Position numbers and translations under genes: made by a program. From positions 70,146 to 134,145 of the forward strand of contig NZ_MQTQ01000065.1 of NCBI RefSeq assembly GCF_020532805.1: DNA of 64,000 nucleotides, in the 5' to 3' direction. Under the pieces are notes generated by a model that did not search any database, had not been told where the DNA came from, and saw only the letters and a program-made list of their open reading frames with translations. This DNA comes from Arthrobacter sp. SO5 (GTDB lineage: Bacteria > Actinomycetota > Actinomycetes > Actinomycetales > Micrococcaceae). Numbering within the stretch: position 1 is the first letter of the stretch; each line of letters starts with the position of its first letter. Of the stretch, positions 1-64,000 are shown piece after piece.

Positions 1-1002
1 GACCTCCATCATGGCCGCCACGATTTCCGCCCGGGCCAGGCCGGTCTGGCGCCGCAGCGGATCCACCCGCTTCTTGGCGCTCGTCGTGCCCTTGTCGGAG
101 AGCTTCTCCTTGCCGATCCGCAGCACCTGGACCATTTTGTCGGCATCGATGTCGTAGCTCATGGTGACGTGGTGCAGCATGCCGCCGCTGGCCAGCCGCT
201 TCTGCGCGGCACCGCCGATTTTGCCCTGGTCCGTGGCGATGTCATTGAGGGGCACGTAGAACGCGCTGACGCCGACTCTTTCGAGCGCCGCCATAACCCA
301 GGCGTCGAGGAAGCGGTAGGAGTCGGCGAAGCTGATGCCGTCCACGAGGGTCTGGGGCAGGTACAGCGAGTACGTAATGCAGTTGCCGGCCTCCATGAAC
401 ATCGCTCCGCCGCCGCTGATCCGGCGGACCACGCTGATACCGTGCCGGGCCACCCCGTCGGGATCGAGTTCGTTGCGGACGGACTGGAAGCTGCCGATCA
501 CCACGGACGGCTCTTCCCAGTCCCAGAAGCGCAGCGTCGGGTTACGGCGCCCGGCACCGACTTCCTCGGTGAGCACCTCGTCGAGGGCGACGTTGACGTG
601 GGTCGGCAGCACGGAGGGCGCAATGATGTTCCAGTGGTGGTCGGCCCAGCCGGTGGCCTTCGCGAGGGCGCGGCGGACGGTGACCGCGACGGCGTCGGCG
701 GAGAACCCGAAGAGGACCGCGTCACGCGGGAGGGCCGCCGCCACGGCAGCGCTGAGGTGAGCGGCGCTCGAATCTGCCGGGAGGCCGGTGAGGGCCCTGT
801 TGATCGCCAGGAGTGCCTCGTCGGGTTCGAGGAAGAAGTCACCGCTGAGCGAGACGTTGGCCAGGGCGCCGTCGACGACGTCGAAATCGGCGACCACGAG
901 CTTGCCGCCGGGGACCTTGTACTCCCCGTGGCGGTAATCCCCGTGGCGGCCGCCGCCGTCGTGACCGCTGCTGGAACCCGATGCCGGGGGAAGGAATGTC
1001 AT
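1..1002 (-). CDS. lipoate-protein ligase A family protein (3' end outside window)
   Basis: This protein probably attaches lipoate or octanoate to a lysine of the lipoyl domains of 2-oxoacid dehydrogenases and GcvH. The first 334 codons are visible and the gene runs off the left edge. Residues 192-199 read RRISGGGA, the conserved loop of the LplA/LipB/BirA fold, followed by a GNCITYSL segment and a KIGGAAQKR segment with the candidate catalytic lysine. Residues 24-115 resemble the small accessory domain usually found at the C-terminus of LplA (KVPGGK start, GDFFLEP strand), so the domain order appears swapped. ATG at 1002 is the first start in frame. The family call is firm; the exact substrate is inferred. 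Confidence 0.8.
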   Translation of the reverse strand, partial: MTFLPPASGSSSGHDGGGRHGDYRHGEYKVPGGKLVVADFDVVDGALANVSLSGDFFLEPDEALLAINRALTGLPADSSAAHLSAAVAAALPRDAVLFGFSADAVAVTVRRALAKATGWADHHWNIIAPSVLPTHVNVALDEVLTEEVGAGRRNPTLRFWDWEEPSVVIGSFQSVRNELDPDGVARHGISVVRRISGGGAMFMEAGNCITYSLYLPQTLVDGISFADSYRFLDAWVMAALERVGVSAFYVPLNDIATDQGKIGGAAQKRLASGGMLHHVTMSYDIDADKMVQVLRIGKEKLSDKGTTSAKKRVDPLRRQTGLARAEIVAAMMEV

Positions 1003-1059
1003 GTCCTTAATCCTGCCACGCGGCGGCTGCCCTGCAGACACAGTGGGGCCGGACGCAAA

Positions 1060-1087
1060 GAGCCCGCACCGTAAACGGTGCGGGCTC
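1060..1087 (-). terminator. hairpin terminator after rpmE2
   Basis: A perfect 12-bp stem GAGCCCGCACCG with a 4-nt loop lies between the end of rpmE2 and the lplA-like gene. On the minus strand it is followed by a short TTT run only. Confidence 0.75.
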
Positions 1088-1113
1088 TTCCAAAAGACCT
1101 TGGGGAGAAGGAG

Positions 1114-1371
1114 TTACTTCTTGCCGCCGAAGCCCTTGAAGCGAGCGTTGAAGCGCTCGACGCGGCCTGCAGAGTCCATGATGCGCTGCTTGCCCGTGTA
1201 GAACGGGTGGGACTCGGAGGAGATTTCGACGTCGATAACCGGGTAGGTGTTTCCGTCTTCCCACTCGATGGTCTTCTTGGAAGACACGGTGGACTTGGTG
1301 AGGAACTTGACGCCGGAAGCCAGGTCGTTGAAAACAACAGCTTCGTACTTCGGGTGGGTATTGGACTTCAT
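1114..1371 (-). CDS. rpmE2: 50S ribosomal protein L31 type B
   Basis: This is an 85-residue large-subunit ribosomal protein, the normal size for L31 type B. It begins [10 protein letters not shown] and carries the family segments ESHPFYTGK and VERFNARF. It has no CxxC zinc pair, so it is the zinc-independent paralogue. In other bacteria this form replaces zinc-binding L31 under zinc limitation, often under Zur control. No obvious Zur palindrome is seen upstream. A TATTAT hexamer at 1468-1473 on the minus strand could be its -10 box, giving a leader of about 90 nt. The ATG start has AAAGG about 7 nt upstream; a longer frame exists but its extra N-terminus does not look like L31. Confidence 0.95.
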
Positions 1372-1523
1372 AATTGGACCTTTGTTCGCACAACTGGATT
1401 TTGCCAGTTGCCAGGTATGAATGGGATGGCGTACCGGCACCTGTCGGCGCAGCACAGCCAGCTACCAATAATAGCGGATAACGGTGGGGCCGACGAACAC
1501 TCCGGACCGGGAGACGGAACGCG

Positions 1524-2339
1524 TCAGTCCCGGGGCCGCAGCTCCCAGAACGCGACGGCGGACGCGGCCGCAACGTTGAGCGAGTCGACCCCGGCCCGCA
1601 TGGGGATCCTCACGGCAAGGTCGACGGCGGCGAGTGTGCCTTCGCTCATCCCGGCGCCTTCGGTGCCGAGCACCAGGGCCAGTTTGTCGGGCTTCCGCGC
1701 GGCGAGGACGTCGAGGTCCACGGCGTCGCCGGTGAGCTCCAGTGCGGCCACGGTGAAGCCCTGCTCCCGCAACATCCGCAGCTCCCCCGGCCAGTCCTCC
1801 AGCCGCGCCCAGGGCACCTGGAACACCGTGCCCATGCTGACCCGGACGCTGCGCCGGTACAGCGGGTCCCCGCAGCGCGGCGAGACGAGGACGGCGTCCA
1901 CCCCCAGAGCGGCGGCGGAACGGAAGATCGCGCCGACGTTCGTGTGGTCCACGATGTCCTCCAGGACGGCAACCCGGCGGGCGCCGGCGAGGAGCCGGGC
2001 AAGCGGCACGGGCTCCGGGCGGTGCATGGCGGCCATCGCCCCGCGGTGCAGGTGGAAGCCGGTGATCTCCTCGAGCAGCGCGGCGGTGCCGATGTACGCC
2101 GGCACGTCCGGGTACTGCTCGAAGATGTCCGTGAGGTCCTCGAGCCACTTCTCGGCGAGGAAGAAGGAGCGCGGCCGGTGCCCTGCCGCCAGCGCCCGGC
2201 GCAGCACGCGGGAGGATTCCGCGATGTAGAGGCCCTCGGCCGGTTCCCGCACTTTGCGCAGGTGGACGTCCGTCAGCCGGGTGTAGTCGGAGACCCGCGG
2301 GTCCTCGGCGGAGTCAAGGTGGTGGAAAGTCACAGGCAC
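1524..2339 (-). CDS. SpoU/TrmH-family RNA 2'-O-methyltransferase
   Basis: A 271-residue SPOUT methyltransferase that transfers a methyl group from SAM to a ribose 2'-OH in tRNA or rRNA. All three SpoU motifs are present: HTNVGAIFR at 132-140, LGTEGAGM at 224-231 and IPMRAGVDSLNVAAA at 245-259, which form the trefoil-knot SAM site. The N-terminal 120 residues match the substrate-binding extension of TrmH/RlmB relatives. The GTG start lies one base after the stop of the upstream permease gene, so the two are probably co-transcribed. The RNA position modified cannot be read from sequence. Confidence 0.9.
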   Translation of the reverse strand: MPVTFHHLDSAEDPRVSDYTRLTDVHLRKVREPAEGLYIAESSRVLRRALAAGHRPRSFFLAEKWLEDLTDIFEQYPDVPAYIGTAALLEEITGFHLHRGAMAAMHRPEPVPLARLLAGARRVAVLEDIVDHTNVGAIFRSAAALGVDAVLVSPRCGDPLYRRSVRVSMGTVFQVPWARLEDWPGELRMLREQGFTVAALELTGDAVDLDVLAARKPDKLALVLGTEGAGMSEGTLAAVDLAVRIPMRAGVDSLNVAAASAVAFWELRPRD

Positions 2340-2340
2340 A

Positions 2341-3126
2341 TCATTTCAGGAGGTTGGCCACCATGAAGCCCAGGGCCACGAGACCCAGGGTGAAGATGAC
2401 CCCGCGCAGGACCACCGGCGAAAGCCGGCGGCCCACCCTGGAGCCGATGACGCCGCCGATCAGGGAGCTGACGGCAATGAGCCCGACGACGGTCCAGTCG
2501 ATCCGGTCGAACGCGAAAAGCAGGTAGGACGCGGCCGCCACCACGTTCACGCCGAGCACCAGGAAATTCTTCATGGCGTTGGCGTTCTGGATGGTTCCGG
2601 TCATGAAAACGCCGAGGATGCCCACCAGCAGGATGCCCTGGGCCGCGACGAAGTAGCCGCCGTAGACACCCGCCAGGTAGACCAGCACCACGAGGACCAC
2701 GCCGTGTCCCCGGTCCCGGACGGCATGCTCCGGGTTCTGTTCCCGGTCGCGGACCCACCGCTGGAGTTTGGGCTGGAACACGACCATCAGCAGGGCCACC
2801 ACAATGAGGACGGGCGCGGCGTAGTAGAAGACCTTCTCCGGCAGGTGCAGCAGCAGGTAAGCCCCGGTGACGCCGCCGAGCAGCGAGGCGGGCAAGAGCC
2901 GGAGGAGCTGCTTGCCGCGTCCCTTGAGTTCCTTGCGGTAGCCCCACGCGCCGGCGGCGTTTCCGGCCACGAGGCCCGTCGCGTTGCTGATGGAGGCCGT
3001 GACAGGCGCGTAGCCGAGGGCGATCAGGACCGGGAACGTCACGAGCGTGCCGGAACCGACAACGCTGTTGATGGTTCCGGCCCAGAGCCCGGCAAAGAAA
3101 ATGAAGACGCTATTGAGGAACTCCAC
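2341..3126 (-). CDS. TSUP (TauE/SafE) family membrane permease
   Basis: A 261-residue polytopic membrane protein with about eight hydrophobic segments arranged as two repeats. Each half starts with the family pattern: GTINSVVGSGTLVTFPVL near residue 18 and the GGVIGSRVGRRL region near residue 225. Members of this family move organosulfur compounds, sulfite or other small anions across the membrane; the substrate here is unknown. A charged cytoplasmic loop (QPKLQRWVRDREQNPEH) lies in the middle. It is followed after one base by the SpoU methyltransferase gene and preceded by an ABC ATPase gene after 18 bp, so all three may form one transcript. Confidence 0.85.
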   Translation of the reverse strand: MEFLNSVFIFFAGLWAGTINSVVGSGTLVTFPVLIALGYAPVTASISNATGLVAGNAAGAWGYRKELKGRGKQLLRLLPASLLGGVTGAYLLLHLPEKVFYYAAPVLIVVALLMVVFQPKLQRWVRDREQNPEHAVRDRGHGVVLVVLVYLAGVYGGYFVAAQGILLVGILGVFMTGTIQNANAMKNFLVLGVNVVAAASYLLFAFDRIDWTVVGLIAVSSLIGGVIGSRVGRRLSPVVLRGVIFTLGLVALGFMVANLLK

Positions 3127-3144
3127 GCGCGGTCAGCGGCCCCG

Positions 3145-3930
3145 TTAGCGGCGGGCGGTGGCGGTGTAACGCCCGGCGGCGACGCTGACGTCCAGCGGCA
3201 GCCCGAAGGTCTCGCTCAGGTTGCCGGCGGTGAGGACGTCTTCGAGCGGGCCCTGGGCTACCACCCTGCCGTCCCGCATGAGCATCGCATGGGTGAATCC
3301 GGGCGGAACCTCTTCGAGGTGGTGCGTGACCAGCACGATCGCGGGGGCGTCCTCGTCGCGGGCGAGTTCGCTGAGCCGGTGTACGAGGTCCTCGCGGCCG
3401 CCGAGGTCCAGACCGGCGGCGGGTTCGTCGAGGAGCAGCAGCTCGGGGTCCGTCATGAGGGCGCGGGCGATCTGGACGCGTTTGCGCTCCCCCTCGGACA
3501 GCGACGCGAAGGGACGGTTGAGCAGCGGCCCCATGCCCCATTCATTGAGCAGGGCGAAGGCGCGGCGTTCGTCGTCCCTTTCGTAGCCCTCGCGCCAGCG
3601 GCCCGTGACACCGTAGGCGGCAGTGACCACGACGTTGAGGACCTTCTCGTGCTCGGGGATCTGGTTCGCCAGGGCGGCCGAGGACAGGCCGATCCGGGGC
3701 CGGAGTTCAAAGACGTCGACGGCGCCGAGGATTTCCTCCAGGATGCCTGCCATGCCGGACGTGGGGTGGATCCGTGCGGCGGCGACCTGCAGCAGAGTGG
3801 TCTTGCCGGCGCCGTTGGGTCCCAGGATCACCCAACGCTCGCCCTCTTTGACCTGCCAGTCCACTTTGTTCAGGAGGGTTTTAGCCCCTCGTACAACGCT
3901 GACGGCGGCCATTTCAAGAACATCACTCAT
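3145..3930 (-). CDS. stand-alone ABC transporter ATP-binding protein
   Basis: A 261-residue cytoplasmic ATPase with Walker A GPNGAGKTT at 37-45, signature LSEGERKRV, Walker B LLLLDEPAAGLD and the H-loop VTHHLEEV. The closest general type is the single-domain YlmA/ModF-like ATPase found without a dedicated permease; no ABC permease gene is adjacent, so the partner is unknown. The ATG at 3930 was chosen because it starts directly on the MSDVLEMAAVSV strand. The same frame is open 52 codons further upstream but that part is low-complexity and overlaps the serB promoter region. serB is transcribed divergently. Confidence 0.85.
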   Translation of the reverse strand: MSDVLEMAAVSVVRGAKTLLNKVDWQVKEGERWVILGPNGAGKTTLLQVAAARIHPTSGMAGILEEILGAVDVFELRPRIGLSSAALANQIPEHEKVLNVVVTAAYGVTGRWREGYERDDERRAFALLNEWGMGPLLNRPFASLSEGERKRVQIARALMTDPELLLLDEPAAGLDLGGREDLVHRLSELARDEDAPAIVLVTHHLEEVPPGFTHAMLMRDGRVVAQGPLEDVLTAGNLSETFGLPLDVSVAAGRYTATARR

Positions 3931-4071
3931 AGGAGTAGACACTAGGACAAAAAAGCTGACGACTGATAACCGGAACGGCAGCCCCGGGCAGCGTGGCGCC
4001 CGCCCGGGACCGGGGCGCCACCTTGGCGTCACCGGACTGCAACGAATTCGGGCCGGTATCGGCACGCTCGC

Positions 4072-4077
4072 TAGGAT
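4072..4077 (+). promoter_or_regulatory. serB -10 box (leaderless type)
   Basis: TAGGAT fits the TANNNT consensus and lies 7 nt before the serB ATG, so transcription would begin at or next to the start codon. No Shine-Dalgarno sequence is present. The -35 region is weak. Confidence 0.5.
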
Positions 4078-4084
4078 TACAGCC

Positions 4085-5014
4085 ATGAGTTTGAACGTGA
4101 CCGCAGTCAGCTATGCCCGCCAACTGTCCCAGCCCGAGGTTCAGCAGGTACGTGCGGTGCTGGCCGCGGCCGGCCTGGCGATGGACGCCGAATCCCGCGC
4201 GGGCGACGACCGCTTCGAGGTGTACACCGCGGACGGCACGCTGGAGGGCCTCCCCGGGGGCGCCGACGGCGACGCGGCAGGGCCTGACCGGCGTCGGGCA
4301 GTGGCGGGGCTGCGCCGGGCAGTGGCGGATCACGGCGTCGACGGCGTCGACACGGCGATCGTGCCGGGAACGCTCCGGAACGCGGCACGGAAATTCCTCA
4401 TCATGGATGTGGACTCCACGTTGATCCAGCAGGAGGTCATCGAGCTCCTGGCCGCCTACGCCGGCAAGCGCTCAGAGGTCGCCGCGGTCACGGAGGCCGC
4501 CATGCGCGGCGAACTGGACTTCGCCCAGAGCCTGCACGCCCGGGTCGCGGTGCTCGCCGGGCTGGGGTCCGACGTCGTCGATTCCGTCCGCGCCGAGGTC
4601 AGGCTCACTGCGGGGGCGGCGGAACTCGTGGCGGCATTCCAGGCCGCGGGCCACGCCGTGGCCGTGGTGTCCGGCGGCTTCAACCAGATCCTCCGTCCGA
4701 TCGCGGCGGACCTGGGCCTGGACTACTGGATCGCCAACGAGCTTGAAATCGCCGACGGGGTGCTGACCGGAAAGGTCATCGGCGAGGTGATCGACCGGGC
4801 AGCCAAGGAAAAGTACCTGCGCGAGTGGGCGGCAAAGGAGGGCATCCCGATGGAGCACACTATTGCCGTCGGCGACGGCGCCAACGACCTGGACATGCTG
4901 GGCGCCGCCGGGCTCGGCATCGCCTTCAACGCCAAGCCGGCCGTCCGCGCCGCCGCTGACGCTGCGGTTAACCTGCCGTACCTGGACGCCGTCCGTCACA
5001 TCGCCGGAGTCTGA
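4085..5014 (+). CDS. serB: phosphoserine phosphatase
   Basis: Dephosphorylates L-3-phosphoserine to serine, the last step of serine synthesis. The 309-residue protein has the HAD-fold motifs: DVDST at 108-112 (nucleophile D108 and acid/base D110), VVSGGFNQI for motif II, the lysine in the AAKEKYLREW segment, and GDGANDLDML for motif III. The N-terminal 100 residues form a degenerate ACT-like region, shorter than the double-ACT form of mycobacteria. The ATG at 4085 sits 7 nt after a TAGGAT box. The upstream gene is divergent. The stop codon is followed by three 17-bp tandem repeats and then a strong terminator. Confidence 0.92.
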   Translation: MSLNVTAVSYARQLSQPEVQQVRAVLAAAGLAMDAESRAGDDRFEVYTADGTLEGLPGGADGDAAGPDRRRAVAGLRRAVADHGVDGVDTAIVPGTLRNAARKFLIMDVDSTLIQQEVIELLAAYAGKRSEVAAVTEAAMRGELDFAQSLHARVAVLAGLGSDVVDSVRAEVRLTAGAAELVAAFQAAGHAVAVVSGGFNQILRPIAADLGLDYWIANELEIADGVLTGKVIGEVIDRAAKEKYLREWAAKEGIPMEHTIAVGDGANDLDMLGAAGLGIAFNAKPAVRAAADAAVNLPYLDAVRHIAGV

Positions 5015-5023
5015 GGCTGGACT

Positions 5024-5074
5024 GGCAACACGGAACAACTGGTAACACGGAACAGCAGGCAACACGGAACAACA
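5024..5074 (+). repeat. three tandem 17-bp repeats after serB
   Basis: Three consecutive 17-bp units start at 5024, 5041 and 5058. Each contains AACACGGAACA; they differ at the third base and in the last three bases. They begin 9 bp after the serB stop and end at the terminator. No coding frame uses them. Confidence 0.9.
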
Positions 5075-5076
5075 GC

Positions 5077-5105
5077 GAAGGCCGGGGCGGTTTGCCCCGG
5101 CCTTC
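5077..5105. terminator. terminator between serB and the convergent SDR gene
   Basis: Perfect 12-bp stem GAAGGCCGGGGC with a 5-nt loop (GGTTT). It can serve both convergent genes. The plus strand is not followed by a long T tract. Confidence 0.8.
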
Positions 5106-5133
5106 CCTCACATTGCGCCGAAGCGGCTGATGC

Positions 5134-5886
5134 TTAGCTATTGCTCTTGTCGAAGTAGTCGGAGCCGCCCACGTACTCTGTGTGGCCGGCTTCGACGTCG
5201 GCCGTGACCATTTTGGCGACCTCTGCGGCAAACTCGGTGACCGAGTAGAGCCTGCCGGCCTCGGCGCGGCGTGCCTCGATGGCGCCCGGGTTGGAGCGGT
5301 CCAGCAGGGTGGCCGTGACCGTGCCCTCGATCATGTCGCCGGAGACGACGACGAGCGAGATGCCCTTCTCGGCGAGGTTCGGAACGAGTTCGCGGAGGGC
5401 GTCCTCGCCGGCGCGCTTGCTGCGGGCCACCGGCTCATAGTCCGGCATGGTGGGCACAGTGTCGATGAAGTGGGCCTGGTGGCTCGTCACGAAGACCACG
5501 CGGGACCCCTCGGGCATGAGCGGCACCGCGGCGTTGAGCATGTTCACTTGGGCGTCCCGGTTGAGCTTGAGCGCATAGCCCGCTTCCATCCCCGATTCCA
5601 TCCCGCCGGAGGCGTTGAGCACCAGGATATCGAGGGAGCCGAAGTTTTCCATGGCAGCGCTGGCAAGGGCCTGCACGCCTTCCTGGGTGGTGAGGTCGGC
5701 GCCCACGGCGGCGGCACGGCCGCCGGCGGCCTCGATCTCCGAGACCACCTTGTTGGCACGCGGTGCCTTCTGGCGGTAGTTCACGACGACGGCTGCGCCC
5801 TCGGCGGCGAGGAACTTGGCGACTTCGGCGCCGATGCCCCTCGATGAACCGGTCACGATTGCGGTCTTGTTATCCAGCAGTCCCAT
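5134..5886 (-). CDS. SDR family oxidoreductase with atypical active site
   Basis: A 250-residue short-chain dehydrogenase. The cofactor motif TGSSRGIG occupies residues 12-19 and the NAS(G) motif follows at 91-94. The catalytic serine is probably S135 (VTSHQ). The usual YxxxK pair is altered: K157 lies in ARSKRAGEDAL, but the residue four before it is V153 and the nearest tyrosine is Y150, seven before the lysine. Either Y150 acts from a longer loop or the enzyme is not a classical alcohol dehydrogenase. Substrate unknown. ATG at 5886 has a GGAG ribosome site 5-8 nt upstream; an upstream GTG frame adds nine unlikely residues. Confidence 0.85.
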   Translation of the reverse strand: MGLLDNKTAIVTGSSRGIGAEVAKFLAAEGAAVVVNYRQKAPRANKVVSEIEAAGGRAAAVGADLTTQEGVQALASAAMENFGSLDILVLNASGGMESGMEAGYALKLNRDAQVNMLNAAVPLMPEGSRVVFVTSHQAHFIDTVPTMPDYEPVARSKRAGEDALRELVPNLAEKGISLVVVSGDMIEGTVTATLLDRSNPGAIEARRAEAGRLYSVTEFAAEVAKMVTADVEAGHTEYVGGSDYFDKSNS

Positions 5887-6049
5887 TCGAGCTCCTTTGT
5901 TCCAAACGTCCAAAAACGGTGGGTCTGCAGTCCATCATGCCAGCGGTGCAGGGGTTTTCGGTTGTCCGGGTTCCACAAAGAAGCCGCTGGCGCGTAGTGC
6001 CGCCGGTCAGCTGCGGTTGATCCTGATTTTCCTGGCTGTTGCCTCCGGC

Positions 6050-6067
6050 GCCGGCGGACGCGCCGGC
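6050..6067 (-). terminator. weak hairpin after fabG-like gene
   Basis: GCCGGCG/CGCCGGC inverted repeat with loop GACG, 37 bp after the fabG-like stop. There is no T tract, so termination function is uncertain. Confidence 0.3.
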
Positions 6068-6075
6068 TGGTCCCG

Positions 6076-6101
6076 CCGTCGGCTCCCGCGTTCGGCTCCC
6101 G
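6076..6101 (-). repeat. 13-bp tandem duplication after fabG-like stop
   Basis: Two adjacent 13-bp units (6076-6088 and 6089-6101) share CGGGAGCCGA read on the minus strand. They begin 2 bp after the stop codon of the gene. Confidence 0.7.
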
Positions 6102-6103
6102 GT

Positions 6104-6895
<792 letters not shown>

Positions 6896-6913
6896 TTAGC
6901 GCCCGCCGGTCCC

Positions 6914-6969
6914 GCGCTTGGGCCTCTCCCGGCGTTTGGGCGGGCCCCCCGCGTTTGGGCGGCGCCCCC
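6914..6969 (+). repeat. 18-19 bp tandem repeats upstream of the DUF3099 gene
   Basis: Three units: 6914-6931, 6932-6950 and 6951-6969. The last two share GCGTTTGGGCGG followed by C/G-rich sequence; the first is more diverged. They lie between the fabG-like gene and the divergent DUF3099 gene. Confidence 0.7.
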
Positions 6970-7017
6970 GATGGTGAGAGAATTGAAGGAAGCCCTTGGG
7001 AGCGTGATCTGACAGCC

Positions 7018-7527
7018 TTGACACTCAAAAACCGATCCGGCGCGCCGACGCCCGGGACACCGGATGCGTCATCCGGTGAAACAGAGGTGCACAGCATTAC
7101 GGACGCCGCCACAGCGCACTCCGAAGAGATGCGGCAGCGGATGATCAAATACGCCGTGGCCATGGGCATCCGCATGGTGTGCCTGGTCCTGATTTTTGTT
7201 GTGGACGGCTGGTTCAAGGTTCTCCCCATCATCGGCGCCGTGTTCCTGCCCTGGGTTGCCGTGGTGATCGCCAACGGCAGCGACACGGCGGAAATCCACA
7301 GCGACTCCCTGCTGGAGTCCGTTCCGCTGACTGAGCTTGCCGGCCCGGCAGCGGGCCCGGCGCCGTCCGGCGGGACCGGGTCACCCGCTGCCGAGGACCC
7401 CTCAATGACGCTGCTGCAGGGGGAACTTGTGGACGACGGCGACGCTTCTGTTGCGGACGAGGGTGACACTTCCGCCGGCGATCCTTCTCTCAAGGACGAC
7501 GGCGACAACAGACGGGCAGCTTCGTGA
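7018..7527 (+). CDS. DUF3099 membrane protein
   Basis: A predicted membrane protein of about 169 residues. It contains the DUF3099 core, beginning VHSITDAATAHSEEMRQRM, followed by two hydrophobic helices (roughly VCLVLIFVVDGWF and IIGAVFLPWVAVVIA). The acidic, Gly/Ala/Asp-rich C-terminal tail looks disordered. The function of DUF3099 is unknown; it is typical of actinobacteria. The start is uncertain: TTG at 7018 is used here, while GTG at 7087 sits right at the conserved domain. Its TGA overlaps the GTG of the next gene by 4 bp, and SURF1 follows directly, so the three genes are probably translated as one unit. Confidence 0.7.
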   Translation: MTLKNRSGAPTPGTPDASSGETEVHSITDAATAHSEEMRQRMIKYAVAMGIRMVCLVLIFVVDGWFKVLPIIGAVFLPWVAVVIANGSDTAEIHSDSLLESVPLTELAGPAAGPAPSGGTGSPAAEDPSMTLLQGELVDDGDASVADEGDTSAGDPSLKDDGDNRRAAS

Positions 7528-7781
7528 ACCTCTTCGACCTTGCCGGGAACGGCGGCACAGGCGGCCCTGCGGGCCCGGCCGATGCCGTCTGCTCCCGGAA
7601 GGCCTGCCGGGGCGCCGCCGAATGGCAGCTGCTCTGGAACAACCCGAAAATCCACACCGCGGAACGCCGCAAAATCTGGCTCGCCTGCGGCGAGCACCGG
7701 CCCTGGCTCGAGGACTACCTCCAGACCCGCGGGCTCTGGAAGGAAACCATGGCCCTCGACAACGCAGGCAAGGCACGCTGA
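7524..7781 (+). CDS. small conserved-type Cys/His protein of unknown function
   Basis: An 85-residue hydrophilic protein that I cannot assign to a family. It has C23 and C28 (CSRKAC), then C55 and H58 (CGEH), spaced like a small zinc-binding site. Several tryptophans lie between them (AEWQLLWNN, KIWLACGEH, RPWLEDYL). The GTG start overlaps the previous stop by 4 bp and the stop abuts the ATG of SURF1 (TGAATG), so translation of all three is coupled. The position next to SURF1 suggests, without proof, a link to cytochrome oxidase or metal handling. Confidence 0.75.
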   Translation: MNLFDLAGNGGTGGPAGPADAVCSRKACRGAAEWQLLWNNPKIHTAERRKIWLACGEHRPWLEDYLQTRGLWKETMALDNAGKAR

Positions 7782-8657
7782 ATGTACCGTTTTCTCTTCT
7801 CCAGTAAGTGGCTGGGGTACCTGTTGCTGGCCGCGGTCTTCGCCACCGCGTGCGTCGGACTCGGGCGCTGGCAGATGGACCGCCGCGCCGAGACGCTGGC
7901 CGGAATCAACCGGGTGGTCTCGAACTACTCCGCCGCGCCCGTTCGCTTCGCCGACGTCAGGGCCGAGTTCAGCAAGCTGGACGCCGAGCGCGAATGGACC
8001 CAGGTGGAACTGCGCGGCAGCTACGACGAATCCGGCCAGCGGATCGTCCGGAACCGTCCGCTCAACGGCCAGCCCGGCTATGAGGTAGTGGTTCCCTTCA
8101 GGCTCGAAACCGGTGAGACGGTGGTCATTGACCGCGGCTGGCTGCCGATCGGCAACAACACTCCGGGCCGTCCTGACGCGGTTCCCGCGCCTCCCCGGGG
8201 CCAGGTGACCGTGGTGGCCCGCCTCAAGGCCGCCGAACCGGAGCTCCAGCGCGGCGCCCCGGATGGACAGCTGGCCTCCATTGACCTCGCCGCCTACTCC
8301 GCGCAGCTGGGTTACCCCCTGCTGACAGGCGCGTACGGCCAGCTCGCCTCCGAGTCCCCGTCCGTCCCCGACATGCCGGTGGCTTTCCCCAAGCCGACAA
8401 CCGAGGAGGGCACGCACCTGTCCTACTCCCTGCAGTGGTTCGCCTTCGGGGTGCTGATGTTCGTCGGCTTCGGCTACGCGGCCCGGCAGCAGGCCCGGAA
8501 CGCGGCGATCGACGCCGAGGAGCAGGAAGAGTCGGCCGAGGGCGGGTTCCTGCACTCCAGCGGGCCGGTGGCCCGGCGTCGTCCAGCTCCCCGGCAGCGG
8601 AAGAACGCCACGGCCGAGGAAGAAGAAGACGCGATCCTGGATGCCCAGGGTTACTGA
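7782..8657 (+). CDS. SURF1 family cytochrome oxidase assembly protein
   Basis: A 291-residue protein with the SURF1 layout: a transmembrane helix near residues 10-28 followed by GLGRWQMDRRAE, a large extracytoplasmic domain with NRPLNGQPGYEVVVPF and VIDRGWLP, and a second membrane helix near residues 205-225 (YSLQWFAFGVLMFVGFGY). SURF1 proteins assist heme a insertion or assembly of cytochrome aa3 oxidase; ctaA and ctaB lie about 16 kb away. The C-terminal 65 residues are charged and low in complexity, longer than in most relatives. ATG directly follows the preceding stop. Confidence 0.9.
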   Translation: MYRFLFSSKWLGYLLLAAVFATACVGLGRWQMDRRAETLAGINRVVSNYSAAPVRFADVRAEFSKLDAEREWTQVELRGSYDESGQRIVRNRPLNGQPGYEVVVPFRLETGETVVIDRGWLPIGNNTPGRPDAVPAPPRGQVTVVARLKAAEPELQRGAPDGQLASIDLAAYSAQLGYPLLTGAYGQLASESPSVPDMPVAFPKPTTEEGTHLSYSLQWFAFGVLMFVGFGYAARQQARNAAIDAEEQEESAEGGFLHSSGPVARRRPAPRQRKNATAEEEEDAILDAQGY

Positions 8658-8690
8658 GCCCAGGTTACTTAGCGCGAGTTACTGAGAGCG
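8649..8690 (+). repeat. three 14-bp repeats spanning the SURF1 stop codon
   Basis: Units at 8649-8662, 8663-8676 and 8677-8690 share GTTACTGAG or GTTACTTAG. The first unit contains the SURF1 TGA; the others carry further stop codons (TAG at 8670, TGA at 8683). Confidence 0.85.
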
Positions 8691-8730
8691 CCGGCAGGTA
8701 CCCGGAACTATTGCGGGTCCGTGCGGGGTC

Positions 8731-10329
<1,599 letters not shown>

Positions 10330-10521
10330 TGCAGCTAAGGCCTTTCACAACGGGGAACGCCGCGGCACAACGGATGGAAGCTGGAGGGGGCCGGGGCAGT
10401 GCGGCCGAGAGAACGGCCTTTACCAGTCTACCGGCCTTGCCCCTGCTCGATGACACGCTGCGGACCGGCCGGCCCCCGGGCCACCTTTGGCGGCAGTCTC
10501 CAGCATCCGGACGGCAGACTA

Positions 10522-10534
10522 GTAGGGCCCCTAC
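10522..10534. promoter_or_regulatory. perfect inverted repeat upstream of bioY
   Basis: GTAGGG-C-CCCTAC lies 74 bp before the bioY ATG in the 278-bp gap between the divergent ABC-F gene and bioY. It could be an operator of the biotin operon. It does not match the BioQ or BioR sites I know, so its role is open. Confidence 0.35.
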
Positions 10535-10607
10535 AAGAAAGAAGGGAAGCGACCGCCGTATCGTCGAAAGCAAGCCCCGTTCCCCGATCCGTGCGACAGG
10601 AATCATC

Positions 10608-11279
10608 ATGACCCAGACTGGCAACGTTGTCCCGGAAAAAGTCACGACCGCCAAGAAGCGGCGGGCCAGCTGGAACGCCACAGACCTCGGCCTCATCGCT
10701 GTGTTCGCGGCCCTCGTGGCCGGATCCGCGCTGATCGCCGCTGTCCCGGTGGGCGGACTGGGCGTCCCGATCACGGTGCAGACGCTCGCCGTGATGCTGA
10801 CCGGGCTCGCCCTCGGCCCGGGTCGTGCGTTCTCCGCCGTCGGATTGTATGTGCTCCTCGGACTTGCCGGACTGCCGATCTTCAGCGGCGGCCGCAGCGG
10901 CCTCGGCATCCTGGCCGGGCCCTCCGCCGGCTACATCATCGGTTTCCCGCTGGCCGCGGCGGCGGTGGGCTGGCTGGCCGCCGTCGTACTCCGCCGGACC
11001 GCCGGCCGGTCCGGGAAGATCCGGGCCGTTCTCCTCTTCGCCGCCGCGATGGTGAGCAGCATCATCTTTGTCCATGCCCTGGGGATCCTCGGCATGATGG
11101 TCAACGCCAAGCTGAGCCTGCCGGCGGCCTTCCTCGCGGACCTCGCGTATTACCCCGGCGATGTGATCAAGAACGTGCTTGCCGTGACCATCGCACTGTC
11201 CCTGCACAGGGCCTTCCCGGATCTGCTGCTCCGCCGCGTCCGCACGGCACCTGCCGGGCCGGCAAGCGCGCACCCGTGA
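10608..11279 (+). CDS. bioY: biotin transporter substrate-binding component BioY
   Basis: A 223-residue membrane protein, the S component of the biotin ECF transporter. About six hydrophobic helices are visible. Family hallmarks are VPITVQTLAVMLTGLALGPG near residue 48 and the GGRSGLGILAGPSAGYIIGF stretch near residue 87, which line the biotin site. ATG at 10608 has an ACAGGAA ribosome site; the frame is open further upstream but without BioY-like sequence. The stop overlaps the GTG of bioM by 4 bp, making bioY-bioM-bioN a tight operon. Confidence 0.93.
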   Translation: MTQTGNVVPEKVTTAKKRRASWNATDLGLIAVFAALVAGSALIAAVPVGGLGVPITVQTLAVMLTGLALGPGRAFSAVGLYVLLGLAGLPIFSGGRSGLGILAGPSAGYIIGFPLAAAAVGWLAAVVLRRTAGRSGKIRAVLLFAAAMVSSIIFVHALGILGMMVNAKLSLPAAFLADLAYYPGDVIKNVLAVTIALSLHRAFPDLLLRRVRTAPAGPASAHP

Positions 11280-12004
11280 GCATCATCCTGGACCGGGTGG
11301 CGGTGCGGGTCGCGGTGGATGGCCGTCCGGCCCCCAAGATCCTGCTCGATGAGCTGTCGCTTGAGCTCGTGGAGCGGCGGATCGGTGTCATCGGCGCCAA
11401 CGGGTCGGGCAAGTCCACGCTGCTCCGGCTTCTCAACGGGCTGGTTGCCCCCAGCAGCGGCAACGTCACGGTGGCTGGCTACGACACGGTCCGGAGCGTG
11501 CGGGACGTCCGGCGCCGGGTCGGGTTTGTCTTCACCGATCCGCTCTCCCAGTTGGTGATGCCCACCGGCCGGGAGGACGTGGAGCTGTCCCTGCGGCGCT
11601 CGGTGCGCAATCCCCGGGAACGCCGTGCGCTCGCGGAGTCGGCCCTGGCGCGGTTCGGGCTGCTGGCCCTGGCGGACCAGAGCATCTACGAGCTGTCCGG
11701 CGGCGAACGCCAGCTCCTGGCCCTCGCGGCGGTCCTGGCGGTGGACCCCGCGGTGCTGGTGCTCGACGAGCCGTCCACCCTGCTGGACCTGCGCAACCGC
11801 GAACTGCTCCGGCGGACCATCGCCGGGCTGAGCCAGCAGGTCATCCTCTCCACCCACGACCTCGAGCTGGCCCGGGACATGGACCGGGTCCTGGTGCTCG
11901 ATGCGGGCAAGGTGGTGTTCGACGGCGCCCCGGACGACGCCGTCGCCCAGTACCGCGCGCTGTGCACTGCGGGATTGGAGCTGCCGGCCGGGGAGCAGAA
12001 ATGA
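11276..12004 (+). CDS. bioM: biotin ECF transporter ATPase BioM
   Basis: A 242-residue ABC ATPase that energises biotin uptake with BioY and BioN. Walker A is GANGSGKST, the Q-loop lies in the FVFTDPLSQLVMP segment typical of ECF A components, the signature is LSGGERQLLAL, Walker B is VLVLDEPSTLLD and the switch histidine is in STHDLEL. Size and Q-helix match the CbiO/EcfA/BioM family. GTG start overlaps the bioY stop; the TGA overlaps the bioN ATG (ATGA). Confidence 0.93.
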   Translation: MSIILDRVAVRVAVDGRPAPKILLDELSLELVERRIGVIGANGSGKSTLLRLLNGLVAPSSGNVTVAGYDTVRSVRDVRRRVGFVFTDPLSQLVMPTGREDVELSLRRSVRNPRERRALAESALARFGLLALADQSIYELSGGERQLLALAAVLAVDPAVLVLDEPSTLLDLRNRELLRRTIAGLSQQVILSTHDLELARDMDRVLVLDAGKVVFDGAPDDAVAQYRALCTAGLELPAGEQK

Positions 12005-12633
12005 GCGGGCATGGTTTCCTGCTCGCCAACTATGTCCCGGGGGGATCGCCGGTCCACCGCTCGCCGCTGTGGCTGAAGTTCCTGCTGGTCCTGGCCTGCG
12101 GGATGGCGTCCTTCCTCATCGCCGACTGGGCGGTGTCCGCCTGCGTGCTGGTGCTCCTGTGCGGCGTGTTCCTCCTCAGCGGGGCCGGCGCCGCGCGCCT
12201 GGTCCGGGCCGTGCGTCCTGTCCTGCCGGTCCTCGCGGCGATCGGCCTGTTTCAGTGGTGGCAGCTCGGCGGCCCGACGGCGGCGCGGATCGTACTCAAC
12301 GTGCTCGTCTGCGTCGTTGCCGCCTCGATCCTGACGGCGACGACCCCTGTACAGGAACTCCTGGACGGGGTGGCCTCCCTGGCCCGTCCATTCCGGCGCT
12401 TCGGCGCGGACCCCGAACGCTTCGCCCTGACCATCGCCATCATGCTGCGCAGCATCCCGTTCGTCGCCGGAGCCTACGCCGACGTCCGGAACTCCGCCCG
12501 TGCCCGCGGGCTGGAGCGGAACCCCAGGGCCCTCGTGCTGCCCGTATTCATCACGTCCGTGGCCTTCGCCCGCCAAACCGGCGAGGCCCTGGCCGCACGG
12601 GGGCTGGGCGACGCCGAGGACCAGGGCTCCTAA
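12001..12633 (+). CDS. bioN: biotin ECF transporter transmembrane protein BioN
   Basis: A 210-residue membrane protein, the T component that couples BioM to BioY. Four to five hydrophobic helices are visible. The coupling helix carries the conserved Ala-Arg-Gly type motif in NSARARGLERNPR near residue 165, with a second ALAARGLGD near the end. ATG at 12001 overlaps the bioM stop. It is the last gene of the operon and is followed by the tandem repeat element. Confidence 0.92.
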   Translation: MSGHGFLLANYVPGGSPVHRSPLWLKFLLVLACGMASFLIADWAVSACVLVLLCGVFLLSGAGAARLVRAVRPVLPVLAAIGLFQWWQLGGPTAARIVLNVLVCVVAASILTATTPVQELLDGVASLARPFRRFGADPERFALTIAIMLRSIPFVAGAYADVRNSARARGLERNPRALVLPVFITSVAFARQTGEALAARGLGDAEDQGS

Positions 12634-12678
12634 CCCTCCCCTCCTCCTGCGGGACATGCGCTCCGCTTAGCCCTGCCT

Positions 12679-12769
12679 GGGGACATGCGCTCCCCTTCCC
12701 GCGGCCACTGGACATAGACCCACTGTGCCCATTGCCTGGCCCAAGGACTGGGCATGTCCCGCGGAACCT
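12679..12769. repeat. MITE-like repeat, copy A
   Basis: A 91-bp unit starting GGGGACATG and ending just after GGGCATGTCCC, so the ends are inverted repeats. It is about 91% identical to copy B (8 mismatches, no gaps). Further partial similarity extends upstream (TTAGCCC motif at 12667), and a third fragment GGGACATGCGCTCC lies at 12651. Confidence 0.8.
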
Positions 12770-12803
12770 CCTTAGGCACCTGCCCAGCCTTTAGCCCCTG
12801 CCC

Positions 12804-12894
12804 GGGGACATGTGCCGCCCTCCCCGCGGCCACTGGACATAGACCCACTATGCCCATTGCCTGGCCCGAGCACTGGGCATGTCCCCCGGAACCT
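12804..12894. repeat. MITE-like repeat, copy B
   Basis: Second 91-bp copy, 125 bp downstream of copy A. Its right end overlaps the last two bases of the thiolase stop codon. The core around TGGACATAGACCCACT is nearly identical between the two copies. No open frame is conserved through it. Confidence 0.8.
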
Positions 12895-14092
12895 AGGGGA
12901 ACGTGCGGTATTCCAGCAGCGCGGCGGTGCCCATGCCGCCGGCGATGCTGATCAGGGCCAGTGCCAGCAGTCCATCCGAGCCGCGGCGGCGGGCCTGGGC
13001 CAGCAGCCGCGTGACCAGCACCGCGCCCGAGGCGCCGTAGGCGTGCCCCAACGCCAGGGCCCCGCCGTCGAGGTTTGCTCGGTCCGGGTCAATGGCCAGC
13101 AGGTCCAGGCAGGCAAGGGCCTGGGCAGCGAACGCCTCGTTGAACTCGACCAGGCCCAGCTCGCCGCCCGTGAGACCCACAGCGTCCAGCAGCCTCCGCC
13201 CGGCCGCCGCCGCGCCGATGCCGAGGAATTGCGGGTCCACGCCGGCGGTGTCGGTACCGAGCACCAGCAGGCCGTCGCGGGCGCCCAGTTCGCGCGCCCG
13301 CTGCACGGAGGTGATCACGACGGCGGCCGCACCGTCCGCGTCGAAGCAGGAGTTCCCGGCGGTGACGGTGCCCCCAGCGGCAAACGCCGGCGGGAACCGC
13401 GCCAGCACAGCCCCGGACAGCCCCGGCCGCGGCCCGTCATCCGCCGTCACGGGCCTGTTCGGGCCCGCCAACGGGACCAGTTCGCCGTCGAACAGCCCGG
13501 CAGCGGCGGCGGCAAGGGCCCTGCAGTGGCTGCGCAGCGCAAAGGCGTCCTGCCGTTCCCGGGCGATGCCGTAGCGGGCGGCCACGTTTTCGGCGGCCAC
13601 CCCCATGTCCGGATCCCCGTGGCCCGGCGGCGCGAACTGCGCCCGCGCGAAGAACTCGGGATCGCCCTGGGAACCGGGGTGGGCGCGGAGCGGCGCCGTG
13701 CTGATGCTTTCCACGCCGCCGGCGAGGTACACGCTGCCCCCGATGCCTCCGCCGGCTGCCACGAGTCGGGAAGCGAGCACGATCGCGTCCAGTCCGGAAC
13801 CGCACTGCCGGTCCACCGTGAGTCCGGGGACGCTGACCGGCAGCCCGGCCTCCAGTGCCGAGAGCCGGGCCACGTTCCCGCCGCCGCCCACGGCGTTACC
13901 GATCACCACGTCCGCCACCGACCCGGGTGCCACACCGGCATCGTCGAGGAGGCTGCGGAGCACCGGTGCCAGGAGCTCGTGGGCACGCAGGGTCTTCAGC
14001 GCCCCGTTGGAGCGGCAGATGGGGGTGCGGCGGGCGGCGATGATGACCGGCTGCCGGTCCTCCGGCAGGGTCCCGGTCCGGAGCTCAGCCAA
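12893..14092 (-). CDS. thiolase family acyltransferase with Cys-to-Ser change
   Basis: A 399-residue thiolase, which would cleave 3-ketoacyl-CoA or condense acyl-CoAs. The nucleophile C97 is in DRQCGSGLDAI, and the NEAFAAQAL and GGALALGHAYGASGA motifs are intact. The second active-site cysteine of the canonical CxGGGxG loop is a serine (S382 in SIAGGMG), so the reaction may differ or be slower. TTG start; the gene overlaps the stop of the upstream acyl-CoA synthetase gene by 8 bp, so the pair is translationally coupled and probably handles the same acyl chain. Confidence 0.85.
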   Translation of the reverse strand: MAELRTGTLPEDRQPVIIAARRTPICRSNGALKTLRAHELLAPVLRSLLDDAGVAPGSVADVVIGNAVGGGGNVARLSALEAGLPVSVPGLTVDRQCGSGLDAIVLASRLVAAGGGIGGSVYLAGGVESISTAPLRAHPGSQGDPEFFARAQFAPPGHGDPDMGVAAENVAARYGIARERQDAFALRSHCRALAAAAAGLFDGELVPLAGPNRPVTADDGPRPGLSGAVLARFPPAFAAGGTVTAGNSCFDADGAAAVVITSVQRARELGARDGLLVLGTDTAGVDPQFLGIGAAAAGRRLLDAVGLTGGELGLVEFNEAFAAQALACLDLLAIDPDRANLDGGALALGHAYGASGAVLVTRLLAQARRRGSDGLLALALISIAGGMGTAALLEYRTFP

Positions 14093-15527
14093 GTCGCCGG
14101 ATCCTGGGATCGTTGCCGGCGATCCAGTCGAGCAGGAGCTGCCGGCTGAGCTTGCCGCGGTCCGTCACCGGCAGCTCGGCCAGCGCAAAGAACTCCAGCG
14201 GGCGCTTGCTGCGCGGCAGCACGTCCTCCACGCCCGCTGTGAGCTGGGTCGCGGTGACCCCGCCGTGGGACAGGACGACGGCGGCCACGACGCGCTGACC
14301 CCGGATGTCGTCCGGCCGGCCGGCCGCCACCGCCGAGGCGACGCCGGGGACTGAAGCGAGGGCCAGTTCCACCTCGTGGGGGTAGACGTTGGTTCCGGCC
14401 GTGATGATCATGTCCGAGCGCCGGCCGAGCATGTGCAAGGTCCCGTCGGCGACGTAGCCCTGGTCTCCCACGGTGTACCAGCCCGCAAAGCTGCGCAGGG
14501 CGTCGCCGTCGTCGCCCCAGAGGTAGCCCTCGCTGACCATCCCGCTGCGGACGCAGATATTGCCGTCCCTGCCGTCCGGACGTTCCGCCCCCGCGTCGTC
14601 CAGGATCCGGACCTCGACGCCGGGAAACGGGCGCCCGATGCCCGTCCCGCCGGGTGCCGTAGCCTGCCCGGGCAGCAGCCCGGCCCCGGAGACGAAGCTG
14701 AGCTCCGAGGCCCCGTAATACTCAAAGATGGTCGCGTTGGGCGCCCAGCGGCGTGCCGCTTCCAGCGTCCGGGCATCGAGCTTCGAGCCGGCACAGATGA
14801 TGGTGCGGATCCCCGAGGCGTCCACGCCCCCGCTCAGGCCCCGCTCGCTGAGCAGCCTCAGCATCGTGGGAACCAGGACCAGGCGGGTGATCCCGTCGTG
14901 GACCACTGCGGCGTGCGCGTCGCCGACGTCGAAGCGCGCCAGGCTGTGGAATTCCGACCCGGCGTAGAGGCACTCGGCCAGGGCGTACAGGTTCAGGCTG
15001 GCGGCGAGCGGCCCGGGCGCCAGGGTCCGGTCCTGCGGGGTCAGGCCGAAGAACTCGATCGAGGCCTCGAACGACTTCTGCCAGGACCGGCGCGTGCGCG
15101 TGAAGGCTTTGGGAACGGCGGTGGTGCCTGACGTGAGACCGATCAGGAACCGTGAATCGGCCGGCCCGTCAATGAGTTCGACCTCGGCCGCCGCGGCGCC
15201 GGCCACGGAGCCAGGCGCGGGGGACCCTCCGGCCACAGCCGACGGCGCCGCCGCCCGGATCCTGTCCGTGATCGTGTCCTGCAGCTGCTGCGGCCAGGAC
15301 GGATCCAGCACCGCGCACTGCCGCTCCCCCGCGACGGCGGCAGCGAAGGCGACGGCGAACTGCACGGAGTTGTGTTCTGAGAGCACGGTGACGGCCGGCG
15401 CCGCGGCCACCTGCGCCGCAGCGGCCTCGCACAGGCCCGCCCAACCCAGGCGCTGTCCGGCCACGACGACGGCGGTGGCGTCGGGGCGCTCGCCGGCCCA
15501 GTGCCGGAGTCTGTCGAGGAAAGGCAT
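14085..15527 (-). CDS. acyl-CoA synthetase (AMP-forming)
   Basis: A 480-residue ANL-superfamily enzyme that activates a carboxylic acid to an acyl-adenylate and then to acyl-CoA. Motifs in order: LIGLTSGTTAVPKAF (P-loop), YYGASELSF, YTVGDQGYV, and DRGKLSRQ near the C-terminus with the catalytic lysine. It is somewhat shorter than typical long-chain synthetases; the substrate is unknown. ATG at 15527 is preceded after 7 nt by a TAAAGT box, suggesting a leaderless mRNA. The longer open frame upstream would overlap the divergent metallopeptidase gene and is not used. Confidence 0.88.
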   Translation of the reverse strand: MPFLDRLRHWAGERPDATAVVVAGQRLGWAGLCEAAAAQVAAAPAVTVLSEHNSVQFAVAFAAAVAGERQCAVLDPSWPQQLQDTITDRIRAAAPSAVAGGSPAPGSVAGAAAAEVELIDGPADSRFLIGLTSGTTAVPKAFTRTRRSWQKSFEASIEFFGLTPQDRTLAPGPLAASLNLYALAECLYAGSEFHSLARFDVGDAHAAVVHDGITRLVLVPTMLRLLSERGLSGGVDASGIRTIICAGSKLDARTLEAARRWAPNATIFEYYGASELSFVSGAGLLPGQATAPGGTGIGRPFPGVEVRILDDAGAERPDGRDGNICVRSGMVSEGYLWGDDGDALRSFAGWYTVGDQGYVADGTLHMLGRRSDMIITAGTNVYPHEVELALASVPGVASAVAAGRPDDIRGQRVVAAVVLSHGGVTATQLTAGVEDVLPRSKRPLEFFALAELPVTDRGKLSRQLLLDWIAGNDPRIRRLG

Positions 15528-15534
15528 CGGCTCA

Positions 15535-15540
15535 ACTTTA
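15535..15540 (-). promoter_or_regulatory. -10 box of acyl-CoA synthetase gene
   Basis: TAAAGT on the minus strand ends 7 nt before the ATG at 15527, a leaderless arrangement without a ribosome site. Confidence 0.45.
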
Positions 15541-15573
15541 CCGGCACGGCACGCTCCCGTCGGCGGTAACCGA

Positions 15574-15579
15574 TATTGT
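15574..15579 (+). promoter_or_regulatory. -10 box of metallopeptidase gene
   Basis: TATTGT ends 6 nt before the ATG at 15586. It is back to back with the acyl-CoA synthetase -10 box inside a 58-bp divergent gap. Confidence 0.45.
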
Positions 15580-15585
15580 GACAGC

Positions 15586-16473
15586 ATGAGTTTTAATGAC
15601 AACGTCCAGCTGGACCCCTCGCAGGTCCAGGATCGTCGGGGCATGGGCCGCGGCGGCAAGGTCGGAGTGGGCATCGGCGGCGGCATCGTGCTGCTGATCG
15701 CGGCCCTGCTCGGGATCGATCCGCAGCTTCTTTCAGGACTTGGCGGCACCACCCAGGACTCCGGTTCGCAGACCCAGAGCTCCAGCCCGGCCTGCAAGAC
15801 CGGTGCGGATGCCGATGCCCGGCTCGACTGCAGGATTACCGGCACGGTGAACAGCCTCAACGCGTTCTGGCCCGACTACCTGGCCCAGTACAACAAGCAG
15901 TATCCCCAGCCGAAGACCGTGATCTTCGCCGGCGGCACCGGCACGGGCTGCGGCGCGGCGACGTCCGAGGTGGGTCCGTTCTACTGCCCGGCCGACTCGA
16001 CGGCCTACTTTGACCCGGGCTTCTTCCAGGAACTCGTGGACCGGTTCGGCTCCTCCGGCGGCCCGCTGGCCCAGGAATACGTCGTCGCACACGAGTTCGG
16101 CCACCACGTCCAGAACGTGCTCGGCAACCTGGACCGCGCGCAGCAGGACCCCCAGGGGCCGGCGTCGGGCGCTGTCCGGGTGGAATTGCAGGCCGACTGC
16201 TATGCGGGCCTGTGGGCGCGGTACGCGAGCACCACGAATGACCCCGCCACCGGCCAGCCGTACCTGGAACCGCTGAAGGCGCAGGACCTGCAGGATGCGC
16301 TCTCCGCCGCCTCGGCCGTGGGCGATGACCGGATCCAGAAGGCCTCGACCGGCCGCGTCTCGCCCGAGAGCTGGACGCACGGCTCCAGCGCGCAGCGGCA
16401 GAAGTGGTTCTCGCAGGGCTACAAGACCGGCGACATCAACCAGTGCGACACCTTCAGCGTCGCGACCCCCTGA
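15586..16473 (+). CDS. YpfJ-type neutral zinc metallopeptidase
   Basis: A 295-residue membrane-anchored protein. A short cytoplasmic N-terminus is followed by one hydrophobic helix near residues 25-43 and an extracytoplasmic domain. The zinc site is HEFGH at 169-173, with the third ligand probably in VELQADCYAG. Cysteine pairs (C70/C82 and C122/C134 region) may form disulfides. The protein matches the putative neutral zinc metallopeptidase family (YpfJ/KPN_02809), whose substrates are unknown. A TATTGT box lies 6 nt before the ATG. The neighbouring acyl-CoA synthetase gene is divergent. Confidence 0.88.
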   Translation: MSFNDNVQLDPSQVQDRRGMGRGGKVGVGIGGGIVLLIAALLGIDPQLLSGLGGTTQDSGSQTQSSSPACKTGADADARLDCRITGTVNSLNAFWPDYLAQYNKQYPQPKTVIFAGGTGTGCGAATSEVGPFYCPADSTAYFDPGFFQELVDRFGSSGGPLAQEYVVAHEFGHHVQNVLGNLDRAQQDPQGPASGAVRVELQADCYAGLWARYASTTNDPATGQPYLEPLKAQDLQDALSAASAVGDDRIQKASTGRVSPESWTHGSSAQRQKWFSQGYKTGDINQCDTFSVATP

Positions 16474-16497
16474 CCACGTCCCTGAACTCAGGGGCAG

Positions 16498-16519
16498 CCG
16501 CGGATTAACCGCGGATTAA
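16498..16519 (+). repeat. 11-bp tandem duplication after metallopeptidase gene
   Basis: Two units of CCGCGGATTAA (16498-16508 and 16509-16519), starting 25 bp after the stop codon and running into the terminator. Confidence 0.75.
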
Positions 16520-16567
16520 CGACGACGGCGGCCGGCCACCTGATAGGTGACCGGCCGCCGTCGTCGT
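16519..16567. terminator. bidirectional terminator before sufT
   Basis: A 22-bp stem with one mismatch (ACGACGACGGCGGCCGG and its complement) and a TGATA loop lies between the convergent metallopeptidase and suf operon ends. Confidence 0.8.
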
Positions 16568-16583
16568 CAGGGGCGGTGGGGTC

Positions 16584-16916
16584 CTAGATATTGAAACCCA
16601 GGGCGCGCATCTGGTCGCGGCCGTCTTCGGTGATCCGTTCCGGACCCCAGGGCGGCATCCACACCCAGTTCAGCCGCCACTCGTCAACAATCCCGTCCAG
16701 GGCCTGGCCGACCTGTTCCTCGATCACATCGGTGAGCGGGCACGCGGCCGTGGTGAGCGTCATGTCGATGAGCAGGGCGCCGTCGTCGTCCGAGTACTTC
16801 AGGCCGTACAGCAGGCCCAGATCAACGATGTTGACCCCGAGTTCCGGGTCGATCACGTCCTTCAGTGCCTCTTCGACATCCTCGAGGCCCGTGCGGGCCA
16901 CATTGAGTTCGGTCAT
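16584..16916 (-). CDS. sufT: SufT/MIP18-type Fe-S assembly factor (DUF59)
   Basis: A 110-residue protein of the MIP18/PaaD/SufT family that helps mature Fe-S proteins. It has the family core DPELGVNIVDLGLLYG near residue 23 and the conserved cysteine in TTAACPLTDVIEEQV near residue 59, ending with the WMPPWGPERIT segment. Last gene of the suf operon, 13 bp after sufC. It ends at a strong bidirectional terminator. Confidence 0.9.
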   Translation of the reverse strand: MTELNVARTGLEDVEEALKDVIDPELGVNIVDLGLLYGLKYSDDDGALLIDMTLTTAACPLTDVIEEQVGQALDGIVDEWRLNWVWMPPWGPERITEDGRDQMRALGFNI

Positions 16917-16929
16917 GGCGTAGTCCTAA

Positions 16930-17727
16930 CTAGGCCTGTGCTGCAGCCGAAGCGGCAGCGATGGTGGCTGCCCCTGCGCCGGTGGCGTAGCGGTCATAGC
17001 CTTCTTCTTCGAGGCGGTCGGCGAGCTCCGGGCCGCCCTCTTCCACAACCTGGCCGTCAACGAACACGTGCACGAACTCCGGCTTGATGTAGCGCAGGAT
17101 CCGGGTGTAGTGCGTAATGAGCAAGGTGCCCATCTTGCCTTCGGCGTGGGCGCGGTTGACGCCCTCGGAGACGACCTTGAGCGCGTCGACGTCGAGGCCG
17201 GAGTCGGTCTCGTCGAGGATGGCGAACTTCGGCTTGAAGAGCTCCAGCTGCAGGATCTCGACGCGCTTCTTCTCGCCGCCGGAGAAGCCTTCGTTGACGT
17301 TGCGCTGGGTGAAGTCGGCGTCGATGCGCAGCTGCGCCATCGCGGCCTTGACGTCCTTGGTCCAGGTGCGCAGCTTGGGGGCTTCGCCGTCGATGGCGGT
17401 CTTGGCGGTGCGCAGGAAGTTCGTCATGCTCACGCCGGGGACCTCCACCGGGTACTGCATGGCCAGGAACAGGCCGGCGCGGGCGCGCTGGTCCACGCTC
17501 ATCGCAAGGACATCCTCGCCGTCCAGCGTGATGGTGCCGGACGTGACGTTGTAGCGCGGGTGCCCGGCGATGGTGGAGGCCAGGGTGGACTTGCCGGAGC
17601 CGTTGGGGCCCATGATGGCGTGGGTTTCGCCGGTCCGGATGGTCAGGCTGACGCCCTTCAGGATTTCCTTCGTGCCCTGCTCGGTGTCAATGCTGACGTG
17701 CAGGTCCTTGATCTCAAGAGTAGACAT
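16930..17727 (-). CDS. sufC: Fe-S cluster assembly ATPase SufC
   Basis: A 265-residue ABC-type ATPase that drives the SufBCD scaffold. Walker A is GPNGSGKST, the signature is FSGGEKKRVEI as in all SufC, Walker B is FAILDETDSGLDVDAL, and the switch histidine is in LITHYTRIL. The C-terminal Ala-rich tail is slightly longer than in E. coli SufC. ATG at 17727 has a GGAG ribosome site (AGAGGAGAACAAGGCAC); an upstream frame extension of 49 residues is not SufC-like. Confidence 0.96.
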   Translation of the reverse strand: MSTLEIKDLHVSIDTEQGTKEILKGVSLTIRTGETHAIMGPNGSGKSTLASTIAGHPRYNVTSGTITLDGEDVLAMSVDQRARAGLFLAMQYPVEVPGVSMTNFLRTAKTAIDGEAPKLRTWTKDVKAAMAQLRIDADFTQRNVNEGFSGGEKKRVEILQLELFKPKFAILDETDSGLDVDALKVVSEGVNRAHAEGKMGTLLITHYTRILRYIKPEFVHVFVDGQVVEEGGPELADRLEEEGYDRYATGAGAATIAAASAAAQA

Positions 17728-17809
17728 GTGCCTTGTTCTCCTCTGCACCGTGCCCTCCGGCACCGTGCGGTTTCTTGTCGATAAGTGTTGTTGTGCCAGG
17801 TGCTGGCAC

Positions 17810-18169
17810 CTAGCTGAAGTTCGGCGCCTCGGCACCGTTGAGGACGTTGGTGAAGTCCACGTAGACCTCGTCATCCACGACGCTCACGGCGAAAACGGGG
17901 ACAGGATCATAGGCCGGCAGCTGGAGCGGCTCGCCGCTGCGCAGGTCGAACTGGGAACCGTGGCCCCAGCATTCGATCTTGCAGCCTTCCACTTCTCCTT
18001 CGGAGAGGGAAATGTCCGCGTGCGAGCAGGTGTCACCGATGGCGTGGATCTCGCCCATCGAGTCCTTCACGATCGCTACGGGGTAGTCGTCGATCAGGAT
18101 CCGCAGCGCCTGCTTGAGGTGGATCTCGCTGGCGTTGCAGACAAGCTCGCCCTTTGGCTGTTCAGTCAT
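17810..18169 (-). CDS. Rieske-type [2Fe-2S] ferredoxin
   Basis: A 119-residue soluble Rieske protein like the ferredoxin subunit of non-heme iron dioxygenases. The cluster ligands are in CSH near residue 48 and CWGH near residue 68, matching CxH...CxxH. It is embedded between sufD and sufC, so it may carry electrons for cluster assembly or be a client or sensor of the pathway; no oxygenase partner gene is nearby. Confidence 0.92.
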   Translation of the reverse strand: MTEQPKGELVCNASEIHLKQALRILIDDYPVAIVKDSMGEIHAIGDTCSHADISLSEGEVEGCKIECWGHGSQFDLRSGEPLQLPAYDPVPVFAVSVVDDEVYVDFTNVLNGAEAPNFS

Positions 18170-18200
18170 TGATGGCTTCCGTGTCCTCTAGTGCTGCGCA

Positions 18201-19487
18201 CTAGTTGTCCGTTGCCGCGAGTTCGCGCTCGACGGCGGCCGTGAGGCGCTCCTCGATGGCCGGGACCTTGATCTGCTGGATGATCTCGTTCAGGAAGCCT
18301 CGGACCACCAGTCGGCGGGCCACCTTTTCCGGAATGCCGCGGGCCATCAGGTAGAACAGGTGCTGGTCATCGAACCGTCCGGTGGCGCTGGCGTGGCCGG
18401 CGCCGGCGATCAGGCCGGTCTCGATTTCGAGGTTCGGCACGGAGTCCGCGCGGGCGCCGTCAGTGAGGACCAGGTTGCGGTTGGCCTCGTAGGTGTCGGT
18501 GCCTTCTGCTTCCTTGCGGATCAGAACGTCACCCACCCACACGGTGTGCGCGTTGCGGCCCTGCAGGGCGCCCTTGTACAGGACGTTGGACTTGCAGTTC
18601 GCCACGGCGTGGTCCACGAACAGGCGCTGCTCGAGGTGCTGGCCGGCGTCGGCGAAGTACAGGCCGAACAGTTCCACCTCGGCGCCCGGGGCGGTGAAGC
18701 GGGCCGAGGGCGTGACGCGCACGAGGTCCCCGCCCAGGCTGACGACGATGTGCTTGAACTTAGCGTCGCGGCCGAGCTTCACCTGCTGGGAGGAAGCGTG
18801 GACAGCGTCGTCGTTCCATTCCTGGAGCGAAATGACGGTAAGCTGCGCGCCGTCCTCCACGAGGATCTCAATATTCTCCGACACCACGGCGGTCCCCTGG
18901 TGGTCCAGGACCACGACGGATTTGGAGAACTTTTCCGCGACGATCACAAGATGCTGCGCCGAAGCGTCGGTGCCCTGGCCCGTCAGCAGAACGCTGACCT
19001 CGCCGTCCGCCTGGACCTCCGCCGGGACCGTGATCACGGTGGCCTCGGTGAAGTTCTCCCAGGCGTTCGCGGAGACGCGGTCCTCGGGGATGGCGGCAGA
19101 ACCGATCCGGCGGTCGTCACGGCCGACGGTCTCCACGGTGACGCTGTCCGGCGCGGTGACGCTCACGGACGGTGCGGCACCGTTGAGGACCTCGGTGTGC
19201 AGGCCGCGGAGGCGCTTGAGCGGGGTGAACCGCCAGTCCTCCTCCATGCCGGTCAGCGGCTTGAAGTCCGCCAGCTTGTAGGAGGTCAGGCGGCCGGCGC
19301 GCGAGCTGTCCGGGATGCCGACGCCGCCGCCGTGCGAGTGCCGCTTGACGGCCTCGCCGGCCAGCGGTGACTTGGACGCCGCGGCGTTCAGCGGCGAAAG
19401 GCTCTCGCCTTCCTCGGTGAAACCGTTGATGAACGGCTGGGCTGAGGGCGCGCCGATGCGGGCCTTTTCAGTAGTGATGTCAGTCAT
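18201..19487 (-). CDS. sufD: Fe-S cluster assembly protein SufD
   Basis: A 428-residue scaffold subunit that pairs with SufB and recruits SufC. The C-terminal half has the right-handed beta-helix pattern and the conserved tail GHASATGRFDDQHLFYLMAR, followed by the ARRLVVRGFLNEII helix. The N-terminal 60 residues are poorly conserved. Its ATG overlaps the sufB stop by one base (TAATG), so translation is coupled. Confidence 0.95.
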   Translation of the reverse strand: MTDITTEKARIGAPSAQPFINGFTEEGESLSPLNAAASKSPLAGEAVKRHSHGGGVGIPDSSRAGRLTSYKLADFKPLTGMEEDWRFTPLKRLRGLHTEVLNGAAPSVSVTAPDSVTVETVGRDDRRIGSAAIPEDRVSANAWENFTEATVITVPAEVQADGEVSVLLTGQGTDASAQHLVIVAEKFSKSVVVLDHQGTAVVSENIEILVEDGAQLTVISLQEWNDDAVHASSQQVKLGRDAKFKHIVVSLGGDLVRVTPSARFTAPGAEVELFGLYFADAGQHLEQRLFVDHAVANCKSNVLYKGALQGRNAHTVWVGDVLIRKEAEGTDTYEANRNLVLTDGARADSVPNLEIETGLIAGAGHASATGRFDDQHLFYLMARGIPEKVARRLVVRGFLNEIIQQIKVPAIEERLTAAVERELAATDN

Positions 19488-20950
19488 TAACCGACCGATC
19501 CTTCCATCTGCAGTTCAATCAGGCGGTTCAGCTCGAGGGCGTATTCCATCGGCAGTTCGCGGGCAATCGGCTCGATGAAGCCGCGGACGATCATCGCCAT
19601 GGCCTCGTCTTCGCGCATCCCGCGGGACATCAGGTAGAACAGCTGCTCTTCGCTGACACGCGAGACGGTGGCCTCGTGCCCCATGGTGACGTCGTCCTCG
19701 CGGATGTCGATGTACGGGTACGTGTCCGAGCGGCTGATGGTGTCCACGAGGAGTGCGTCGCAGCGGACGGTGTTGGCCGAGTGCTTGGCGCCTTCGCGGA
19801 CCTGGACCAGGCCGCGGTAGGCGGCTCGTCCGCCGCCGCGGGCCACGGACTTGGAGACGATCGAGCTCTTGGTGTTCGGCGCGATGTGGACCATCTTGGA
19901 GCCGGTGTCCTGGTGCTGGCCTTCGCCGGCGAACGCGATGGACAGGGTCTCGCCCTTGGCACCCTCGCCCACAAGGTAGACGGCCGGGTACTTCATGGTG
20001 ACCTTGGAGCCGATGTTGCCATCGATCCACTCCATGGTGGCGCCCTCTTCGCAGATGGCGCGCTTGGTCACCAGGTTGTACACGTTGGTGGACCAGTTCT
20101 GGATGGTCGTGTAGCGGACGCGGGCGCCCTTCTTCACGATGATTTCCACAACGGCGGAGTGCAGCGAGTCCGAGGTGTAGATCGGCGCGGTGCAGCCTTC
20201 GATGTAGTGGACGTAGGAGTCCTCGTCCGCGATGATCAGCGTGCGCTCGAACTGGCCCATGTTTTCGGTGTTGATGCGGAAGTACGCCTGCAGCGGGATG
20301 TCCACGTGGACGCCCTTGGGCACGTACACGAACGAACCGCCGGACCAGACGGCCGTGTTCAGCGAGGCGAACTTGTTATCGCCCACCGGAATGATCGTGC
20401 CGAAGTACTCCTGGAAGATCTCCGGGTGCTCGCGCAGTGCCGTGTCGGTGTCCAGGAAGATGACGCCCTGCTGCTCCAGGTCCTCGCGGATCTGGTGGTA
20501 GACGACCTCGGACTCGTACTGGGCGGCGACGCCGGAGACGAGGCGGCTGCGCTCTGCTTCCGGGATGCCCAGCTTCTCGTAGGTGTTCCGGATGTCCTCT
20601 GGCAGGTCTTCCCAGGTCTTGGCCTGCTTCTCCGTGGAGCGCACGAAGTACTTGATGTTGTCGAAGTCGATGCCGGAGAGGTCTGCACCCCAGGTGGGCA
20701 TGGGCTTGCGGTCGAAGTACTTCAGGCCCTTGAGGCGCAGGTCCAGCATCCATTCCGGCTCGTTCTTCTTCGCCGAAATGTCCCGGACAACGTCATCATT
20801 GATGCCGCGGCGGGCGTTGGCCCCGACGTCGTTCTTGTCGGCCCAGCCGTATTCGTAGTTGCCGATTCCGTGGAGCTCGGGATTCTTTTCCAGAATCTCC
20901 GAAATCACAGTAGATTCAGCAACCTTCTTCTCTGATAGTTGGTCCGTCAT
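19487..20950 (-). CDS. sufB: Fe-S cluster assembly protein SufB
   Basis: A 487-residue scaffold subunit, normal length for the family. Recognisable segments are GIGNYEYGW near residue 29, [17 protein letters not shown], the [11 protein letters not shown] cysteine region, and [15 protein letters not shown] followed by TVRCDALL. The C-terminus [19 protein letters not shown] is typical. With SufC and SufD it builds nascent Fe-S clusters. ATG at 20950 overlaps the sufR stop by one base (TGATG). Confidence 0.96.
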
Positions 20951-21804
20951 CACGGCCTTTCTTGCAGATGGTTGGATACTTCGTCCAGGTTGCCCGGGGT
21001 GGTTGCAGGGCGGTGTTGCCCAGCGGCCGCCGGACGGCCTGTAGGTATATGGGTGGTGCACACGTGCCCGCCGCGTGCCAGGGTGGACAGCCGGCGTACG
21101 TCGACGCCGACCAACCGGGAGAACACCTCGGTCTCCACGTCGCAGAACACGGGGAACTGGGCGGCCAGCTGCTGGATGGGGCAGTGGCCCTGGCACAGCT
21201 GCACGCTTGAAAGCGCCGCGGGCAGGGGGGCTTTGGCTTCGATGGACGCAGCGGAGGCGACAAAGCCGTCGCGGGTGAGTGCCTCGGCGAGCACCAGGGC
21301 GCGGGCCCTGATGTCCGGCCCGGCCTCCTCGATCTCGGGCGCGTAGCGGCGCTCCATCTCCGCAAACCGTTCGACGGCGAACTGCCGCACCGCCTCGGGG
21401 CCCGCCATTTCGCTGAGCCGCTGCAAGGCCAGCGTGGCGATGTCGAGGTAGTCGTTGCCAAGGGTGGACTGCCCCTGAGAGCTGAGCACGTAACGGCGGG
21501 CGGGGCGTCCCGCGCGGGCGCCGGAGCGGGCCACCCGCTTGACCTCGATCACGCCGTGGCGTGAGAGGTGGTCCAGGTGGCGGCGGACGGCGGCCGGGGT
21601 AAAGCCGAGCAGGTCGCCAAGTTCGGCGGCGCTGATCGGTCCGTGCTCGAGCACCGCGTTCAGGACGCGGTCGCGGGTGCGTTCATCGGCGTCGGACGCG
21701 TGCACCGCTGCCGGAGGCACTACCGCAGCCGCCGCCGGAGGCGTGGCGGCGGCAGCGGTGGCCGCCCCGCGCCGCACAACGGCAAGAGAGGAAGTAGAGC
21801 TCAT
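20950..21804 (-). CDS. sufR: Fe-S sensing transcriptional regulator SufR
   Basis: A 284-residue regulator with an Ala/Pro-rich N-terminus, a winged helix-turn-helix near residues 42-105 ([24 protein letters not shown]) and a C-terminal cysteine cluster C204, C208, C221 and C249, which would ligate an Fe-S cluster. In relatives, loss of the cluster relieves repression of the suf operon. It is the first gene of the operon, overlapping sufB by one base, so it should autoregulate. ATG at 21804 is used; GTG at 21813 is an alternative. Neither has a good ribosome site. Confidence 0.9.
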
Positions 21805-21811
21805 GGAATAC

Positions 21812-21829
21812 ACAACACAATCATGTCGT
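21812..21829. promoter_or_regulatory. candidate SufR operator
   Basis: Imperfect inverted repeat ACAAC-N8-GTCGT just downstream of a TAAATT -10-like box (21830-21835, minus strand) and overlapping the sufR start region. The position fits repression. The spacing differs from the CAAC-N6-GTTG sites described elsewhere. Confidence 0.3.
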
Positions 21830-21939
21830 AATTTACTCCCCCGATCCAGTAAGGCATGGCTATGCTCCGGGGGCCCGATGACGCCCCCGCCGCTGGGTGC
21901 AAGCGGGGTGCGGGCCGCGCCGGCCGGTACTACATCCCG

Positions 21940-21945
21940 TAGAAT
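21940..21945 (+). promoter_or_regulatory. -10 box of ABC exporter operon
   Basis: TAGAAT ends 6 nt before GTG 21952 with no ribosome site between, a leaderless arrangement. The gap from sufR (21805-21948) therefore holds two divergent promoters. Confidence 0.5.
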
Positions 21946-21951
21946 GCTTTG

Positions 21952-22920
21952 GTGCGATCTCCCGAGTCCCCCGTCCTGGCCATCAGCGGGCTAGTTAAGG
22001 ATGTTGGCCCGTTGCCCGCCCTTGACGGGAAGATGCTGCGGGTCGTCAGCGGCCTGTCCCTCTGCGCGGAGCGCGGGCAGGTCACGGCACTGCTGGGCGC
22101 CAACGGTGCGGGCAAGACCACCACCATCGAATGCGCCCAGGGGCTGCAGAAACGCACGGCCGGCAGCATCAGCCTGCTGGGCCAGGACCCGGACACTGCC
22201 GGCGCCGGACTGCGCGCGCGCGTCGGCGTCATGCTGCAGGACGGCGGGCTGCCGCCGTCGGCCCGTCCCATTCCCCTGCTTCGGCATATTGCCGGCATGT
22301 ATCAGGACCCGTGGCCCGTGGACGAGCTCATCACCCGGCTCGGCATCGACGCATTCAGCCGCACCTCGGTGCGGCGCCTGTCCGGCGGGCAGAAACAGCG
22401 GCTCGCCCTCGCCGCCGCCCTCGTCGGAAACCCCGAGGTCCTCTTCCTCGACGAACCAAGCGCCGGGCTGGACCCGCAGTCCCGGCAGATGGTGTTTGAA
22501 CTCATCTCCGAACTGCGCAACCGCGGGATGGGGATCATCCTGACCACCCACCTCATGGACGATGCCCAGCGCCTCGCCGACTACGTCTACATCATCGACG
22601 CCGGCCGCAACGTTGCCGAGGGCACGGTCGCGCAGCTTCTTGCCCACCAGCTCCCCGCCGGTGCCGGCGAACAGCACATCCGGACGCTGCTGTTCGAAAC
22701 CCGGCCCGGACTCGATTTCACGGATGTCCTGCCCGACGGCGTCGTCGTCACGGAAGCGCGTGCCGGCAGCTATGCCGCCACCGGTGCCCTGACGCCGTCG
22801 GACCTGGCCGCGCTGACGGCCTGGTGGGCAGCGCGGGGGATCATGCCCAGCTCCCTGAGCCTGGAGGCGCGCAGCCTCGAGGACGTCTTCCTGGACATCT
22901 CCGGAAGGGAGATCCGATGA
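21952..22920 (+). CDS. ABC transporter ATP-binding protein
   Basis: A 322-residue ATPase of the DrrA/CcmA-like exporter class. Walker A is GANGAGKTTTIE, the signature is LSGGQKQRLAL, Walker B is VLFLDEPSAGLDPQ and the switch histidine is in TTHLMDDA. A C-terminal 100-residue domain ends SLEDVFLDISGREIR, typical of drug or lipid export ATPases. GTG 21952 follows a TAGAAT box by 6 nt; TTG 21949 is the next possible start. The stop overlaps the permease ATG. This pair upstream of ctaA is common in actinobacteria; the substrate is unknown. Confidence 0.88.
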   Translation: MRSPESPVLAISGLVKDVGPLPALDGKMLRVVSGLSLCAERGQVTALLGANGAGKTTTIECAQGLQKRTAGSISLLGQDPDTAGAGLRARVGVMLQDGGLPPSARPIPLLRHIAGMYQDPWPVDELITRLGIDAFSRTSVRRLSGGQKQRLALAAALVGNPEVLFLDEPSAGLDPQSRQMVFELISELRNRGMGIILTTHLMDDAQRLADYVYIIDAGRNVAEGTVAQLLAHQLPAGAGEQHIRTLLFETRPGLDFTDVLPDGVVVTEARAGSYAATGALTPSDLAALTAWWAARGIMPSSLSLEARSLEDVFLDISGREIR

Positions 22921-23720
22921 CCAGCGTTCCAGCCGGCGCCCTGGCGGGCAATGCCCCTCCCCCTGGCCCCGGGCCGGGCAGCGCACCCGCGCCGCTCCTG
23001 CGCCGGATCCTGCTGCAGGGTAAATACGAGACCGTCACCATGCTCCGGAACGGTGAGCAGCTGATCCTGGCGATTGTGCTGCCGTTGCTGGCCATGGTGG
23101 GCCTGACCGTCACGCCCCTGTTGGACGGGCTCGGCTCCAGCCGGATCAACGTGGCCGTGCCCGGCATCCTGGCCCTGTGCGCGATGTCCACCGCCTTTAC
23201 CGGGCAGGGCATTTCCACCGGCTTTGACCGCCGCTACGGCGTCCTGCGCTTCCTGTCCACCACTCCCCTGGGCCGGACCGGGCTGATTGCCGGGAAAGTC
23301 CTGGCCGTCCTGGCCGTGCTCTTCCTGCAGGTGCTCGTGGTCTCCGCGGTCGCCCTGATGCTTGGCTGGCAGCCCGATCCGCTGGGTTGGCTGCCGGGGC
23401 TTGCCCTGCTGGTGCTGGGCGCCGCGTCCTTCACCGCGCTGGGCCTGCTCGTGGCCGGCACCGTCAGGCCGGAGGCGACCCTGGCTATCACCAACCTGCT
23501 GTGGATCCTGCTGGGCGCACTGGGCGGGATCGTGATCCCGGCCGAGCGGCTGCCCGCGCCGGCACAGGCCGTGGTGCACTTCCTGCCTTCAGGGGCGCTG
23601 GGACAGGCACTGCGGGACGCTTTCCTGGACGGCACTGTCAATGCCGGTGCCGTTATTGTCCTGCTGCTGTGGACGGCCGTCGCCGGCGGCGCAGCAACCC
23701 GTTGGTTCAAGTGGAATTGA
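22917..23720 (+). CDS. ABC-2 type transporter permease
   Basis: A 267-residue integral membrane protein with about six hydrophobic helices, including LILAIVLPLLAMVGLTVT, a central LGRTGLIAGKVLAVLAVLFLQV and a final VIVLLLWTAVAGGAAT. It is the membrane partner of the preceding ATPase (ATGA overlap). The NLLWILLGALGGIVIP segment is characteristic of ABC-2 exporters. ctaA starts 7 bp after its stop, so the transporter may be expressed with heme A synthase; a role in cytochrome biogenesis is possible but unproven. Confidence 0.88.
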   Translation: MTSVPAGALAGNAPPPGPGPGSAPAPLLRRILLQGKYETVTMLRNGEQLILAIVLPLLAMVGLTVTPLLDGLGSSRINVAVPGILALCAMSTAFTGQGISTGFDRRYGVLRFLSTTPLGRTGLIAGKVLAVLAVLFLQVLVVSAVALMLGWQPDPLGWLPGLALLVLGAASFTALGLLVAGTVRPEATLAITNLLWILLGALGGIVIPAERLPAPAQAVVHFLPSGALGQALRDAFLDGTVNAGAVIVLLLWTAVAGGAATRWFKWN

Positions 23721-23727
23721 GAATACT

Positions 23728-24669
23728 GTGAGTACGGCGTCCCGCCCCCGGATCGTTTCCCGGCTTGCCTCCAGGCTGCCCGTTACCGTCGACCCGACCG
23801 TCAGGCGGCTTGCCGTGCTGTCGCTCATCGGCCAGATCGTGCTCGTGGTCACCGGCGGAGCAGTCCGCCTCACGGCCTCGGGCCTCGGCTGCCCGACGTG
23901 GCCGCGCTGCACGAACGCCTCCCTCGTGAACACCCCGGAGATGGGGATCCACGGCATCATCGAGTTCGGCAACCGGCTCCTGACCTTCGCGCTGGCCGCC
24001 GTCGCCGTCATGATGCTCGTGTACCTGTGGAACCTGCGCAGGGAACGCCGCGACCTGTTCCTGCTGGCCCTCGGCCTGCTGGCCAGCATCCCGGTCCAGG
24101 CCGTGATCGGCGGCATCACCGTGCTGACCGGGCTGAATCCCTGGGTGGTGGGCCTGCACTTCCTGGTCTCCATGGCGCTCGTGGTTCTCGCGACGCTGCT
24201 CGTGAACCGGGCCTTCGGCCGCACGGGCAGGGCCCGGACTGCTGAACTGGCCGCGCTGCCGGGCGCCGCACGCCCGGTGATGACCGCCGTCGCGCTCTTC
24301 TCCGCAATTGCCGTCTGCCTGGGCGTCGTCGTGACCGGAGCCGGCCCCCACGCGGGTGACGCCGACGCGCCGCGCAACGACCTGGACTGGGACCTGTTCT
24401 CGCACATCCACGCCGTCCCGGCCTACCTCGTGACCGCGGGGGCGCTGTTCGGACTGTTCCTGGTCCTCCGGGACCGGATCGGCGGCCCCTTCCGCAGCGC
24501 CGTGTTCATGCTCCTGGGCGTGACCGTGCTGCAGGCCGTCATCGGGTTCACGCAGTACTACAACGGCATCCCGGCGCTGCTGGTCGGAGCGCACATGTTG
24601 GGTGCCGCGCTGCTGATGAGCGCCGCCACCAACGCAGCAGACCTGGCCCGCTACAGCCCGGTGAAGTAG
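23728..24669 (+). CDS. ctaA: heme A synthase
   Basis: A 313-residue membrane enzyme that oxidises heme O to heme A for cytochrome aa3. About eight helices are visible. Conserved features are the GGAVRLTASGLGCPTWPRC loop with a CX5C cysteine pair, EFGNRLLT, and paired heme-ligand histidines in GLHFLVSM, LFSHIHAVPAY and GAHMLGAAL. GTG at 23728 is 7 bp after the permease stop; the longer frame would start inside the permease gene. ctaB lies opposite, across a large hairpin. Confidence 0.94.
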   Translation: MSTASRPRIVSRLASRLPVTVDPTVRRLAVLSLIGQIVLVVTGGAVRLTASGLGCPTWPRCTNASLVNTPEMGIHGIIEFGNRLLTFALAAVAVMMLVYLWNLRRERRDLFLLALGLLASIPVQAVIGGITVLTGLNPWVVGLHFLVSMALVVLATLLVNRAFGRTGRARTAELAALPGAARPVMTAVALFSAIAVCLGVVVTGAGPHAGDADAPRNDLDWDLFSHIHAVPAYLVTAGALFGLFLVLRDRIGGPFRSAVFMLLGVTVLQAVIGFTQYYNGIPALLVGAHMLGAALLMSAATNAADLARYSPVK

Positions 24670-24693
24670 CCCGGCGAAGTAGCCCGGCTAAGT
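24655..24693 (+). repeat. three 13-bp repeats spanning the ctaA stop codon
   Basis: Units at 24655-24667, 24668-24680 and 24681-24693 read AGCCCGG followed by TGAAGT, CGAAGT or CTAAGT. The array starts in the last ctaA codons and repeats the stop region, giving TAG or TAA in all three frames. Confidence 0.88.
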
Positions 24694-24706
24694 AGCGCCC
24701 CAACAA

Positions 24707-24771
24707 ACAACGCGGGGTCACTTACGGCCCATCCGGAGTGCCGGAATGGGCCGTAAGTGACCCCGCGTTGT
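24707..24771. terminator. very long hairpin between ctaA and ctaB
   Basis: A 30-nt left arm (starting ACAACGCGGGGTCACTTACG) pairs with a 31-nt right arm through one bulged base around an AGTG loop. It lies between convergent genes and could terminate both. The arm length is unusual for a plain terminator, and the sequence may belong to a dispersed repeat family. Confidence 0.8.
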
Positions 24772-24797
24772 GGTTGCTGCGGAGAGGGGCGGGGGTG

Positions 24798-25760
24798 CTA
24801 GCCGCCCATGATCGGGGAACCGATGAACGGGTCCACGGCCAGGGCGATGAACAGCAGGGTCAGGTAGCTGATGGACCCGTGGAAGACCTTCATGGCGCCC
24901 TTGTTGGACACATCCCCGTCGTGCGCCCGCGTGTACAGGGCGTGGGATTCGTAGAGGAACCACCCGCCGGCAGCGACGGCGGTGACGGTGTAGACCCAGC
25001 CGGCGCCGCCGGCCGGAACCAGCAGCAGCGAGCAGGCCACCATGGCCCACGCGTACAGGACAACCTGCACCGAGACCACCTTGGCGCCGGCGATGGCACC
25101 AAGCATCGGCACGTTGGCGTTGCGGTAATCCTCGCCGTAGCGCATGGACAGCGGCCAGTAGTGCGGCGGGGTCCAGAGGAAGATCACCATGAAGAGGACG
25201 ACGGCGGGCCACTCCACCGTGTTGGTCACGGCGGCCCAGGCAATCAGGACGGGGAAGCAGCCCGCGGCCCCGCCCCAGACGATATTTTGGGCGGTGCGGC
25301 GCTTGAGGATCATCGTGTAGATGACAACGTAGAAGACGATCGCGCCGAGTCCCAGCCAGGCGGCCAGCGGGTTGGCCCCGAACCAGAGGATCGCGATCGC
25401 GGCCGCGCCGAGGAGCCAGGAAAAGACGAGGGCCTCGCGCGGGGTGACCTCGCCGGTGACCAGCGGCCGCTTCTCGGTGCGGTGCATCAGTTTGTCAATG
25501 TCGCGGTCGATGTAGCAGTTGAAGGCGCCGGCACTGCCGGCGGCAAATGCGCCGCCCACGAGCGTCGCCAGGATCAGCCCGATCGACGGGAAGCCGCGCT
25601 CCGCGTAGATCATGGTGGGCAGGGTGCTGACCAGCAGGAGTTCGATGACGCGCGGTTTCGTGAGGGCCAGGTAGGCCTTGGCCTTTCGGGCGTAGCCGAT
25701 TCTCCCCGGGTTGGGAGTGGTGGTCAGCGGCGTATCTGTTGTGCTCACGGTGGCAGTCAC
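24798..25760 (-). CDS. ctaB: protoheme IX farnesyltransferase (heme O synthase)
   Basis: A 320-residue UbiA-family membrane prenyltransferase that adds a farnesyl group to heme B to give heme O, the substrate of CtaA. The first aspartate-rich motif is [15 protein letters not shown], and the second is in [28 protein letters not shown] is the usual first helix. Nine or so hydrophobic segments are visible. Start is GTG at 25760. Its promoter must lie in the 507-bp gap shared with tkt. Confidence 0.94.
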
Positions 25761-26267
25761 TCTGTTCTGTCTCGCTGTTCAGTCCGGCTTGCTTATGCAA
25801 CGCGCGATTCGTACGGAGGGGGTCCACGCGCAGTGCGCGGGCGGGTCCTCGCCCCCGTGGGTAGCCACGCACCATCATACCGCGGACCCGCGGGACGCCG
25901 GGCCCCCGGGGGTGCCCGGCCACACGGAAATGGTTCGACCTTGTTAACGGGTGCCCACCGCCGCCGCGGAGGACGGTGATTCCTATCAGCGGAAATCCGG
26001 TCCATTTGGTGAGATATGCGCTGCCCGGCAGGCGGAATAGGGCTAAGCTGTCTCCAGGTCAGCGCGCACTGGTCACTGCCTGCAGGCGGTCTCCCGGGCG
26101 GCAAATGTGCGGCTGCATCTGCACCCGTGCCAAGGCACACGCGACTGAATGATAGATCAACGTTTCGATGGTGAACGGCTGGTACGTACCGCAGCGGGCA
26201 CCGAACTGTGCCCCGGGCGGGACTGACCCTACCATCCGCCGTCAGCATAGAGAGGGGCCCGGTTTTC
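25761..26267. other. 507-bp divergent intergenic region ctaB/tkt
   Basis: No convincing gene was found. The region should hold the ctaB promoter (minus) and the tkt promoter (plus). A hairpin GCCGGGC...GCCCGGC lies at 25897-25920, in what would be the ctaB leader. TAAGCT at 26043-26048 is a possible tkt -10 box, which would give a leader of roughly 215 nt. GAGAGGGG just before GTG 26268 is a plausible ribosome site. Confidence 0.5.
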
Positions 26268-28394
26268 GTGCCACATTTGGAAGAGCAAGAACTGTCATGG
26301 ACCAGCTTGGACCAGCGCGCCGTGGACACCGTCCGCGTCCTCGCCGCCGACGCCGTGGAGAAGGTCGGCAACGGCCACCCCGGCACCGCGATGAGCCTGG
26401 CGCCGGCCGCCTATCTCCTCTTCCAGAAGCTGATGCGGCACGACCCCAAGAACCCCGACTGGCTGGGACGGGACCGTTTTATCCTTTCCCCCGGCCACAC
26501 CTCGCTGACGCTCTACATCCAGCTCTTCCTCTCCGGCTACGGCCTGGAGCTGACTGACCTGCAGGCCCTGCGCACGTGGGGTTCGCTGACCCCGGGCCAC
26601 CCGGAATACCGGCACACCGCCGGAGTCGAAATCACCACCGGCCCGCTGGGCCAGGGGCTCGCCTCGGCCGTTGGCTTCGCGTACTCCCAGCGGCGCCAAC
26701 GCGGCCTCTTCGACGCCGACGCCGCCCCGGGCACCAGCCCGTTCGACCACACCATCTGGGTCATCGCCTCCGACGGGGACCTGCAGGAAGGCGTCACCTC
26801 CGAAGCGTCCTCGCTTGCCGGCCACCAGGAGCTCGGCAACCTCGTCGTCATCTACGACGAGAACCACATCTCCATCGAGGACGACACCGACGTCGCCTTC
26901 ACCGAGGATGTGCTGAAGCGCTACGAGGCCTACGGCTGGCACACCCAGCGTGTCGACTGGACCCGGACCGGGGAGTACAAGGAGGACGTGCAGGAACTTC
27001 ACGCCGCCCTCCTCGCCGCCAGGGCCGAGACGGACAAGCCCTCCATCATCTCGCTGCGCACCATCATCGGCTACCCGGCGCCCAAGAAGCAGAACACCGG
27101 CAAGATCCACGGCTCGGCGCTCGGCGCCGAGGAAGTCGCGGCCCTCAAGGAGGTCCTCGGCTTCGACCCGGCCCGCACCTTCCAGGTTGACGAGGACGTC
27201 CTCGCCCACACCCGGGAAGCGGTGGACCGCGGGGCGGCTGCCCGGAGCGAGTGGCAGGCCGCCTTCGAGGCATGGCAGGCAGGCAACTCCGAGGGTGCCG
27301 CGCTGCTGGAACGCGTAGAGGCCCGGAAGCTCCCGGCCGAGCTCGACGCCGCCCTCCCGGTTTTCGAGGCAGGCAAGGATGTGTCCACGCGGGCCGCCTC
27401 CGGCAAGGTGCTGAACGCGATCGGGCCGGTCATGCCGGAACTGTGGGGCGGCTCTGCTGACCTCGCCGAGTCCAACAACACCACCATCGAGGGCTCGCCG
27501 TCGTTCATCCCCGCCTCCCGGCAGACGAAAGCGTGGAAGGGCAACCCGTACGGACGGGTGCTGCACTTCGGCATCCGCGAGCACGCTGCGGCGTCGATCG
27601 TGAACGGCATCAGCCTGCACGGGCGCACCCGCGCCTTCTCGGGCACGTTCCTGATCTTCAGCGACTACCAGCGCCCGGCGATCCGCCTCGGCGCGCTCAT
27701 GGGGGCCCCGTCCCTGTACGTCTGGACGCATGACTCGATCGGGCTCGGCGAAGACGGACCGACCCACCAGCCCGTGGAGCAGCTCGCCTCGCTGCGGGCC
27801 ATCCCGGGCCTGGACGTAGTCCGTCCGGGCGACGCCAACGAGGTCGCGGCGGCCTGGAAGATGATGCTGGAGAACCACGGAAACCCGGCCGGCATTGTCC
27901 TGACCCGGCAGAACATCCCCACCTACGCCCGCGGAACAGGTGACGCCGAAGGTGACGCGTTCGGCTCCACCGCCGGCGTCGCCAGGGGCGGCTACGTCCT
28001 GGCTGAAGCGTCGGACAACGGCCGGACCGCCGAGGCCCGGGTCATCCTGATCGGTACCGGTTCCGAGGTCCAACTGGCCGTCGACGCCCGCGAAGCCCTG
28101 CAGGCCGAAGGCATCCCCACCCGCGTCGTGTCCATGCCCTGCGTGGAATGGTTCACGAAGCAGGACGCCGCCTACCGGGAAGCCGTACTCCCCGCCGCGG
28201 TCAAGGCACGTGTCTCCGTCGAAGCCGGACTGGCCCTGGGTTGGAAGGAATTCGTCGGCGACGCCGGGCGCTCGGTCTCGCTCGAGCACTTCGGCGCTTC
28301 AGCCGACTACAAGCGCCTCTTCCAGGAATTCGGCATCACCGCTGAGGCCGTCGCCGCCGCGGCCAAGGAATCCCTCGCCGGCCTCCCCGCCTGA
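26268..28394 (+). CDS. tkt: transketolase
   Basis: A 708-residue thiamine diphosphate enzyme that moves two-carbon units between ketose and aldose phosphates. Hallmarks: [13 protein letters not shown] near residue 34, [19 protein letters not shown], the ThDP motif [32 protein letters not shown] in the second half, and [21 protein letters not shown] 26268 with GAGAGGGG upstream is preferred; GTG 26208 is also in frame. First gene of tkt-tal-pgi-zwf-opcA-pgl. Confidence 0.95.
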
Positions 28395-28460
28395 CCCAAA
28401 CTTCACGCTTTCCGGGCCGCCGCCCCACCGGGCGGCGGCCCCAGACTCCAGGAGTGACAT

Positions 28461-29585
28461 ATGACCCCCACCTCTACCCCCACGCAGCAGCTCTCCGATG
28501 CCGGCGTCTCGATCTGGCTCGATGACCTCTCCCGCGGGCGCCTCGACACGGGCACCCTGCGCACACTCATTGAAGAGAAGAATGTTGTCGGTGTCACCAC
28601 GAACCCCAGCATCTTCCACGCGGCGATCACCGCCGGCCACGACTACGACGCCGTCATCGCCGCCCAGGCGGCAGCCGGCGCCAGCGTCGAGCAGACCGTC
28701 TTCGCCATCACGACGACGGACGTCGCGGACGCCTGCGACCTCTTCGCCCCGGTGGCTGCCGCCAGTAACGGCGTCGACGGCCGCGTCTCGATCGAAGTGG
28801 ACCCCCGCCTCGCGTGGGACACCGCCGGCACAATCACCGAGGCCAAGGAACTCTACGCCAAGGTCAACAAGGACAACGTCCTGATCAAGATCCCGGCCAC
28901 CCTCGAGGGCCTGGAAGCCATCACGGCCACCTTGGCAGCCGGCATCAGCGTCAACGTCACCCTGATCTTCTCGCTGGAGCGCTACCGCGCCGTCATCAAC
29001 GCCTTCCAGAGCGGACTGGAGCAGGCCAGGGACAACGGCCATGACCTCGCCAGGATCCATTCGGTGGCCTCCTTCTTCGTCTCCCGCGTGGATTCCGAAA
29101 TCGACAAGCGCCTCGACGCGATCGGCACCGACGAGGCACGCGCCCTCAAGGGCAAGGCCGGGCTGGCGAACGCCCGCCTCGCCTACCAGGTCTACGAAGA
29201 GCTCTTCTCCACCGAGCGCTGGGCCGTCCTGGCGGACGCCGGAGCCCGCCCGCAGCGTCCGCTGTGGGCCTCCACGGGTGTGAAGGACCCGGCCTACCCG
29301 GACACCCTGTACGTCACGGAACTCGTCGCCCCCGGCGTCGTGAACACCATGCCGGAAAAGACTCTCGACGCGACGTTTGACCACGGCACCGTCACCGGCA
29401 ACACGATCAGCCGCGGCTACGACGACGCCAACGCCACGCTGAACGCCCTCGACGCCCTCGGCATCTCCTACAACGAGGTTGTCGCGGTGCTCGAGTCCGA
29501 AGGCCTGGACAAGTTCGTGGCGAGCTGGAAGGAACTTCTGGCCGACGTCGAGGTTGCCCTCGCCGCTGCCCGGAAGGACGCCTAG
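28461..29585 (+). CDS. tal: transaldolase
   Basis: A 374-residue TIM-barrel enzyme that transfers dihydroxyacetone from sedoheptulose 7-phosphate to glyceraldehyde 3-phosphate. The [13 protein letters not shown] strand and the Schiff-base lysine in [17 protein letters not shown] are present. It is the longer actinobacterial type. ATG has an AGGAG site 5 bp upstream. It lies 66 bp after tkt and 4 bp before pgi. Confidence 0.95.
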
Positions 29586-29589
29586 CCCC

Positions 29590-31224
29590 ATGACCACCCT
29601 CAGCTACGACGCCACGGGCGCCGCCCGCCTGGCCCACGACCAGCACCTGCCCGCCCTGCTCCAGGACAAGGTGGCCACCCGGATCTTCGCCAAGGACCCC
29701 ACCCTGTGGGGCCCCGACGCCGAGGCCGAGGCTGCCGTCCGGCTCGGCTGGGTTGAGGCCGCCACCCTCTCCCAGCCGCTCGTGGCGGAGATCCTGGCAC
29801 TCCGCGACGAGCTCCGCTCGGAAGGGGTCACCCGGATTGTGCTGTGCGGAATGGGCGGTTCCTCGCTGGCCCCCGAGGTCATCGCCGGAACAGCGGGCGT
29901 CGAGCTGACAGTGCTGGACAGCACCGACCCGGAACAGGTCGCCGCCGCCCTCGCGGACCGGCTGAGCGAAACCGCGATCGTGGTGTCCTCGAAGTCAGGC
30001 TCCACCCTGGAGACGGACTCCCAGCGGCGGATCTTCGAGCACGCGTTCACCGAAGCCGGGCTTGACGCGAAGAGCCGGATCATCATTGTCACCGATCCGG
30101 GTTCACCGCTGGACAAGTCCTCCCGTGAGACCGGCTACCGTGCCGTCTTCAACGCCGACCCCAACGTCGGCGGACGCTATTCGGCCCTCACGGCGTTCGG
30201 ACTGGTGCCGTGCGGCCTCGCCGGCGTCGACATCCAGGCTTTCCTGGACGAGGCGGAAGAAGCCGCCGAGGTCCTGAACGAGGACGGCGCGGAGAACATC
30301 GGCCTCGCGCTCGGCGCCGCCCTGGGCGGCACGAACCCGCTGCGCAACAAGATCGTCATCGCCGAGGACGGATCGGGCATCAAGGGATTCGCCGACTGGG
30401 CCGAGCAGCTCATCGCCGAATCCACCGGCAAGTCCGGTACCGGCGTGCTGCCGGTCGTGGCAGGACCCTCCTCGCCGGAAGCCGTCCGCGGCGCCGCCGA
30501 CGTTTTGGTGATCCGGCTCGTCGCCCCTGACGCCGACGTCCAGCTCGGCGAGAACGAAGTGGCGATCGCCGGCGGACTGGCCACGCAGATGATGACGTGG
30601 GAGTTCGCCACGGTTGTGGCCGGGCGCCTCCTCGGCATCAATCCCTTTGACCAGCCGGACGTCGAGGCCGCCAAGGTGGCCGCCCGCGGTCTGCTGGATG
30701 CCCAGCCGGACCCGACGCCGGCAAACTTCACCGACGGCGCCATCGAGGTCCGCGGCGGGGACTGGCTCGGCGGCGCCGGCAGTGCCGCGGAAGCGGTGGG
30801 CGCACTGGTCCGGGAGCTCGGCGCGGACGGCTACCTCAGCGTCCAGGCCTACCTTGACCGGCTCGCCTACGCGCCGCTGGAGGGTGTCCGGGACCAGCTG
30901 GCAGCGCTCAGCGGCCGTCCCGTCACGTTCGGCTGGGGCCCGCGGTTCCTGCACTCCACCGGCCAGTTCCACAAGGGCGGGCCCGGGATCGGCGTCTTCC
31001 TGCAGGTGACGGCCGCGGCCGATGCCGACCTCGCCATCCCGGACCGTCCCTTCACCTTCGGCGAACTGATCTCGGCGCAGGCGGCCGGCGACGCCCAGGT
31101 GCTTTCCGATCACCGCCGTCCGGTCTTGCGCCTGCACCTCACGGACCGCGCAGCCGGCGTCCGCCAGTTGCAGGATCTCGTCACGACGCTCGCCGGCCAG
31201 GCCGCACCCTCCCTCGAAAGCTAA
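29590..31224 (+). CDS. pgi: glucose-6-phosphate isomerase
   Basis: A 544-residue phosphosugar isomerase converting glucose 6-phosphate to fructose 6-phosphate. Sugar-phosphate binding segments CGMGGSSLAPEV and SSKSGSTLETDSQ are clear, as are GGRYSALTAFGLVP and the C-terminal FLHSTGQFHKGGPGIG. It is of the actinobacterial type that in some species is fused to transaldolase; here the two genes are separate, 4 bp apart. ATG at 29590 was chosen over an upstream frame that overlaps tal. Confidence 0.93.
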   Translation: MTTLSYDATGAARLAHDQHLPALLQDKVATRIFAKDPTLWGPDAEAEAAVRLGWVEAATLSQPLVAEILALRDELRSEGVTRIVLCGMGGSSLAPEVIAGTAGVELTVLDSTDPEQVAAALADRLSETAIVVSSKSGSTLETDSQRRIFEHAFTEAGLDAKSRIIIVTDPGSPLDKSSRETGYRAVFNADPNVGGRYSALTAFGLVPCGLAGVDIQAFLDEAEEAAEVLNEDGAENIGLALGAALGGTNPLRNKIVIAEDGSGIKGFADWAEQLIAESTGKSGTGVLPVVAGPSSPEAVRGAADVLVIRLVAPDADVQLGENEVAIAGGLATQMMTWEFATVVAGRLLGINPFDQPDVEAAKVAARGLLDAQPDPTPANFTDGAIEVRGGDWLGGAGSAAEAVGALVRELGADGYLSVQAYLDRLAYAPLEGVRDQLAALSGRPVTFGWGPRFLHSTGQFHKGGPGIGVFLQVTAAADADLAIPDRPFTFGELISAQAAGDAQVLSDHRRPVLRLHLTDRAAGVRQLQDLVTTLAGQAAPSLES

Positions 31225-31238
31225 GGCACCCACGCAAA

Positions 31239-32801
31239 ATGCCAGAAACAATGACCGGCGGCCGGAAGCCCGCGGGCCGGGGGCGCAACCCGCTCCGGGA
31301 CCCGCGGGACCGCCGCCTGAACCGCATCGCCGGACCGTCCTCGCTGGTCCTGTTCGGGGTCACGGGGGACCTCGCCCGCAAGAAGCTCATGCCGGCCGTC
31401 TACGACCTTGCCAACCGCGGACTGCTCCCGCCCAGCTTCGCCCTGGTGGGCTTCGCCCGGCGGCAGTGGGACAACGAGGACTTCGCCGCCGAAGTGAAAG
31501 CTGCGGTGAAGGCCTACGCCCGGACCCCGTTCGACGAAACGGTGTGGAAGCAGCTGTCCGAGGGCATCCGCTTCGTGCAGGGCGAGTTCGACGACGACGA
31601 CGCCTTCGAGCGGCTCAGCGACACCGTCGATGAGCTCGACGAACAGCGCGGAACCCGCGGCAACCACGCGTTCTACCTCTCCATCCCGCCAAACGCCTTC
31701 GAGCAGGTCTGCCGGCAGCTGTCCAAGCACGGCCTGGCGCAGGCCGAGGGCGACAAATGGCGCCGGGTGGTCATCGAGAAGCCCTTCGGGCACAACCTCG
31801 AATCGGCCCGCCAGCTCAACGACATCGTCGAGTCGGTCTTCCCGCCGGACGCGGTCTTCCGGATCGACCACTACTTGGGTAAAGAGACGGTCCAGAACAT
31901 CCTGGCGCTGCGCTTCGCCAACCAGCTCTTCGAGCCGCTGTGGAACGCCAACTACGTGGACCACGTGCAGATCACCATGGCCGAGGACATCGGCACCGGC
32001 GGCCGGGCCGGGTATTACGACGGCGTGGGCGCGGCACGCGACGTCATCCAGAACCACCTCCTGCAGCTGCTCGCGCTGACCGCCATGGAGGAGCCGATCT
32101 CCTTCAACGCGGACCACCTGCGCGCCGAAAAGGAAAAGGTCCTCGCCGCCGTGAGGCTCCCCGAGGACCTTTCCACCCACTCGGCCCGCGGTCAGTTCAC
32201 GGGCGGCTGGCAGGGCGGCGAAAAGGTCGTCGGCTATCTGGAGGAGGACGGCATCCCGGCCGACTCCAAGACGGAGACGTTCGCCGCGATCCGGGTGGAC
32301 ATCAACACCCGGCGCTGGTCCGGGGTGCCGTTCTACCTGCGCGCCGGCAAACGGCTGGGCCGCCGGGTGACGGAGATCGCCGTCGTGCTCAAGCGCGCCC
32401 CCAACCTGCTCTTCACGGACCACGGTGAGGACGACTTCGGCCAGAACGCCGTCGTGATCCGGGTCCAGCCCGACGAGGGCGCCACCATCCGCTTCGGTTC
32501 CAAAGTCCCCGGCACCCAGATGGAAGTCCGCGACGTGACCATGGACTTCGGTTACGGGCACTCCTTCACCGAATCCAGCCCCGAGGCCTACGAACGCCTC
32601 ATCCTCGATGTGCTGCTCGGCGAGCCGCCGCTGTTCCCGCGCCACGCGGAGGTGGAGCTGTCCTGGAAAATCCTCGATCCCTTCGAGGACTACTGGGCGT
32701 CCCTGAACGAACAGCCCGAGCCCTACGGACCCGGAAGCTGGGGCCCCGCCTCCGCCGACGAGCTCCTTGCCCGCGACGGACGAACCTGGAGAAGGCCATG
32801 A
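31239..32801 (+). CDS. zwf: glucose-6-phosphate dehydrogenase
   Basis: A 520-residue enzyme opening the oxidative pentose phosphate pathway and making NADPH. The dinucleotide motif GVTGDLARKK starts at residue 40 and the substrate/active-site motif RIDHYLGKE spans 208-216, followed by the conserved FANQLFEPLWN. Length is normal. The start is 14 bp after pgi, without a clear ribosome site. The last 4 bp overlap opcA, its assembly factor. Confidence 0.96.
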   Translation: MPETMTGGRKPAGRGRNPLRDPRDRRLNRIAGPSSLVLFGVTGDLARKKLMPAVYDLANRGLLPPSFALVGFARRQWDNEDFAAEVKAAVKAYARTPFDETVWKQLSEGIRFVQGEFDDDDAFERLSDTVDELDEQRGTRGNHAFYLSIPPNAFEQVCRQLSKHGLAQAEGDKWRRVVIEKPFGHNLESARQLNDIVESVFPPDAVFRIDHYLGKETVQNILALRFANQLFEPLWNANYVDHVQITMAEDIGTGGRAGYYDGVGAARDVIQNHLLQLLALTAMEEPISFNADHLRAEKEKVLAAVRLPEDLSTHSARGQFTGGWQGGEKVVGYLEEDGIPADSKTETFAAIRVDINTRRWSGVPFYLRAGKRLGRRVTEIAVVLKRAPNLLFTDHGEDDFGQNAVVIRVQPDEGATIRFGSKVPGTQMEVRDVTMDFGYGHSFTESSPEAYERLILDVLLGEPPLFPRHAEVELSWKILDPFEDYWASLNEQPEPYGPGSWGPASADELLARDGRTWRRP

Positions 32802-33739
32802 TCGTAGATCTTCCCGACACCACCACCTCCAAGATCTCCAAGAAGCTCATGGCCCTGCGCGAGCAGGGCGGCGTGATCGCGCTGGGCCGGGTGCTGACCC
32901 TGGTGGTGGTCACCAAGTCCGGGCTGGAAGAGGAGGCCATCGAGGCCGCCAACGAGGCCAGCCGGGAGCACCCTTGCCGGATCATCGTCCTGGCCGACGC
33001 CGGGGCCAAGACCCCGACCCGGCTCGACGCGCAGATCCGGGTGGGCGGCGACGCCGGAGCCTCCGAGGTGGTCGTGCTGCGCGGTTACGGTGAGCTCGCC
33101 GAGGAAAGCGAATCGCTCGTCGCGGCCCTGCTCCTGCCGGATGCGCCGATCGTGGCCTGGTGGCCGCACGGGGCCCCGAAGAACGCCTGCGAGACCTCCA
33201 TCGGCAGGATCGCCCACCGCCGGATCACGGATTCGGCCAACGAGGCCGATCCGCAGCGCGCACTCGAGAACATCCGCCGCACCTACAGGGACGGCGACAC
33301 CGATCTTGCCTGGACCCGGCTGACCAACTGGCGGATCCAGCTTGCCGCGGCGCTGGACCAGGTGGACGCGTCCCCGGTGACGGCGGTCGCCGTCGAAGGG
33401 GCCTCCGACTCCCCCAGCACCATCCTGCTCGCTGCCTGGCTGACGGTGGCCCTGGACGCACCGGTGACGATCGTCGCGGACCCCGCCGGCACCGGCATCC
33501 GGCGCGTCCGGCTCACCCGCACCGGCGGGGACGTGCAGCTCTTCCGGCCGGGCCTCACCGTCGCCGAACTGACCCAGCCCGGGCAGCCGGTCCAACGGAT
33601 CTCGCTGCCGCGCCGCAGCCTGAAGGACTGCCTGGCCGAGGAGCTGCGCCGGCTGGATCCCGACGAAGTGTTCGGTGAAGTGATTACTATTGGACTGCCC
33701 CGTACCAACCTAAGGAGTGTCCGTCCCAGTGAGCGCTGA
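32798..33739 (+). CDS. opcA: glucose-6-phosphate dehydrogenase assembly protein OpcA
   Basis: A 313-residue cytosolic protein needed for G6PDH oligomerisation or activity in cyanobacteria and actinobacteria. It begins MIVDLPDTTTSKISKKLMALRE, and carries the LLLPDAPIVAWWPHGAP segment and the ALENIRRTYRDGDTDLAWTR region that define the family. ATG overlaps zwf by 4 bp and the stop overlaps pgl by 11 bp. Confidence 0.93.
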   Translation: MIVDLPDTTTSKISKKLMALREQGGVIALGRVLTLVVVTKSGLEEEAIEAANEASREHPCRIIVLADAGAKTPTRLDAQIRVGGDAGASEVVVLRGYGELAEESESLVAALLLPDAPIVAWWPHGAPKNACETSIGRIAHRRITDSANEADPQRALENIRRTYRDGDTDLAWTRLTNWRIQLAAALDQVDASPVTAVAVEGASDSPSTILLAAWLTVALDAPVTIVADPAGTGIRRVRLTRTGGDVQLFRPGLTVAELTQPGQPVQRISLPRRSLKDCLAEELRRLDPDEVFGEVITIGLPRTNLRSVRPSER

Positions 33740-34535
33740 CCCCAGAGTAAGCATCCATCCCGACTCGTCCGTGCTCATGGCCGCGATCGCGGCCCGCCTG
33801 ATAACCAAGCTTGTGGATATCCAGGACAGACACGGCGAGGCGACAGTGGTGCTTACCGGGGGCTCGATGGGAATCGGCTCGCTCAAGGCCGTGGCCGACT
33901 CGCCGGCGGCGCCGGCGGTCGATTGGTCCAAGGTGAACTTCTGGTGGGGCGATGAACGCTTTGTGGCCGCGGACGATCCCGAGCGCAACGCGGGCCAGGC
34001 GCAGGAGGCGCTGCTCTCCCGCATTGCGGCGGACCCGGCCCGTATCCACGTGCCGGGATCCGCGGATGACTTCGCGACGCCCGAGGAAGCTGCTGCGGAC
34101 TATGCCCGGCGGCTCGCGGAAGCGGCGGCTGCTGAGCACGCAGCCGATATGTCCGATGACCGTCCGGAGAGCCCGGGGACGCTCCCCCGTTTCGACATTG
34201 TCCTGCTGGGCGTCGGACCGGACGCGCACGTGGCCTCGCTCTTCCCCGAGCACGCCGGCATCCGGGAAAAGGAAATGACCGTCGTGGGCGTCCGGAATTC
34301 ACCCAAGCCCCCGCCCCTGCGGGTGTCCCTGACCCTGCCGGCGATCAACAGCGCCTCGGAGATCTGGATGGTGGTGGCCGGCGAGGACAAGGCCGGCGCT
34401 GTGGGGCTGGCGCTGGCCGGCGCGAACCCGGTGCAGGTGCCGGCGGCAGGTCCCCGCGGCCGGAACGAAACGCTGTGGCTGATCGACGAGAACGCGGCCG
34501 CGAGGGTTCCGGAACAGTTGGTCCGCAAAGGCTAA
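33729..34535 (+). CDS. pgl: 6-phosphogluconolactonase
   Basis: A 268-residue enzyme hydrolysing 6-phosphogluconolactone. The DevB/Pgl family motifs are present: VVLTGGSMG, VNFWWGDERFVAADDPERN and LLGVGPDAHVASLFPEH. GTG at 33729 is preferred because AAGGAG at 33712-33717 lies at the right distance; GTG at 33717 overlaps that site. It is the last gene of the carbon operon and is convergent with rbpA after 12 bp. Confidence 0.94.
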   Translation: MSADPRVSIHPDSSVLMAAIAARLITKLVDIQDRHGEATVVLTGGSMGIGSLKAVADSPAAPAVDWSKVNFWWGDERFVAADDPERNAGQAQEALLSRIAADPARIHVPGSADDFATPEEAAADYARRLAEAAAAEHAADMSDDRPESPGTLPRFDIVLLGVGPDAHVASLFPEHAGIREKEMTVVGVRNSPKPPPLRVSLTLPAINSASEIWMVVAGEDKAGAVGLALAGANPVQVPAAGPRGRNETLWLIDENAAARVPEQLVRKG

Positions 34536-34547
34536 CCCGCCCGGGTG

Positions 34548-34922
34548 CTACGGGAGGTTCCGGCTGGCCCGCAGTCTCTCCAGCGCTCCGGCCAGGACGT
34601 CTTCGGCGTCCTGGCTGGAGCGCCGTTCTTTGACGTAATCGAGGTGGCTTTTGTACCCCTCCGGTTGAATGTCCTCGAGGGCGAACTGCGACTCGTCCCG
34701 GGTGCCTGTGCCGCCGCAGTGGCGGCAGTCCCAGACGCCGGGGATCTGGTCCTCGGGAAGCTGGGCGAAAACGAGTGCCGTTTCGTGGCCCTTGGCGCAC
34801 CAGTAGGAGACACGGATGCGGGGTTGCCGCGCCGCCGCCCCGTCCCGGGGTTCCTGGCGGGGCGAGGCCCCTTCGGTGGCTCCTACGCGGACGCCCTTGA
34901 ATCCGGAGGCGGAATGCAGCAT
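34548..34922 (-). CDS. rbpA: RNA polymerase-binding protein RbpA
   Basis: A 124-residue actinobacterial transcription factor that binds RNA polymerase and the principal sigma factor and stabilises open complexes. The core zinc-ribbon-like residues are C42, H46, C66 and C69, and the sigma-interacting C-terminal helix is HLDYVKERRSSQDAEDVLAGAL. ATG 34922 has an AGGAG site 7 bp upstream; a 14-residue longer frame lacks this. A TACACT box lies about 50 bp upstream. Confidence 0.93.
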   Translation of the reverse strand: MLHSASGFKGVRVGATEGASPRQEPRDGAAARQPRIRVSYWCAKGHETALVFAQLPEDQIPGVWDCRHCGGTGTRDESQFALEDIQPEGYKSHLDYVKERRSSQDAEDVLAGALERLRASRNLP

Positions 34923-34972
34923 CGTGAACTCCTGGCTACTGAAGTGGTGGGTATGTGCACGCAATCAGCGCC

Positions 34973-34978
34973 AGTGTA
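34973..34978 (-). promoter_or_regulatory. rbpA -10 box
   Basis: TACACT on the minus strand gives an expected leader of about 45 nt ending in an AGGAG site. The -35 region (GGGAAC) is weak and only loosely SigR-like. Confidence 0.4.
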
Positions 34979-35002
34979 GATCTTCAGTTCCCGATGCCGG
35001 GA

Positions 35003-35027
35003 GGGCCAAAAGGACCGCTTTTGACCC
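35003..35027 (-). terminator. terminator after secG
   Basis: GGGTCAAAAG and its near complement (one mismatch) form a 10-bp stem with a 5-nt loop, 16 bp after the secG stop. It closes the gap-pgk-tpiA-secG transcript. Confidence 0.65.
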
Positions 35028-35042
35028 TTGTCGAAAGGCGTC

Positions 35043-35300
35043 CTAGGAGTCGGCGCCGGTGCTGAACCGCATGATCAGGCCCAGACCGATGATCACCAGG
35101 CCCCACGTGATGCCCAGGATGATCGTGAAGCGGTTCAGGTTCCGCTCGGCAACGCCGGAGGAGCTGAGTCCGGAGCTCATGCCGCCACCGAACATGTCCG
35201 ACAGACCGCCGCCACGCCCCTTGTGGAGGAGGATGAGCAGGGTCAGCAGGAGACTGGTGATGCCCAGGAGAACCTGCAGAATGACATGAAGAACGTCCAC
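35043..35300 (-). CDS. secG: preprotein translocase subunit SecG
   Basis: An 85-residue membrane protein with two hydrophobic helices (residues 3-25 and about 58-78) around a Gly/Ser-rich loop (KGRGGGLSDMFGGGMSSG), the standard SecG layout. It assists protein export by SecYE. GTG start with an AAAGG ribosome site. It follows tpiA as in most actinobacteria. Confidence 0.95.
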   Translation of the reverse strand: MDVLHVILQVLLGITSLLLTLLILLHKGRGGGLSDMFGGGMSSGLSSSGVAERNLNRFTIILGITWGLVIIGLGLIMRFSTGADS

Positions 35301-35349
35301 GACGGCCTTTCAGAAGAATTGGATTGCGGGGGCCACGACTGTGTCCGGA

Positions 35350-36165
35350 CTAATCCGTCAGCAGGTGACTCTCGAACCTGACAATATTAGCAAACTCGGC
35401 GGCATCCAGGCTGGCACCACCAACAAGCAATCCATCCACGTCGCGTTCGTGGAGGATGGACGCGGCGTTGCTGGCCTTGACCGAACCGCCGTAGAGGAGC
35501 CGGGTCTTGTTGGCGACGTCCGCGCCGAAGAGGGTGGCGAGCTCGGCGCGGATGGCGGCGCACATTTCCTGGGCGTCCCCGGGTCCGGCGACTTCGCCTG
35601 TTCCGATGGCCCAGACAGGCTCGTACGCGACCACAAGCTCGGCGGCCTGTTCCGGCGTGAGGCCGTCGACGCCGGCACGGAGCTGGGCGAGCGTGTGGTC
35701 AACGTGGGTGCCGGCCTGGCGGATCTCGAGGCCCTCGCCGACACAGAGTACCGGGGTGATGCCGTGCCGGAACGCGGCTTTGGTCTTGGCGTTGAGCAGC
35801 TCGTCGGTTTCGTGGTGGTGGGTGCGGCGTTCGCTGTGGCCGACCAGGACGTAACGGCAGCCGAGCTTGGACAGGAACTGGCCCGAGACTTCGCCGGTGT
35901 AGGCGCCGGAGTCGAACTGGGAGAGGTCCTGGCCGCCGTAGACGACTTTGAGTTCATCGCCCTGGACAAGCGTCTGGACGCCGCGGAGATCGGTGAACGG
36001 CGGGAACACGGCGACCTCCACCCGGCTGAAGTCGTGCTTGGCGTCGGACAGGGTCCAGGCCAGTTTCTGCAGGAGGGTGATGCCCTGGACGTGGTCCATG
36101 TTCATCTTCCAGTTTCCCGCGATGAAGGGCGTGCGGCCGAAGGTGCCGTTAGTTGACGTAGTCAC
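35350..36165 (-). CDS. tpiA: triose-phosphate isomerase
   Basis: A 271-residue TIM barrel that interconverts dihydroxyacetone phosphate and glyceraldehyde 3-phosphate. Seen: FIAGNWKMN with the catalytic lysine, [10 protein letters not shown] with the electrophilic histidine, [13 protein letters not shown] with the catalytic glutamate, and [12 protein letters not shown] for phosphate binding. GTG start with a GGAG site. An 81-bp gap separates it from pgk and contains a GGGCGCC/GGCGCCC inverted repeat that might form a small hairpin. Confidence 0.96.
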
Positions 36166-36246
36166 GTGGTCTCCAAAAAATTCGTTGCAGTGGAACAGCC
36201 GGCAGGGCGCCCAGTCCGGAGACAGGCGCCCCGCCTGCTGGCGGGT

Positions 36247-37473
36247 CTAGCGGTCCAGGACGCTCAATCCGGGGAGTTCCTTGCCTTCAAGGTACTCAAG
36301 GCTGGCGCCGCCGCCGGTGGAAATGTGCCCGAACTGGTCATCGGCGAAGCCGAGGGTCCGGACCGCAGCGGCGGAGTCGCCGCCGCCCACGACGGTGAAC
36401 GCTTCCGTCTCCGTGAGCGCCTGGGCGATGGCCCGGGTGCCGGCGGCGAAGGCGGGGAACTCGAAGACGCCCATGGGTCCGTTCCAGAACACCGTCCTGG
36501 CGCCCCTGATCCGTGCCGCGAAGGCCGCCGCCGATTCCGGACCGATGTCCAGGCCGATCCCCTGGGCTCCGAAGCTGCTGCCCTCGATGGCGTCCGCACG
36601 GACCGTTTCGTAGTCCGCGTCCGCGGCGAACGTGCCGGCCACCACGACGTCGGTGGGAACCACGAATTCAGTCCCGGCGTCCGCAGCGCGCTTGAGATAG
36701 TCCTGGACGACCGGGATCTGGTCCGCTTCCAGCAGGCTGCCGGCCACCTTGTGGCCGGCAGCTGCGAGGAAGGTGAACAGCATGCCGCCGCCGACCAGGA
36801 TGGTGTCTGCCTTGCCGATGAGGTTCTCGATCACGGCCAGCTTGTCCGAGACCTTGGAACCGCCCAGCACCACCACGTAGGGCCGCTGGGTGTCGGTGGT
36901 GAGCTTGCGGAGCACCTCGACTTCGGTGCGGACGAGGTCGCCCTGGTAGGACGGCAGCCGGGTCGCGACGTCGTACACGCTGGCATGCCTGCGGTGCACG
37001 GCGCCAAAGGCGTCGTCCACGAAGGCGCCGTGGGAACCGGTGAGGGCCACGAGCTCATCCGCGAACGCGCCGCGCTCGGCGTCGTCCTTGGAGGTCTCGC
37101 GGGCGTCGAAGCGCACGTTCTCCAGCACCAGGGCCTCGCCGTCCTGCAGCGCCGCAGCCGATGCCTTGGCGGAGCCGCCGACGGTGTCTTTCGCGAGGGA
37201 GACCTTGAAGGAGGCAAGCTCGGCGAGCCGCGCCACGGCGGGCGTGAGCGAGTACTTGTCCTCAGGCGCCCCCTTGGGACGGCCGAGGTGTGCTGTGACC
37301 AGCACGCGGGCGCCGGCGTCCGTGAGCTTCGCAAGCACTGGCAGGGAGGCCTTGATGCGGCCGTCGTCAGTCACTGAAGAGCCGTCGAGCGGCACGTTCA
37401 GGTCACTTCTGACCAGAACGTACCGCCCGCGGACACCATCAGCGATCAGTTCGTCGAGGGTGTGGAATGTCAT
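36247..37473 (-). CDS. pgk: phosphoglycerate kinase
   Basis: A 408-residue two-domain kinase that makes ATP from 1,3-bisphosphoglycerate. Markers: [13 protein letters not shown] at the N-terminus, [45 protein letters not shown] and a final [13 protein letters not shown]. Length is normal. ATG 37473 is 10 bp after the gap stop; a 27-residue upstream extension overlapping gap is not PGK-like. Confidence 0.96.
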
Positions 37474-37483
37474 GAGTCTTACC

Positions 37484-38497
<1,014 letters not shown>

Positions 38498-38660
38498 TCA
38501 GTCTCCTTGGTGCTCTTGCAAGCACGACTAGTTGAGAAGGCGCTCAAGCCAACTAACAGATCCCGCACGCCATTGGGCAGAGATGATTTACAGATCGGAG
38601 GGCGACCAGCCACATTGCTGAAGGCTAGCCGCCTTCCGTGACCCATCTTACGTTTATGTT

Positions 38661-38690
38661 GGCCGGACCCCGCAATTGCGGGGTCCGGCC
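38661..38690. terminator. perfect 30-bp palindrome between sodA and gap
   Basis: GGCCGGACCCCGCAA followed directly by its exact complement, with no unpaired loop needed. It lies 90 bp past the sodA stop and 167 bp before gap. It probably ends the sodA transcript; no T tract follows on the minus strand. Confidence 0.7.
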
Positions 38691-38779
38691 GTCCGCGATG
38701 CGGGCCAAACGGCGCGGGTTATGAACTTTGTTACATTTTTGCCCGGTGCATCACGCAGCGGGCACGCAAGCCGGGCTGC

Positions 38780-39403
38780 CTAGAGGGTGATGAGTCCGGT
38801 GGCGTTTTTACGCGCCGCCTCGAAACGCCGGGCGACGTCGGCCCAGTTGACGATGTTCCAGAACGCCTTGACGTAGTCGGCCTTGACGTTGACGTAGTCC
38901 AGGTAGAAGGCGTGCTCCCACATGTCCAGCATCAGCAGCGGGGTGGTGCCCACGGCGACGTTGCCCTGCTGGTCGTAGAGCTGCTCAATGACCAGGTTGC
39001 CGCCGATCGGCTCGTAGGCCAGGAAGGCCCAGCCGGAGCCCTGCAGGGCCAGGGCGGCCGCGCTGAAGTGCGCGCGGAAGGCATCGAAAGAGCCGAAGGC
39101 GTCGTCGATCGCTGCCGCGAGTTCGCCCTCGGGCTTGTCGCCGCCGTCCGGGGAGAGGTTCTTCCAGAACACGGAGTGGTTGATGTGCCCGCCGGTGTGG
39201 AACGCGAGGTCCTTGGAGAGACGGTTGATGTTGGCGAAGTCGCCCTTCCCGCGCGCCTCGGCGAGCTGGGCGAGGGCGTTGTTGGCCCCGGCCACGTACG
39301 CAGCGTGGTGCTTGCTGTGGTGCAGCTCCATGATCCGTGCGGAAATGTGCGGCTCCAGCGCTGCATAGTCATAGCTGAGGTCTGGCAGTACGTACTCGGT
39401 CAC
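38780..39403 (-). CDS. sodA: superoxide dismutase (Mn/Fe type)
   Basis: A 207-residue dismutase. Metal ligands are predicted as H28 (ELHHSKHH), H76 ([10 protein letters not shown]), D160 and H164 ([12 protein letters not shown]). QGSGW at 121-125 is the pattern more often seen in manganese enzymes, but metal choice cannot be fixed from sequence. GTG 39403 is directly preceded by GGAGG, which decides the start; the frame runs much further upstream without SOD homology. It sits between whiA and gap and is probably its own transcript. Confidence 0.94.
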
Positions 39404-39575
39404 AAAATCCTCCAATGTCGTGGACAGGTTGTCCGGTTGGTAACTCTCGGATTGTGCATCCGGATGGGTTGGCACCCGGAAGTCTCTGGATCGGGATCCA
39501 TTGCGCATAGCCGCCGGTGGCCCTGAGGTATTCCCCGCCGCCGGATCCGATTCTTCCCGGTGATCCCGGGGACGG

Positions 39576-40556
39576 CTACTCGTCCAGCATTTCCGCCGTG
39601 ACATTGGCCTCCGTGCCGGGGATGCCGAGGTCCTGGGCCTTCTTGTCCGCCATGGCGAGCAGCCGGCGGATCCGCCCGGCGATGGCGTCCTTGGTCATGA
39701 CCGGATCGGCGAGGCGACCGAGTTCGTCCAGGCTCGCCTGCTTATGGGCCACCCGGAGCTCGCCGGCGTACTTGAGATGGTCCGGGACGTCGTCGCCGAG
39801 GATCTCCAGGGCGCGGTCCACCCGGGCGCCGGCGGCGACGGCGGCCTGCGCGGAACGGCGAAGGTTGGCGTCGTCGAAGTTGGCCAGCCGGTTCGCGGTG
39901 GCACGGACTTCCTTGCGCATGCGCCGCTCCTCCCAGACCATGAGCGCGTCGTGGGCACCCATCCGGGTGAGCAGCGCGGCGATCGTATCGCCGTCGCGGA
40001 TCACCACGCGGTCCACTCCCCGGACCTCGCGAGCCTTGGCCTGGATGCCGAGGCGGCGGGCCGCACCGACCAGGGCCAGGGCGGACTCGGGACCCGGGCA
40101 GGTGACCTCCATAGCGGAGGACCGGCCCGGCTCGGTCAGCGAGCCGTGCGCCAGGAACGCCCCTCGCCAGACGGCCTCGGCGTCGGCGGCGGAGCCGTTC
40201 ACCACCACTGAGGGGAGGCCGCGGACCGGGCGTCCCCGGGCGTCGAGCAGGCCGGTCTGGCGGGCTAGGGCCTCGCCGTCGCGCACCACCCGGACCACGT
40301 AGCGGCTGCCGCGGCGCAGCCCGCCGCCGGAGACGACGATGATCTCGCTCTGGTGCCCGTAGACCTCGGCGATGGCGGCCCGGAGCCGCCGCGCGGTGGA
40401 GGCGAGGTCGACTTCGGCCTCGATCACGATCCGGCCCGAGATGATGTGCAGTCCGCCGGCGAAGCGGAGCATGGCGGAGACTTCAGCCTTGCGGACCGAG
40501 GACTTCTTGATGTCCAGCCGGGACAGTTCTTCCTTGACTGATGCTGTCAGTGCCAT
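39576..40556 (-). CDS. whiA: WhiA sporulation/division regulator
   Basis: A 326-residue DNA-binding protein with an N-terminal LAGLIDADG-like homing-endonuclease fold ([20 protein letters not shown] start) and a C-terminal helix-turn-helix ([27 protein letters not shown]). It controls sporulation genes in Streptomyces and division or chromosome segregation in other Gram-positives; this organism type does not sporulate. ATG has an AGGAAAGG site. It follows yvcK by 10 bp. Confidence 0.95.
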
Positions 40557-40566
40557 GGCACCTTTC

Positions 40567-41586
40567 CTACCTGTTCCCGAAAATGTCGTGGTACGCCGTT
40601 GCCAGACGCAGCGGGTCGTGGATCGGCCGGCGGCTCGACGCCCCCACTTTACCCAAGACCACCTCGGCTCCGAGCATCGCGGCGGCCGCTTCGAAGTCCG
40701 GGAGGTCCGGTACCGAGGCGGGGTCGGCGAGGACGACGTCGATCGTGAAGCCCGGCGCGTACTCCCGCAGCACCCGCAGATGGTCCGCGGCGGACATGCC
40801 CAGGGTCTCCTTCGTGTCCGTGGCGAGGTTCATGGTGAGGCAGCGCCGGGCGGCCGTGCTGCAGAGCGCTTCCCGCATCTCCGGGAGCAGCAGGTGCGGC
40901 AGCACGGAGGTGTACCAGGAGCCCGGGCCCAGGATCACCCAGTCGGCCAGTTCGATCGCCGTCAGCGCCTCGATGCAGGCGGGGGCGTCCTCCGGCAGCA
41001 GCCGGACGTGTTCCAGGGAACCGGCGACGGCGCATTTCGCCTGGCCGGTGAGGGTCTGCAGTTCGCTGCTGCCGTCAGGTGCGGTGACCCGGACCTGCCC
41101 TTCAATGGTGAGCGGGATGCTGGACATCGGCAGGACCTCGCCGCGGGCGCCCAGGAGCGCGCCCGCCCATTTGAGGCCTGCCACGGTGTCGCCCAGGAGC
41201 TCCCAGAGCGTGACGATCAGCAGGTTGCCCATGGCGTGCTCGTCGAGGGAGCCGCCGCGGCCCTTGCCGGGCGCGAAGCGGTGCTGCATGACGTCGCGCC
41301 AGGTCCGGCCCCAATCCGTGTCGTCACACAGCGCGGACAACGCCATGCGCAGGTCCCCCGGCGGCAGGACGCCGTATTCCTCGCGGAGCCGGCCGGAGGA
41401 GCCGCCGTCGTCCGCGACGGTGACGATGGCGGTCAGCTCGGAGGTGAGCAGGCGCAGGGCGGACAGTGAGGCGGAGAGGCCGTGGCCGCCGCCGAGCGCG
41501 ACGACGGAGGGGCCCTTGTCCTGCTGGCTGGCGAACGCCGCACTGGCGGGCGGGACGAGGGGCAGCGGCCCGGTGAGCAGTGCCAT
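40567..41586 (-). CDS. yvcK: YvcK/CofD-like gluconeogenesis factor
   Basis: A 339-residue protein of the UPF0052/CofD family. It has [18 protein letters not shown] near residue 28, [17 protein letters not shown] near residue 52 and the [17 protein letters not shown] loop. In Bacillus it is needed on gluconeogenic carbon and affects cell wall synthesis; relatives bind UDP-sugars. ATG overlaps the rapZ stop by one base (TAATG). The rapZ-yvcK-whiA order is widely conserved. Confidence 0.93.
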
Positions 41587-42509
41587 TATTCCCGGCCCAG
41601 GTCCCGGTGAGTGGTGGTTACGGTGACTCGCGGATACTGGGCGAGCCGGCGGGAGAGTTCGACGGCGACGGCCACTGAGCGGTGCTTGCCGCCGGTGCAG
41701 CCGACGGCGATGGTCGCGTAGTGCTTGTTCTCGCGCCGATAGCCGTCCAGTACCGGTTCGAGGGCCAGGACGTAGCGCTCGACAAAGTTGCTGACGCCCT
41801 GGGCCTCAAGCACGTAGTCGCTGACGTCCTTGTCCAGGCCGGTGTGGGGACGCAGTGCCGGAACCCAGTGCGGGTTGGGAATGAAGCGGGCGTCCGCGAC
41901 GAAGTTCGCGTCCACCGGAAGGCCGTATTTGAAGCCGAAGCTCATGACGTTCAGCCTGAGCGCCACGGGCCCGGTTTCGCTGAACAGTTCGGTGATGGCG
42001 GTGGCGAGGCCGTGGACGTTCAGGGCCGACGTGTCGAGCACGATGTCGGCGGAAGTGCGGAGTTCGTGCAGCAGTTCGCGTTCCGCGGCGATGCCGTCGA
42101 GGATCCGGCCGCCGCCCTGCAGCGGGTGGGGGCGCCGGCCCTGTTCGAAGCGGCGGACCAGCACGTCGTCGTTCGCGTCGAGGAACAGCACCCGGAATCC
42201 GACGCCGCTGGCCTCGAGGTTGCGCAGGGCGGCGCGGATGTCGGCGAACAGTTCCTTGCTGCGGACATCCATCACGACGGCCAACTTGGAGATGGAGCCC
42301 GGTGCGTGGGACACGATCTCCGCAAGCGTGCCGAGCATCTGCGGCGGGAGGTTTTCCACGACGTACCAGCCGTGGTCCTCCAGGGCATCCGCCGCTGTGC
42401 TCCGGCCGGCGCCCGACATGCCGGTCACGACGAGCAGCTCCGCCTCAACGGGTTTGACGGGCGTCATGCCGTCCGTATCCGCGCCGGATCCTGCCGTCGA
42501 GTCTGCCAT
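41586..42509 (-). CDS. rapZ: RNase adapter protein RapZ family
   Basis: A 307-residue P-loop NTPase with Walker A GMSGAGRSTAADALED near residue 31, the VMDVRSKELF segment and the C-terminal VGCTGGKHRSVAVAVELSRRL domain. In E. coli RapZ senses glucosamine 6-phosphate and guides RNase E; in actinobacteria the role is less clear. It lies 136 bp after uvrC and is coupled to yvcK. Confidence 0.93.
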   Translation of the reverse strand: MADSTAGSGADTDGMTPVKPVEAELLVVTGMSGAGRSTAADALEDHGWYVVENLPPQMLGTLAEIVSHAPGSISKLAVVMDVRSKELFADIRAALRNLEASGVGFRVLFLDANDDVLVRRFEQGRRPHPLQGGGRILDGIAAERELLHELRTSADIVLDTSALNVHGLATAITELFSETGPVALRLNVMSFGFKYGLPVDANFVADARFIPNPHWVPALRPHTGLDKDVSDYVLEAQGVSNFVERYVLALEPVLDGYRRENKHYATIAVGCTGGKHRSVAVAVELSRRLAQYPRVTVTTTHRDLGRE

Positions 42510-42622
42510 CAGTGAAGCCCCATTCTGGTGTGCGATTCTGTACTGTCCCTGCGTGTGTCCTGCCGGGATTCCGCCGCGCGGTGCGTCCTGCCCCCGCGCG
42601 TGCCGTTTCCCAAGTCCTTACC

Positions 42623-42653
42623 CTAGCCAAGTTTGCCGGAGCTAGCTAAGTTT
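42623..42653 (-). repeat. stop-codon duplication after uvrC
   Basis: On the minus strand AAACTTAGCTAG (42642-42653), containing the uvrC TAG, is repeated 19 bp later as AAACTTGGCTAG (42623-42634), 11 of 12 bases equal. Confidence 0.7.
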
Positions 42654-44655
42654 CGAGGATTTCACCGGTGGTCATGTTGATGGCGGGCACAGTGGCGGCG
42701 CCATCGCCGTCGTCGGAGTTGAAGTGCCGGACGATCGCGGCAGCCAGCGACGGTCCGATCCCCTTGGCACCGGTGAGCTCCTCAGCCGTGGCCGCCTTGA
42801 TGCTCTTGACCGAGCCGAACTCGGCCAGCAGCGCTTTGCGCTTGGAGTCACCGAGCCCGGGCACGCCGTCAAGGGCGGACACGGTCATGGCCTTGCCGCG
42901 CTTCTGCCGGTGGAAGGAGATGGCGAAGCGGTGGGCCTCGTCGCGGATGCGCTGCAGCAGGTACAGGCCGGCGGAGGCGCGCGGGAGGATGACGGGGAAG
43001 TCGCTGTCCGGCAGCCAGACCTCCTCGAGCCGTTTGGCCAGGCCCACGACGTAGACGTCTTCGATGCCGAGTTCGGCCAGGGCCCGCGCCGCGGCGTTCA
43101 CCTGGGGCTTGCCGCCGTCGACCACCACGAGGTTCGGCGGGTAGGCGAACTTACTCCGGGGCGCGGGCGTCGTGGTGTCCGCTACCGCCACCGCCGCGGC
43201 GGCCTCCAGCGAGGCCTGGTGCCCGGGTTTCCGGGCCGCTTCCGCCAACCCGGCCTGCTCCTGGAGGTAGTTCCGGAAGCGTCGGGTCAGGACGTCATGC
43301 ATGGCGGCCGTGTCGTCGTTCGCGGCGGCGCCGGTGACGGAGAACTTCCGGTAGTCGGATTTCTTCGGCAGCCCGTCCTCGACCACCACCATGGAACCGA
43401 CCACATTCGTGCCCTGGACGTGGGAGATGTCGAAGCATTCGATCCGCATCAGCGCGACCGGCAACTCCAGCGCCTCCTGGAGTTCCTGGAGGGCCTGGGA
43501 CCTCAACGTCAGGTCGCCGGCGCGCCGGGACTTGTGCAGCTTCAGGGCGTGTTCGGCGTTCTCCCGGACGGTGGACAGCAGGGCGGCCTTGTCGCCGCGC
43601 TGCGGGACGCGGATATCCACCCGGGCTCCGCGCAGCCCGCTCAGCCATTCCGCGAGCTCGGGGGCGTTGCTGGGTTCGGCCGGGACCAGGACTTCGCGGG
43701 GCAGCCGGCCCTGGATTCCGGCCTCGTCCCCGTAGACCTGCTGGAGAAGGTGCTCCACCAGGTCCGGGGTGGTGGAATCCTCGACCTTTTCCACCACCCA
43801 GCCGCGCTGGCCTCGGATGCGGCCGCCGCGGACGTGGAAGACCTGCACCGCGGCTTCGAGCTCGTCCTCGTGCAGGGCAAAGACGTCGGCGTCGGTGCCC
43901 TCGGCCAGGACCACGGCGTTGCGTTCGAAGACCTTCTTCAGCGCGACGATGTCGTCGCGGATCCGGGCAGCCCGCTCGTAGTCCAGCTCTGCGACGGCGG
44001 CGGCCATGTCTTTTTCCAGCCTCGCGACGAACGGCTTGGCTTCGCCGCCCATGAAGGTGCAGAAGTCCTCCGCCAGTGCACGGTGGTCCTCCGCCGAGAT
44101 GCGGCTGACGCAAGGCGCCGCGCACTTGTCGATGTAGCCCAGCAGACAGGGCCGCCCGCTGGCCTCCGCCCGCTTCAGGACACCGGCGCTGCAGCTGCGG
44201 ACCGGAAAGACACGCAGGAGGGTGTCCATGGTGTCGCGGATGGCGCCGGCCGTGAACGGGCCGAAGTAGCGGGTGCCTTTGCGCCGCTCCCCGCGCAGGA
44301 CCTGGACGCGGGGGTACTTCTCCGCCATGGTCACAGCGAGGTACGGGTAGCTTTTGTCGTCCCGGAACATCACGTTGAAACGGGGTTTGAACTCTTTGAT
44401 CCAGGTGTACTCGAGCTGGAGGGACTCCAGTTCGCTGCCGACGACCGTCCATTCGACGCTGCTGGCGGTGTGGACCATCGCAAACGTCTTGGGCAGCAGG
44501 CCGCCGGGGTTCGCGAAGTAGGAGTTCAGCCGGGATCGTAGGTTCTTGGCCTTGCCGACGTAGATGACCTGGCCGTGCGGGTCGCGGAAGCGGTACACGC
44601 CCGGATTGGTCGGAATCTCACCCGTCTGGGGTCGGTAACTCGCTGGATCTGCCAC
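42646..44655 (-). CDS. uvrC: excinuclease ABC subunit C
   Basis: A 669-residue nuclease that makes both incisions in nucleotide excision repair. In order: GIY-YIG domain ([21 protein letters not shown], residues 19-39), a central cysteine region, a UVR motif near residue 215, the RNase H-like domain ([13 protein letters not shown] and [12 protein letters not shown]), and C-terminal helix-hairpin-helices ([29 protein letters not shown]). GTG 44655 is 6 nt after a TAGACT box, so the mRNA is probably leaderless. Confidence 0.96.
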
Positions 44656-44661
44656 AGTTCA

Positions 44662-44667
44662 AGTCTA
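44662..44667 (-). promoter_or_regulatory. uvrC -10 box (leaderless type)
   Basis: TAGACT on the minus strand ends 6 nt before the GTG start. No LexA-type palindrome is visible next to it. Confidence 0.5.
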
Positions 44668-44743
44668 CTGAGCCGCCGGGGGTGGGCCGGACACCGGCCC
44701 GGTCACGGGACCCGTCACGGGGCCGCAGGGCACCCCGTCCGGG

Positions 44744-45412
44744 TTACTCGACGGCCTTGCTCTGGTTGTAGCTGGTGGAGCGTTCCTGGCCGCTCAGCTC
44801 CGCGATCGCATCCATGATGCGGTCAGTGACGTGGCGTCGTGCCGGGAGTGAATGATCCGGTCCGGTCTTCTCGAAGTAGAGCGGCTGGCCCACCTTCAGC
44901 GTGAAGTGCTGCGGCTTGACCGACTTGCTGTCCGCCGGCTGCAGGTGCTCGGTGCCGATCAGGCCGACCGGTATGACCGGGGCGCCCGTCGTCAGGGCAA
45001 GCCAGCCGACGCCGGTGCGGCCGCGGTAAAGGATGCCGTCGCGGGAGCGGGTGCCCTCCGGGTAGATACCCACGCCTTTGCCGGAATCCAGGATTTCCAG
45101 CAGGGTCTTGAGCGCCTGCACACTGGCAGCCTGCTCACCGCGCTCCACCGGGATGGAGCCCACCGCTTCGAAGAAGGACTTCATGACCCTGCCCTTGACG
45201 CCGGCGGTGGTGAAGTACTCGGCTTTGGCGAAGAACGCGACGGGCCGGGGCATCAGGGCCTGGACGATCACACTGTCCAGGAAGGAGAGGTGGTTGGGTG
45301 CCACGATGAACGGGCCCGTCTTGGGCACGTTCTCGAGTCCGATGACTGTGGGGCGGCACGTCGAGGTGACCAGCCCGCGGGTGGTCCAGCGGATTGCGTC
45401 AAACATTGCCAT
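44744..45412 (-). CDS. 1-acyl-sn-glycerol-3-phosphate acyltransferase (PlsC family)
   Basis: A 222-residue membrane-associated acyltransferase of phospholipid synthesis. The catalytic NHLSFLDS motif (H-x4-D) is near residue 39, the substrate motif YPEGTRSRDG near residue 117, and the APVIPVGLIGTEHLQP strand follows. ATG 45412 has AGAGGTG upstream; a second ATG lies two codons later. A small open frame upstream overlaps its start by 14 bp. Confidence 0.9.
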   Translation of the reverse strand: MAMFDAIRWTTRGLVTSTCRPTVIGLENVPKTGPFIVAPNHLSFLDSVIVQALMPRPVAFFAKAEYFTTAGVKGRVMKSFFEAVGSIPVERGEQAASVQALKTLLEILDSGKGVGIYPEGTRSRDGILYRGRTGVGWLALTTGAPVIPVGLIGTEHLQPADSKSVKPQHFTLKVGQPLYFEKTGPDHSLPARRHVTDRIMDAIAELSGQERSTSYNQSKAVE

Positions 45413-45575
45413 GGGCGTGCACCTCTTTCGGGGTCATCGGAGTCTTCAGGGTCATCGGGGTCATCGGGGTCTTCAGGGCCGGGGTCAGCGCCGCGATTCC
45501 GTCCGCTCTCCCCTGCGACGGATCGACAAGAGTGCCGTTTGGGTCGAGGATCACGGGCACTGTTGTATGCGTCAC
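45399..45575 (-). CDS. possible small protein upstream of plsC-like gene
   Basis: An open frame of 58 codons from GTG 45575 to TGA 45399-45401, overlapping the start of the acyltransferase gene by 14 bp as in coupled actinobacterial operons. The product begins VTHTTVPVILDPNGTLVDP and then becomes repetitive (MTPMTLKTPMTPK). Third positions are moderately G/C-rich (about three quarters). I do not recognise it; there is no strong ribosome site. It may instead be a transcribed leader. Confidence 0.35.
   Translation of the reverse strand: MTHTTVPVILDPNGTLVDPSQGRADGIAALTPALKTPMTPMTLKTPMTPKEVHAHGNV
45430..45483. repeat. 9-bp tandem repeats upstream of plsC-like gene
   Basis: Six consecutive 9-bp units, mostly GGGGTCATC or GGGGTCTTC on the plus strand. 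Period 9 keeps the minus-strand frame of the small open reading frame, giving a tripeptide repeat. Confidence 0.85.
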
Positions 45576-45674
45576 CGGCTTAGTTTCTCACGAGTGCACC
45601 AGTGCCAGAAAACCTGCATTCCCCGCACGGAATACTTCAGCGGATCCTGCCCCCCGGCACGCCCGCCGGATCGC

Positions 45675-45707
45675 CCCGCCGGCGTCAGGCCGGCACACCC
45701 GCCGGCG

Positions 45708-45714
<7 letters not shown>
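45675..45714 (-). repeat. 17-bp duplication containing the uvrA stop codon
   Basis: Two identical 17-bp copies (45698-45714 and 45675-45691), period 23. On the minus strand each reads GGCCTGACGCCGGCGGG; the first contains the uvrA TGA. Confidence 0.85.
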
Positions 45715-48725
<3,011 letters not shown>

Positions 48726-48732
48726 GCTACCA

Positions 48733-48738
48733 ATGCTA
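48733..48738 (-). promoter_or_regulatory. uvrA -10 box (leaderless type)
   Basis: TAGCAT on the minus strand ends 7 nt before GTG 48725. Confidence 0.55.
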
Positions 48739-48739
48739 A

Positions 48740-48755
48740 TCGAAAACTTCTTCGA
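48740..48755. promoter_or_regulatory. LexA (SOS) box of uvrA
   Basis: TCGAA-N6-TTCGA, a 16-bp palindrome matching the Gram-positive LexA core (consensus TCGAAC-N4-GTTCGA with two changes). It sits directly upstream of the -10 box, where LexA would block polymerase. Confidence 0.65.
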
Positions 48756-48813
48756 AGATCCATTCCCCGCTGTGTCCCGCGCCCCGGCAAGCCCCCCATG
48801 TGTTAAGGGCGCA

Positions 48814-49206
48814 CTACTCGCGGTCGTACGCGGCGGCGAGGAGCTGGACGGCTTCGGCGAAGCTCGCGCCCTGGGCTTTCGCCGCGGCGGCGAAGCCGGC
48901 CGCGGATCCGGACAGCGAGCTCCAGGCCGCGTCCCGGGCGCACACCACCGTCCCGTTCCGGCCCCGCGTCAGGACGACGCCGGCGGCCTCGAGTTCCTTG
49001 TAGGCCCGCGCCACCGTGTGCGGCGCGACGCCCAGTTCGGCGGCGAGGCTCCGGACCGCCGGGAGCCTCGTGCCTGGTGCCAGGGTCCCGTCGTCGGCGC
49101 GTTCGATGATGTTGAGCCGGAGCTGTTCAAACAGGGGCACCGAGCTGGCCGGATTGGGCCGCCAGCCACCCGGGAAAGGGTTCAGTGCGGACTCTGCCGG
49201 GCTCAC
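48814..49206 (-). CDS. GntR-family regulator (YtrA type)
   Basis: A 130-residue repressor-type protein with the GntR winged helix at the N-terminus: [51 protein letters not shown], and a short C-terminal tail without an effector domain, as in YtrA regulators. GTG overlaps the stop of the upstream ABC exporter gene by 4 bp. It is therefore the third gene of the exporter operon and probably controls it. Confidence 0.9.
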
Positions 49207-51239
49207 TTGTGCGGCTCCCCTGGACCCTGCGGCTGTTCGCGGCCGGCGAACTGCGCCACATACAGTTTCGTGTAGAGCCCGCCCTCGGCCATCAGCTGCT
49301 GATGGGTCCCCTGTTCAACGATCCGTCCTTGGTTCATGACCAGAATTAGATCAGCGTCCCGGACCGTGGACAAGCGGTGGGCAATCACGAAGCTGGTCCG
49401 GCCCTGCCGGAGCCGCTGCATCGCCAGCCGGATTTGCACTTCCGTGCGGGTGTCCACGGAGCTGGTGGCCTCGTCGAGGACCAGGATGCTGCGCCCGGCC
49501 AGCTGCGCCCTGGCGATCGAGATGAGCTGGCGCTGGCCGCGGCTCAGGGTATCGCCGTCGTTGCCCAGCATCGTGGCGTAGCCGGCGGGGAGGGCCCGGA
49601 CAAACTGGTCCACGTGGCTGGCGCGGGCCGCGGCGACAATTTCCGCGTCGCTGGCGCCGGGGAGGCCGTACTCGATGTTGTCGCGGATGCTGCCTGTGAA
49701 GAGCCAGGCATCCTGCGGCACGGCGCCGAACATGGACCTCAGCTGGTCACGGCGCAGGTCCGAGATGTCCGCCCCGTCCACCGTGATGCGGCCGGAATCC
49801 AGCTCGTAGAACCGCAGCAGGAGGTTGACCACGGTCGTCTTCCCGGCGCCGGTCTGGCCGACGATGGCCACCGTCTGCCCGGGCTCAGCAGTGAAAGACA
49901 GGTCCCGGACCGCGGGCGTACCGGGGCCGTAGCTGAACGTGGCATGCTCGAAGGTGACCCGGCCCTCCGCACCCGCGCGCTGCGCCGGAGCGTCGGTGGC
50001 TGATGCCGCGGGCACCTGCTCCGGACCCGTGCCCGGCTGTTCAGGGGGGATCTCCGCGGCGTCGAGCAGGGCGAAGACGCGCCCCGCGGAGACGAGGCAG
50101 GACTGGATCAGGCTCAGCATGCCGCCGATCTGCCCCATGGGCTGGCTGAAGAGCCGGCTGAACTGGAGGAACGCCTGGATGCCGCCGATCGTCATGGCCC
50201 CGGCCGTGACCTGGAGGGCGCCGACCACCGCCACGGCGATGTAGTTAAGGTTGGCGACGAAGACCATCAGCGGCTGCACGAGGCCGGATGTGTACTGGGC
50301 CCGGGTGCTGGCGCGGCTGAGCCGGTCGTTGCCCTCCTTGAAACTGGCAGCTGCCGCGTCCTGCTGGCCGAACGCCTTGATCACTTCATGGCCGGTAATG
50401 AATTCCTCCAGCTGCGCGTGCACCTCGCCGGTGCTTCCCCACTGCTCGGTGAAGTGCGCCTGCGACTTTCTGGCCACCAGCACGGTGATGAGGGTCGAGA
50501 CCGGGACTGACACGAGGGCGATCACCGCCAGGACCGGTGAGATCCACAGCATCATCGCGAGTGCGCCGGAGAGCATCAGGAGGGACAAGATCAGCTGGTT
50601 GACCAGCTGGTTGAGCGCCTGGGAGATGTTGTCGACGTCGTTGGTGGCGCGGCTGAGGACCTCACCGCGGTGCTGTTCGTCGAAGTGGCTCGACGGCAGC
50701 ACGTGCAGTTTCTCCTCGACGGCGGCGCGGAGGCCGTAGCTGAGGCGCTGCACCGCGGTCGCCGTCAGGGCACCCTGGATCCAGCTGAAGAGCGAGGCTC
50801 CGACGTACATCAGCGACACGGCGGCCAGGAGCGCCGCCAGCTTCGCGTCCTCGAAGCTGCCGCCCAGAACGCCGTTGACGACGACGTCCGTGGCGTCGCC
50901 CAGCACCTTGGGGGCGGCGATATTGAGGGCGACGAAGGCGCACGTGGCGGCCATGACGCCGGCCATCCGCCACGCCGAGGGCCGCAGCAGCCCAAGCAGC
51001 CGGCCGGTGGTACGCCACCGTGACGGGTCGGCCCCCGCCGTTGCGGGCCCGTCGGGGCCGGTCCCCTGTGTCCGTCCGTCGCCGGTCCCCTGTGTCCGGC
51101 CGGCGCCGGTGCCCTCTGCCCGGCCGTCGCCGGTGCCGGGTGCCGAACCGTGCGCTTCTCCCGGGGACACCCCCCGAACCCGTGCGTCAACGCTCTCCGG
51201 CGCCGTGGTCCCGGCTTCGAGGGCCGGTTCCCGGCTCAC
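49203..51239 (-). CDS. ABC exporter half-transporter, active-site subunit
   Basis: A 678-residue fused membrane-ATPase half exporter. The first 85 residues are low in complexity (Gly/Thr/Asp repeats) before RLLGLLRPSAWRM. Six helices follow, then an ATPase with Walker A GQTGAGKTT, signature LSRGQRQL (a non-canonical second position), Walker B ILVLDEATSSVD with the catalytic glutamate, and a normal H-loop IAHRLSTV. It overlaps its partner gene by 4 bp, so the two likely form a heterodimer for drugs, lipids or peptides. Confidence 0.9.
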   Translation of the reverse strand: MSREPALEAGTTAPESVDARVRGVSPGEAHGSAPGTGDGRAEGTGAGRTQGTGDGRTQGTGPDGPATAGADPSRWRTTGRLLGLLRPSAWRMAGVMAATCAFVALNIAAPKVLGDATDVVVNGVLGGSFEDAKLAALLAAVSLMYVGASLFSWIQGALTATAVQRLSYGLRAAVEEKLHVLPSSHFDEQHRGEVLSRATNDVDNISQALNQLVNQLILSLLMLSGALAMMLWISPVLAVIALVSVPVSTLITVLVARKSQAHFTEQWGSTGEVHAQLEEFITGHEVIKAFGQQDAAAASFKEGNDRLSRASTRAQYTSGLVQPLMVFVANLNYIAVAVVGALQVTAGAMTIGGIQAFLQFSRLFSQPMGQIGGMLSLIQSCLVSAGRVFALLDAAEIPPEQPGTGPEQVPAASATDAPAQRAGAEGRVTFEHATFSYGPGTPAVRDLSFTAEPGQTVAIVGQTGAGKTTVVNLLLRFYELDSGRITVDGADISDLRRDQLRSMFGAVPQDAWLFTGSIRDNIEYGLPGASDAEIVAAARASHVDQFVRALPAGYATMLGNDGDTLSRGQRQLISIARAQLAGRSILVLDEATSSVDTRTEVQIRLAMQRLRQGRTSFVIAHRLSTVRDADLILVMNQGRIVEQGTHQQLMAEGGLYTKLYVAQFAGREQPQGPGEPHK
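51061..51132. repeat. 24-bp repeats in exporter gene 5' end
   Basis: Three 24-bp units (51061-51084, 51085-51108, 51109-51132) that encode eight-residue repeats of the GTGDGRTQ type on the minus strand. Confidence 0.85.
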
Positions 51240-53005
51240 AGCGTGTCCTCCAGGACGAGCTGGGAAGCGGCAATCTCCCGGTAAACCGGGGAGGATTCCA
51301 TCAGTTCCGCATGCGTGCCCTGGGCCGCGAGGCGGCCCTTGTCCAGCACCAGGATCAGGGCGGCGTCCACGATCGTGGACACACGTTCGGCCACGATCAG
51401 GACAGTCGCCGAGCGCAGCAGCGGCGCGACGGCCTCCCGCAGCCGGCGGTCGGTGCCGTAGTCCAGCGCGGAGTAGCTGTCGTCAAACAGGTAGACGGGC
51501 GCCTTCCGGAGAAGTGCGCGGGCGATGCACAGCCGCTGCCGCTGGCCGCCGGAGAAATTGGTCCCGCCCTGGCTCACGGGCGATTGCAGCCCCTGCGGCA
51601 GATCACGGACGAACTCTCCGGCCTGGGCGGTTTCGAGCATGTGCCACAGTTCCGCGTCCGTGGCCTCCGGTGCCCCCATTCTCAGGTTCTCCGCAAGGGT
51701 CCCGGAGAACAGGTGGGAATGCTGGGGTACGAGGGCGATCAGGCCGCGGAGCCGAGCCAGCGGTAGCTGGCGGACGCTGCGGCCGCCGATGCGGATCTCG
51801 CCCCCGGTGGCGTCCAGGAAGCGGGGCAGGAGGTTCAGCAGGGTCGTCTTGCCGCTGCCGGTGGCGCCGATGATCGCCGTCGTCGTCCCCGGCACGGCCG
51901 TGAAGCTCACGCCATCAAGCACCGGCGCTTCGGCGCCGGGATAGGCGAAGGTGACCTCGCGGAACTCCACCGTGCCGCCGGCGGGGCCAGCGGCACCCTG
52001 TCCGGCTTCGGCGTCGTCCGTGCCGGGTTCCGCCGAACCCGGGCCGTCGGTGATAGCAGGCGCCGTGTCCAGCACCGCCTGGATCCGTTCGGCGCACGCG
52101 GCCGCGCGCGGGGCCGTCATGAACACGTACATTGCCATCATGATGGCAATCAGGATCTGCAGAATGTAGGCGATGAAGGCCGTGAGCGCTCCGAGGCGCA
52201 TTTCGCCGGACTGGATCCGGTGTCCGCCGAACCAGACGACGCCTACGGAGGACAAGTTGACCACCAGCATGATCATGGGCATCATGCCCGCGACCAGGAG
52301 CGCCGAGTGCAGATTGTTCCGGGTGAGCTCCTTGTTGGCCGTGTCAAAGCGGCGGATCTCGTGGCCCTGCCGGACGTAGCCGCGGATCACGCTGGCGCCC
52401 ATGATCTGTTCCCGCAGCACCCTGCTGATCCGGTCGATGAGCCACTGTCCCTGCCGGTAGAGCGGAATGAGCCGGCGCACGATCACTGCCATGATGCCCG
52501 CCAGAACGGGCACCACCGCGACCACGATGCCGGCCAGGACGACGTCCTGTTGGACGGCCAGCGCAATGCCGCCGATGAAGATGACGGGCGCCGCGATCAG
52601 CATGGTGAAAACGAGGACGGCGAGGCTCTGGATCTGTATGACGTCGTTGGTGGCCCGTGTGACCAGGCTTGGCGCGCCGAAGTCGCCTACTTCCTGGGAG
52701 GACATGGCCTGAACCTTGGTGAAGAGCTCCCCGCGCAGCTGGCGGCCCAGCTCCATGGCCACCACGGCGCCCAGGTAACCGGCCGCGATGGCGGCGAGGA
52801 CCTGGACCGCGGCGATGCCGGCCATCCACGACCCGAGTTTCGGGATCTCCCCCGTGTTGCCGGCGACGATGCCGTCGTCAATGATGGCAGCGTTCAGCGT
52901 CGGAAGGAGCAGGGTGGCGGTGCTCTGCACGAGCTGCAGGAGCACGATTGCCAGGACGGCGCCCTTATGGGCGGACAGCAACCGCCTCATCAGGCCAATA
53001 AGCAC
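51236..53005 (-). CDS. ABC exporter half-transporter, degenerate-site subunit
   Basis: A 589-residue half exporter with six membrane helices and an ATPase domain. Walker A GATGSGKTT and signature FSGGQRQRL are intact, but Walker B ends VYLFDDSYSALD (Asp in place of the catalytic Glu) and the H-loop is VAERVST (Glu in place of His). Such changes mark one non-hydrolytic site in heterodimeric exporters of the TM287/288 or BmrCD kind. GTG start with a GGAGG site; a TACAAT box and a CRP-like palindrome lie upstream. First gene of the exporter-regulator operon. Confidence 0.9.
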   Translation of the reverse strand: MLIGLMRRLLSAHKGAVLAIVLLQLVQSTATLLLPTLNAAIIDDGIVAGNTGEIPKLGSWMAGIAAVQVLAAIAAGYLGAVVAMELGRQLRGELFTKVQAMSSQEVGDFGAPSLVTRATNDVIQIQSLAVLVFTMLIAAPVIFIGGIALAVQQDVVLAGIVVAVVPVLAGIMAVIVRRLIPLYRQGQWLIDRISRVLREQIMGASVIRGYVRQGHEIRRFDTANKELTRNNLHSALLVAGMMPMIMLVVNLSSVGVVWFGGHRIQSGEMRLGALTAFIAYILQILIAIMMAMYVFMTAPRAAACAERIQAVLDTAPAITDGPGSAEPGTDDAEAGQGAAGPAGGTVEFREVTFAYPGAEAPVLDGVSFTAVPGTTTAIIGATGSGKTTLLNLLPRFLDATGGEIRIGGRSVRQLPLARLRGLIALVPQHSHLFSGTLAENLRMGAPEATDAELWHMLETAQAGEFVRDLPQGLQSPVSQGGTNFSGGQRQRLCIARALLRKAPVYLFDDSYSALDYGTDRRLREAVAPLLRSATVLIVAERVSTIVDAALILVLDKGRLAAQGTHAELMESSPVYREIAASQLVLEDTL

Positions 53006-53073
53006 CGCACCTCCATCATTGGACCAGGGCGCGGGGCCGGAATCCCAAGGCGGCCGCCCCGCACTGCTTCGAC

Positions 53074-53091
53074 ATTGTAACCATGATCACA
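53074..53091. promoter_or_regulatory. exporter operon promoter with CRP-like box
   Basis: TACAAT on the minus strand (53074-53079) overlaps a palindrome at 53076-53091, TGTAA-N6-TCACA, one base from the CRP/GlxR consensus TGTGA-N6-TCACA. It lies about 70 bp before the exporter start. Confidence 0.4.
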
Positions 53092-53153
53092 GGGTGCTCC
53101 GTTGTCACATGCACCGGGTGGCCGTTACGGGCTTTTGACGACCGCCGCACCGC

Positions 53154-53932
53154 TTAGCTTCGTTTCCGTGCGACGGCAAAGATCCTGCGGAACGGGAAGA
53201 GCGTTCCATGCGCGCTGGGAGGATACGCCCCGGCGAGCCGGGCCGCATATGCTGCTTCAAATTCGCGGGCCTCCCCGGCGGTCAGGGCTGCCAGAACCGG
53301 CCTGAGTCCCGTGCCGCGGACCCACTCCAGGACGGGGTTCCCGCCCGGCAGGAGCTGCTGGTAGGTGGTCTCCCACGCGTCGGCATCGCAGCCGGCATCG
53401 AGCATGATGTTGAGGTAGTCGGCCGCTTCTCCCACGGCGTTCTCGTGGCGCAGCACGCCGGCCAGCCGGCCGGACCAGTCCGGAGACTCGGCCAGTGCGC
53501 GCATCAGGGTGTGCGAGGGGGACGTGAAGTTGCCGGGCACCTGCAGTGCGAACCACGCACCGGGCCTGAGCGCGGCCAGCCAGCGCGGCAGCATTTCCCG
53601 GTGGCCCGGAACCCATTCAGGGCCGCGTTGGTGACCACCACGTCGGTCGCACCGGGCGGCATCCAGCCGGCAATGTCCGCGAGGCGGAAAGACAAGTTGG
53701 CTGACTGTTCCGCGTAGTCGCCGGACCCTGCCAGCATTTCCGGCGAAGAATCGAGGCCCACGACCTCTGCCGTAGGCCAGCGTTCCGCGAGGGTGGCCGT
53801 CAGATTGCCGGGCCCGCAGCCGAGATCGACGACGTGCTGCGGGGTGTCCGCGCGAATCCGGGCGGTCAGGTCAAAGAACGGCCTGTCCCGGTAGTCCCCG
53901 AACTGCACATATTTAGCAGGATCCCACTTCAC
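53154..53932 (-). pseudogene. tam: trans-aconitate 2-methyltransferase, frameshifted
   Basis: The N-terminal part (start [24 protein letters not shown] motif [27 protein letters not shown]) reads in one frame and the C-terminal part ([23 protein letters not shown] onward) in another. The switch is near 53613-53620: adding one base restores [15 protein letters not shown], which matches Tam. One base is therefore missing in the codon before TGG, by mutation or sequencing error. Tam methylates trans-aconitate. GTG 53932 is preceded by GGAGGA. If intact, the product would be about 259 residues. Confidence 0.85.
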
Positions 53933-54029
53933 GTCTTCCTCCAGCCTCCGGCGACCGTGCACCTCCGGAAGCGTAACCCCGGCCGGAGGCGGGCCGAGGG
54001 AGGCTCCCCCGCCACTAAGCTGGAGAGTA

Positions 54030-56576
54030 ATGAAACTCGTTGATCAGCTCCCCGCCCCGGCCGCCCGAGTCCCAGGCAGGACCGGCCTTGATCCGGATGA
54101 GCTGTACACCCGTTTCGTCGAGTGGACCGAGAGCCGCGGGCTGGCCCTCTACAGCGCCCAGGACGAAGCCATCATGGAGCTGGCCTCCGGCGCCAACGTC
54201 ATCCTGGCGACCCCCACCGGCTCCGGCAAGTCGCTCGTCGCGATCGCGCTGCACTTCCAGGCCATGTCCCGCGGCCAGCGCAGCTACTACACCGCGCCCA
54301 TCAAGGCGCTCGTGTCCGAGAAGTTCTTCGCCCTGTGCGAAATTTTCGGCGCCGAGAATGTCGGCATGATCACCGGGGACTCCGGCGTCAACCAGGACGC
54401 CCCCATCATCTGCTGCACCGCGGAAATCCTCGCCAACACCGCGCTCCGCGAGGGCTCGGCCGCCGAGCTCGGCGCCGTTGTCATGGACGAATTCCACTTC
54501 TACTCCGACCCGCAGCGCGGCTGGGCGTGGCAGGTGCCGCTGCTGGAACTCCCGCAGGCGCAGTTCCTGCTGATGTCCGCGACGCTCGGCGACGTCAGCC
54601 GCTTCGAGGCGGGGATCACGGATCTGACCGGACGCCCCACCACCACTGTCAGCTCGGCGGAACGCCCCATCCCGCTGCACTACTACTACGAGCAGACCCC
54701 GGTGCACGAGACCCTTGAGGAGCTCCTCGCGACGAAGCAGGTCCCGGTCTATGTCGTGCACTTCAGCCAGGCCGAGGCGATCGAGCGGGCCCAGAACCTT
54801 ATGAGCATCAACGTCTGCACCCGGGAGGAAAAGGACAAGATCGCGGAGCTGATCGCCGGCTTCCGGTTCGCTGCCGGCTTTGGCAAGACGCTGAACCGGC
54901 TCGTCCGGCACGGCATCGGCGTCCACCACGCCGGCATGCTGCCCAAATACCGCCGGCTCGTCGAGCAGCTGGCCCAGGCCGGCCTGCTCAAGGTCATCTG
55001 CGGCACCGACACCCTCGGGGTGGGCATCAATGTACCCATCCGTACCGTGCTGTTCACGGCGCTGAGCAAGTACGACGGCGTCCGCACCCGGGTGCTGAAC
55101 TCCCGCGAGTTCCACCAGATCGCCGGCCGTGCCGGCCGCGCTGGCTACGACACGGCCGGGACCGTGGTGGTGCAGGCGCCGGAGCACGTGACGGAAAACG
55201 TCAAGGCGATGGCGAAGGCCACCGCCAAGTTCGGCGATGACCAGAAAAAGCTGCGCCAGGTGGTCAAGAAGAAGCCGCCCGAGGGCTTTGTGTCGTGGGG
55301 CGAGCCGACCTACAAGCGCCTCGTGGAGTCCGTCCCGGACCCGCTGACGTCCAGCTTCGCCGTGACCCACGCGATGCTGATGAACCTCATGGAACGGCCG
55401 GGCGACCCGTTCACAGCCGCACGCCGGCTGCTCACCGAGAACCACGAGCCGCGCTCCTCCCAACTGCAGCTTATGAAGAAGGCGCTCGGCATCTACCGGG
55501 AACTCCTGGCCGCCGGCGTCGTGGAGCGGATCCCGCTTCAGGAGCAGCGCCGGGACGGACGCACCGTCCGGCTGACGGTCCATCTGCAGCCCAACTTCGC
55601 CCTGAACCAGCCGCTGTCCCCGTTCGCCCTCGCGGCGCTGGAACTCCTGGACCCGGAGGCGCCGTCGTACGCCCTCGACGTTGTGTCGGTGATCGAGTCG
55701 ACGCTGGAGAAGCCGCGGCAGATCCTCTCCGCGCAGCAGAAGAAGGCCCGCGGCGAGGCGATCGCCGCGATGAAGTCCGACGGCATCGAGTACGACCAGC
55801 GCATGGCCATGCTCGAGGACGTCACGTACCCGCAGCCGCTCGCTGAAATCCTCGGCGAGGCCTTTGAGGTCTACCGCAAAGCCGCCCCGTGGATCGGCGA
55901 CTTTGAGCTCGCGCCCAAGTCCGTGATCCGGGACATGTACGAGCGCGCCATGAACTTCGGCGAATTTGTGCAGTTTTACGGCCTGGCCCGCTCCGAGGGG
56001 ATCGTGCTGCGCTACCTTGCGGACGGCTTCAAGGCGCTGCGCCAGACCGTCCCCCAGGACGCCCTCCGCGAGGACCTCGAGGACCTCATCGCCTGGCTCG
56101 GCGAACTGGTCCGCCAGGTCGACTCGAGCCTGCTCGACGAGTGGGAAGAGCTCACCTCCGGCGCTGCGCCGACGCCGCACGACGCGCCGCCGCCCCCGCC
56201 GCCGTCGCTGACCTCCAACGTCCGCGCGTTCCGGGTGATGGTGCGCAACGAGATGTTCCGCCGCGTGGAACTGTTCGCGGACGAGGACGCCGCCGCCCTC
56301 GGCGAACTCGACGGCGCGTCCGGCTGGGACGCCGAGCGCTGGGAGGACGCGCTGGATGACTACTTCGACGAACACGACGACATCGGCACCGGCGCCGACG
56401 CCCGCGGCCCGGGTCTGCTGATCATCACGGAGGAGCCCGGGGTGTGGAAGGTCCGGCAGATCTTCGAGGACGCGGCCGGCAACCACGACTGGGGCATCTC
56501 GGCCGAGGTGGACCTTGGGGCCTCTGACGAGACCGGCACGGCGGTGGTCCGCGTGACGGACGTCAACCGGCTGTAG
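54030..56576 (+). CDS. DExH-box helicase with C-terminal DUF3516
   Basis: An 848-residue superfamily 2 helicase. Motif I is [10 protein letters not shown] near residue 60, motif II is MDEFHFY, motif III is LMSATLGD, and motif VI is [12 protein letters not shown]. The C-terminal half (from about residue 450) matches the DUF3516 extension of Ski2-like actinobacterial helicases, with a Pro-rich hinge (APPPPPPS) near residue 717. It probably unwinds RNA or DNA; the substrate is unknown. ATG has GGAGAG very close and a TAAGCT box 8 nt upstream. Confidence 0.88.
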
Positions 56577-56583
56577 CCGCTTG

Positions 56584-56589
56584 TAAACT
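56584..56589 (+). promoter_or_regulatory. -10 box of GNAT gene (leaderless type)
   Basis: TAAACT ends exactly 6 nt before the ATG at 56596. It lies 7 bp after the helicase stop, so the GNAT-peptidase pair can be transcribed separately. Confidence 0.5.
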
Positions 56590-56595
56590 CGGACA

Positions 56596-57096
56596 ATGAG
56601 TGTAATCCGGCCCGCGACGGCGAACGATGTCCCCGCAATCCTGCAGATGATCCACGATCTCGCCGTGTATGAGAAAGAACCCGACGCCGTCCGGAATACC
56701 CCGGAGCTGCTGACGGCGGCGCTGTTCGGCGAGAATCCCCGCGTCTTCGCCACCATGGCCGAGACCGACGACGGGGAGGTCCAGGGTTTCGCGCTGTGGT
56801 TCCTGAACTACTCCACGTGGGAGGGCGTCCACGGCATCTACCTCGAGGACCTGTACGTCACGCCCGGTTCCCGCGGCGAAGGCCACGGCAAGGCGCTCCT
56901 GCAGCACCTCGCCGCGACCGCCGTCGAACGCGGCTATGCCCGGGTGGAATGGAGCGTCCTGGACTGGAACGAACCCTCCATCAACTTCTACAAGAGGCTC
57001 GGCGCCGCCCCGATGGCGGAGTGGTCAACCTTCCGTCTCGCCGGCGAGGCTTTGGAAGCCTTCGGCTCCGCCCGGAAGGCCCAGTCCCGTGGCTGA
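56596..57096 (+). CDS. GNAT family N-acetyltransferase (SSAT-like)
   Basis: A 166-residue acetyl-CoA-dependent acetyltransferase. The N-terminus IRPATANDVPAILQMIHDLAVYEK and the core YLEDLYVTPGSRGEGHGKALL resemble spermidine/spermine or thialysine acetyltransferases; the acetyl-CoA loop is RGEGHG, and WNEPSINFYKRLGA is the usual final motif. The substrate is not certain. The stop overlaps the GTG of the next gene by 8 bp. Confidence 0.88.
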   Translation: MSVIRPATANDVPAILQMIHDLAVYEKEPDAVRNTPELLTAALFGENPRVFATMAETDDGEVQGFALWFLNYSTWEGVHGIYLEDLYVTPGSRGEGHGKALLQHLAATAVERGYARVEWSVLDWNEPSINFYKRLGAAPMAEWSTFRLAGEALEAFGSARKAQSRG

Positions 57097-58462
57097 GCAG
57101 CCGGCGGCCGGTCCCGGCGCCCGGGACTTGCTGGAGGCTGCGGCGGGGGTCCCCCACACCATCAGGGCACGGCACGAGTACCGCGGCATGCGCACCGCCG
57201 AACACTGCTTTGAAGTGCCCCTGGACCACTTCAGCGAGGATGGACCCGGCGGCGAGACGATCACCGTGTTCGCCCGCGAGTACGTTTCCACCGACCACAC
57301 CGCGAAGCAGGCCGCCGGGCTCCCCTGGCTCCTTTACCTGCAGGGCGGCCCCGGCGGGCGCGGCAACCGGCTGCCCGCCCTCGGCGGCTGGAGCAAGGCC
57401 GCGGCCAAGGACTTCCGCATCCTGATGCTGGACCAGCGCGGCACCGGGCTGTCCGCACCGATCGACCGCAACACCCTGCCGCTGCGCGGAAACGAGGCCG
57501 ACCAGGTCCGGTACCTGTCCCATTTCCGGGCCGACTCGATCGTCGCCGACGCCGAAGCCATCCGGCACGCCCTGGGCTCTGGCCCCTGGACCATCTACGG
57601 CCAGAGCTACGGCGGCTTCTGCGCCCTCAGCTATCTCTCCTTCGCCCCTGGGGGCCTGCGCGAGGTACTCGTCACAGGCGGCCTCGCCCCGCTGGCCGGC
57701 CCGGCGGACCGGGTGTACCGGGCCACCTTCCGGCGCGTCGCCGCGCGGAATGCCGAGTATTTCGACCGGTACCCGGAGGACCGTGAGGCCGTCACCCGGA
57801 TTGCCCGGCACCTGAGGGACACCGAGGAGTTCCTGCCCGACGGCGAACGGCTCACCGTGGAACGTTTCCAAATGGTCGGATCCTTCCTGGGCGGCAACAC
57901 CCGGGTCGATGCCCTGCACCACCTGCTTGAGGACGCCTTCGTCGGCACTCCTGCCGGCGACCGGCTCTCGGATGCCTTCCTCGAGCAGGTCCGCGGGCTT
58001 GTCTCCCGCTCCGCGAACCCGCTCTACGCGCTCATGCACGAATCGATCTACGGGCAGGGCGAGGCCACGGACTGGGCCGCGTGGCGGGTACTTCAGGACT
58101 TCCCGGAGTTCCGGCCCGACGCCCCCGAGCCACTGCTGACCGGGGAAATGGTCTACCCCTGGTACTTCGACCAGGATCCTGCGCTCCGCCCGCTGCGGAC
58201 CGTGGCGCAGTTGCTGGCAGAGAAGAACGACTGGACCCCGCTCTACAACCGGGAACGGCTCGCCCGCAACAGCGTTCCGGTGGCCGCCGCCGTCTACAGC
58301 CATGACATCTACGTGGACCGCGAACTGTCGCTGGAAACCGCGGCCGCGGTCCGGGGCCTGCAGGTCTGGGAATCCGCGGACTTCCACCACGACGGCATCG
58401 CGGACGACGGCGAGGGGATTTTTGCCCGGCTGCTGGGCATGACACGCTCCGTCAGGGACTGA
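57089..58462 (+). CDS. alpha/beta hydrolase, proline iminopeptidase-like (S33)
   Basis: A 457-residue hydrolase of the prolyl aminopeptidase type. The oxyanion segment LYLQGGPGGRG, DQRGTGLSAP and the nucleophile GQSYGGFCALSYL are clear; the catalytic histidine is probably in DFHHDGI near the C-terminus. No signal peptide is seen, so it is cytosolic and would trim N-terminal proline from small peptides. GTG 57089 overlaps the acetyltransferase stop; the longer frame starts inside that gene. Confidence 0.87.
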   Translation: MAEQPAAGPGARDLLEAAAGVPHTIRARHEYRGMRTAEHCFEVPLDHFSEDGPGGETITVFAREYVSTDHTAKQAAGLPWLLYLQGGPGGRGNRLPALGGWSKAAAKDFRILMLDQRGTGLSAPIDRNTLPLRGNEADQVRYLSHFRADSIVADAEAIRHALGSGPWTIYGQSYGGFCALSYLSFAPGGLREVLVTGGLAPLAGPADRVYRATFRRVAARNAEYFDRYPEDREAVTRIARHLRDTEEFLPDGERLTVERFQMVGSFLGGNTRVDALHHLLEDAFVGTPAGDRLSDAFLEQVRGLVSRSANPLYALMHESIYGQGEATDWAAWRVLQDFPEFRPDAPEPLLTGEMVYPWYFDQDPALRPLRTVAQLLAEKNDWTPLYNRERLARNSVPVAAAVYSHDIYVDRELSLETAAAVRGLQVWESADFHHDGIADDGEGIFARLLGMTRSVRD

Positions 58463-58463
58463 G

Positions 58464-58507
58464 CCGCGGCCGCTGCCGCCGCGGAGTTAGTCCCTTACCG
58501 CTAACTC
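58464..58507. terminator. double hairpin between convergent genes
   Basis: CCGCGGC/GCCGCGG (58464-58484) for the plus-strand peptidase, then GAGTTAG/CTAACTC (58484-58507), which includes the stop codon of the MFS gene on the minus strand. Confidence 0.65.
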
Positions 58508-59869
58508 CGAAGTCGCCAGACTGCGGTCACGCACGGCCGCGAGGAGCGCGACGACGAACACGACGGAGGCGACGGCGGCCGCCGCGAGGTTGAGGCCCTG
58601 GTAGCCGACGCCGCTCATCACCAGCCCGGAGAATCCTGCGCCGACCGCGCCGGCGACGCCCATCATGGTGTCCGACACACCCTGGACGAGGACACGGTCA
58701 TCGGTGCCGACGCTTTCGGCCAGCAGGGTGGAACCGGCGATGGTCGCCGCGGACCAGCCCAGTCCGAGCAGCACCAGGCCAACAGTCACCAGAGCCGGTT
58801 GGGCCTGGCCGAAGCCGGCCACGACGACCGCGAGCAGGATCAGGCCGTGGCCCAGCAGAATTACCGGGAGCCGGCCCGTCTTGTCCGTCAGCCAGCCCAT
58901 GACCGGGGAGAGGGCGTACATCCCCGCGATGTGCAGGGAGATAGTGAAGCCGATCAGGACCAGGACGTCGGTGCTGGCAGCGTGCGCGTGGCCGGCCGGC
59001 ATGTCCGCCAGGGGTCCCTCCGTCAGCAATTGCAGGTGCAGGGGCGTCATCGACATCACGGCGGCCATGCAGCCGTGCGCTGCAATGACAGCGAGGAGGG
59101 CCAGCCCTGCCCGTGGCGAGGCCCGGATGGCCCGGAGCCCGTGACGGAGGCCATGCCGCCGCCGGGCCTGGGAAGTCCCTCTGTCCGCGCCGCCGGCGGG
59201 GAGCCGCTGGCCGCCGGAACGGAGCCGGGCGGCGAGCAGCAGCGGATCCGGCCGCAAACCGATGAGCAGCAGCAGCGCGGCCAGCGCCAGCCCCGCCGTC
59301 GAAAACACGAAAGGCCCGGCCAGTGCCGGCAGGCCCAGGGCCTCCCCCACGAGCGCGCCGGGCCGGATCAAGTTGGGTCCGGCGACGGCGCCGATGGTCA
59401 CGGCCCAGACCACGATTGCCAGGGCGCGGCCGCGGCGTTCCGGCTCGGCGAGGTCGACGGCCGCGAAACGTGCCTGCAGGTTGGCGGCCGTGCCGAGCCC
59501 CAGCAGGGCCGCGGCCAGCAGCAGGACCGGGAAGCTCCCCGTCACGGTGGAGACGATCACCAGCAGTGCCCCGGTCATGGCGGCGAGCAGGCCCGTCACA
59601 AGGGAGGCCCGCCGGCCGCGTCGTCCGGCCAGCCCGGCGAGGGGCAGGGCGGCTGCCGCCGCGCCGAGGGTCATGGTGGTGGTGACCGATCCGGCCCAGG
59701 CGTTCGAGCCGGAGAGCTGGACGGCCAGCAGGGACCCGACGGACAGGCTGGCGCCGCTGCCCACCCCGCTGAGGAGCTGTGCAGTACTGAGGACCCAAAC
59801 GGTACGGCGCTGCACCCGTTGCGGGTCCAGCGCCGTACCCTCTGCAGCTGTCAGGCTAGAGCTTTTCAC
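58487..59869 (-). CDS. MFS transporter
   Basis: A 460-residue membrane protein with about twelve helices split by a cytoplasmic loop (roughly residues 205-245). The AGRRGRRASLVTGLLAAM loop after helix 2 and GWLTDKTGRLPVILLGHG in the second half are the paired MFS signatures. Likely a proton-coupled efflux carrier; substrate unknown. GTG 59869 is preceded after 6 nt by TAAGCT, a leaderless arrangement. terC is upstream in the same direction. Confidence 0.88.
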   Translation of the reverse strand: MKSSSLTAAEGTALDPQRVQRRTVWVLSTAQLLSGVGSGASLSVGSLLAVQLSGSNAWAGSVTTTMTLGAAAAALPLAGLAGRRGRRASLVTGLLAAMTGALLVIVSTVTGSFPVLLLAAALLGLGTAANLQARFAAVDLAEPERRGRALAIVVWAVTIGAVAGPNLIRPGALVGEALGLPALAGPFVFSTAGLALAALLLLIGLRPDPLLLAARLRSGGQRLPAGGADRGTSQARRRHGLRHGLRAIRASPRAGLALLAVIAAHGCMAAVMSMTPLHLQLLTEGPLADMPAGHAHAASTDVLVLIGFTISLHIAGMYALSPVMGWLTDKTGRLPVILLGHGLILLAVVVAGFGQAQPALVTVGLVLLGLGWSAATIAGSTLLAESVGTDDRVLVQGVSDTMMGVAGAVGAGFSGLVMSGVGYQGLNLAAAAVASVVFVVALLAAVRDRSLATSELAVRD

Positions 59870-59875
59870 GGTCCG

Positions 59876-59881
59876 AGCTTA
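59876..59881 (-). promoter_or_regulatory. -10 box of MFS gene (leaderless type)
   Basis: TAAGCT on the minus strand ends 6 nt before GTG 59869, inside the 26-bp gap after terC. Confidence 0.5.
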
Positions 59882-59895
59882 GCCGAACCGTGAGG

Positions 59896-60924
59896 CTACT
59901 CCGCGTCGCTCAGGCTCTTGTGGGAGTCTTCTTCGAGGCGGGAGTCTAGATTCGACTTCGAGGCCCTGGAGCTGATCAGGCTCGCAATGACGGCCACGAC
60001 GATGGTGCCGATGATGACCCCGAGCGAAACGTAGGTGGGGATCTCCGGGGCCCATTCAATGTGCTGGCCGCCGTTGATGAAGGGCAGTTCGTTGACGTGC
60101 ATGGCGTGCAGGATCAGCTTCACGCCGATGAACGCGAGGATCACGGAGAGCGCGTGCTTCAGGTAGATGAGGCGGGTCATCAGGCCGCCGAGCAGGAAGT
60201 ACAGCTGACGCAGGCCCATCAACGCGAAGATGTTGGCTGTAAAGACGATGAAGGCGCTCTGGGTCAGGCCGAAGATGGCGGGGATGGAGTCCACCGCGAA
60301 GAGCAGGTCCGTGAGGCCGATGGTCACGAAGACGATCAGCATGGGGGTGAAGACCTTCTTGCCGTCCACGACCGTGCGGAGCTTGCCGCCGTCGAACTTC
60401 TCCGACATCGGCAGGACCTTGCGGATCTGGGCGATCAGCGGGTTTTCCTTGTCTTCCTCGTCTTCGCCCTCGTCCTGGGCCTGCTTCCACGCGGTCCACA
60501 GCAGGAAGACGCCGAAGACGTAGAAGACCCAACTGAACTGTTCGATCACCACCGCGCCGAGGAGGATGAAGATGCCGCGCAGGATCAGCGCGATGATGAT
60601 GCCCACCATGAGCACTTCCTGCTGGTACTTACGCGGTACCGAGAAGCGGGCCATGATGATGATGAAGACGAACAGGTTGTCGATGCTGAGGCTGTATTCC
60701 GTGACCCAGCCGGCAATGAACTGCCCGCCGTACTCGGGGCCCGTGAAGGCGAACATGGCTCCGGCAAAGACGAGCGCGAGGGCGACGTAGAACGACACCC
60801 ACAGGCCGGCTTCCTTCATGGAGGGCTCGTGCGGACGTTTGAGGACCAGCAGCAGGTCGATGGCGAGGATGACGCCGAGGACGGCAAAGGAGCCGATCTC
60901 AAACCAGACGGGAAGTTCGGGCAC
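59896..60924 (-). CDS. TerC family integral membrane protein
   Basis: A 342-residue membrane protein with about nine helices and acidic membrane motifs (TEYSLSIDNLFVFIIIMARF, GLTDLLFAVDSIPAIFGLT) that define TerC/Alx. Several relatives export manganese or help metallate secreted proteins. A charged loop (EDEEDKENPL) lies in the middle and a charged tail at the end. GTG start with an AAAGG site. The 177-bp leader folds like a manganese riboswitch, which supports a role in manganese balance. Confidence 0.9.
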   Translation of the reverse strand: MPELPVWFEIGSFAVLGVILAIDLLLVLKRPHEPSMKEAGLWVSFYVALALVFAGAMFAFTGPEYGGQFIAGWVTEYSLSIDNLFVFIIIMARFSVPRKYQQEVLMVGIIIALILRGIFILLGAVVIEQFSWVFYVFGVFLLWTAWKQAQDEGEDEEDKENPLIAQIRKVLPMSEKFDGGKLRTVVDGKKVFTPMLIVFVTIGLTDLLFAVDSIPAIFGLTQSAFIVFTANIFALMGLRQLYFLLGGLMTRLIYLKHALSVILAFIGVKLILHAMHVNELPFINGGQHIEWAPEIPTYVSLGVIIGTIVVAVIASLISSRASKSNLDSRLEEDSHKSLSDAE

Positions 60925-60952
60925 GAAGAAGCCTTTCGCAGGGTACAGCTGA

Positions 60953-61095
60953 GTGGTGTAAGTCTCTCCGACTGCCCTGCATGTCCGGTGCTGTGCACCT
61001 GGTACTGGCTGGCTGCCCGCTACGCCCGGCAGGGCATCTGTGCCGTGCGTGTTGACGATCGTAGCGCTTGGGATACTCCCCTACGTCCGCACCAC
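60953..61095 (-). ncRNA. candidate yybP-ykoY manganese riboswitch upstream of terC
   Basis: On the minus strand the leader contains GTAGGGGAGTATCCC (GGGGAGTA at 61074-61081), the hallmark of the yybP-ykoY class. Pairings visible: GTGGTG (61090-61095) with CACCAC (60953-60958) closing the element; CGTAG with CTACG around the GGGGAGTA loop; TGCCCTGC (61029-61036) with GCAGGGCA (60973-60980); and GGTGC-TGT-GCACC (60987-60999) inside. terC-type genes are the classic targets of this switch, which turns expression on with Mn2+. Confidence 0.6.
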
Positions 61096-61101
61096 CTTAC
61101 C

Positions 61102-63183
61102 CTAGGCGTGTCCCGCGGCCTGCATCTGGCGCAGCTCCTTCTTGAGCTCCCCGACCTCGTCGCGGAGCCGCGCCGCGAGTTCGAACTGCAGCTCCCCTGC
61201 CGCGGCGTGCATCTGCTCCGTGAGCTGTTCGATCAGGCCCACGAGGTCCTCGGCCGGCGCGGCGGCGAGCCCGTCCGCCCGGACCTTGGACGCGCCCTTG
61301 CCCTTGCCGCGGGCCTTGCCTGCGGCGGCCAGGAGTTCGCGCGTGTCCGCGTCCTCCTTGGCGATCTGGTCGGTGATGTCGGCGATTTTCTTCCGCAGCG
61401 GCTGCGGGTCGATGCCGTGCTCGGTGTTGTACGCCACCTGGATCTCGCGGCGCCGGTTGGTCTCATCGATGGCCTTCGCCATCGAGTCCGTGATGCGGTC
61501 AGCGTACATGTGGACCTCGCCGGAGACGTTTCGCGCGGCACGGCCGACGGTCTGGATCAGCGAGGTCGCCGAGCGCAGGAAGCCTTCCTTGTCCGCGTCC
61601 AGGATGCTGACCAGCGACACCTCCGGAAGGTCCAGGCCTTCGCGGAGCAGGTTGATGCCCACCAGCACGTCGAAGACGCCCATCCGGAGTTCGCGGAGCA
61701 GCTCAACCCGGCGCAGGGTGTCCACGTCCGAGTGCAGGTACTCCACCTTCACCCCGTGTCCCAGCAGGTAGTCGGTGAGGTCCTCGGCCATCCGCTTGGT
61801 CAGGGTGGTGACCAGGACGCGCTCGTTCCTGCCGGTGCGGATCTTGATTTCGCCCAGCAGGTCATCAATCTGGCCCTTGGTGGGCTTGACCACGATTTCA
61901 GGATCGATCAGGCCGGTGGGCCGGATGATCTGCTGGACAAAGCCGTCGGCCTTGCCGAGCTCGAACTTGCCCGGCGTGGCGGACAGATACACCGTCTGGC
62001 CCACGCGCTGCTGGAATTCGTCCCACTTGAGCGGGCGGTTGTCCATCGCCGAGGGCAGCCGGAAGCCGTGGTCCACGAGGTTCCGCTTGCGGGACATGTC
62101 GCCCTCGTACATGGCGCCGATCTGCGGCACGGTGACGTGGGACTCATCAATGACCAGGAGGAAGTCGTCCGGGAAGTAGTCGATGAGGCAGTGCGGGGCA
62201 GTGCCGCGGGCGCGGCCGTCGATGTGCCCGGAGTAGTTCTCGATGCCGTTGCAGAACCCCATCTGCTGCATCATCTCCAGGTCATAGGTGGTGCGCATCC
62301 GGAGCCGCTGGGACTCCACGAGCTTGTTCTGGCTCTCCAGGACCTGGAGCCGCTCAGCCAGCTCGTCCTCGATCCGCTTGATGGCCCGGCCCATGCGTTC
62401 CGGACCGGCGACGTAGTGCGAGGCGGGGAAGACGTACATCTCGGTCTCATCCCGGATGATCTCCCCGGTGAGCGGGTGCAGGGTGTAGATGTTCTCGATC
62501 TCGTCGCCGAAGAACTCGACCCGGATCGCCAGCTCTTCATACATCGGGATGATTTCCACGGTATCGCCGCGGACCCGGAACGTGCCGCGGTGGAAGTCCA
62601 TGTCGTTGCGGGCGTACTGCATGGACACGAATTTCCGGAGCAGGTCATCGCGGTTCATCTGGGCGCCCTTGCGCAGGGTCACCATGCCGGCGATGTATTC
62701 TTCCGGCGTGCCCAGGCCGTAGATGCACGAGACTGTGGCGACGACGATCACGTCCCGGCGGGTCAGCAGTGCGTTGGTGGCGGAGTGCCGGAGCCGTTCC
62801 ACTTCCTCGTTGACCGAGGAGTCCTTTTCGATGAACGTGTCCGTCTGCGCCACATAGGCTTCGGGCTGGTAGTAGTCGTAGTACGAGACGAAGTACTCGA
62901 CGGCGTTGTTGGGCAGCAGCTCGCGGAATTCGTTGACGAGCTGCGCTGCGAGGGTCTTGTTCTGCACCATCACGAGGGTGGGCCGCTGGACCTGCTCGAT
63001 CAGCCAGGCCGTCGTCGCGCTCTTGCCCGTACCGGTGGCGCCGAGCAGTACCACATCCTTCTCGCCGTTCTTGATGCGCTCGGTCAGTTCAGCGATGGCG
63101 GCGGGCTGGTCCCCCGCCGGCTGGAACTCGCTGATGACCTCGAAGGGCGCCACGACACGGTTAATCTGCTGCGCAAGACTCAT
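61102..63183 (-). CDS. uvrB: excinuclease ABC subunit B
   Basis: A 693-residue helicase-like repair protein that verifies damage and recruits UvrC. Walker [16 protein letters not shown] near residue 49, the beta-hairpin segment [23 protein letters not shown], the DExH motif [10 protein letters not shown], the SAT-like motif YLSATPG, and the C-terminal UVR domain ([17 protein letters not shown]) are present. ATG 63183 follows a TAGATT box by 6 nt. Unlike uvrA, no LexA-type palindrome is seen upstream. Confidence 0.97.
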
Positions 63184-63189
63184 ACCCCT

Positions 63190-63195
63190 AATCTA
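63190..63195 (-). promoter_or_regulatory. uvrB -10 box (leaderless type)
   Basis: TAGATT on the minus strand ends 6 nt before ATG 63183. Confidence 0.55.
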
Positions 63196-63252
63196 CCGCC
63201 GGGCACCGACAGGAAGTCACGTTTCAGCTTTGGGCACCAGCCTCACCCGCGC

Positions 63253-63304
63253 CGGGGGCCGGAATCGGAGCCGCAGCATGCCCGGGGGCCGGAATCGGAG
63301 CCGC
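63253..63304. repeat. 22-bp direct repeat between coaE and uvrB
   Basis: Two identical 22-bp copies (63253-63274 and 63283-63304), spaced 30 bp start to start, beginning 7 bp after the coaE stop on the minus strand. Confidence 0.88.
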
Positions 63305-63311
63305 CGCCGGT

Positions 63312-64000
63312 CTAGAGCGGCGGCTGCCAGCCGGTGCGCTGCGCCCAGGCGTCCATGCGGGGGGCGGCATAGCCGGTGAACCAGCCCTCCTTGTCGGCGG
63401 CGTAGCCGGCCGTGGATTTGTCCACCCCGTGCAGCGTGGCGGCCCGGCGCTTCTCGGCCAGGTAGTCTGCCCGCGCGGCCTCGTCCTCGCGCAGCCAGTC
63501 CCGGAAGCACAGCGCGAAACGCCAGCCGGGCGACCCCGCGGCGCGTACGTGGAGGTTGACCGCCCGGCCGGGATCAGCGTTGCCGTGCAGCCGTTTGCCC
63601 CAGTCGGCCGGGTCCGGATGGGAGGGCCTGGGGTTGTCCGAGAAGACGCCGGGCCAGAGCGGGTACCCGGCCTCGGCCAGCAGCGGCGCGATCCGGTCCG
63701 CGGCAGCCAGGTCCCGGACACCCAGCTGCAGGTCCAGCACGTCCTTGGCAGCGAGCCCGGGGACGGCGGTGGAGCCGACATGGTCCAGCGTCAGGATGTC
63801 CTGCGGAGCGGCGGCCCGCAGGCGCGCCATCAGCCGTTCCGCCTGCGCGGGCCAGCCCGGATCTGCGGCAGTAAGCACGGGGCCGTCCGTGCGCGGGGCA
63901 ACACGGCGCCTGGCCAGGTTCGCCGCGAACGGCGCCAGCCGGAAGTGCCACAGCCGGTCCACCGCATCCCGGAGTTCCTCCTTTGCACCGGAGTTCTCCA
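63312..64000 (-). CDS. coaE: dephospho-CoA kinase with C-terminal GrpB domain (5' end outside window)
   Basis: The visible 229 codons start with ENSGAKEELRDAVDRLW, the end of a dephospho-CoA kinase (last step of CoA synthesis), and continue into a UPF0157/GrpB nucleotidyltransferase-like domain: LTLDHVGSTAVPGLAAKDVLDLQL and WGKRLHGNADPGRAVNLHVR, ending near WQPPL. This kinase-GrpB fusion is common in mycobacteria and relatives. The kinase catalytic part, including its P-loop, lies beyond the right edge, so the name rests on the junction and the GrpB domain. Confidence 0.8.
   Translation of the reverse strand, partial: ENSGAKEELRDAVDRLWHFRLAPFAANLARRRVAPRTDGPVLTAADPGWPAQAERLMARLRAAAPQDILTLDHVGSTAVPGLAAKDVLDLQLGVRDLAAADRIAPLLAEAGYPLWPGVFSDNPRPSHPDPADWGKRLHGNADPGRAVNLHVRAAGSPGWRFALCFRDWLREDEAARADYLAEKRRAATLHGVDKSTAGYAADKEGWFTGYAAPRMDAWAQRTGWQPPL

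Follow-up and report, generated by a model that had tools for sequence, protein, structure and literature searches.

Comparison of a 79-bp intergenic repeat within the genome of Arthrobacter sp. SO5 and across its relatives suggests, with roughly even confidence, that it is an ancient, stably inherited element read as double-stranded DNA, which may serve as a protein-bound boundary between transcription units. Two copies lie in the window, i.e., the 64,000-nucleotide stretch of DNA analyzed here. The fixed geometry of the element, its constrained boxes, its old shared positions, and its gene context fit this reading; the last step, from site to boundary, is one that we infer.

Repeat units and box architecture

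The window contains tandem 99-nt repeats at 12671–12769 and 12796–12894 that share 91% identity, with GGGGACATG and GCATGTCCC near the ends of both. The initial annotation described two 91-bp copies, about 91% identical and 125 bp apart; this identity holds, but the units measure 99 nt and 125 bp is their start-to-start distance, the gap between them being 26 bp. The sharper repeat unit is 79 bp long (copies A and B below), and the annotated third fragment with the same left end was found at 12651 as a single box, GGGACATGCGCTCC. A profile built from 28 own-genome copies, including A and B, matched the window at A and B only, and gave no match in a mononucleotide-shuffled window (n = 1). The features are as follows, with box positions, which carry no strand, taken from an ungapped look at the copies:

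12001–12633, + strand: upstream convergent gene, CbiQ/EcfT family, bioN-like
12651–12679, + strand: one-box fragment GGGACATGCGCTCC, shared left end
12671–12769, + strand: tandem repeat unit 1, 99 nt
12681–12759, + strand: element copy A, 79-bp core, from the profile of 28 copies
12681–12690: copy A left outer box GGACATGCGC
12709–12716: copy A inner left box TGGACATA
12724–12731: copy A inner right box TGTGCCCA
12750–12759: copy A right outer box GGGCATGTCC
12796–12894, + strand: tandem repeat unit 2, 99 nt, 91% identical
12806–12884, + strand: element copy B, 79-bp core separated by 8 bp from the thiolase stop, from the profile of 28 copies
12806–12815: copy B left outer box
12834–12841: copy B inner left box
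12849–12856: copy B inner right box
12875–12884: copy B right outer box
12893–14092, − strand: convergent thiolase gene

As annotated, the repeat region (12634–12892) is flanked by convergent bioN-like EcfT and thiolase genes. The left neighbor encodes a CbiQ/EcfT-family protein, for which the identity bioN is plausible because it follows a BioY protein and an ABC ATPase. The region also proved to be non-coding: despite mechanical open reading frames that run across it, our home-made gene caller, which ignores RNA genes, overextends some starts, and called a purD-like site intragenic, placed no gene between 12633 and 12893.

Each copy carries four boxes at fixed positions between variable spacers, i.e., GGRCATGYCC at both ends and TGGACATA/TATGYCCA inside. 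In an ungapped scan of the 28 copies, which required the 79-bp length, the boxes occupied positions 1–10, 29–36, 44–51, and 70–79 of the unit. A half-site scan of 91 loci that imposed no length gave inverted peaks at 79 (74 cases), 50 (118), and 21 (41), together with a direct-orientation peak at 29 (152); spacings of 78, 80, and 81 around the first inverted peak occurred in 4, 0, and 7 cases, respectively. The layout is mirror-symmetric, and the inverted ends recognized at the outset are present at both element ends (GGACATGCCC/GGGCATGTCC). Each outer box is a near-palindromic decamer, and the two inner boxes are inverted with 7 bases between them, so that the element resembles three dimer-binding sites held in rigid phase. 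A variant from another genus (G106; L081, positions 1043–1121) has, by eye, a core that is perfectly palindromic over about 14 bp per arm.

Copies, bearers, and shared positions

When the 99-bp unit was searched by BLAST against the own genome (3.83 Mb, 104 contigs), it gave 59 matches at E ≤ 10, with 24 below 0.001, some of which are one place on both strands; the sequence-only model R1 returned 155 matches at E ≤ 1. Most copies match on both strands because the element is palindromic. Counted from the R1 matches, about 57 distinct places reach at least 35 bits, in 38 clusters, and three pairs of clusters are, judged by shared orthologs, the two contig ends of one site each. The repeat is therefore dispersed, as had been suspected, and not a local duplication only. 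Ten contig ends of the own genome, G000 (C67, C21, C29, C33, C94, C77, C95, C17, C72, and C50) all lie at most 50 bp from an element; arrays thus seem to break assemblies, and hence copy number may be underestimated.

The copies are mostly intergenic, with 2 of 53 own-genome copies overlapping a called ORF. The 25 own sites with both neighbors comprise 13 convergent, nine co-directional, and one divergent site and two that overlap a called ORF, and 14 more copies are too close to contig ends for context classification. Convergent pairs make up 13 of the 23 classified own sites, compared to 7 of 56 window junctions; in a sample from the bearer G010 they account for 46 of 300 junctions overall and 21 of 194 among gaps of at least 60 bp. 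The divergent tRNA-Ser/ffs site described below is absent from this count because the gene caller is blind to RNA genes. No copies fell in 20 evenly spaced 20-kb stretches of G010, which were meant as an unbiased context sample; most gene junctions therefore do without the element, and its context was derived from the sites that were found. Positions upstream of a gene also occur, i.e., at ffs and at a purD-like gene (named by our own reading).

With R1 at E 0.01, 19 of 79 genomes matched (own included), 15 with at least 29 matches and four with 1–3. All 19 are among the 49 genomes of the own genus, some of which are without the element, and none of the 30 genomes from other genera of the order matched at this threshold. 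Wider searches, filtered more strictly than this one, matched 20 of 395 genomes across the family at 1e-8, one being in another genus with 3 matches, and 4 of 396 across the order, all of the own genus. By matching named loci, the bearers fall among Arthrobacter and Pseudarthrobacter and include A. humicola 53 and A. oryzae DSM 25586; among 80 named bioN loci, there were strong matches in 17 and a weak fragment in Leaf69 (L122). Counts of GGRCATGYCC, which are independent of R1, ranged from 97 to 247 in 27 bearers versus 51 to 89 in 19 non-bearers. A tree of thiolase and rsmD places bearers on both sides of non-bearers, this being one quick, unrooted FastTree of two genes in which one of the key nodes has a support of 0.69; we refer to the larger group of bearers as clade I and to the second as clade II.

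Many positions are shared between species. A copy was detected by profile scan in 49 of 51 loci from the model listings. The site is also element-bearing in the own genome for 34 of 40 clade-I loci and for 2 of 9 loci outside clade I, in a comparison where loci were chosen as top-scoring and some sites were counted twice. One such position lies between divergent genes for tRNA-Ser and the 4.5S RNA (ffs) (L272, 2840–3249; L009; L074). Among the 15 clade-I genomes with a copy there, 12 have the nearest one 63–65 bp upstream of ffs, and a further two clade-I genomes carry boxes without a full copy; five of nine clade-II genomes have a copy at ffs, compared to none of the eight non-bearers. The best-scoring orientation is the same in 20 of 20 genomes, and the approximately 27 bp between box and ffs promoter vary in sequence (by eye). 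Three further observations were made: L279 has two tRNA genes of equal score (3677–3749 and 3886–3958), separated by 136 bp, close to an element array; the homology that G046 shares with G163 begins exactly at the element (L273 from 3013, L280 from 3097), a possible synteny breakpoint; and L141 contains, at about 4000–5300, an N stretch inside the bioN array that starts with a reading frame which, by eye, is possibly transposase-like.

Constraint, mobility, and RNA folding

Boxes and spacers differ in conservation at two orthologous sites. Between bioN and thiolase, the copy nearest thiolase in 18 of the 22 distinct species with a scored copy (153 pairs) gave mean identities of 0.855 for boxes, 0.572 for spacers, and 0.542 for four-fold sites of thiolase; the four species dropped have their copy at least 60 bp from the thiolase stop, and all 22 species together (231 pairs) gave 0.863 and 0.570 for boxes and spacers. 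At ffs, identities in 13 of the 15 genomes with a copy (78 pairs; two dropped, with the copy further than 75 bp) were 0.879 for boxes, 0.580 for spacers, and 0.631 for dnaX four-fold sites. Box identity exceeded spacer identity in 135 of 136 pairs from 17 genomes, which are not independent, and in six of seven disjoint pairs, the exception being G032/G047 (spacer 0.86, box 0.83). Copies were detected via their boxes, yet the model matched in 18 of 18 clade-I bioN genomes (G454 partially). Hence the boxes look constrained in place at both sites, although their likeness could also result from gene conversion among copies. Spacer identity is higher between orthologs (0.570) than between dispersed paralogs within the own genome (0.483), which argues for descent in place and limited conversion.

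Clean empty sites occur in relatives at both rsmD and bioN. The gap from bioN to thiolase has no box in 58 of the 80 named loci (0–103 bp in 55 of these, 838–1545 bp in three), has boxes in 14, and is unreadable across in eight. At rsmD, the element is present in 3 of 30 genomes (G000, G334, and G446), the left gene is unreadable in two others, and G032 has an apparent remnant; these absences and the apparent remnant indicate that single sites are dispensable. The element was thus gained at, or cleanly lost from, exact places. In several of the element-free rsmD relatives inspected, the two stop codons overlap in CTAG or TTAG, and the G000 array has CTAG on either side. Insertion of the IS5 type at CTAG was considered and dropped, as no inverted ends were seen by eye beside CTAG.

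One alternative is that the element is an old non-autonomous mobile repeat, i.e., a MITE or an orphan REP-like sequence, that has since lost its transposase and whose boxes are its recognition ends. The inverted ends, dispersed copies, clean empty sites, and bearers on both sides of non-bearers in the tree agree with this, as does a 30-bp direct repeat around the two-copy rsmD array of G446 (L246), alongside the paired CTAG in G000. When flanks of 90 arrays were scored for direct repeats against 893 mismatched pairs, 3 arrays versus 5 controls scored at least 14, one of the three (L103) being box sequence; at a score of at least 11 the counts were control-like (8 versus 56; mean scores 8.57 versus 8.26). 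Target-site duplication among these arrays thus amounts to one clear 30-bp case and a small tail excess. The age of the copies speaks against such a relic: the best dispersed partner within a genome has a median identity of 73% and reaches 90% for 4 of 124 copies, compared to 89% and 37 of 88 for the best tandem neighbor, in a set of nearly all own copies and a subset of loci for other genomes. Dispersed copies are therefore old and only tandem neighbors, whose number varies between species, are young. The transposase search, which covered Y1_Tnp (PF01797), detected no RAYT gene in the own genome and was positive in 1 of 30 genomes tested, the bearer G032, whose two Y1_Tnp genes (L063 and L064) have no element in either locus. 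Phage and plasmid records gave no blastn match at the sensitivity used and viral contigs none to one strict pattern; moreover, a selfish remnant should not retain its boxes in place. We consider this alternative rather doubtful. Because many sites are common to species, dispersed copies are old, and the own genome is without RAYT, the element does not look currently mobile; the initial annotation of a non-autonomous mobile repeat stands for its dispersal and inverted ends, but not for recent mobility.

That annotation also proposed that the repeat acts as a terminator. A bidirectional terminator or 3′-end stabilizer that works as an RNA hairpin would suit the frequent convergent contexts, and copies A and B do fold more stably than shuffled sequence on either strand (z −1.9 to −3.4). 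Box pairs form in the RNA fold, but the 89.3% of cells paired across the 28 copies compares to 89.9% in shuffles, i.e., there is no overall arm covariation, and 13 of the 28 leave one inner pair unpaired. The consensus fold has 14 pairs, two of them changed on both sides, with a covariation term of −0.03. Among 126 clade-I copies, 1 of 39 position pairs lies above shuffles (20 with 60, z 3.7) and two lie clearly below, so neither set keeps the hairpin overall by compensatory change. No terminator-like site (GC-rich hairpin followed by a T-run) was found in 12501–13000, no Rfam family matched the window at its gathering threshold, and some copies lie upstream of genes. Given arms that lack overall covariation and no T-run after the element, an RNA terminator is not supported, and a function as RNA hairpin seems improbable. 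Neutral old relics, kept only by tandem duplication and gene conversion, are quite improbable as well: the close likeness of tandem neighbors and the absence of single sites would agree with them, but not conserved boxes with spacers near the silent-site level in the same orthologs, nor conversion as limited as the spacers suggest. Overall, the initial annotation was right about dispersal but only in part about mechanism.

Proposed function and known systems

In the preferred reading, a protein-bound DNA boundary, a candidate protein present in bearers would bind the boxes as dimers, with the outer palindromic decamers and the inner inverted pair as its targets. The bound array would then act as a boundary between transcription units, e.g., as a nucleoid anchor or as a roadblock that stops read-through, and lineages that lose the protein partner would also lose the element sites. 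Its symmetry makes the element independent of orientation, which suits convergent gene ends as well as divergent regions like tRNA-Ser/ffs. It is a tentative extension, possible though less than probable, that this constitutes a genus-specific boundary system of about 35 intergenic stations in this genome, with three dimer sites each, in which the candidate protein insulates units and was lost with all stations in sister lineages.

A literature search, judged by titles and the opening lines of abstracts, turned up no paper on this repeat; a table row in PMC12306157 lists REP counts for Arthrobacter livingstonensis. Palindromic repeats between genes are usually regarded as selfish DNA or as hairpins in RNA. 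In the present case, comparison of orthologous copies tells constrained boxes apart from freely changing spacers, which makes function directly testable; relatives that differ in whether a given gene pair has the element are natural experiments, and the 79-bp element could be used as a single probe to fish for its cognate protein.

Several known systems resemble the element in part. REP/REPIN sequences, which are associated with RAYT transposases, are likewise short, palindromic, intergenic, present in many copies, often at 3′ ends, and clustered in tandem; in contrast to them, the element has a fixed 79-bp four-box layout, no RAYT in the own genome, no overall hairpin covariation, and many sites common to species. 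The BIME clusters of Escherichia coli, which bind gyrase or IHF, also form arrays between genes, many at 3′ ends, and would share with the element a reading at the DNA level; however, the element is of other sequence and lineage, and its binding protein is putative. ERIC/IRU-type elements are, like ours, intergenic palindromes of about 100 bp without a known transposase, a likeness by description, and the Arthrobacter element is set apart by constrained boxes and spacers near the silent-site level. Finally, parS and matS are conserved palindromic sites for nucleoid proteins dispersed over the chromosome, as the element is a set of conserved palindromic DNA sites so dispersed, although the latter is larger, composite, arranged in tandem arrays, and limited to the genus.
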